DNA of 32,300 nt. It comes from Flavobacteriaceae bacterium. Lineage in GTDB: Bacteria; Bacteroidota; Bacteroidia; Flavobacteriales; Flavobacteriaceae. Shown here piece after piece: positions 1-32,300 of this stretch. The notes below the pieces were generated by a model. That model did not search any database. It saw only the letters and a program-made list of their open reading frames with translations, and was not told the DNA's origin. Where the stretch lies: the NCBI GenBank assembly GCA_029248455.1, contig JAQWJH010000052.1:1-32300 (forward strand). The letters run 5' to 3'. A program made the position numbers and the translations under genes. How positions within the stretch are numbered: the stretch's first letter is position 1; each line of letters opens with the position of its first letter.

Positions 1-519
1 CAGAAAAAAAACGATTTAACTGTACTTGTATATAATTTTGTTGATATGATTTCACACGCCAAAAAAGATGTTAAATTTATCAAAGAATTAGCTTCGAGCG
101 ATAAAGCTTACAGAGAACTTACTAAAGGATGGTACAAAAACTCTAAACTAAACGAAATCGTAACAAAAGCTAAAATTTTAGGTTTTAAAATAATTTTAAC
201 CTCAGATCATGGTACTATTAGTGTTAAGAAACCTGCTTTGGTTTCTGGCGATAAAGAAATTTCTAATAATTTAAGATACAAAACATCAAAACAAATTCAC
301 TCGACTAAAAAAGAAGTATTAAGTTTAAAGGAACCCTCAGATTTTTTACTTCCATCTAATTACTTATCAAGTTGTTATATTTTTGCGAAAGAGAATACTT
401 ACTTTGTATATTCAAACAATTATAACAACTACGCAAATATGTTTAAAAACACCTATCAGCATGGTGGAATTTCGATGGAAGAAATGTTAGTTCCGTTTAT
501 TGTAATAGAGCCGAAATAA
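1..519 (+). CDS. porX: PorX-type response regulator, C-terminal PglZ domain (5' truncated)
   Basis: The frame is open from base 1 (reading from codon CAG) to the TAA at 517-519, so the N-terminal part, expected to hold a receiver domain, lies outside the window. What remains is the end of a PglZ domain of the alkaline-phosphatase superfamily: a TSDHG motif carrying Asp and His of the metal site (bases about 211-225) and a closing HGGISMEEMLVPF segment whose His is a further metal ligand. In Bacteroidota this architecture is PorX, the response regulator that works with PorY to control and energise type IX secretion; its PglZ domain is a zinc phosphodiesterase. The internal ATG at base 46 is not the true start, because family similarity continues upstream of it. 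tsaE follows after one base, so the two are probably co-transcribed. The family assignment is recognition from sequence; the receiver domain cannot be seen here. Confidence 0.85.
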   Translation, partial: QKKNDLTVLVYNFVDMISHAKKDVKFIKELASSDKAYRELTKGWYKNSKLNEIVTKAKILGFKIILTSDHGTISVKKPALVSGDKEISNNLRYKTSKQIHSTKKEVLSLKEPSDFLLPSNYLSSCYIFAKENTYFVYSNNYNNYANMFKNTYQHGGISMEEMLVPFIVIEPK

Positions 520-520
520 T

Positions 521-937
521 ATGGAATTAATATATACTAAAAATGATTTGAATAAAGCAAGTGATTTCGTAGTTAAAAATTGTCAATCAAAAAATTATTT
601 CATTAAAGGAATAGTTGGGGCTGGAAAGACAACATTAGTTAAAGAAATTTGTGTTAGAATGAGAATTAAGGATAATGTAAATAGTCCAACATACAGTTTA
701 ATTAATGAATACTTAACTGATAAAGGCAATTCCATTTTTCACATGGATTTATTTCGATTAGAAAATAAAAATGAAATACATGATCTCGGAATAATGGATT
801 ATTTTGAAACAAACAATATTATCATTATCGAATGGCCTGAAATCTTAATTAATAATTATAAAATAGATCACTCGTTAGTAGAAATAAGTTATCTCGATGA
901 TATCCAAAGAAAAATAACCATAACAAATAATACATAA
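521..937 (+). CDS. tsaE: tRNA threonylcarbamoyladenosine biosynthesis ATPase TsaE
   Basis: The 138-residue protein has the normal TsaE length. It carries a P-loop at residues 30-37 (GIVGAGKT), the SPTYSL motif at 55-60, HMDLFRL at 74-80 with the magnesium-binding Asp, and the family signature IEWPE near 103-107. TsaE is the ATPase that binds the TsaB-TsaD dimer and is needed for N6-threonylcarbamoyl transfer to A37 of tRNAs that read ANN codons; it acts in the cytoplasm. The start ATG is one base after the porX stop, and the stop overlaps the next gene's ATG (TAATG), so translational coupling with both neighbours is likely. Flavobacteria commonly have porX and tsaE side by side. Nothing is missing or altered in the motifs. 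Confidence 0.93.
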   Translation: MELIYTKNDLNKASDFVVKNCQSKNYFIKGIVGAGKTTLVKEICVRMRIKDNVNSPTYSLINEYLTDKGNSIFHMDLFRLENKNEIHDLGIMDYFETNNIIIIEWPEILINNYKIDHSLVEISYLDDIQRKITITNNT

Positions 938-1284
938 TGAGTTTATTTAAGCGATTACTTTTTTATTTTTTTGGATTTTCAATTGGTTTAATTTTTTTAT
1001 TTTTTTTTATTAATAAAAAAGAGGCAACTTTTAATTATTCCCCCAACAAAAGAGTTTTAGCTGACATACAAAAAAAAGAATGGATCTTTGTTTCAATTAA
1101 CGACTCATCTAAAATCAAAAAAACCAATATTATTAATAATTTTAAAGTTGATTTTTCAAAAAGCAATGTTGAATTAGATTCCTGTAAGATTTACATCCTC
1201 GAAAGCAAAAACCAGGAGGATAAAGTATATTATAGAATTGAAAATTGTTCTAAAAAAGCAACCTTCAAGAATCTTTATTTATAA
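937..1284 (+). CDS. Small membrane-anchored protein of unknown function (DUF4258-like?)
   Basis: A 115-residue protein starts in the overlap TAATG with tsaE. Residues 6-25 form one strongly hydrophobic, Phe-rich transmembrane helix. It is followed by the segment FNYSPNKRVLADI, which I recognise from small flavobacterial membrane proteins encoded near proline dehydrogenase that carry a DUF4258-like region. The remainder is a soluble domain with two Cys near residues 88 and 108 that could pair. No catalytic motif is visible. It is the last gene of the porX-tsaE run and overlaps the convergent proline dehydrogenase gene by 10 bp. In many related genomes an alanine dehydrogenase gene also sits in this run; it is absent here. 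The family name is a recollection from general similarity and should be held loosely; that it is a real gene is well supported by the coupling and conserved motif. Confidence 0.72.
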   Translation: MSLFKRLLFYFFGFSIGLIFLFFFINKKEATFNYSPNKRVLADIQKKEWIFVSINDSSKIKKTNIINNFKVDFSKSNVELDSCKIYILESKNQEDKVYYRIENCSKKATFKNLYL

Positions 1285-2444
1285 TTTTTTTGTTTCCTTC
1301 TGTTTATTTCCGTAATTATTAACTGTAATTCCCTGCCTGTCTGTCCTTTAACTGATGAGTTTTCCTCAGCTCTTCTTATTAAATAGGGCATTAGATTTCT
1401 AACTGGACCAAATGGAAGTATTTTAAAAACATTATATCCCATTTTTGCTAAATTAAAAGTAATGTTATCACTCATTCCATACAATTGCCCAAACCAAACC
1501 TTTTCATCGTTTTTAGAAATACCAAGTTCTGACATTTTTTTCATAATCTTTAATGTAGAGTGCTCATTGTGAGAACCACAAACTAGACTTATTTTATCAA
1601 TATTGTTAAAAATAAAATCTAATCCTTTATCAAAATTTAAATCGGTAGAAGATTTATCCAAACAAATAGGAGATTTGATGTTCATTAAGTTAGCGTATTC
1701 TCGCTCCTTTTCCATGTAAGCGCCCCTTACCAATTTAAATCCAAAAACAATTCCTTTAGTTTTTAACAAATCTTTCATATAATCTAAACGATCCCAACGA
1801 TACATTTGAATAGTATTGTAAACTATTGGGGTTTTTTTATTGTAAATCAGCATCATCTTAAATGCTAAATCATCAATTGCATTTTGTACAAATGTTTCCT
1901 CAGCGTCAATCAAAATTTTAATATTATTCTCAAAAGCTTTTTGACAGACACCCTGAAATCTTTTAACTACCCTATTCCATTCTTCATTTTCTAAAAAGCT
2001 TAATTGATCATTTGAAGATACTTTTTTAAATAAATCAATTCTTCCTAAACAAGTCGGTTTAAAAACAGCAAATGGGATTTCACTTCTAAATGCAATAAAA
2101 TTAATTATCGATATCTTTTTTTTATAACAATCATCGAATTGTTCTTCGCTATTAAATGCTTCAGTTGAGAAATCTAACACTGAATGAACATTTTTTTTAT
2201 ACATTTTAAAGATAACAGGTTCACAATCTTTTTCAGAAATTCCTCCGCAAAAATGATTGAAAACACTAAACTTTATAAGTGAGGTTACTGGTAGTCTAAA
2301 TTTTAAAGAAAAATTGGTAAACGTTGTACCTAATCTTACAAGAAACTTATTTTCTATTATTTTAAATAAAAACTTAGCTCTATGAAGCTGAAAATTTGTT
2401 TTTAAGGAAAATGCTTCTTTAGTATTACTAAATATTGAATCCAA
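1275..2444 (-). CDS. Proline dehydrogenase, TTG start
   Basis: This 389-residue stand-alone PRODH oxidises L-proline to 1-pyrroline-5-carboxylate with FAD, passing electrons to quinones. The FAD/substrate barrel motifs are present: LIDAEETF, NTIQMYRWDRL, KLVRGAYMEKE, a GSHNEHS segment, WFGQLYGMSD, and the C-terminal RRAEENSS (from residue 357) with the substrate-binding arginines. No P5C dehydrogenase domain is fused, so that step is encoded elsewhere. The start is TTG at 2442-2444: an in-frame TAA lies immediately upstream, the next Met is about 80 residues in, and similarity to flavobacterial homologues runs from the first residues (IFSNTKEAFSLK). It overlaps the convergent small membrane-protein gene by 10 bp and is divergent from aroB. 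A TAAATTTG box at 2464-2471 gives a plausible promoter with a very short leader. Confidence 0.95.
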   Translation of the reverse strand: MDSIFSNTKEAFSLKTNFQLHRAKFLFKIIENKFLVRLGTTFTNFSLKFRLPVTSLIKFSVFNHFCGGISEKDCEPVIFKMYKKNVHSVLDFSTEAFNSEEQFDDCYKKKISIINFIAFRSEIPFAVFKPTCLGRIDLFKKVSSNDQLSFLENEEWNRVVKRFQGVCQKAFENNIKILIDAEETFVQNAIDDLAFKMMLIYNKKTPIVYNTIQMYRWDRLDYMKDLLKTKGIVFGFKLVRGAYMEKEREYANLMNIKSPICLDKSSTDLNFDKGLDFIFNNIDKISLVCGSHNEHSTLKIMKKMSELGISKNDEKVWFGQLYGMSDNITFNLAKMGYNVFKILPFGPVRNLMPYLIRRAEENSSVKGQTGRELQLIITEINRRKQKNYK

Positions 2445-2463
2445 TTACTTTAAATTTATATTA

Positions 2464-2471
2464 CAAATTTA
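2464..2471 (-). promoter_or_regulatory. Putative -7 box for proline dehydrogenase
   Basis: On the minus strand the bases read TAAATTTG, a full match to the Bacteroidota -7 consensus TAnnTTTG, ending 19 bases before the TTG start. No good -33 TTG is seen at 17-23 bases upstream. Confidence 0.45.
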
Positions 2472-2523
2472 CATGGTTTTTTAATAAAAAAAGATGTTAT
2501 TTTGTAAAACATCAACTAGTTTA

Positions 2524-3582
2524 ATGAAAGAAATTAAAGCAAACAATTACTCAATTTATTTTAGTTCAAGCGGATACAGGGAGCTTGATTTATTTATTAA
2601 AGCAAACAATTATTCTCAGATTTTTATTCATTTAGATGACAATACAAAGAAACATTGCTTAGAGGTTTTTTTAAAACAAATTCAAAAATTTAATTTTAAA
2701 AAAATTCTTTCCAAACCAGGTGAAAAAAATAAAAACATACAATCTTGTGTTCAGTTATGGGACAAATTATCTTTGTTAAGTGGAGACAGAAAAAGTTTAA
2801 TTCTCAATTTAGGAGGTGGGGTTGTTGGAGATATGGGTGGATTTATAGCTAGTACTTTTAAAAGAGGAATAGATTACATTAATATTCCCACTACTCTACT
2901 ATCAATGGTAGATGCATCTATTGGGGGCAAAACAGGAATAGATTTAGGAATTCTAAAAAATCAAATTGGAACATTTTATGATCCAAAAATGGTTATTGTA
3001 GATCCCCTTTATTTGGAGACATTAAATAAGAATGAACTAATTAGTGGATATGCTGAAATTTTCAAGCATTCTATAATTTCTTCCTCCGAAATCTTTGATA
3101 AATTAATTTCAACAAATACAGATATAAATTTTAATAACCTTCAAACCATAAGAGATTCAATTAAGATTAAAAACGAAATTGTTTTAGTAGATAAAAAAGA
3201 AAATAAAGAAAGAAAAGCTCTAAATTTTGGGCACACATTGGGTCATGCAATTGAATCCTATTTTTTAGATTCAAAAACCAGACTTTTACATGGAGAAGCT
3301 ATTGCAATTGGTATTGTATTAGCCTCACATATTTCTAGCAAATTATTTGGTTTTTCATCTCAAAAATTAAATAGTATAAAATCTCACATATTGAGTATTT
3401 ACAACAAGGTATTGTTTAATAAAAATGACATTGATAGGATTATAAAACTATTAGTTCATGACAAAAAAAATAGTCATGGAAAAATCAATTTTATTTTAAT
3501 TAAGGATATTGGCAAACCAGTATACGATATTGAGGTTGACAACAATTTAATAATTGAAGCTTTTAAATATTACTCGATATAA
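2524..3582 (+). CDS. aroB: 3-dehydroquinate synthase
   Basis: AroB converts DAHP to 3-dehydroquinate, the second step of the shikimate pathway, using NAD+ and a divalent metal. Visible motifs are LNLGGGVVGDMGGFIAST (NAD-binding glycine-rich loop), INIPTTLLSMVDASIGGKTG, SGYAEIFKH with the metal-ligand Glu, and NFGHTLGHAIE and LLHGEAIAIG with the two metal-ligand His. I place the start at ATG 2524, giving 352 residues, because homologues begin with M-K-x-I-x-A-N-N-Y-S as here; a longer frame from ATG 2494 adds ten residues (LFCKTSTSL-type) unlike the family. The stop codon is directly abutted by the stop of the convergent PEP carboxylase gene, with no spacer. The gene stands alone, not in an aro operon. 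Confidence 0.95.
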   Translation: MKEIKANNYSIYFSSSGYRELDLFIKANNYSQIFIHLDDNTKKHCLEVFLKQIQKFNFKKILSKPGEKNKNIQSCVQLWDKLSLLSGDRKSLILNLGGGVVGDMGGFIASTFKRGIDYINIPTTLLSMVDASIGGKTGIDLGILKNQIGTFYDPKMVIVDPLYLETLNKNELISGYAEIFKHSIISSSEIFDKLISTNTDINFNNLQTIRDSIKIKNEIVLVDKKENKERKALNFGHTLGHAIESYFLDSKTRLLHGEAIAIGIVLASHISSKLFGFSSQKLNSIKSHILSIYNKVLFNKNDIDRIIKLLVHDKKNSHGKINFILIKDIGKPVYDIEVDNNLIIEAFKYYSI

Positions 3583-6171
3583 TTAAGCAGAATTTCTGCT
3601 AGCATTAATATTTCCAAAGAGTGATCTGGTGACCATTTTTTCGTAAGTTTTTAATTCACTTTTATTAATTTCACCTCTTTCAATTGCTTTAATTTTTCTT
3701 AATGCATATTGTTGAATTGTTATCAAGGGTAATACAATCTTTTCTCTTGTTTGAATTGAAGCTTTATTAGCAGGCTCATTTTCCATTAATATTTTATAAC
3801 CAGACAATTTTAAAATTAATGATTTTGACAACTTATACTCATCATAAATAAGTGACCAAAATTCACCAAATTCAGGATCTTCTTTCATGTATGCAGTCAG
3901 TTTAAAAAAAGATTTTGTTAAACTCATCATACTATTTGAAATTAGAGTTCTAAAGAAAGCTGATCTTTGGTAAAGTTTTTTTAGTTCAGAAAACTTGTTC
4001 TTGTCGTGATAATATTTAAGTGCTGTACCAACTCCAAAAAAACCAGGAACATTTTGCTTTAACTGACTCCAACTTCCCACAAAAGGAATAGCTCTTAGGG
4101 AACTAAAATCAAATTTGTCGTCAGATTTTCCTCTTTTAGATGGTCTACTTCCAATATTAGTTTTTGCATAATATCTAATAGTACTCATGTGTTCAAGATA
4201 TGGAACAAATTTTGGATGATTTTTAAAGTCAGTGTAGGCTTTATAGCTAATTTTAGCTAAATTATCTAAAATGGACTTGTCTTCTTTTTTGGAATCATTA
4301 GAATCAAAATTAAGTACCCTATTTTGAATACCAGCACTAAGCAGTTGTTCAAGATTATATTGGCAAGAATCTATAGTTCCAAAATTTGAACTTATTGTTT
4401 GGCCTTGTACTGTTAATTGAATTTCATCAGATTCCACAAATGTTCCCATGGAAGCATAAAATTGATGTGTATTTCCTCCTCCCCTAGCTGGAGGACCTCC
4501 TCTTCCATCAAAAAAAACAGCTTTAATACCATATTTTCTAGAAATAGATGTTAGAGATTCTTTAGCTTTCAAAATACTCCAATTAGCCATTAAATAGCCG
4601 CCATCCTTAGTTCCATCAGAGAAACCTAACATTATGGTTTGCTGATCTCTTCTGTAGCTCAAATGCTTTCTGTATAAAGGATTGTTGTAAACAGATTCCA
4701 TTACATTAGCTGCAACTTTAAGGTCAGAAACTGTTTCAAACAATGGAACTATATCAACAGAGGGAGTGTTCCAATCACTTAACTTAAACATTGTAAAAAC
4801 TTCAAGAATATTTACAGCAGATTGATTATTACTAATTATATACCTATTTGAACCCATTTCCCCGTTGGAATTTTGAATTGTTTTCATAGCTCTAATAGAG
4901 CCTAAAATTGAAACAGCTAAATCTTTTTTGTTGAAAGAATCTAAGGTTATATTACCCTTTAATTTAGAAAGAATTTTAATTTTTTCTTCGTCATTTAGTA
5001 TGCTGTAATCAACTTTAATTTTAGGTATAACACTTTTTTGAGCAATTTTAAAAATACTTTCAAATGCTTGGCTGTGTATTCGAGAATCTTGTCTGATATC
5101 CAAACTTGCAAAATGGTATCCAAAAATATTTACTTTGTTAATTACATCATCCAATTGATCAAGGAACAAAGATTTATGTTCAGCGATTAAAATCTCTCTT
5201 ACTCTATATAATTGTTTTTTTAAATCCTTTAAACTGATTTTTGGCTTGTCACTAAACTTAGTAATGCTTGAATATAATCTGCTTTCTAGGTCAATTATTA
5301 TTGATTCTATATTTTTAAAAGTTAATCTTCTTCTTAAATTTCTTATATCTCTGTAGTAATTTTTTATAATATCACTCCTCAACTTATTTGCAGTCTCTAA
5401 AGTAATTTCTGTGGTTACATATGGGTTACCATCTCTATCACCACCAGGCCAAAAACCTAAATTTATGATATCATTATTAAATTCTTTTCCATCAAAAATA
5501 TTTGATCTAATATATTTGTAAATATTACTTATAGAATTATAAAATACGTTTTCCAAGTACCATGTTAAACTTACTGCTTCATCATAAGGAGATGGTTTTT
5601 TATTTTTAAAAAATGGTGTTTTTCCTAATTGTGATAATAATGTTTTAATTTCAACTAAATCATTGTCCTTGACAGCTTTAGTTAGATCGGTAATGATACC
5701 TAAAACTGAACCAGGATAGAACTGAGTTGGGTGGGCTGTTAGCACGGGCCTTATCTTAAATTTAGATAAGTATTTTTTAAATTCTTTCTTTTTATTTTTA
5801 GATTCAACTTCTTCTTTTAAACTTCTTAAAGTTCCTATTCCATCAAGATTATTAATTTTTGAAAATGCCGCATCTTCAACTGCATCAAATAGCACAACTT
5901 GTCTTTCAATATATTGTATAAATTGAAATAGTAAATCAATTTTTTCATTTTCACTGTTTTCGTTTAAATAGGTGCTAAAAAAATAATCAACTATTTGGGT
6001 AGGATTATTATTTTTTTCATATCCCTCAATACAAATTTTCTCAAATAGAGGTAACATTACGCCCGTATTTGAAATACTCTCATAGGGAAGAGTTGAAAAA
6101 ATACTATTATAAACTTGAAATTTGGATAGAACTTTATCTTTAAATCTTTCTTTTTTGGTAAGCTTTCTCAC
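3583..6171 (-). CDS. ppc: Phosphoenolpyruvate carboxylase, GTG start
   Basis: The 862-residue enzyme adds bicarbonate to PEP to give oxaloacetate, replenishing the TCA cycle. Family motifs are in order: VLTAHPTQ (His147; Gln replaces the usual Glu), GGDRDGNPYVT (243-253), SLDIRQDSR (356-364), VPLFETVSDL (475-484), LGFSDGTKDGGY (515-526) with Lys522, the GRGG loop at 556-565, QGQTISSNFGT (589-599), and a C-terminal SRNSA tail. The residue before GRGG is Asp555, where E. coli has His579. Start: GTG at 6169-6171; an in-frame TAA lies directly upstream, and similarity to homologues begins near residue 10, well before the first internal Met (39). It lies 16 bp downstream of an Lrp-family gene on the same strand, so co-transcription is likely. 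The usual family length is about 850-950. Confidence 0.95.
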   Translation of the reverse strand: MRKLTKKERFKDKVLSKFQVYNSIFSTLPYESISNTGVMLPLFEKICIEGYEKNNNPTQIVDYFFSTYLNENSENEKIDLLFQFIQYIERQVVLFDAVEDAAFSKINNLDGIGTLRSLKEEVESKNKKKEFKKYLSKFKIRPVLTAHPTQFYPGSVLGIITDLTKAVKDNDLVEIKTLLSQLGKTPFFKNKKPSPYDEAVSLTWYLENVFYNSISNIYKYIRSNIFDGKEFNNDIINLGFWPGGDRDGNPYVTTEITLETANKLRSDIIKNYYRDIRNLRRRLTFKNIESIIIDLESRLYSSITKFSDKPKISLKDLKKQLYRVREILIAEHKSLFLDQLDDVINKVNIFGYHFASLDIRQDSRIHSQAFESIFKIAQKSVIPKIKVDYSILNDEEKIKILSKLKGNITLDSFNKKDLAVSILGSIRAMKTIQNSNGEMGSNRYIISNNQSAVNILEVFTMFKLSDWNTPSVDIVPLFETVSDLKVAANVMESVYNNPLYRKHLSYRRDQQTIMLGFSDGTKDGGYLMANWSILKAKESLTSISRKYGIKAVFFDGRGGPPARGGGNTHQFYASMGTFVESDEIQLTVQGQTISSNFGTIDSCQYNLEQLLSAGIQNRVLNFDSNDSKKEDKSILDNLAKISYKAYTDFKNHPKFVPYLEHMSTIRYYAKTNIGSRPSKRGKSDDKFDFSSLRAIPFVGSWSQLKQNVPGFFGVGTALKYYHDKNKFSELKKLYQRSAFFRTLISNSMMSLTKSFFKLTAYMKEDPEFGEFWSLIYDEYKLSKSLILKLSGYKILMENEPANKASIQTREKIVLPLITIQQYALRKIKAIERGEINKSELKTYEKMVTRSLFGNINASRNSA

Positions 6172-6187
6172 TTAATTGGATAATATT

Positions 6188-6667
6188 TTAAAGTTCATTA
6201 AAAATTCTATGCATTAACCGTTTTTTATCATTTATGCTTTCCTCTAAGGAAATCATAGTTTCAGTTCTTGATACACCTTCAATATCATCAATGTCAAAAA
6301 TAATTTGTTTGGCATGGTCAGTACTTTTTGCACGTACTTTACAAAAAATATTAAATTTTCCAGTGGTAATGTGAGCAACTGTGACAAAAGGAACAGCCTC
6401 TAAATTTTTTAATACAAACTTTGTTTGATGAGTTTTTTCTAAAAATATTCCAATATATGCTATGAAAGTATAGCCTAACTTTTTATAATCTAATGTTAAG
6501 GATGATCCTTTTATAATTCCAGCATCTTCCATTTTCTTTACTCTAACATGAACAGTACCAGCAGAAATTAATAATTTTTTGGCTATATCCGTAAAAGCAG
6601 TTCTTGTGTTATCAATTAAAAGATCTAATATTTGATGATCAATTTCATCCAATTTAATTTTACTCAT
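6188..6667 (-). CDS. Lrp/AsnC-family transcriptional regulator
   Basis: The 159-residue protein has the standard layout: an AsnC-type winged helix-turn-helix (about residues 4-62, with LDEIDHQILDLL and the recognition helix around ISAGTVHVRVKKMEDAGII), a linker strand, and a RAM ligand-binding domain (about 68-150) with the typical VTVAHITTGKFNIFCKVRAK stretch. Such proteins form octamers or other oligomers and sense amino acids or related metabolites. It is 16 bp upstream of ppc on the same strand, which suggests the two are transcribed together and that it may control anaplerotic flux; this is inference. A TATATTTG -7 box and a 40-bp imperfect palindrome lie just upstream, fitting autoregulation, which is common in the family. 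The ligand cannot be told from sequence. Confidence 0.92.
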   Translation of the reverse strand: MSKIKLDEIDHQILDLLIDNTRTAFTDIAKKLLISAGTVHVRVKKMEDAGIIKGSSLTLDYKKLGYTFIAYIGIFLEKTHQTKFVLKNLEAVPFVTVAHITTGKFNIFCKVRAKSTDHAKQIIFDIDDIEGVSRTETMISLEESINDKKRLMHRIFNEL

Positions 6668-6694
6668 TGTATTGATTTATAAATTATGAAAGGG

Positions 6695-6702
6695 CAAATA
6701 TA
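6695..6702 (-). promoter_or_regulatory. Putative -7 box for the Lrp-family gene
   Basis: The minus strand reads TATATTTG, matching TAnnTTTG, with 27 bases to the ATG. The only nearby TTTG upstream is 12 bases away, shorter than the usual 17-23 spacing. It would drive the Lrp gene and probably ppc. Confidence 0.5.
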
Positions 6703-6704
6703 TT

Positions 6705-6744
6705 GAATAAATTTCAAATAAATTTAAATTTTATTGAATTATTC
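6705..6744. promoter_or_regulatory. Imperfect 40-bp palindrome upstream of the Lrp-family gene (possible operator)
   Basis: The arms GAATAAATTTCAAATAAATT and AATTTTATTGAATTATTC mirror each other around an ATTTAAAT core, with a few single-base slips. It fills the gap between the M14 peptidase stop and the Lrp promoter box. Lrp/AsnC proteins favour AT-rich palindromes, so an autoregulatory operator is plausible. The lack of G+C and of a terminal T-run argues against a strong terminator. Confidence 0.35.
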
Positions 6745-6748
6745 GTAA

Positions 6749-7846
6749 TTAACCTACTCTAAACATCAACTTGCTTACAGGATTCATATTTAAATCAAAA
6801 CATTCACTAACATTACTGAAATCAATGTCTTTGTGACCAAACATATTTTTCAAATCTCCTTTTTTGTCAATGTAAGGTTCAAGTTCTATTTGATTTGAAA
6901 TATTGTTAAAAACCTCCTTATACATAATAGATATATTTGTTGTGAAATATTTTTCACCTTGCTTGACTTTGACATTTCTTAAAAATACGTCTGTCAAATA
7001 AGTTGTGTTTTTAGGAATCAAATAATAGTCCTTGTGATTAAATTTTTTGAAATTATCAAAAGCAATTGAACAAAAAGATGAAATGAGTGCAAAACACATG
7101 TATTTTCTTGTATTTTCCCTTTGGTAATCGTTTTGATAATGACCTGATTCAAAAAGTATAGTTGGAGTACCTAGTGATTGAAAAGTATCTCCCACACAAT
7201 TTTTATTATAATCATCGTTATACCTTGAAAAACAATCAGGTATTAGAGTTGATAATTTTTCACTAATTGAAGCTATAATTTTCATACTTATTACTCTTGA
7301 CTTAGTTTCAGATTTTATAGAATCAGCAGAGGGTGAAAGAAAAGATAATATTGAAGGATTTTTTGTGTTTGAAACAGAATATATACTTCTTTGATCATGA
7401 AGATTAAAACAATAATGTGGTTTAATTTCTTTGTATAAATTTCTTAAAAGAACACTCTCCTTTTGAGTTAATAAAAGAGCATCTCTGTTGAGGTCCACAT
7501 TATTATAATTTTCCCTTGAATAAAGAAGAGCTCCGTCAGGGTTCAAAATTGGAATTATATATAGAGAGAGATGAGATAAGGAATTATGATCAATTTTAGA
7601 AAAATACGAAAGAGCATCATAAAGAGCTTTAGTTGAAGTTGATTCATTTCCGTGCATTTGTGACCAAATCAAAATCTTTTTCTTTCCTGAACCCACCTTA
7701 AAGTAATAAATAGGTTTATTATTGACACTGTAACCAAGGATCGAATAATTGTGTACTTTATGCAATTTATAAATACAATCATTAGTTATGTATCTACCAT
7801 ACAAGGATTTTACCTTAAAATCATCATAAAAATTAAAATCTTTCAT
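6749..7846 (-). CDS. M14-family zinc metallopeptidase (carboxypeptidase-like)
   Basis: The 365-residue protein shows the M14 zinc site: HGNE at 65-68 (His and Glu ligands) and His150 in FNLHDQ. A DLNRD segment at 118-122 corresponds to the substrate carboxylate-binding Asn-Arg of carboxypeptidase A, NPDG lies at 102-105, and the probable catalytic Glu233 is in LFESGHY. No signal peptide or membrane segment is visible, so it should be cytoplasmic, unlike many secreted M14 enzymes. Likely substrates are peptides or murein-derived peptides; the exact one cannot be told. The C-terminal 90 residues carry no motif I recognise. It is transcribed away from the XRE regulator, from a gap holding several palindromes, and its stop lies 81 bp before the Lrp gene start. 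Confidence 0.88.
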   Translation of the reverse strand: MKDFNFYDDFKVKSLYGRYITNDCIYKLHKVHNYSILGYSVNNKPIYYFKVGSGKKKILIWSQMHGNESTSTKALYDALSYFSKIDHNSLSHLSLYIIPILNPDGALLYSRENYNNVDLNRDALLLTQKESVLLRNLYKEIKPHYCFNLHDQRSIYSVSNTKNPSILSFLSPSADSIKSETKSRVISMKIIASISEKLSTLIPDCFSRYNDDYNKNCVGDTFQSLGTPTILFESGHYQNDYQRENTRKYMCFALISSFCSIAFDNFKKFNHKDYYLIPKNTTYLTDVFLRNVKVKQGEKYFTTNISIMYKEVFNNISNQIELEPYIDKKGDLKNMFGHKDIDFSNVSECFDLNMNPVSKLMFRVG

Positions 7847-7860
7847 TAAATAAATAATTA

Positions 7861-7868
7861 CAAATTTA
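7861..7868 (-). promoter_or_regulatory. Putative -7 box for the M14 peptidase gene
   Basis: The minus strand reads TAAATTTG, a full TAnnTTTG match, 14 bases before the ATG. Its expected -33 region falls on the 16-bp palindrome at 7880-7895. Confidence 0.5.
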
Positions 7869-7879
7869 AGGATAGAATT

Positions 7880-7895
7880 ATTTACATATGTAAAT
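7880..7895. promoter_or_regulatory. Perfect 16-bp palindrome in the M14/XRE divergent gap
   Basis: The bases ATTTACATATGTAAAT are identical on both strands. The site lies 12-27 bases upstream of the M14 gene's -7 box, where a bound protein could affect RNA polymerase. It resembles but is not identical to the TGTATACA sites in the same gap. Confidence 0.4.
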
Positions 7896-7931
7896 TTTTG
7901 AATTAAAAAATACAGTACAAAATAATTAATG

Positions 7932-7946
7932 TTACAATTGTATACA
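7932..7946 (+). promoter_or_regulatory. Candidate regulator-binding site, copy 1
   Basis: TTACAATTGTATACA shares 14 of 15 bases with copy 2 at 8070-8084. It contains the perfect 10-bp palindrome TTGTATACAA (7938-7947). It sits near the middle of the 237-bp gap between the M14 peptidase and XRE genes. Apart from these sites, the weak AT-rich stretch around it holds nothing I recognise. Confidence 0.4.
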
Positions 7947-8069
7947 AAATTTATATTAAAATAGTTAAATTATTGTTTTTAAGTATTTTATATATAAATA
8001 ATTAAAGTAAAGATTTATTTAAATATTCTGTTAAGTATTCATTTTAATTGTTAAAAAATTTTATTAATT

Positions 8070-8084
8070 TTACAAATGTATACA
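8070..8084 (+). promoter_or_regulatory. Candidate autoregulatory operator overlapping the XRE start codon, copy 2
   Basis: TTACAAATGTATACA repeats copy 1 with one mismatch, 138 bp away (about 13 helical turns). It contains the perfect palindrome ATGTATACAT (8076-8085), whose last bases are part of the ATG start codon at 8084. A near-consensus -7 box TAATTTTA (8065-8072) overlaps its left end. Binding here would block initiation. Confidence 0.45.
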
Positions 8085-8437
8085 TGAAAAATTTCAATAA
8101 AAGATTATTATATATTTTAGAATCTAACGATCTTTCAGCATCCCAATTTGCTACAAAAATAGGAGTTCAAAGGTCTAGCGTTTCTCATGTATTAAGCGGG
8201 AGAAATAAACCAAGCTTGGATTTTTTAATAAAAATATCTGATTCTTTTAAAGACATTTCAATAGATTGGCTTGTAAAAGGAACTACAAACAACAATTCGA
8301 AACATTCAAATAAAGATAACTTTCCCCTACTCGACTCTGTTAGGTCATCAATTCCTTTGATTCATAAATCTAATAAAAACATAAAAGAAATCATTCTTTT
8401 TTATGAAGACAACTCTTTTAAGGTGTTTCAAAATTAA
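8084..8437 (+). CDS. XRE-family helix-turn-helix transcriptional regulator
   Basis: From ATG 8084 the protein has 117 residues. Residues about 5-65 form a Cro/C1-type HTH: NKRLLYILESNDLSASQFA, then the recognition region IGVQRSSVSHVLSGRNKPSL, then a helix ending SIDWLVKGT. The C-terminal half is a low-complexity Ser/Asn/Lys linker and a short conserved end (KEIILFYEDNSFKVF) that flavobacterial homologues share. I chose ATG 8084 over an in-frame TTG at 8048 because homologues begin just before the first HTH helix. It is a chromosomal regulator, with no phage genes nearby. Palindromes TTGTATACAA and ATGTATACAT flank or overlap its start, suggesting self-repression and possibly control of the divergent peptidase. 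The lipoprotein gene follows after 13 bp. Confidence 0.88.
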   Translation: MKNFNKRLLYILESNDLSASQFATKIGVQRSSVSHVLSGRNKPSLDFLIKISDSFKDISIDWLVKGTTNNNSKHSNKDNFPLLDSVRSSIPLIHKSNKNIKEIILFYEDNSFKVFQN

Positions 8438-8450
8438 ACTACCTTTGAAT

Positions 8451-8852
8451 GTGAAAAAATACTATTTAACCTTATGTTTTTTGTTTTTTTCTTGCTATAA
8501 TCAAGAAAGGAATTGCCTACAGTTTCAAACCGGCACTTTTGAATTTGAATCGACATCTTCGAATGGAAACAATTTAAAGACTTACTTTACAAGAACTCCC
8601 GATATTGAAGTTGACTATTTTAACAATACTATTGACTCCTCATATGTAACTTGGGTTTCAGATTGTGAGTGTATTTTAAAGAAAATTAATCCGAAAAACT
8701 TATCAGAAGAAAAGTCTATTCAAATGAAGATTCTAAGCACCTCTTTCGATGAGTATACATTTGAGTACTCTTACGTGGGAGATATAGTAAATAAAAAAAG
8801 AGGAAGAGCTAAAAAAATTAACAACAAACCATTAGATAAAATTAATGATTAA
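8451..8852 (+). CDS. Small conserved lipoprotein, GTG start
   Basis: From GTG 8451 the protein has 133 residues and begins as a lipoprotein signal: Lys2-Lys3, a hydrophobic run, and the lipobox FFSC with Cys15 as lipidation site. The mature part holds a GTFEFES motif, a TRTPDIEVDYF segment, TWVSDCECILKKINPKN and a Tyr-rich end. I recognise this as a family found beside parC in flavobacteria, sometimes misleadingly named DNA topoisomerase IV by automatic transfer; it has no topoisomerase features. A longer frame from ATG 8403 overlaps the XRE gene and would place 16 extra residues before the signal peptide, so I prefer GTG. It probably sits on the periplasmic face of a membrane. Its function is unknown. 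It lies 13 bp after the XRE gene and is likely co-transcribed; it converges on parC with a 6-bp gap. Confidence 0.78.
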   Translation: MKKYYLTLCFLFFSCYNQERNCLQFQTGTFEFESTSSNGNNLKTYFTRTPDIEVDYFNNTIDSSYVTWVSDCECILKKINPKNLSEEKSIQMKILSTSFDEYTFEYSYVGDIVNKKRGRAKKINNKPLDKIND

Positions 8853-8860
8853 TTTTTTTT
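8841..8860. terminator. Weak hairpin and T-run at the lipoprotein/parC junction
   Basis: A five-base stem ATTAA/TTAAT with a TGA loop is followed by eight T on the plus strand (8853-8860). The stem has no G or C pairs, so termination strength is doubtful. It includes the lipoprotein stop codon. Confidence 0.25.
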
Positions 8861-11483
8861 AAAAATCTAATTCTGTTTGACCTTGATTATTATTTGCTGG
8901 CTTATCAGTGTCTAAATCTGTTTCTCTCGCTATATTTTCCTCATCTTTTACCTCAAGCTCCATAAGCGTTGGTTTCTCAGGTGGGGTGTACGGAATAGAT
9001 TCCAGCACATTTATGTTTTTAACTTTTAATGAAGTAAGCTGATTTCCTATAGCTTTAATACCTTTAACAGAGATTAATTCTTCAATATTTTGAATTATAT
9101 TATCTTTTTGTCCCTTGGATGTTTTGGAAAAACTTATTTCAATAACAGGTTTCCAGTCTGCTGAAATAATTTCTAATTGATTTTTATTCCCAATTGGAAC
9201 AAACTGTTGATCTGTCTTTGAAAAAGAGGCTAGAAAACGCTTAATGTAATACCTTTCTTTACTACCGTCAAAATAAATAGCAGAAAGAGGTTTTTCTGGA
9301 ATCCATTTTTCCAAAATAATCATATCTTCTGGAAAATGCATGTTTAAATCAGGTTTAATTATTTTAAGAGTTCCATTTTGCTTAATAATAAGCAAAGCGT
9401 CATCACTTTTAAACTCTCCTAACAACTCGCCTCTTTCGTCAGTGTTGAGGCGTTGTACGGTTTCGTCAAACCATATTTTCCTTGGTTTTAAAGTAGATAA
9501 TCCCTTTTCTTTGAATTCAATTTTATTTACTGAATATTTAGTAACTATATTTCCTTTAGAAGCTCTACCTTTTATCTCTAGGTCAGCGAAATCTAACTCC
9601 CATTTTAATTTTTTGATTGATCCTGATTGTCTTAAAATAATATTAACAATTTCAGCCTCACCATTAGGATTTGCAGAAAAATACAACACCTTAGAGCCCT
9701 CTGAGCCTCTTGTTAAATCATACATTTTATCTCTTGTTACACCAGTAACACTAAATCTTTTTATGAAAGATGTTCCTTTTTTTCCATCCCTGTAAATCAT
9801 GTTGTAAACTGTTCTGGAATCTTTTTTCTTAAAAATAGACACGTGATTTATATTTTTGGCAATAAATTTTTTTGAATCAATCTTACTTACCATCATTTTA
9901 CCCTCTTCGGTGAATGCTATAACATCATCAATGTCCGAGCACTCTTCAACAAACTCATCTCGTTTAATTGATGTTCCAACAAAACCCTCTTCTCTGTTAA
10001 CATAAAGCTTTGAGTTTTTAACAACTACTTTTTTAGCATCAACATCTTCAAATATTCTAATTTCAGTTTTTCTTTTTTTGTCTTTTCCATAAACCAACTT
10101 CAAGTTTTTGAAAAATTGAATAGCAAATTCAGTTAAATTATTAAGATGATGATTTATCTGCTTTAATTCCTCCTCAATAGATTCTATCTTTAACTGAGCT
10201 TTATCTATATCAAATTTCGAAATCCTTTTAATTTTGATTTCTGTTAGCCTGACAATATCCTCCTCAACAATGTCACGTTTTAATTTTTTAACAAAAGGCG
10301 TAAGTCCTTCAAAAATTGCTTTAATTACACCATCCCAAGTTTCAACATCCTCAATGTCTCGATAAATTCTATTTTCAATAAAAATTCTCTCCAAAGAAGC
10401 GTAATGCCACTGGTTTTCTAAATCACTTTTTTTAAATTCCAACTCTAACCTAAGCAACTCTTTTGTATGTTCGGTAGATTTTATTAAGATTTCTGAAACC
10501 CCTATAAACAAAGGCTTATTATTCTCTATAACGCAACCTAATGGAGAAATGGATGTTTCGCATGATGTAAATGCAAATAGTCCATCTATCGTCTTATCTG
10601 GAGAAACTCCAGTGGGTAAATGAACCAAAACTTCAACATCATTTGCAGTGTTATCTTCAATTTTTTTGATTTTAATCTTGCCGTTGTCATTTGCTTTTAA
10701 AATTGATTCTATAAGTGAGGATGTAGTTGTTGAAAATGGAATTTCATTTATAACAAGAGTGTTTTTATTTAATTGATTAATTCTCGCTCTAACTTTTATT
10801 CTACCTCCTCTCAAACCATCGTTATAATTTGTAACATCAACTATCCCAGATGTTGGAAAATCAGGGTAAATAAGAAACTTTTGCCCTTTTAAACACTTAA
10901 TTGAGGCATCTATTAATTCTACAAAATTGTGAGGTAAAATTTTTGTTGACAAACCAACAGCAATACCCTCACCACCTTGAACAAGTAATAAAGGAAACTT
11001 TGCTGGTAAATTAATGGGTTCTTTTCTTCTACCATCGTAAGATGCTTGCCATTGAGTAATTTTAGGGCTAAAAACTACTTCTAGAGCAAATTTAGATAAT
11101 CTTGCCTCAATATACCTTGACGCAGCTGATCTATCTCCGGTTAATATATTTCCCCAGTTACCCTGAGTTTCAATCAATAATTCTTTTTGACCAATTTGAA
11201 CCATTGCATCAGCAATACTTGCATCGCCGTGAGGGTGATACTGCATTGTATGACCTACAATGTTAGCGACTTTATTAAAGCGTCCATCATCTAAATCTTT
11301 CATTGAATGAAGAATCCTTCTTTGAACTGGCTTAAACCCATCTTCAATAGATGGAACAGCACGTTCAAGAATTACATAAGAGGCGTAATCCAAAAACCAG
11401 TCCTTATACATACCAGAAACCCTAATTAAAGAATCTCCTAAATTTTCCTCGTCCATATTGTCTGAATTTATCAAATTCTTCAT
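8859..11483 (-). CDS. parC: DNA topoisomerase IV subunit A
   Basis: The 874-residue type IIA topoisomerase A subunit cuts and rejoins DNA to unlink daughter chromosomes. Seen here: the start of the breakage-reunion domain with EDGFKPVQRRILHSM, the HPHGDASIADAMV segment (83-95, the quinolone-determining region), and catalytic Tyr124 in ASRYIEARLSK. A long coiled-coil stretch follows (about 415-470, RISKFDIDKAQLKIESIEEE and onward), then a beta-rich C-terminal region and an acidic, Gln/Asn-rich tail. I see no GyrA box (QRRGGKG), which together with the adjacent ParE supports topoisomerase IV rather than gyrase. The residue aligned with E. coli ParC Ser80 is Ala88, and Glu84 corresponds to Asp92; this looks family-typical. 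The ATG follows the parE stop with no gap, so the subunits are probably translationally coupled. Confidence 0.93.
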   Translation of the reverse strand: MKNLINSDNMDEENLGDSLIRVSGMYKDWFLDYASYVILERAVPSIEDGFKPVQRRILHSMKDLDDGRFNKVANIVGHTMQYHPHGDASIADAMVQIGQKELLIETQGNWGNILTGDRSAASRYIEARLSKFALEVVFSPKITQWQASYDGRRKEPINLPAKFPLLLVQGGEGIAVGLSTKILPHNFVELIDASIKCLKGQKFLIYPDFPTSGIVDVTNYNDGLRGGRIKVRARINQLNKNTLVINEIPFSTTTSSLIESILKANDNGKIKIKKIEDNTANDVEVLVHLPTGVSPDKTIDGLFAFTSCETSISPLGCVIENNKPLFIGVSEILIKSTEHTKELLRLELEFKKSDLENQWHYASLERIFIENRIYRDIEDVETWDGVIKAIFEGLTPFVKKLKRDIVEEDIVRLTEIKIKRISKFDIDKAQLKIESIEEELKQINHHLNNLTEFAIQFFKNLKLVYGKDKKRKTEIRIFEDVDAKKVVVKNSKLYVNREEGFVGTSIKRDEFVEECSDIDDVIAFTEEGKMMVSKIDSKKFIAKNINHVSIFKKKDSRTVYNMIYRDGKKGTSFIKRFSVTGVTRDKMYDLTRGSEGSKVLYFSANPNGEAEIVNIILRQSGSIKKLKWELDFADLEIKGRASKGNIVTKYSVNKIEFKEKGLSTLKPRKIWFDETVQRLNTDERGELLGEFKSDDALLIIKQNGTLKIIKPDLNMHFPEDMIILEKWIPEKPLSAIYFDGSKERYYIKRFLASFSKTDQQFVPIGNKNQLEIISADWKPVIEISFSKTSKGQKDNIIQNIEELISVKGIKAIGNQLTSLKVKNINVLESIPYTPPEKPTLMELEVKDEENIARETDLDTDKPANNNQGQTELDF

Positions 11484-13337
11484 TTATGTTTCTATTCTGT
11501 CCAATTCAACTTTTAGATTATCAATAATAAATTTTTGTCTATCCGGTGTGTTTTTACCCATGTAAAATGACAATAAATCTTCAATAGTAAAATTTTTATC
11601 AAGCATAACAGGATCTAAACGAATATTTTCACCTATAAAATGTTTAAATTCATTTGGAGATATTTCACCCAAACCTTTAAATCTAGTTATTTCAGGTTTA
11701 CTACCTAGTTTATCAACTGCAGCTATTCTTTCTTTTTCAGAATAACAATATATCGTTTCTTTTTTGTTTCTAACTCTAAAAAGAGGTGTTTGCAAAATAA
11801 ACAAATGTCCTTCTTTTATTAATTCAGGAAAAAATTGTAAAAAAAACGTAATTAACAATAACCTAATATGCATTCCGTCCACGTCTGCATCTGTTGCAAT
11901 TACTATATTATTATATCTTAAATATTCTATACTTTCCTCAATATTTAGAGCTGCTTGTAACAAATTAAATTCTTCATTTTGATAAACAATTTTTTTACTC
12001 ATAGAATAACAGTTCAAAGGCTTTCCTCTTAAACTAAATACTGCTTGGGTATTAACATTTCTTGATTTCGTAATTGAACCACTAGCAGAATCACCCTCGG
12101 TTATAAAAAGTGTAGAATCCAACCTGTTTTCTTTACTCATATCATTTAAATGTACCCTACAATCCCTTAATTTTTTATTGTGAAGACTAGATTTTTTAGC
12201 TCTTTCTCTTGCTAGTTTTCTAATTCCTGAAAGTTCTTTTCTTTCTTTTTCAGCTTGAACAATTTTCTTCTGAATTTTTTCAGAGATTTCAGGATTTTTA
12301 TGTAAATAATTATCTAAATACTTACCTATAAATTCATTGATATATGATCTGACGGTTGGCAACTTTCCACCCATTTCGGTTGAACCCAATTTAGTTTTAG
12401 TCTGTGATTCAAAGACAGGCTCCATAACCTTAATACTTATTGCAGCTATTATAGATTTTCTTATATCTGATGAATCGTATTGTTTTCCATAAAAATCCCT
12501 AATTGTTTTTACAATTGATTCTCTAAAAGCTGACTGATGAGTGCCTCCCTGAGTTGTGTGTTGACCATTGACAAAAGAATAATACTCTTCACTGTATTGC
12601 ACACGGCTGTGTGTTATAGCAACTTCAATATCATTTCCTTTTAGGTGTATAATAGGATAAAGTAGTTTTTCAATATCATTATTGTCTTCAAGAAGATCTT
12701 TTAAACCATTGTCAGAAGAATACTTGTCTCCATTAAAAACTATAGTCAATCCAGGATTTAAATAAACATAATACTTAAGCATTTTAGAGACATACTCTGC
12801 TCTATATTTATAATTTTTAAAAATTATATTATCTGGGTAAAATGAAATTTTTGTTCCTTTTCTTCTAGATGTTTCTTCTTCAGGAAAATCATCAACAAGA
12901 TTTCCTTTTTCAAAGACAACGGATTTTAATTTGCCTTCTCTGCAAGATTCAACTTTAAAAATTGAGGACAAAGCATTTACTGCTTTTGTACCAACACCAT
13001 TAAGTCCAACTGATTTTTTAAAAGCCCTGGTATCATACTTTCCTCCGGTATTCATTTTTGAAACAACATCTACAACTTTTCCTAGTGGAATTCCTCTACC
13101 ATAATCACGAACTGAAACACCTCTATCGGAAATTGAAATTTCAATTGTTTTTCCGGCACCCATGACAAATTCATCAACAGAATTATCAAGAATTTCTTTT
13201 AATAAAATATAAATCCCATCGTCAGGAGATGAACCATCTCCAAGTTTACCAATGTACATTCCGGGGCGCATTCTAATATGCTCTTTCCAATCAAGAGATC
13301 TAATATTATCCTCAGTATAGTTTGATGAAATAGCCAT
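11484..13337 (-). CDS. parE: DNA topoisomerase IV subunit B
   Basis: The 617-residue ATPase subunit of topoisomerase IV has a GHKL ATP-binding domain: [10 protein letters not shown] (48-56), [10 protein letters not shown] (77-86) and [10 protein letters not shown] (111-120). A transducer domain follows with QTKTKLGS at 312-319, and then the TOPRIM domain with EGDSASGS (414-421) and DADVDG (483-488), whose acidic residues bind magnesium. It ends with LDRIE. The length is close to ParE (about 620-630) and shorter than most GyrB. It lies directly upstream of parC, stop to start with no gap. The 100-bp leader region 13338-13437 shows a near-match to the -7 box (TATATTTT on the minus strand, 13373-13380) but no full match; whether parE has its own promoter or is read through from ychF is unclear. 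Confidence 0.94.
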
Positions 13338-13437
13338 TTATCAGTATACCAGCTAATATAGTATATCAATAAAAAATATAATATGATGTAATTAAAAATT
13401 AATTAACAATATGTTTCAGAGGTTGTTGAAATCTTTT

Positions 13438-14529
13438 TTAAACATTAAATCTAAAATGCATTATATCCCCGTCTAATAAAACATAGTCCTTGCCCTCAAT
13501 ATTTAACTTTCCTGCATCACGGACTTTAGGTTCACTCCCATATTTAATGTAATTATCATATGAAATAACTTCTGCTCTTATAAAGCCTTTTTCAAAATCA
13601 GTATGTATCACTCCTGCTGCTTTTGGTGCGGTCATGCCTTTGTTTATTGTCCACGCCCTAACCTCTTTGACTCCAGCTGTAAAATAAGTCTGGAGATTTA
13701 ACAAATCGTAAGCTTTTTTTATAAGTTTAGTTGATCCAGGTTCTGAAAGGCCTATATCTAAAAGAAAGGCTTGCCTATCTTCATAACTATCCAACTCATT
13801 TATATCTGCTTCCGTGCCAACTGCTAAAATCATCACATCTGCATTCTCGTTTTCTAAAGAAGCTTTTAAATCATCAACATGTTTATTTCCATTAATAGCA
13901 GATGATTCATCAACATTACAAACATATAAAACTGGCTTACTTGTTATAAGTTGAATTGTATCAACGTAATCTTTTTCTTCATTTGAAAAATCAAGACCTC
14001 TCACAGGGTTAAAACTATGTAAATGATTTATAATTTTATTTAAAATATTTGATTCCTTAATAGCATCTTTATTACCAGTTTTAACTAACCTTTTAATTTT
14101 ATCTAACTTTTTTTCTAATGTTTCTAAATCTTTCAGTTGTAATTCAAGATCAATTATTTCTTTGTCTCTTACTGGATTTACCGAACCCTCAACATGAACT
14201 ATGTTATCATCATCAAAACATCTTAAAACATGTAAAATAGCATCAGTTTCTCTAATATTTGCTAAAAACTGATTACCTAACCCCTCCCCTTTACTAGCTC
14301 CTTTAACCAAACCTGCAATATCAACTATTTCTACAGTTGCTGGGATGACTTTTTCAGGATTTATAAGTATTTCTAATTTTTCAAGTCTTTTGTCAGGTAC
14401 ATTGATTATACCAATATTAGGTTCAATGGTACAAAAAGGAAAATTTGCACTTTGAGCTTTTGCATTAGACAAACAATTAAAAAGTGTGGATTTACCAACG
14501 TTAGGAAGACCAACTATTCCAGCTTTCAT
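13438..14529 (-). CDS. ychF: Redox/ribosome-associated ATPase YchF (OLA1 family)
   Basis: The 363-residue Obg-related P-loop NTPase has GLPNVGKST at residues 7-15 (G1), DIAGLVKGASKGEGLGNQFL (G3 region), and the YVCNVDE segment in place of the NKxD guanine-specificity motif, which explains the preference for ATP over GTP in this family. The C-terminal TGS-like domain carries TINKGMTAPKAAGVIHTDFE and ends in DGDIMHFRFNV. Family members bind ribosomes and have been tied to stress responses; the cellular role is not settled. The ATG is three bases after the ferredoxin stop, so the two are one transcription unit. Length and motifs are normal. Confidence 0.95.
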   Translation of the reverse strand: MKAGIVGLPNVGKSTLFNCLSNAKAQSANFPFCTIEPNIGIINVPDKRLEKLEILINPEKVIPATVEIVDIAGLVKGASKGEGLGNQFLANIRETDAILHVLRCFDDDNIVHVEGSVNPVRDKEIIDLELQLKDLETLEKKLDKIKRLVKTGNKDAIKESNILNKIINHLHSFNPVRGLDFSNEEKDYVDTIQLITSKPVLYVCNVDESSAINGNKHVDDLKASLENENADVMILAVGTEADINELDSYEDRQAFLLDIGLSEPGSTKLIKKAYDLLNLQTYFTAGVKEVRAWTINKGMTAPKAAGVIHTDFEKGFIRAEVISYDNYIKYGSEPKVRDAGKLNIEGKDYVLLDGDIMHFRFNV

Positions 14530-14532
14530 ATA

Positions 14533-14886
14533 TTAATTTTCAGGGTGCATAAATTTTTGTTTTCCTTTAAGGAAATCTTCCGTCTCGACATTGTCTTCGT
14601 CAGGCACGCAACAATCTACTGGGCATACTGCGGCACATTGAGGTTCCTCATGAAAACCTACACATTCTGTACACTTATCTGTAGCAATAAAATAAAATTC
14701 ATCGGAAACAGGTTCTTGCTCCTTATCGGCATTGGCTATCTTTCCATTAGGAAGTTTAATATCTCCAAGTAAACTTGTTCCATCCGAATACTTCCATTCA
14801 TAAGAAGCTTCGTATATAGCTGTGTTGGGGCATTCAGGCTCACAAGCTCCACAATTTATACACTCATCAGTAATTTTAATAGCCAT
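14533..14886 (-). CDS. Two-[4Fe-4S] ferredoxin
   Basis: The 117-residue protein has two cluster motifs: C9-x2-C12-x2-C15-x3-C19-P and C72-x2-C75-x8-C84-x3-C88-P, so two [4Fe-4S] clusters should form. The eight-residue insertion in the second motif (after C75) is the form seen in Alvin/Vchr-type 2[4Fe-4S] ferredoxins. Two extra Cys (92, 93) follow the second motif. Between the motifs is an insert with a WKYSDGTS segment. It probably carries low-potential electrons in the cytoplasm. It lies 3 bp upstream of ychF and is divergent from the acyl-CoA reductase gene, 68 bp away. Its partner enzyme is not evident. Start: ATG with Lys at residue 4 preceding the first motif, as usual. Confidence 0.93.
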
Positions 14887-14907
14887 GGTAATTACATTAT
14901 CTTTCTA

Positions 14908-14915
14908 TAGATTTG
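14908..14915 (+). promoter_or_regulatory. Putative -7 box for the acyl-CoA reductase gene
   Basis: TAGATTTG fully matches TAnnTTTG and lies 39 bases before the GTG start. No -33 TTG is visible at 17-23 bases upstream. Confidence 0.45.
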
Positions 14916-14923
14916 CATGCAAA
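14912..14923. promoter_or_regulatory. Perfect 12-bp palindrome between ferredoxin and acyl-CoA reductase genes
   Basis: TTTGCATGCAAA reads the same on both strands. It overlaps the plus-strand -7 box by four bases and on the minus strand its TTTG lies about where a -33 element for the ferredoxin gene would be. It may be an operator for a regulator of both genes, or chance. Confidence 0.3.
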
Positions 14924-14954
14924 AGTAATTTAATTAAAATTCTTAACAAATTTA

Positions 14955-16001
14955 GTGAACACATTAGATAAAAGAATAAACGCACTGAGTCAATTAGGAA
15001 AACTTTTGGAGAGCCTTTGTAAATCAAAGAAAGATTCTAGTTATGATTTTTGGATTAAAAAGTTTGAAAAACAAATCATCTTAGCCCACCAATTCAACAA
15101 TTGGTTTACCAAAGACTACATCTTTTTAGCTTTAAATCATTGGAGCAAAGAACTTTGTGAAAACAATATAATTTTATGGACAAAACAATATGAAATAAAA
15201 GATTGCTCTGACAAAACTGTCGCAATTATTATGGCTGGAAATCTTCCTCTGGTTGGATTCCACGATTTTTTGTGTGCTATGTTATTAAATTACAATTGTT
15301 TAATCAAACTATCGTCTGATGACAAAATATTGATCCCTTTAATTGTAGATTTTATCGAATCATTATTGCCAGGTTTTAAAAACAAAATAAAATTTGTTGA
15401 AAAACCACTAAAAAACTTTCATGGTGTAATTGCAACAGGAAGTAATAGTTCATTTAAACATTTTGAATATTACTTTAAAAACTACCCAAGACTTCTTAGG
15501 AAAAACAGACACTCCATCGCCATTTTAGACGGAAACGAATCTGAAAGAGATTTAAAGAATCTTGGAAAAGATATTTTTAACTACTTCGGAATGGGTTGTA
15601 GAAGTGTTTCTAAAATTTTTGTTCCAAAAAACTACAACTTTGATTTGTTATTTAATGCCATCTATGACTTTCGTGATATTATCAATCATAATAAATATGC
15701 TAACAATTACGATTACAACAAGGCAGTTTATTTAATGAGTGAACAAAAATTTATAGAAAATGGATTTCTTATGATTAAAGAAGATGATAAACTTGGTTCG
15801 CCTATTGCTTGTTTGTTTTATGAAAATTATAATTCAATTTCAGAGTTACAAAAAAAAATCAATAGTTTAAAAGATTCTTTGCAATGTGTAGTAAGTAATT
15901 TAAATATTTCAAATTCTATCAACTTTGGGTTAAGTCAAAATCCGAAAATTAACAATTACGCAGACAATATTGATACTTTAGATTTTTTGTTGAAAATCTG
16001 A
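14955..16001 (+). CDS. LuxC-like acyl-CoA reductase, GTG start
   Basis: The 348-residue protein belongs to the LuxC branch of the aldehyde dehydrogenase superfamily, which reduces acyl-CoA or acyl groups to aldehydes with NAD(P)H. Seen here: VAIIMAGNLPLVGFHDF (89-105), TGSNSS at 161-166 (nucleotide-binding), KNRHSIAILDG at 183-193, and FGMGCRSVSKIFVP with probable nucleophile Cys215. It is shorter than Vibrio LuxC (about 480), as usual for Bacteroidota members. Start: GTG at 14955-14957; the N-terminal region (LDKRINALSQLG) resembles homologues. No luciferase or fatty-acid reductase partners (LuxDE) are nearby, so the physiological substrate is unknown. The gene is divergent from the ferredoxin and precedes serC by 71 bp; this gene order is common in flavobacteria as I recall, but unexplained. 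Confidence 0.85.
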   Translation: MNTLDKRINALSQLGKLLESLCKSKKDSSYDFWIKKFEKQIILAHQFNNWFTKDYIFLALNHWSKELCENNIILWTKQYEIKDCSDKTVAIIMAGNLPLVGFHDFLCAMLLNYNCLIKLSSDDKILIPLIVDFIESLLPGFKNKIKFVEKPLKNFHGVIATGSNSSFKHFEYYFKNYPRLLRKNRHSIAILDGNESERDLKNLGKDIFNYFGMGCRSVSKIFVPKNYNFDLLFNAIYDFRDIINHNKYANNYDYNKAVYLMSEQKFIENGFLMIKEDDKLGSPIACLFYENYNSISELQKKINSLKDSLQCVVSNLNISNSINFGLSQNPKINNYADNIDTLDFLLKI

Positions 16002-16072
16002 TGATATCTTATTTAAATATTATGAAATAATTTCTATCATTTGATTAATTTGCACCTTTTTAAAAAACAATA

Positions 16073-17137
16073 ATGAAAATACACAATTTTAGCGCAGGCC
16101 CTAGCATTCTTCCAAAAGGAGTAATTAAAAAAGCTTCAGATGCCATTCTTAACATAAATAATAGCGGACTTTCATTAATAGAGATTTCCCATAGAAGTAA
16201 AGATTTCGTTGAAATAATGGATCATGCTACTAGTTTAGCATTAGAATTATTAAACCTCGAAAATAAAGGATACAAAGCGCTTTTCCTTCAGGGTGGAGCG
16301 AGTCTTCAGTTTTTAATGACTGCTTATAATTTATTGCAAAATAAAGCTGGCTATTTAAATACTGGTTCATGGTCTACAAAAGCTATTAAAGAAGCTAAAT
16401 TATTTGGAGAAGTTGTTGAACTAGCCTCTTCAAAAGATAAAAACTTTAATTACATTCCTAAAGGCTTCGATATTGATCAAAATCTCGATTACGTACATTT
16501 AACAACAAATAATACAATTTTCGGAACTCAAATAAAGGCCCTTCCAAATACAAACGTACCACTAATTGCTGATATGAGCTCAGATATATTTTCAACAAAT
16601 ATTGATTTTTCAAAATTTGATTTAATTTATGCAGGTGCTCAAAAAAACATGGGTCCAGCAGGAACAACCCTAGTTGTTGTAAAAGAAGATATTCTTGGAA
16701 AGGTTGATAGACAAATTCCTTCAATGCTTGATTACAGAGTTCATATCGACAAGGATAGCATGTTTAATACTCCTCCTGTTTTTGCTGTATACACTTCAAT
16801 GCTTACTTTACAGTGGTTAAAAGAAAATGGTGGCATAAGTTCTATTGAAGAAAAAAACTCAAAAAAATCAAACTTAATTTATAATGAAATTGATTCCAAT
16901 GAATTATTTGAGGGTTTTGCTTCTATTGATGACAGAAGTTCTATGAATGCAACTTTTAATCTTAAAAACAATCAACACAAAGAACAATTCGACAAGATGT
17001 GTAAAAATGCCAATATTAGCGGAGTTAATGGTCACAGATCTGTTGGAGGCTATCGGGCATCCATATATAATGCTATGGACATTTCATCAGTAAATGTCTT
17101 AGTTGAGGTTATGAAAGAATTAAAAAATAATGTTTAA
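16073..17137 (+). CDS. serC: Phosphoserine aminotransferase
   Basis: SerC is a PLP enzyme that makes O-phosphoserine from 3-phosphohydroxypyruvate and glutamate; some also act in pyridoxal phosphate synthesis. The 354-residue protein has NFSAGPSILP (5-14), SLIEISHRSKDF (34-45), QGGASLQF (73-80), NTGSWSTKA (96-104), ADMSSD (166-171) and the PLP lysine Lys191 in YAGAQKNMGPAGTTL. C-terminal HRSVGGYRASIYNAM is the phosphate-binding end. Start is ATG 16073. The 71-bp upstream gap holds a near-match to the -7 box (TTAATTTG, 16045-16052) and an 11-base palindrome GAAATAATTTC at 16024-16034. serA follows after 11 bp. Confidence 0.96.
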   Translation: MKIHNFSAGPSILPKGVIKKASDAILNINNSGLSLIEISHRSKDFVEIMDHATSLALELLNLENKGYKALFLQGGASLQFLMTAYNLLQNKAGYLNTGSWSTKAIKEAKLFGEVVELASSKDKNFNYIPKGFDIDQNLDYVHLTTNNTIFGTQIKALPNTNVPLIADMSSDIFSTNIDFSKFDLIYAGAQKNMGPAGTTLVVVKEDILGKVDRQIPSMLDYRVHIDKDSMFNTPPVFAVYTSMLTLQWLKENGGISSIEEKNSKKSNLIYNEIDSNELFEGFASIDDRSSMNATFNLKNNQHKEQFDKMCKNANISGVNGHRSVGGYRASIYNAMDISSVNVLVEVMKELKNNV

Positions 17138-17148
17138 AATTTAAATTA

Positions 17149-18102
17149 ATGATAAATATATTGGCAAATGATGGTATTTCACAAAGCGGAAAAGATGCTT
17201 TGGAAAAAGCTGGATTTAATATTTCTACAATTACTGTAGCCCAGGAACAACTAATTAATCATATTCAAACTGAAAATATTGCTGTTGTTCTTGTTAGAAG
17301 TGCCACAACAGTTAGAAAAGATTTAATTGACCAGTGCCCTAGTTTAAAAATAATTGGAAGAGGAGGTGTTGGAATGGATAATATTGATGTTGAATACGCC
17401 CGCAGTAAGGGCTTGAGTGTTATAAATACGCCTGCAGCTTCTTCATCCTCTGTTGCTGAGCTAGTATTTGCTCATTTATATGGTGGTGTTCGTTTTTTAC
17501 ACGAATCCAATAGAAATATGCCATTAGAAGGAGATAGTAATTTTAAGAAACTTAAAAAAGCCTACGCAAAAGGAGTTGAACTAAGAGGTAAAACAATTGG
17601 AATCATTGGTTTTGGTAGAATTGGTAGAGAAACTGCAAAAATTGCTCTTGGTATAGGAATGAACGTTTTAGCTTATGACAAGTTTTTAAAGGAAACTAAA
17701 ATTACTTTAAATTTCATGGGAGGAAATTCTATAGATTTTGAAATTAAAATTTCACCACTTGATGAATTATTAAAAAAATCTGATTTTATTAGTCTTCATG
17801 TACCAGCTCAAAATCAGTATGTTATTGATAAAAAAGAATTTGAATTGATGAAAAATGGTGTAGGTATAGTTAACGCTGCTAGAGGAGGCGTAATTAATGA
17901 ATTAGAACTTGTATCTGCATTAGAATCTGGAAAAGTTTTTTTTGCAGGTTTAGACACCTTTGAAAATGAACCAAAGCCTGAAATTAAGCTATTAATGCAT
18001 CCTAATATTTCATTAACCCCTCACATTGGTGCAGCTACAAACGAGGCTCAAGATAGAATTGGAAAAGAATTAGCTGATCAAATTTCTAATATTTTGAAAT
18101 AA
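17149..18102 (+). CDS. serA: D-3-phosphoglycerate dehydrogenase, short form without ACT domain
   Basis: The 317-residue 2-hydroxyacid dehydrogenase has the Rossmann motif GFGRIG at 154-159, the substrate-binding RGGVGMDNID region (71-80), and catalytic Arg245 (ARGG), Glu274 (FENEP) and His292 (TPHIGAAT). It ends just after the catalytic domain, so the ACT and intervening domains that mediate serine feedback in E. coli SerA are absent. Being 11 bp after serC makes the phosphoglycerate reaction the most likely role: 3-phosphoglycerate to 3-phosphohydroxypyruvate, the step before SerC. A broader hydroxyacid activity cannot be excluded from sequence alone. The DUF6787 gene follows after 3 bp. Confidence 0.92.
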   Translation: MINILANDGISQSGKDALEKAGFNISTITVAQEQLINHIQTENIAVVLVRSATTVRKDLIDQCPSLKIIGRGGVGMDNIDVEYARSKGLSVINTPAASSSSVAELVFAHLYGGVRFLHESNRNMPLEGDSNFKKLKKAYAKGVELRGKTIGIIGFGRIGRETAKIALGIGMNVLAYDKFLKETKITLNFMGGNSIDFEIKISPLDELLKKSDFISLHVPAQNQYVIDKKEFELMKNGVGIVNAARGGVINELELVSALESGKVFFAGLDTFENEPKPEIKLLMHPNISLTPHIGAATNEAQDRIGKELADQISNILK

Positions 18103-18105
18103 CAC

Positions 18106-18459
18106 ATGCTTCAAAAATTAAAAGAAAAATGGGGCATATCAACTCCATTCCAAATGATAATAGTATTTATTGTTTTTGGGGTAACAGGAAGTGTTGCAGC
18201 AAAAGTCTCAGGACCTATTGTAGCATTTTTACCTCTAGATAATCTCCCAGCTTTAATTTATTGGCCATTAAGACTTTTAATTATATTTCCTGTTTACCAA
18301 ATTTTATTAATATGGTTTGGATTTATGTTTGGCGCAATAGTGAGTGTTTTAACTTTTAAGAAAGATAAATTCATTTTTAAATTCTTTTTTAATCTTTCCA
18401 TTAAAATGTCAAAAAAAATGATGAAGTGGTTGAGTTTTGGGATATTATTTAAGAACTGA
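18106..18459 (+). CDS. DUF6787-type membrane protein of unknown function
   Basis: The 117-residue protein starts MLQKLKEKWGI, then has hydrophobic helices at about 16-36 and 55-82, the second pair rich in Pro and Trp (YWPLRLLIIFPVYQILLIWFGF). I recognise this as the small flavobacterial family now called DUF6787, once misnamed prolipoprotein diacylglyceryl transferase; it has no Lgt signature. Homologues usually end soon after the second helix pair with a basic segment; here the tail is longer, basic and amphipathic (KKDKFIFKFFFNLSIKMSKK). It lies 3 bp after serA and is surely on the same transcript, as in other flavobacteria, but no link to serine synthesis is known. It converges on msrA with one base between the stops. 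Confidence 0.75.
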   Translation: MLQKLKEKWGISTPFQMIIVFIVFGVTGSVAAKVSGPIVAFLPLDNLPALIYWPLRLLIIFPVYQILLIWFGFMFGAIVSVLTFKKDKFIFKFFFNLSIKMSKKMMKWLSFGILFKN

Positions 18460-18460
18460 T

Positions 18461-18991
18461 CTAATTCAAAAACCTACTATTATTTTTTTTAAATTTTTCT
18501 ACTTTAGGTGATATTACTATTGAACAATAAGGAACATTTTTATTGTTTTCAAAATAATCGTGATGATAATTTTCAGCTTCATAAAAAGTAGTTTTATTTT
18601 CAATAGATGTTACAATTTTATTACTGAACTCGTTGGACTTATCTAAACTTATAATTAAATCCGAAATTAATTTAATTTCATCCTTGTCGTTGGTAAATAT
18701 TGACGATCTATATTGAGTGCCAACATCATTGCCTTGTCTATTTAAAGTTGTGGGATCATGTGTCGAAAAGAAAATTTCTAAAATACTTCTTAAATCGATT
18801 AAATTGGTATTATAATCTATACTTATTACTTCAGCATGACCTGTAAGACCCGTACAAATCTCCTTGTAAGTTGGTTTTAATGTGTTTCCTCCGATATATC
18901 CAGGCAGTACTTTTTCGACACCCTTAGTTCTTATAAAAATTGCTTCTGTACACCAAAAACACCCTCCACCTAATATTATGTTTTTTTTCAT
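18461..18991 (-). CDS. msrA: Peptide methionine-S-sulfoxide reductase
   Basis: MsrA repairs methionine sulfoxide (S form) using thioredoxin. The 176-residue protein has the active-site GCFWC with nucleophile Cys11, GGCFWCTEAIF at 9-19, TGLTGHAEV (47-55) with the conserved Glu, HDPTTLNRQGNDVGTQYRS (78-96) and AENYHHDYF (139-147). Cys156 (NVPYCSIV) is the probable resolving residue. There is no fused MsrB domain and no signal peptide, so a cytoplasmic stand-alone enzyme is expected. Start ATG; the upstream 112-bp gap is shared with the divergent DUF5916 gene. I saw no clear minus-strand -7 box. Confidence 0.96.
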   Translation of the reverse strand: MKKNIILGGGCFWCTEAIFIRTKGVEKVLPGYIGGNTLKPTYKEICTGLTGHAEVISIDYNTNLIDLRSILEIFFSTHDPTTLNRQGNDVGTQYRSSIFTNDKDEIKLISDLIISLDKSNEFSNKIVTSIENKTTFYEAENYHHDYFENNKNVPYCSIVISPKVEKFKKNNSRFLN

Positions 18992-19054
18992 TTAATAAAA
19001 TGGCTAATAAGTTCAGTAAATAGAAAAAATGATTTTTGCATTATTAAACCTTAA

Positions 19055-19081
19055 TTTGTTTATCTAATCTAACTATTTTTG
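19055..19081 (+). promoter_or_regulatory. Putative promoter for the DUF5916 gene
   Basis: TTTG at 19055-19058 (-33 type) and TATTTTTG at 19074-19081 (full TAnnTTTG) are separated by 15 bases, a little less than the usual 17-23. The ATG is 22 bases after the -7 box. Confidence 0.5.
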
Positions 19082-19103
19082 TAATATTATAGCAACAACT
19101 TTA

Positions 19104-21557
19104 ATGAATTACGTTTTAAATTTTTTATTTCTATTTTTTTTAGTTTTTGGTTCTGCTCAAGACAGAAAAACTATTAACATTAAAAGATTTAGTTCCCCAC
19201 CAAAAATCGACGGAATTATAGATGATAAACAATGGGATAATCTAACTCCAGCTTCAAATTTTGAAAGATGGATGCCGAATAATGGTTCCTCTGAAAAAAG
19301 TGGTTATGAAAGTTTTGTTTATGTTGGTTACGACGACAGTTCTGTTTACGTTGCTGGTATTTTCAATAACCCAAACGATGTACCAATTGAGTTCAGTCAA
19401 AGAGATGATGTTTGGGAGGTCAATGCTGAAACATTTTTTATTTCGATAAATACTTATGATGATAATATTAATTACCAAAGTTTTCAAATAACTAGTGCGG
19501 GAACTTTAGGAGATCGATATACCTCTGGTGAAATGAAAGATGAAGATCAAAATTTTGATACGGTTTTTGAATCAAAAGCATCTATAATTGAGGATGGATG
19601 GAGTATGGAAATGAGAATACCTTACAGTGCTTTGCGTTTTCCCTCAAAAGAAATTCAAAAATGGGGAATTAATTTTGGTCGTAAAATTGTTGAATTTGGT
19701 GAAGTTTATACCTGGAATTTTGTTGATCAAGTAAACGCAAAGTATCCTGAATCCATGGGAATTACCAATGATATTAAAAACATTACCCCACCACTGAGAC
19801 TGTTTTTTTATCCATATGCTCAATCTTCAGTTGATTTTAAAAAGGGTAATCGTCCAACAAATAACTATTCAGCTGGAATGGATCTTAAATACGGAATAAG
19901 TAACAGCTTTACATTAGATGCTACTTTAATTCCTGATTTTGGTCAAGTAACTTTTGATGATAAAGAATTAAATTTAACACCCTTTGAACAACAATTTGAT
20001 GAGAATCGAGCTTTTTTTACTGAGGGAGCATCTTTATTTAACAAAGCTGATGGTCAATCATTTAGAGCTGGAAATTTTTTCTACAGTAGAAGAATAGGTG
20101 ATGAAATTAGTTTTGATGAAGACGATTATTTACAAAATGATGAAGAAATTTTAAACTACGATGGAAAACCTGACCTATTAAATTCTATAAAAATTACTGG
20201 AACGACTGATTCTGGACTTAGTATTGGAATTATAAATTCAATTACTAACAATGCTTATGCAAGAATAAGAAATACCAATACAAATGAAATTAGAAGTCAA
20301 AAAATTGCTCCACTTACCAATTTTAATATTTTATCTTTAACCCAACAGGTCGCCAATGAATATTCTTCCATTTCATTTTTAAATACTAGTGTAATGAGAG
20401 CGACAAAAGATTTTGAAAACGCCAATAACAGTGCATTTGTAATGGATCTGTTTGACAACAAAAAAAAATTTAATCTTAAAAGTATTGTTTACAGAAGTGA
20501 TTCGCCTACTTTTTCTAGTACAAAAGGGTTTAGAGGATCTATTAATATTGAGGAATTAACAGGAAATTATAGATACGCTCTTAGTTGGAATGGTGTGGAT
20601 GCAAACTACACACAAAACGATCTTGGTTTTTACAGAAATAAAAATGATCAAAGATTTTCTGCAAGAATGAGGTACATGACCTTTAAGCCTTACAAAAATT
20701 ATAAAAAGATTACAGGATACTTTTTTATCAGCGAAAGAAGTCGGTTCTTACCCAAAATTCTAAAATCTAGAGGAGGAAGAGCAGGAATTAATTTGACCAC
20801 TCTAAAATTAGACAAATTTGGAATTGATTTAGATTATACCTCAGCTTATAAAAACTATGATGAACCTAGGAAAAAAGATACCTATATAATTGATCCAGCC
20901 GAAGTCGAATTTCAATTTGAATTCGATTCAGATGATAGAAAGAAAATTCAATATTCTTTTGATTTAGGACACAAGTACTCTATAAATGAAGATTTTAACG
21001 AAAACAAAAGAGGTTTTGACTTTGGTTTTGGAATAGAAATTAGAGCAAACAATAAATTAAATTTCGAATACAGCTTGCAAAATAAAATACAACATGATGA
21101 TGTTGGTCAAATTTTTAAAGAGAAGAATGAAGTCTATTTTGGAGTTAGAGATGTAAAAGCTCTTGAAAATAATATTGCTTTGAACTACAACTTTGACTCT
21201 TACAAATCAATTAACTTGAAACTAAGACAATTTTGGAGTTCTGCCAATTATAGTAGTTTATTTTATTTACTAGATTCTAGTGGAAATAGAGAGCTTTCAA
21301 ATAAAACAACCGTTGATTATGATCCTAATACAAATTTTAATTTATGGAACTTTGATTTGGGATTTAATTGGGAGTTTGCACCTGGAAGTAAAGCGACCTT
21401 ACTTTATAGAAATAATATATTCAATGAAGATAATATGTCGGGAATCAACTATTACACCAGCACTAAAAATTTATTTGAAAATCCAATGAATCATCAAATT
21501 TCATTGCGGATAAATTATTTCTTAGATTATAACTTGTTAAAAAAAAATAAAAGCTAA
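19104..21557 (+). CDS. DUF5916 outer-membrane protein with N-terminal CBM9-like domain
   Basis: The 817-residue protein begins with a signal peptide (residues 1-18, Phe/Leu-rich, cleavage after GSA). Residues about 22-210 resemble a family 9 carbohydrate-binding-type fold: PPKIDGIIDDKQWDN, DDSSVYVAGIF, WEVNAETFFISINTYDD, GWSMEMRIPYSALRFP. The rest (about 220-817) is DUF5916, with LTPFEQQFDENRAFFTEGAS and then many alternating aromatic strands that look like an outer-membrane beta-barrel ending at INYFLDY. The ligand is unknown, and no sugar-utilisation genes are beside it, so a polysaccharide role should not be assumed. It has its own promoter region and is followed by a LolD-like gene after 11 bp. 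The family is common in Bacteroidota. Confidence 0.88.
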   Translation: MNYVLNFLFLFFLVFGSAQDRKTINIKRFSSPPKIDGIIDDKQWDNLTPASNFERWMPNNGSSEKSGYESFVYVGYDDSSVYVAGIFNNPNDVPIEFSQRDDVWEVNAETFFISINTYDDNINYQSFQITSAGTLGDRYTSGEMKDEDQNFDTVFESKASIIEDGWSMEMRIPYSALRFPSKEIQKWGINFGRKIVEFGEVYTWNFVDQVNAKYPESMGITNDIKNITPPLRLFFYPYAQSSVDFKKGNRPTNNYSAGMDLKYGISNSFTLDATLIPDFGQVTFDDKELNLTPFEQQFDENRAFFTEGASLFNKADGQSFRAGNFFYSRRIGDEISFDEDDYLQNDEEILNYDGKPDLLNSIKITGTTDSGLSIGIINSITNNAYARIRNTNTNEIRSQKIAPLTNFNILSLTQQVANEYSSISFLNTSVMRATKDFENANNSAFVMDLFDNKKKFNLKSIVYRSDSPTFSSTKGFRGSINIEELTGNYRYALSWNGVDANYTQNDLGFYRNKNDQRFSARMRYMTFKPYKNYKKITGYFFISERSRFLPKILKSRGGRAGINLTTLKLDKFGIDLDYTSAYKNYDEPRKKDTYIIDPAEVEFQFEFDSDDRKKIQYSFDLGHKYSINEDFNENKRGFDFGFGIEIRANNKLNFEYSLQNKIQHDDVGQIFKEKNEVYFGVRDVKALENNIALNYNFDSYKSINLKLRQFWSSANYSSLFYLLDSSGNRELSNKTTVDYDPNTNFNLWNFDLGFNWEFAPGSKATLLYRNNIFNEDNMSGINYYTSTKNLFENPMNHQISLRINYFLDYNLLKKNKS

Positions 21558-21568
21558 TATTTAAAATA

Positions 21569-22231
21569 ATGATTTCTGCAAAAAGTATTTCTAAAACATT
21601 TGATAATAAAAAGGTATTAGACAATGTAAGTGTTGAAATTGGTGAAGGTGAAGTTATTTCAATTGTAGGTCCCTCAGGAGCTGGTAAGACAACTCTGTTA
21701 CACATTTTAAGCACCCTAGACAGTGCAGATGATAATGAAAGTTTTGAGTTAATCTTAAACAAAATTAAAGTACAGGACTTAAATGAAAAAGAAATTTCTA
21801 ATTTTAGAAATACTCAAATTGGATTTATTTTTCAATTTCATGAACTTCTTCCTGAGTTTACCGCACTTGAAAATATATGCATCCCCGGGATGATTAGAGG
21901 CGATAAAATCAATGAAATTGAAACAAGAGCCGAGGAACTTTTAAAATTACTTAACCTTTCAAAAATAAAAGATCAAAAGCCATCTGAACTTTCAGGTGGT
22001 GAACAACAAAGAGTAGCTGTTGCCAGGGCTCTAATAAATGAACCAAAAATTATATTTGCCGATGAACCAAGCGGCAATCTCGATTCTAAATCAGCTGAAA
22101 ATCTTCATGATCTTTTTTTTGAGTTAAGAAAAAAACTAAATATCACAATAGTAATTGTTACGCACAATAAAGAATTGGCTGATATGGCTGATAGAAAACT
22201 TAACTTAGTTGATGGTAAATGGTTTAACTAG
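21569..22231 (+). CDS. LolD-like ABC transporter ATP-binding protein
   Basis: The 220-residue ABC ATPase has Walker A GPSGAGKT (34-41), a Q-loop at [17 protein letters not shown], the signature [15 protein letters not shown] (141-155), Walker B IIFADEP (161-167) followed by SGNLDS, and switch His199. The [14 protein letters not shown] and SGNLDS stretches fit the LolD/MacB/FtsE group, most like LolD, which powers lipoprotein release from the inner membrane. No LolC/E permease gene is adjacent, so the partner is encoded elsewhere. It follows the DUF5916 gene by 11 bp and overlaps the next gene by 20 bp, so all three are probably one transcript. Exact membership in the LolD group is from motifs only. 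Confidence 0.85.
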
Positions 22232-22985
22232 TTCTGAATTAAAAGATTTTTTGAATGAGAAATCATTTCAATACAATCAAAAATCGTTCATTGAATCGGA
22301 TCCCATCCAAGTTCCTCATGTTTTCACAAAAAAAGAAGATATAGAAATTGCATCGTTTTTAACTTCAATAATAGCTTGGGGACAAAGGAAGACAATTATT
22401 AGAAATAGCTATAAAATGATGGAAATACTTGATAATTCTCCCCATGATTTTATTTTAAATTCAAGTGAAAAAGAAATTGAAAAATTACATATCATACACA
22501 GAACATTTAATCCCATTGACTTTAGGTATTTTGTAAAAACATTGAAAAGAATATATTTAAGCCATGGAGGATTAGAAAATCTTTTTATCCCTAATAAAAA
22601 TGAAAAAAACATGCACTTGTCAATTCATAATTTTAAAAATATTTTTTTTAAAAAAAATTTTCCTAAAAGAACAACAAAGCATATAAGTGATCCCTTTAAA
22701 GGATCAGCTTGTAAGAGAATCAATATGTTTTTAAGGTGGATGGTACGTAGTGACAAAAATGGTGTTGATTTTGGGATTTGGAAACAAATTTCACCTTCAA
22801 TATTATCATGTCCTTTGGATATTCATAGCGGAAATGTGGCCAGAAAACTTGGGCTTCTTAACAGAACTCAAAATGATCATAAGGCAGTTTTAGAACTGGA
22901 CATCAAATTAAGATCTTTAGATATTAAAGATCCTGTTAAATATGATTTTGCACTTTTTGGATTAGGTGTTTTTGAGGGTTTTTAA
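22212..22985 (+). CDS. TIGR02757-family conserved protein
   Basis: The 257-residue protein (from ATG 22212) matches a family of unknown function widespread in Bacteroidota. Recognisable stretches are YNQKSFIESDPIQVPHVF near the N-terminus, IASFLTSIIAWGQRKTII, a DPFKGSACKRINMFLRWMVR segment, and PLDIHSGNVARKLGLL. The helix-rich middle and the CPLDIHSG segment recall helix-hairpin-helix DNA glycosylase folds (Asp at a position like the HhH-glycosylase catalytic Asp), but this is only an impression. No signal peptide or membrane segment. It overlaps the lolD-like gene by 20 bp; the in-frame TTG one codon earlier is not needed. Upstream coupling suggests shared transcription, not shared function. 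Confidence 0.85.
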   Translation: MVNGLTSSELKDFLNEKSFQYNQKSFIESDPIQVPHVFTKKEDIEIASFLTSIIAWGQRKTIIRNSYKMMEILDNSPHDFILNSSEKEIEKLHIIHRTFNPIDFRYFVKTLKRIYLSHGGLENLFIPNKNEKNMHLSIHNFKNIFFKKNFPKRTTKHISDPFKGSACKRINMFLRWMVRSDKNGVDFGIWKQISPSILSCPLDIHSGNVARKLGLLNRTQNDHKAVLELDIKLRSLDIKDPVKYDFALFGLGVFEGF

Positions 22986-23018
22986 CAACTTTATTCCCTC
23001 TAAATTAAAATCAATTCA

Positions 23019-23026
23019 TATATTTG
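23019..23026 (+). promoter_or_regulatory. Putative -7 box for the dihydroorotase-like gene
   Basis: TATATTTG, a full TAnnTTTG match, 40 bases before the ATG. A -33 TTG is not evident. Confidence 0.5.
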
Positions 23027-23030
23027 CTTT

Positions 23031-23046
23031 GCATTAATTTTAATGC
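23031..23046 (+). promoter_or_regulatory. Hairpin in the leader of the dihydroorotase-like gene
   Basis: GCATTAA and TTAATGC are seven-base arms around a TT loop, beginning five bases after the -7 box, so at about the transcription start. It could be an operator or a leader hairpin. No long T-run follows. Confidence 0.3.
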
Positions 23047-23066
23047 TTTTAATATAGCTTGATTGC

Positions 23067-24320
23067 ATGTCAATTGTTCTTAAATCTGCAAAAGTTATAG
23101 ATGCCGAGAGTAATTACCACGGTAGCAAGCAAGATATTTTAATTTCCAATGGTAAAATTAAAAAAATTGCCAAATCAATTTCATCTAAAGGTTCAAAGGA
23201 AATTAGTATTGAAGGTCTTCATGTCTCAAAAGGTTGGTTAGATAGTAGTGTGAGTTTTGGAGAACCGGGCTTCGAAGAAAGAGAAACAATTGTTAATGGA
23301 GGATATGTTGCAGGGAAAAGTGGCTTTACAGATATTATTTTAAATCCTAACACTAATCCTATTGTAGATACTCAGGCAGATATTTCATTTATTAAATTAA
23401 AATCTAAAAATATTGTTTCAAATATTCATCCTCTAGGAGCTTTATCAAAGGGAAGTAATTCCCTTGAACTTGCTGAGTTAAGAGACATGAAAGAAAGTGG
23501 TGCTATTGGATTTTACGATTATAAAAAATCTATTGAAAATTCAAATCTTTTAAAAACCGCTTTGCTATACACTCAAACATTTGATAGTCTCATCTTTTCT
23601 TTTCCTATGGAAAAGTCAATCTCAAAAAATGGTGTTATCAATGAAGGTTTAACAAGTACATCTTATGGAATCAAAGGAATACCTGCTATTTGTGAAGAAA
23701 TACAAATTAATAGGGATTTAAAAATTCTTGAATATACAGGTGGAAGACTACACATTCCTACTATTTCTTGTAAAAGTTCAGTAGATCTTATAAGACAAGC
23801 CAAAAATAAAGGATTAAATATAACATGTAGTGTTGCTATTCATAATTTAATTTTTAATGATGAGAAATTAAAAGATTTTGATACAAGATTTAAAGTTTTA
23901 CCTCCGCTAAGGACAGAACTAGACAGAAAAGCACTAATTAAAGGAGTCGAAGATGGAACTATAGATTTAGTTACCAGTGATCACTCACCTGTAGATGTCG
24001 ATCATAAAAAAATGGATATTGACAGTGCAGACTTTGGAACAATAGGGCTAGAATCTTTTTTTGGAGCATTACTTTCAGTATTTGATATAAATACAACAAT
24101 TAAAATTTTGACTTCTGGAAAAACTATATTTAATATTTTAGACTATAAAATTGAAGAAGGTTCGACTGCTAATTTTTCTCTATTTAAGATTGATAATGAA
24201 TTTACCTTTTCGAAATCAGATATTTTTTCTAAATCTAAGAATAGTGCTTTTATTGGTAGAAAAATGAAAGGGGTTCCAATTGGTATTATAGTCAATGATA
24301 AGTTTCTAATTAATGAGTAA
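23067..24320 (+). CDS. Dihydroorotase-like amidohydrolase lacking the HxH zinc motif
   Basis: The 417-residue amidohydrolase-fold protein aligns end to end with Bacteroidota proteins named dihydroorotase (the ring-closing step of pyrimidine synthesis). The fold markers are present: WLDSSVSFGEPGFEERETI (57-75), GFTDIILNPNTNPIVDT (86-102), LHIPTIS (228-234), FKVLPPLRTELDRKAL, and TSDHSPVD (303-310) with Asp305. In working type I enzymes the first motif is DxHxHxRePG; here Ser61 and Ser63 stand where both zinc His belong, and FSFP replaces the later His region around residue 178. Homologues in flavobacteria share the change, so this is not a local mutation. It may be a non-catalytic partner of aspartate transcarbamoylase or a different hydrolase. 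No other pyr gene is beside it. It overlaps the esterase gene by 8 bp. Confidence 0.85.
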   Translation: MSIVLKSAKVIDAESNYHGSKQDILISNGKIKKIAKSISSKGSKEISIEGLHVSKGWLDSSVSFGEPGFEERETIVNGGYVAGKSGFTDIILNPNTNPIVDTQADISFIKLKSKNIVSNIHPLGALSKGSNSLELAELRDMKESGAIGFYDYKKSIENSNLLKTALLYTQTFDSLIFSFPMEKSISKNGVINEGLTSTSYGIKGIPAICEEIQINRDLKILEYTGGRLHIPTISCKSSVDLIRQAKNKGLNITCSVAIHNLIFNDEKLKDFDTRFKVLPPLRTELDRKALIKGVEDGTIDLVTSDHSPVDVDHKKMDIDSADFGTIGLESFFGALLSVFDINTTIKILTSGKTIFNILDYKIEEGSTANFSLFKIDNEFTFSKSDIFSKSKNSAFIGRKMKGVPIGIIVNDKFLINE

Positions 24321-24963
24321 ACTCCCATTTTTTCATCTAGTAAAAGAATCCAGTTTTAAAGACAAACCATCTCCCCTACTTGTAATGGTTCACGGATATG
24401 GTAGTAATGAAGAAGATTTGTTTTCATTTGCTAGAGCACTTCCAAGTGAATTGACAATTATTTCAATTAGAGGTCCAATTAGTGTCTTAGGTATGGGATA
24501 TGCTTGGTATGACATTTCATTTGACTCTTTTGGAAATAAAACTTACAATCAATCACAAGCTATTAAATCAAGAGATAAAATAATTGAATGTATTGATCTA
24601 TGTGTTGAAACATATAATATTGATAACAAAAATATTTCTTTAATGGGTTTTAGTCAGGGAGCGATACTTATCAATGCCATTGCAATTACTTATCCAAAAA
24701 AAGTGAAAAATATAATTTCCCTAAGCGGGGGTATTGATCCAAATATTTTAAAGCCATCGTTAGATTATTTAAATAAGATAAATTTTTATATTTCACATGG
24801 AACTCAAGATGTTGTTCTGCCTTTTAATGAGGCTAAAGAATCTTTAAAAATTCTAGACGAAAATAAAATAACATATACTTTTGAAAGTTTTCCTGTGGGA
24901 CACGGTGTGTGTCCAGAAAACTTTAAGTCAATGTTATCTTGGTTTGAAAAAAAATTAAGGTAA
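24313..24963 (+). CDS. Phospholipase/carboxylesterase-family alpha/beta hydrolase
   Basis: The 216-residue serine hydrolase has a HGYGSNEEDL oxyanion segment (27-36), nucleophile Ser114 in MGFSQGAI, acid Asp166 in HGTQDVVLP, and base His197 in VGHGVCPE, completing the triad. These place it with the bacterial YpfH/acyl-protein-thioesterase-like esterases, which act on carboxyl esters or thioesters. No signal peptide, so it is cytoplasmic. The start overlaps the end of the dihydroorotase-like gene (ATGAGTAA), so they are translationally coupled. It converges on the metallo-beta-lactamase gene with a 9-bp overlap. The substrate is not known. Confidence 0.88.
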   Translation: MSKLPFFHLVKESSFKDKPSPLLVMVHGYGSNEEDLFSFARALPSELTIISIRGPISVLGMGYAWYDISFDSFGNKTYNQSQAIKSRDKIIECIDLCVETYNIDNKNISLMGFSQGAILINAIAITYPKKVKNIISLSGGIDPNILKPSLDYLNKINFYISHGTQDVVLPFNEAKESLKILDENKITYTFESFPVGHGVCPENFKSMLSWFEKKLR

Positions 24964-25722
24964 ATCAATTTCTAATCCATCATACGATAAAAAAACATTT
25001 TTAGGTAACTGCTTCTCTACCTTATCATGAAATCCTAAAAGATGACTTATGTGAGTTAAATAAGTTTTTTTAGGTTTTATAAGATCGATCAACACAAGAG
25101 CTTCTTTTAAATTTAAATGAGAATAATGCTCCTCTACCCTAATGCAATTTAAAACTAAAACCTCTAGGTTCTTTAATTTTAAAAGCTCATTACTGTTAAT
25201 TGTTTTCAAATCAGTTAAATAAGCAAAATCATTAAATCTAAATCCAAAAACTTGCAAAGAAGCATGAAGATAATTAATTGGAGTAACCATTAAGTCAGAG
25301 ATGAAAAAATCTTTATTTTCTTGAATTTCTATTTGTTTTAAAATAGGAGCGCTGGGATATTTTTTTTCTTTTTTAAAAATATATTCGTACCTAAAATTTA
25401 AATTATTTAAGACTCTTTTGTGTGCATATATAGGTATTTCTCCTTGTTTAAAACAAAAAGCTCTTAAATCATCAATCCCAGATGTATGATCCGAATGTTC
25501 ATGTGTGTATAGTATTCCATCAATTCTTTCACATCCATATCTTAACATTTGTTGTCTGAAATCTGGCCCAGTATCAATAACATACATGTAATTTTTCCAT
25601 GTAAATAAAATTGAAGATCTCAAACGTTTATCTTTTTTATTTACACTTTTACACACAGGATGGCTGCTTCCTATTAAAGGAATTCCTGTGGAAGTACCAG
25701 TACCTAAAAAAATTATTTTCAA
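24955..25722 (-). CDS. Metallo-beta-lactamase-fold hydrolase (PhnP-like), TTG start
   Basis: The 255-residue protein opens with IIFLGTGTSTGIPLIG, then DTGPDFRQQML, the metal motif THEHSDH at 73-79 (His74, His76, Asp78, His79), NYLHASLQVFGFR, a YLTDL segment, and THISHLLGFH near the C-terminus with further His. It most resembles phosphoribosyl cyclic phosphodiesterase (PhnP)-type MBL proteins, but no phn genes are near, so the substrate is open. The start must be TTG at 25720-25722: an in-frame TAG lies directly upstream and homologues begin M-K-x-x-F-L-G-T-G-T-S. It overlaps the convergent esterase gene by 9 bp and is divergent from the 25794 gene across 71 bp. Confidence 0.9.
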   Translation of the reverse strand: MKIIFLGTGTSTGIPLIGSSHPVCKSVNKKDKRLRSSILFTWKNYMYVIDTGPDFRQQMLRYGCERIDGILYTHEHSDHTSGIDDLRAFCFKQGEIPIYAHKRVLNNLNFRYEYIFKKEKKYPSAPILKQIEIQENKDFFISDLMVTPINYLHASLQVFGFRFNDFAYLTDLKTINSNELLKLKNLEVLVLNCIRVEEHYSHLNLKEALVLIDLIKPKKTYLTHISHLLGFHDKVEKQLPKNVFLSYDGLEIDLP

Positions 25723-25767
25723 CTAGTTATTTTATTATAAATATATCATTTACTAGATAAAAACTTA

Positions 25768-25775
25768 TAACTTTG
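25768..25775 (+). promoter_or_regulatory. Putative -7 box for the 25794 gene
   Basis: TAACTTTG followed by C matches TAnnTTTG in full and ends 18 bases before ATG 25794. It supports that start over the in-frame TTG at 25773, which lies inside the box itself. Confidence 0.55.
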
Positions 25776-25793
25776 CAATACAATACATTCAAA

Positions 25794-27224
25794 ATGTCTA
25801 TTTCTCTAGAAGGAGACCAACCTTTCGAAAATATTCCCTCAATCAAAGCTAAAGCTCTGAGAATAAATCTCAATGAACATATTTACGGAACTTTTGCTGA
25901 AATTGGTGCCGGTCAAGAGGTTGCTAGACATTTTTTTAGATCTGGTGGCGCATCTGGAACTATTGCCAAAACAATGAGCGCCTATGACAAAGCTTTTAGT
26001 GATGCCATTTATGGACATGAAACTGACAGTGGGTATGTTTCTGAGTCCCGATTAAAAAAAATGTTAGACCATGAGATTGACCTTCTTGAATCGAGAATGG
26101 ACAGAAAAAATCACCCCAATAAAATGTTCTTTACCTATGCAAATACCGTAGCGACCATTGATTTTGCAAAAAAATATAAGGGTCATGGTTGGATGGGTAT
26201 TAAATTTCAAACAAATTCAAAAGATGATTTTAGTGAGATTCATATCCATGTAAGATTTCATTTATTTGAAGCAAAAGCTCAACAGGAGGCTTTAGGTTTA
26301 ATGGGCTTGAATTTAATTTATGGTGCCTATTATAAATATGATCAACCAAGAAAATTATTAAAATATTTATATGACCACATTGACTCTGAGGCGATAGAAA
26401 TTGATACAATCAATTTTTCTGGTCCTTTATTCAAAAAAGTTGATAATAGATTGATGAGTTTAGAGCTTGTTAAAAATGATATGACTAAGGCTGTTATGTT
26501 TGGGCCTGATGGAAATAATGTATTGCCTGCAAAAGTTTTATATAAAAAAAATATTTTAGCTATCAGAGGAAGTTTTAGGCCTGTTACTCTGGTTAATGAA
26601 GACATGTTTATTAAGTCAAATCAAATAATTTCAAGAGAAAAAAGTTATTCAGAAAATAAACTAATCAATTTATTTGAAATTACATTATCCAATTTAAAAT
26701 CAAACAACGGAGATGTTAATGAAGAAGATTTTATGGACAGAGCTAAATTGTTATGCGCATTGGGCCATACTGTGATGATTACTAATTTTAAAGAGTATTA
26801 CAAACTTGCCGAATACTTTTCAAGCTACACTGAAAAAGAGGTCGTATTAACTATGGGAGTTAATAATCTAATAGAAATTTTTGATGAAAAATACTACGAT
26901 AATTTAAGAGGAGGTATATTGGAAGCTTTCGGAAAATTATTTGTTAAAAATTTAAGAGTTTTTCTTTATCCAACAAAAGCAAAAGATGGTACCATTGTAA
27001 ATAGTAATAATATTCATGTAGCAAATAAAATGAAAAACCTGTATAAGTTTTTTAAATATAACAACAGGCTTCTAGATATTTTTGATTATGATGAAAGCCT
27101 TTTGGATATCTATTCTATCAAAGTATTGGAAAAAATTAAAAAAGGTGAAAAAGGTTGGGAAAAAATGCTTCCTCAGGAAGTTACTAAATTGATAAAAAGT
27201 AAAAATTTATTTGGTTTTAAATAG
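25794..27224 (+). CDS. Large conserved Bacteroidota protein of unknown function
   Basis: From ATG 25794 the protein has 476 residues. I recognise it as a family conserved over its length in flavobacteria, carrying various automatic names (for example nicotinate-nucleotide adenylyltransferase or TonB-dependent receptor) that I do not see support for: there is no HxGH nucleotidyltransferase motif, no signal peptide and no barrel pattern. What can be seen is a very conserved N-terminal block (IYGTFAEIGAGQEVARHFF, RSGGASGTIAKTMSAYDK), an alternating alpha/beta middle with TINFSGP, DNRLMSLELVKNDMTKAVMF and ILAIRGSFRPVT, a GVNNLIEIFDEKYYDNLRGG segment, and a C-terminus ending KNLFGFK. It looks cytoplasmic. 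An in-frame TTG at 25773 falls within the promoter box, so ATG is preferred. It stands as a single-gene unit converging on bcp with a 3-bp gap. Confidence 0.82.
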   Translation: MSISLEGDQPFENIPSIKAKALRINLNEHIYGTFAEIGAGQEVARHFFRSGGASGTIAKTMSAYDKAFSDAIYGHETDSGYVSESRLKKMLDHEIDLLESRMDRKNHPNKMFFTYANTVATIDFAKKYKGHGWMGIKFQTNSKDDFSEIHIHVRFHLFEAKAQQEALGLMGLNLIYGAYYKYDQPRKLLKYLYDHIDSEAIEIDTINFSGPLFKKVDNRLMSLELVKNDMTKAVMFGPDGNNVLPAKVLYKKNILAIRGSFRPVTLVNEDMFIKSNQIISREKSYSENKLINLFEITLSNLKSNNGDVNEEDFMDRAKLLCALGHTVMITNFKEYYKLAEYFSSYTEKEVVLTMGVNNLIEIFDEKYYDNLRGGILEAFGKLFVKNLRVFLYPTKAKDGTIVNSNNIHVANKMKNLYKFFKYNNRLLDIFDYDESLLDIYSIKVLEKIKKGEKGWEKMLPQEVTKLIKSKNLFGFK

Positions 27225-27227
27225 CAC

Positions 27228-27686
27228 CTAACCCTCCAAAATCTGATTGGTATGGTTTTTAGTTTTCACTTTATCAATTACCCTTGTAATAATTAAATTT
27301 TGATCAATTATAAAAGTTGTTCTTAAAACCCCCTCATATTCTTTACCCATAAATTTCTTTAATCCCCAAACACCAAAAGCATTAATGATTTTTTTTTCGG
27401 TATCAGCTAAAAGTGGATAAGGAAATCCACCAAATTTCGACGAAAAAGAAGACTGAGCCTTGACCTTGTCAGCACTAACTCCGATTATAGAAAATCCTGC
27501 ATCAGATAATACTGAATAGTTTTCAGACAAGTTACAAGCTTGTGCTGTACAGCCTGGAGTGTTTGCTTTTGGATAAAAAAATATGATAGTTTTTTTTCCT
27601 TTTAAATCATTATTTGTAATTAGATTTTCTTTATCATCATAACAAGAAAAATCTGGAATTTCATCGCCAACTTTTAATAAACTCAT
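27228..27686 (-). CDS. bcp: Thiol peroxidase, Bcp/PrxQ type
   Basis: The 152-residue peroxiredoxin reduces hydrogen peroxide and organic peroxides using thioredoxin-type donors. It has the AhpC/TSA fold with FFYPKANTPGCTAQACNL (36-53): peroxidatic Cys46 and resolving Cys51, five residues apart as in atypical 2-Cys PrxQ. Later come IIGVSADKVKAQSSF, YPLLADTEKKIINAFGVWG and a RTTFIID segment. Other than the two Cys and two further Cys near the ends no change is seen. Its start is only 36 bp from the divergent nth start, so the two promoters must overlap. It is part of the stress and repair neighbourhood with nth and uvrA. Confidence 0.94.
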   Translation of the reverse strand: MSLLKVGDEIPDFSCYDDKENLITNNDLKGKKTIIFFYPKANTPGCTAQACNLSENYSVLSDAGFSIIGVSADKVKAQSSFSSKFGGFPYPLLADTEKKIINAFGVWGLKKFMGKEYEGVLRTTFIIDQNLIITRVIDKVKTKNHTNQILEG

Positions 27687-27692
27687 TTGAAA

Positions 27693-27700
27693 TATATTTG
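27693..27700 (+). promoter_or_regulatory. Putative -7 box for nth
   Basis: TATATTTG matches TAnnTTTG and ends 22 bases before the nth ATG. Its expected -33 region lies within the first codons of the divergent bcp. A 7-of-8 match for bcp on the minus strand (TAAATTTA, 27704-27711) lies just beside it. Confidence 0.5.
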
Positions 27701-27722
27701 TAGTAAATTTAATTAATTATGT

Positions 27723-28367
27723 ATGAATAAAAAAGAAAGAGTAATATATATAATTGAGACTTTGGAACTGTTATTCCCAAAAGTACCAATTCCTTTAGAT
27801 CATAAGGATTCATACACACTTTTAATTGCAGTATTACTTTCAGCTCAAAGTACTGATGTAGGTGTTAATAAAATAACACCTATTCTCTTTTCAAAAGCTG
27901 ATAGTCCAAGCAAAATGGTAAAACTAACTATTGATGAAATTAGAAATATTATAAGGCCAGTTGGCCTATCTCCAATGAAATCTAAAGCGATTCACGGTCT
28001 TTCTCAAATTTTAATAGATAAACATAATAGTAAAGTCCCTAATAATTTTGATGATTTAGAAGCACTTCCAGGCGTTGGACACAAAACTGCTAGTGTAGTT
28101 ATGGCTCAAGCATTTGGTGTGCCAACATTTCCTGTCGACACACACATTCATAGATTAATGTATCGTTGGGGGATGTCATCTGGAAAAAATGTAAAAGTTA
28201 CAGAAAAGGATGCCAAAAGAATTTTTCCAAAAAAACTATGGAATAAACTTCATTTACAAATAATATGGTATGGAAGAAAATTTTCTCCAGCTAGAGGTTG
28301 GAATATTAATACAGATATTATAACAAAAAAAATTGGAAGAAAATCAATAATTAATAAAATAGCTTAA
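27723..28367 (+). CDS. nth: Endonuclease III-like DNA glycosylase without Fe-S cluster cysteines
   Basis: The 214-residue protein removes oxidised pyrimidines and cuts the resulting abasic site. It has LLSAQSTDV (38-46), the helix-hairpin-helix LPGVGHKTASVV (115-126) with catalytic Lys121, and VDTHIHR (138-144) with catalytic Asp139. Typical Nth ends with a C-x6-C-x2-C-x5-C cluster loop; here that region reads YGRKFSPARGWNINTDIIT and has no Cys, and there is no Cys anywhere in the protein. Flavobacterial homologues share this loop as I recall, so it is a lineage variant and not decay. The catalytic pair is intact, so activity is expected. Start ATG 27723; divergent from bcp by 36 bp; its stop overlaps the sigma factor gene by 4 bp through a palindrome. 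Confidence 0.93.
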   Translation: MNKKERVIYIIETLELLFPKVPIPLDHKDSYTLLIAVLLSAQSTDVGVNKITPILFSKADSPSKMVKLTIDEIRNIIRPVGLSPMKSKAIHGLSQILIDKHNSKVPNNFDDLEALPGVGHKTASVVMAQAFGVPTFPVDTHIHRLMYRWGMSSGKNVKVTEKDAKRIFPKKLWNKLHLQIIWYGRKFSPARGWNINTDIITKKIGRKSIINKIA

Positions 28368-28374
28368 GCTATTT
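28357..28374. repeat. 18-bp perfect palindrome encoding both converging C-termini (nth and sigma factor)
   Basis: AAATAGCTTAAGCTATTT is the same on both strands. On each strand it encodes Ile-Ala-stop (ATA GCT TAA), the last codons of nth (+) and of the sigma factor (-). It can fold into a seven-base stem with a TTAA loop in either transcript. A short bidirectional terminator role is possible, but the stem has just two G-C pairs and no long T-run. Confidence 0.55.
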
Positions 28375-28960
28375 CCATTAACTCATTTTTTAATTCGGAT
28401 TTATCCATTTGTTTTCTAAGATTATTCAGTGAATACCTTACCCTTCCTAAAGCTGTATTGATTGAAATGTCATTTTTTTTGGCAATATCTTTAAAACTTA
28501 AATTTTCAAAAAATCTTAATTTTACAATTTCTTTCTGAGAATCTGGAAGATTATCAATCATTTCATTTAAAGTTTTTGATAAAGTTTTATCTGAAATTAC
28601 ATTTTTTGAGTCTAAATTTTCATTTGATTTAATGTTGACAAAGGATTGATACATATCTTTTTCATAAACTATTTTAGAACGCTTTTCTTTTCTAAAATGA
28701 TCCATTACCAAATTGTGTGAAATTCTTAAAACCCAAGGCAGAAACTTTCCCTGTTCATTATAAGTTCCTTTACCTAAAATTTTAAATACTTTAATAAAAG
28801 TCTCTTGTAATATATCATTTGATATATCAACATCATTGACCTTATAATTTATATAATTAAAAATTCTTGATTTATGTTTAAGAAAAAGTAGCTTGAAAGA
28901 ATTATTATTACCTAATTTAAATCTGTTAAGCAAAACAGAGTCTTCGTTAAAATTTACCAT
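28364..28960 (-). CDS. ECF-type RNA polymerase sigma factor
   Basis: The 198-residue sigma factor has region 2 (about 15-90: NDILQETFIKVFKIL, KFLPWVLRISHNLVMDHFRK) for core binding and -10 recognition, a variable linker (about 95-130), and region 4 (about 132-185: LPDSQKEIVKLRFFENLSFKDIAKKNDISINTALGRVRYSLNNLRK), whose HTH binds the -35. No anti-sigma gene is adjacent: its neighbours are nth and uvrA. This sigma-nth-uvrA arrangement is familiar in flavobacteria, and this sigma group appears to be constitutively conserved; its regulon is not known to me. Start ATG at 28958-28960. It converges on nth with a 4-bp overlap and is divergent from uvrA across 174 bp. Confidence 0.92.
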   Translation of the reverse strand: MVNFNEDSVLLNRFKLGNNNSFKLLFLKHKSRIFNYINYKVNDVDISNDILQETFIKVFKILGKGTYNEQGKFLPWVLRISHNLVMDHFRKEKRSKIVYEKDMYQSFVNIKSNENLDSKNVISDKTLSKTLNEMIDNLPDSQKEIVKLRFFENLSFKDIAKKNDISINTALGRVRYSLNNLRKQMDKSELKNELMEIA

Positions 28961-28974
28961 AACCTTAATTTTAA

Positions 28975-29060
28975 TTTAAAATGATTTCGATATTAAAAAG
29001 TAGGTTTCAGGTATAGGCTTTTTTTTAAAATTTACTCTAAAGTACTAAAATCATTTTAAA
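28975..29060. promoter_or_regulatory. 13-bp inverted repeat spanning the sigma factor/uvrA divergent gap
   Basis: TTTAAAATGATTT (28975-28987) and AAATCATTTTAAA (29048-29060) are perfect reverse complements with a 60-bp spacer. They sit in the 174-bp gap between the divergent sigma factor and uvrA genes, near the sigma start. They might be paired sites for a shared regulator. I see no full TAnnTTTG box in this gap. Confidence 0.35.
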
Positions 29061-29134
29061 AATGAAATTGATTTAGATTTACTAGTATTAAAAATCATAT
29101 AAAACTTATATTTATAAATTGATTTTTAAACAAT

Positions 29135-31912
29135 TTGGAAAATATTGAATTAGACCCAAGGTATATTAAAATTAGAGGTGCTAAAATGCATAATCTAAAA
29201 AATATCAGTATTGATATACCTAAAAATAAGTTAATTGTAGTAACAGGTCTTTCAGGATCTGGTAAATCAAGTTTAGCATTTGACACACTTTATGCTGAAG
29301 GCCAAAGAAGGTATATTGAAAGTTTATCTTCCTATGCACGTCAATTTTTAGGAAAATTAAATAAACCAAAAGTTGATAAAATAATTGGTATTTCACCTGC
29401 AATTGCAATTGAACAAAAGGTCAATAACTCCAATCCTAGATCTACAGTCGGAACTTCATCTGAAGTTTATGATTATTTAAAATTATTGTTTGCAAGAATT
29501 GGTAGAACTTACTCCCCTGTTTCAAATAATGAGGTAAAAAAGGATAGTATTAAGACTGTTTTAAATACTATTAGAGAATTTAAAATAAACGATAAGTTTT
29601 TAATATTATCCAAAAAAGAATTTAATACAAAAAAGGATAGTTCAGAATTATTAGAATTACTAAGGAAACAAGGTTTTGCTAGAGTTCAAATTAATGGAGA
29701 ACTTAAAAGAATTGATGAACTAAAGGAATTGAGCGAAAAAAAAATTAATCTTGTAATTGACAGATTAATATACAAAGATGATACTGATTTTATTAATAGA
29801 ATTTCTGAATCAATTGATCTTGGTTTTTATGAGGGTAAAGGTGAATTAATAGTTGAAAATATCAGTACGAATAAGTCATATTTCTTTAATAATAAATTTG
29901 AAACTGATGGAATGAAGTTTATTGAGCCCTCTGAATATCTCTTTAGTTTTAACAACCCATTAGGAGCATGTTCAAAGTGTGGAGGATATGGAGATATTAT
30001 AGGGATTGATCCAGAATTAGTAATTCCTAACACAGGCTTATCTATTTATGAAAATGCAATTGCTCCATGGAGAGGAGAAAAACTAAAAAAGTATAAAAAT
30101 GATCTGATCAAGCATGCTTCAATATTTGAATTTCCAATACACAAGCCATTTTTTCAATTAAATGAAGATCAAAAGGCTATTTTATGGGTGGGCAATAAGT
30201 ATTTTAAAGGAATTAATCATTTCTTTAAAAAACTTGAATCTAAAAGTTATAAGATACAAAATAGAGTAATGTTATCTCGCTACAGAGGGAAAACTAAATG
30301 CTCAGATTGTAATGGTAATAGACTAAAAAAAGAATCATCTTATGTAAAAATCAATAATAAATCCATTACAGATTTGGTTGAAATGCCTATTGAAGATTTG
30401 TTAGTTTTTATGAATAATTTAAAAATCAGTAAATATGAAAGAACAATTAGTGAAAGAATTTTAAAGGAGATTATTAGTAGATTAAATTTTATTTGTAATG
30501 TTGGCCTTGGATACTTAACAATTAATCGAAGATCAAGTACGTTGTCTGGAGGTGAATCACAAAGAATTAATTTGGCAAATTCATTGGGAAGTTCTTTAGT
30601 GAATTCCCTTTACGTTTTAGACGAACCAAGTATAGGGCTTCACCCAAAAGACACTGAAAAATTAATTAAAATATTAATCGATTTAAAAAATATTGGAAAT
30701 ACAGTCCTTGTTGTTGAACATGATGAAGATATAATGAAATCTGCCGATCAAATAATTGATATTGGACCTGAAGCGGGCTCAAATGGTGGAGAAATAATTG
30801 CACAGGGGACCATAAAAAATTTATTAAAATCTAATAGTTTAACTGCTAAATATTTAAATAATACAGAAGAAATTAAAGTACCAATAAAAAGACGTTATTC
30901 CTCTAAAAAGATTACCCTTAAAGGAGCTAGAGAAAACAATTTAAAAAATATAACTGTTAATTTTCCATTAAATAACCTGACTGCTGTAACAGGTGTTTCG
31001 GGAAGTGGTAAAACAACTTTGGTTAAAAAAATATTGTACCCAGCTCTACTTAAGGAAAAAGGAATTTTTAAAAATAAGCCTGGACAGCACGATAAAATTG
31101 TTGGAAATTTAAATGAAATTGATGAAATTGAATATGTAGATCAAAATCCTATTGGAATTTCTTCAAGATCAAATCCAGTAACTTATTTGAAAATTTATGA
31201 TGATATTAGGAATCTTTTTGCATCACAAAGTTTATCTAAGGCTAATTACTACAAACCAAAACACTTTTCATTTAACGTTGATGGTGGAAGATGCGATACA
31301 TGCAAGGGAGAAGGAACAGTTAAGATAGAGATGCAATTTATGGCTGATGTAAATTTGACTTGTGAAAGTTGTAAAGGTAAACGTTTTAAAGAAGAGGTTT
31401 TGAGAGTAAAGTTCAACAATAAAAATATCGATAACATACTTAAAATGACTGTAGATCAAAGTATAGATTTTTTTTCCAAATTCGATGAAAAAAAAATTGT
31501 TAAGAAACTACAACCATTAAAAGATGTTGGAATGGGTTATGTTAAACTAGGCCAGTCCTCCTCTACTCTCTCCGGAGGTGAAGCTCAAAGGATAAAACTA
31601 GCTACATTTTTACTTAAAGGAACCAATAAAAATAAAACACTTTTCATTTTTGATGAACCAACCACAGGTTTGCATTTTCATGATATTAAAAAATTATTAA
31701 AATCGTTCAATTCTTTAATAGAAAATGGCCATACAATTATAGTAGTTGAACATAATATAGATTTAATTAAATCATCCGATTATATAATTGATTTAGGTTT
31801 AGATGGCGGAGATAAAGGAGGTCAGCTAATTTTTCAAGGAAGTCCAGAAGAATTAGTAAAAGAAAAGAAATCTAGGTTATCAAAATATTTAGAAGAAAAG
31901 CTAACTATTTAA
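29135..31912 (+). CDS. uvrA: Excinuclease ABC subunit A, TTG start
   Basis: The 925-residue damage-recognition ATPase of nucleotide excision repair has two ABC units. Unit 1: Walker A GLSGSGKS (38-45), signature LSGGESQR (from 470). Unit 2: Walker A GVSGSGKT (from 620), zinc module C720-x2-C723-x19-C743-x2-C746, and signature LSGGEAQRIKL. Cys pairs C279/C282 and C389/C392 are also present, but the CxxC that precedes the FSFNNP segment in E. coli (Cys253/256) is missing; the region reads FNNKFETDGMKF. The start is TTG at 29135: a TGA lies four codons upstream in frame and the first Met is residue 18, inside the conserved core. It overlaps the convergent flippase gene by 8 bp. No uvrB or uvrC is nearby. 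Confidence 0.95.
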   Translation: MENIELDPRYIKIRGAKMHNLKNISIDIPKNKLIVVTGLSGSGKSSLAFDTLYAEGQRRYIESLSSYARQFLGKLNKPKVDKIIGISPAIAIEQKVNNSNPRSTVGTSSEVYDYLKLLFARIGRTYSPVSNNEVKKDSIKTVLNTIREFKINDKFLILSKKEFNTKKDSSELLELLRKQGFARVQINGELKRIDELKELSEKKINLVIDRLIYKDDTDFINRISESIDLGFYEGKGELIVENISTNKSYFFNNKFETDGMKFIEPSEYLFSFNNPLGACSKCGGYGDIIGIDPELVIPNTGLSIYENAIAPWRGEKLKKYKNDLIKHASIFEFPIHKPFFQLNEDQKAILWVGNKYFKGINHFFKKLESKSYKIQNRVMLSRYRGKTKCSDCNGNRLKKESSYVKINNKSITDLVEMPIEDLLVFMNNLKISKYERTISERILKEIISRLNFICNVGLGYLTINRRSSTLSGGESQRINLANSLGSSLVNSLYVLDEPSIGLHPKDTEKLIKILIDLKNIGNTVLVVEHDEDIMKSADQIIDIGPEAGSNGGEIIAQGTIKNLLKSNSLTAKYLNNTEEIKVPIKRRYSSKKITLKGARENNLKNITVNFPLNNLTAVTGVSGSGKTTLVKKILYPALLKEKGIFKNKPGQHDKIVGNLNEIDEIEYVDQNPIGISSRSNPVTYLKIYDDIRNLFASQSLSKANYYKPKHFSFNVDGGRCDTCKGEGTVKIEMQFMADVNLTCESCKGKRFKEEVLRVKFNNKNIDNILKMTVDQSIDFFSKFDEKKIVKKLQPLKDVGMGYVKLGQSSSTLSGGEAQRIKLATFLLKGTNKNKTLFIFDEPTTGLHFHDIKKLLKSFNSLIENGHTIIVVEHNIDLIKSSDYIIDLGLDGGDKGGQLIFQGSPEELVKEKKSRLSKYLEEKLTI

Positions 31913-32300
31913 ATCTAGATTCAATCGTTTTATTTATTGTTTTTGATAGTTTTAAAAAATAAACAAGCGAAGTATAAACTATCGTGATCAATATACTTTT
32001 AATGCCAATATCAATTAATGGATGTAAATCAAATTGAAAGAAACTAAATCCGTAAAAAATTGATAAAATAACCCCTACAATTTTAATTGTATTATAATTA
32101 TATGGCTGAATTTTTAGTTTATAGCTGATATATAATACTTTTAAAACTGTAAAAAAAATCAATACAATCAAAGTGGAAATAGCAGCACCATTAATCCCAT
32201 ACAAATCAATTAAATAATCATTTAAAAAATAAACAGATATTGCCATTGAAATTGAAAAAGGTAACGTTATTTTATAAAAAGTTGAGGTAGCTAAAATTGC
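31905..32300 (-). CDS. Oligosaccharide flippase (Wzx/MATE-like), C-terminal part only
   Basis: The frame stays open to the window edge at 32300, so the 5' part is missing; the Met at 32246 is internal. The 131 visible residues contain several hydrophobic helices, with LYGINGAAISTLIVLIFFTVLK typical of the C-terminal half of polysaccharide transporters of the MOP superfamily (Polysacc_synt_C), a basic connector KLKIQPYNYNTIK, then two further helices and a basic tail ending SRFK. Such proteins flip lipid-linked sugars or peptidoglycan precursors across the inner membrane. Whether it is a Wzx for surface polysaccharide cannot be decided without the rest. The stop is TAG, overlapping uvrA by 8 bp. 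Confidence 0.75.
   Translation of the reverse strand, partial: AILATSTFYKITLPFSISMAISVYFLNDYLIDLYGINGAAISTLIVLIFFTVLKVLYISYKLKIQPYNYNTIKIVGVILSIFYGFSFFQFDLHPLIDIGIKSILITIVYTSLVYFLKLSKTINKTIESRFK

Follow-up and report, generated by a model that had tools for sequence, protein, structure and literature searches.

A probable Cro/CI-type autoregulator and its putative palindromic operator between divergent peptidase and HTH genes of Flavobacteriaceae

Described repressor systems and the HTH protein

Autoregulators of the Cro/CI (XRE) group, among them 434, P22 c2, SinR, C.AhdI and ImmR, typically have several short palindromic operators and control their own genes. The operators of the BlaI/MecI repressors have the same core as those of CopR-CopY. 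In the accessible part of their description, the CopR-CopY operators are given as TACANNTGTA, a 10-bp core that also lies within the element described below, although the CopR/CopY repressors are of another fold. Transcription control in Bacteroidota is thinly mapped, and a regulator-operator pair that can be recognised in a family and beyond it would offer a handle on the conserved neighbourhood (Lrp, M14 peptidase, HTH protein, lipoprotein) in which it is found here. Among open-access publications, we found no title or abstract opening describing this operator or regulator.

The window analysed is a stretch of 32,300 nucleotides from a Flavobacteriaceae genome of 1,545,524 bases in 124 contigs, 72.8 percent complete. 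It carries a divergent pair whose start codons are 238 bp apart: an M14-type zinc peptidase gene on the minus strand (6749-7846, ATG at 7846; PF00246, 44.1 bits for a cut-off of 21.6), which is the putative divergent target, and a 117-aa HTH gene on the plus strand (8084-8437, ATG at 8084), which encodes the presumed regulator. The HTH protein belongs to the Cro/CI (XRE) type by its match to PF01381 (HTH_3; 42.6 bits, cut-off 23). The predicted model (mean pLDDT 79, pTM 0.52) shows an HTH of five helices and a C-terminal strand pair, with a linker that is poorly predicted. Among the fold matches listed are the HTH domains of 434, P22 c2, SinR, C-protein type (C.AhdI) and ImmR regulators, with a best E value of 1.4e-3 and none at or below 0.001; SinR was also matched by sequence profile (E 6.4e-5). 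The HTH domain is similar to that of RstR-family repressors (NCBIfam NF041951, E 2.6e-10), but the protein scores 40.6 bits, below the curated cut-off of 80. Unlike in the RstR context, no phage gene was seen among the neighbours examined. The locus differs from the Cro/CI systems in its conserved chromosomal neighbourhood and in its putative operator, GTTTACANNTGTAAAC, copies of which contain -7 boxes and, in most loci of the family, the start codon.

Putative operator copies in the window and in relatives

The preliminary description, made from the window alone, had pointed to two 15-mers 138 bp apart, TTACAATTGTATACA at 7932-7946 and TTACAAATGTATACA at 8070-8084, and to three perfect palindromes, TTGTATACAA (7938-7947), ATGTATACAT (8076-8085) and ATTTACATATGTAAAT (7880-7895). 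All are present as described, and the second 15-mer does reach the start codon of the HTH gene, its last A (8084) being the A of the ATG. The proposed core TGTATACA was set in the wrong register, as it occurs in 31 of 130 gaps of the family compared to 122 of 130 for TACANNTGTA; we rejected it, and the core is TTTACANNTGTAAAC. The 16-bp palindrome, taken at first for a separate element, is a third copy of the same putative operator. Judged by sequence comparison, the conserved element is GTTTACANNTGTAAAC and all three palindromes are copies of it.

Copy 1 (ATTTACATATGTAAAT, 7880-7895) is a perfect palindrome and a TTACANNTGTA place, with 2 mismatches to GTTTACANNTGTAAAC. Copy 2 (TGTTACAATTGTATAC, 7930-7945), half of the 15-mer repeat, has 3 mismatches, and copy 3 (TTTTACAAATGTATAC, 8068-8083), with 2 mismatches, lies immediately 5' of the HTH ATG, an arrangement also found in L005, L006 and L012. 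When the window was scanned with GTTTACANNTGTAAAC, copies 1 and 3 were the two best places and copy 2 was one of five tied at 3 mismatches. The 15-mer pair is unremarkable in the window alone, since 13 of 100 shuffles contain at least two such sites with up to 2 mismatches. TGTATACA occurs 3 times in the window (0.42 expected), the third time at 16786-16793, where there is no TTACANNTGTA place.

TTACANNTGTA, common to all three palindromes, has 14 distinct places in the own genome (18 rows). Three of them are in the 238-bp gap and are the only ones on the window's contig. With 20 rows for the reversed control, there is no genome-wide excess of the motif, and what is unusual is its clustering in the gap. 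If the other 11 places are taken as the background rate, finding three within 238 bp has a Poisson probability of 8e-10, a value that is descriptive only because the motif was chosen after the sites were seen. Rarity in the own genome, which the preliminary description had made a test of its proposal, was borne out by TACANNTGTATACA, which occurs only twice, both times at this gap, while its reversed control is absent. Eight of the other 11 TTACANNTGTA places lie within long ORFs, one at the edge of a short ORF and two between genes, and on this ground a wide regulon in the own genome was rejected. We also noted TTACAAATGTAA upstream of a serS-like ORF, at a distance of 14 nt, and of an era gene, at 5 nt (L280:801-812 and L287:801-812, contigs C38 and C78); these are either extra targets or ordinary -7 boxes.

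A match to the HTH protein was found in 236 of 249 genomes of the family. The 130 loci compared are the best-scoring places, namely the window, 29 loci and 100 more taken in score order, with weaker matches excluded. Palindromes of the TACANNTGTA form, whose presence upstream of orthologues had been the other proposed check, were found in the gap of 122 of these 130 loci, with at least two in 98. The gaps hold 294 sites in 42,376 b, compared to a mean of 4.9 and a maximum of 15 in dinucleotide shuffles; the reversed pattern occurs 31 times, itself above the shuffle mean. Outside the gap, the same 130 loci contain 10 sites in 405,963 b. Exact TACANNTGTA is absent from the gaps of L018, L027, L028, L058, L067, L070, L105 and L116, that of L105 being cut by a contig end. 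Most of the HTH gene's named relatives belong to Flavobacteriaceae, e.g. Polaribacter, Zobellia, Winogradskyella, Maribacter and Kordia, and 79 of 80 named loci, a set that partly overlaps the 130, have a site (186 sites; reversed pattern 14).

Beyond the family, 160 of 246 genomes searched in the order matched, and 16 of 20 chosen loci from other families of the order have sites (shuffle mean 0.44 loci). Across the class, 50 of 198 genomes matched, 44 of them outside the order, and 19 of the 24 such loci examined have sites (shuffle mean 0.40 loci). Conserved palindromes at the gene's own promoter and start, as expected of an autoregulator, are found at every level compared (122/130, 79/80, 16/20 and 19/24 loci). 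Comparison with relatives thus strongly supports the autoregulator layout first proposed from the window, in which binding by the HTH protein would be the regulatory step. L288, L291 and L292, outside the order, have five or six TACANNTGTA sites before the HTH gene and no detected M14 neighbour; one reading is that the HTH gene has other partners there.

As TACANNTGTA is also the core described, in the accessible text, for CopR-CopY operators, a winged-helix regulator of the BlaI/MecI/CopY type could bind these sites, the HTH gene being merely one of its targets. We consider this very improbable and rejected it. PF03965, the domain of those regulators, is not among the Pfam matches of the HTH protein, the local regulator being an HTH_3 protein, and had no match in the own genome, where at 72.8 percent completeness a miss is possible. 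Moreover, the sites track the HTH gene across the class, and the strict forms of the motif are mostly found at its locus. TTTACANNTGTAAAC matched in 38 of 60 genomes, and where an HTH place was among the matches listed, 22 of 33 rows fall at the HTH locus, the other 11 lying elsewhere. TTTACAATGRTAAAC occurs 55 times, spread over 53 of 120 genomes (control 7), and in genomes with an HTH place among the matches listed 32 of 37 places are at the HTH gene.

Promoters, spacing and the start codon

In the accessible text of two publications, the -7 box is given as TAnnTTTG (PMC6847099, PMC9723704), and one of them refines it to TAHHTTTG, spanning -12 to -5, and puts the mean leader length at 33 nt (PMC6847099). 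The window contains a candidate -7 box for the M14 gene, TAAATTTG (7861-7868, minus strand), which matches TAHHTTTG and would leave a leader of about 10 nt. Copy 1 falls in the -24 to -39 region of this putative promoter, and the box at 7868-7861 thus agrees with the earlier placing of the 16-bp palindrome near -33 of the peptidase gene. The plus strand of the window showed no perfect -7 box for the HTH gene.

In relatives, the HTH-proximal copy, some 39 bp upstream of the ATG, reads TACATTTGTA in 69 of 73 cases, and the copy nearest the M14 ATG is the mirror image of TACATTTGTA in 39 of 40. The second copy on the M14 side has no polarity (AT 25, TT 24 and AA 21 of 76). From the polarity of the nearest copies, we infer that a -7 box directed towards the adjacent gene is embedded in each gene-proximal copy, which would give leaders of about 27 nt (HTH) and 13 nt (M14). 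Such a result could also be obtained if the sites were nothing but sigma-A -7 boxes (TAnnTTTG), made frequent by the presence of two promoters in the gap. In favour of this, TACATTTG fits the -7 box perfectly, and the polarity of the two gene-proximal copies agrees with it. Of the explanations weighed here, this one is the least probable, and it was rejected. A -7 box is not palindromic, the AT or AA spacers of many copies misfit in either or one direction, and the several copies per gap, their phased spacings and the copy at the start codon would be left unexplained. Of the 11 other TTACANNTGTA places in the own genome, only 2 are clearly intergenic.

The preferred reading, an operator bound by the HTH protein, is consistent with the spacing of the copies. 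Among 90 adjacent spacings below 60 bp, 24 bp was found 39 times, 34-35 bp 21 times and 43-46 bp 9 times. These steps of about one helical turn suggest that dimers would sit on one face of the DNA. The window's own centre spacings, 50 and 138 bp, are outside the 24/35/45 series.

In most loci of the family, a copy, GTTTACAATGRTAAAC, is centred on the start codon of the HTH gene. This register has at most 2 mismatches in 12 specified bases in 100 of 129 loci (L105 dropped), compared to 17 of 127 for the next best register, and among the 80 named loci a central start-codon copy is found in 55. The window's genus and L012 differ in that the copy directly adjoins the ATG (L001, L005, L006 and L012). 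The nearest upstream copy is 34-36 bp away from 51 of the central start-codon copies. Codon usage at the start follows the motif: isoleucine at codon 2 is ATA in 64 of 67 genes (27 percent in the rest of the gene), valine at codon 2 is GTA in 38 of 38 (31 percent), and asparagine at codon 3 is AAC in 111 of 117 (31 percent). With codons 4-10 as a stricter control, ATA accounts for 36 of 70 and AAC for 23 of 45. On this evidence, it is a clear case of a probable DNA-binding site on a start codon that constrains both codon choice and N-terminal residues.

The start-codon copy could instead act in the RNA, either as a GUUUAC-AAUG-GUAAAC hairpin with the AUG in its loop or as an initiation context with A at -3. 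The sequence is palindromic around the AUG, and A is found at -3 in 110 of 110 copies, which had been selected at up to 3 mismatches. An A at this position aids initiation in F. johnsoniae, according to the accessible text of PMC6847099. The pairing is not kept, however: the outer pair is present in 60 of 110 copies and the loop-closing one in 36, and the changes affect a single side, which makes a hairpin at the start unlikely; 71 of the 110 16-mers have no stable fold. The same motif is also present upstream and on the M14 side, and the -3 context leaves the RTA-AAC codons unexplained. We therefore rejected the RNA element, to which we give very little credence.

Gene partners and the proposed regulation

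A divergent M14 neighbour is present in 121 of the 130 family loci and 69 of 80 named loci, and 104 of the 130 have an Lrp-type gene on the M14 side. No solved relative of the M14 protein was found at E values up to 0.001. Its score with the MpaA murein tripeptide amidase family (NF007897) is 30.7 bits, far below the curated cut-off of 157, so that a link to murein peptides would be a guess.

Across the genomes compared, the sites follow the HTH gene and not the peptidase. In other families of the order, 9 of 12 loci without a detected M14 relative beside the HTH gene, one of them near a contig end, have sites; none of the 24 class loci, of which 19 have sites, has an M14 neighbour within the 1.5-kb flank. 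Conversely, 13 genomes of the family lack a match to the HTH protein and 9 of them have an M14 match. Of the 8 such loci whose M14 protein is closest, 7 lack a site and L137 keeps one. Compared to 122 of 130 loci with a site, this gives a Fisher value of 3e-7, uncorrected for relatedness. In those 7, sites may have been lost in the very event that deleted the HTH gene.

The small lipoprotein-like ORF (8403-8852, plus strand), presumed to be on the HTH transcript, had no match in Pfam or NCBIfam. It is linked to the system only by its position downstream of the HTH gene on that strand, in 117 of 130 loci and in 55 of the 80 named ones, and no operator of its own was found. In the preliminary description, peptidase, regulator and lipoprotein formed one switch; comparison with relatives strongly supports the peptidase link, whereas the lipoprotein would come under control through the HTH transcript. 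The ORF as listed starts inside the HTH gene. The GTG at 8451 may be its real start, and from there the product would have a short signal ending in LFFSC, a better-looking beginning (8403-8465).

Taken together, these comparisons make it highly probable that the HTH protein is a Cro/CI-type autoregulator, probably a repressor, of its own gene, of the divergent M14 gene and, via co-transcription, of the lipoprotein gene. A dimer of the protein (8084-8437) would bind each GTTTACANNTGTAAAC copy. As the copies lie over or beside two divergent promoters and the HTH start, binding would control the HTH gene with the lipoprotein gene, and the M14 gene. Adjacent copies in relatives have a helical phasing that would suit dimers binding cooperatively, and some signal would release the protein.

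If the protein binds, repression is its likely effect. It is unlikely that it would mainly activate, or that its role would be architectural or that of looping the DNA between the cluster on the M14 side and that on the HTH side. Copies on both sides of the gap and the Lrp-type gene beyond M14 in 104 of 130 loci would fit such a role, but the -7 box inside the gene-proximal copies and the covered start codon are positions where a bound protein is expected to block.

We hold the balance even on a broader form of the proposal, in which small HTH autoregulators, forming a lineage found across Bacteroidia, have retained a single operator, GTTTACANNTGTAAAC. Within Flavobacteriaceae, one copy would have fused with the start codon, dictating M-I/V-N and the synonymous codons, and the gene-proximal copies would double as -7 boxes of both divergent genes, so that operator, promoter and coding start would be one piece of DNA. 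Class-wide descent is the less certain as only 50 of 198 genomes of the class matched.

At 6 of the 8 HTH-less loci (L134-L138 and L140), a lipoprotein-like ORF is directly divergent to the M14 gene, as if the regulator had been excised. The next gene in L134-L137 and L140 encodes what we take to be a TerC-like membrane protein.
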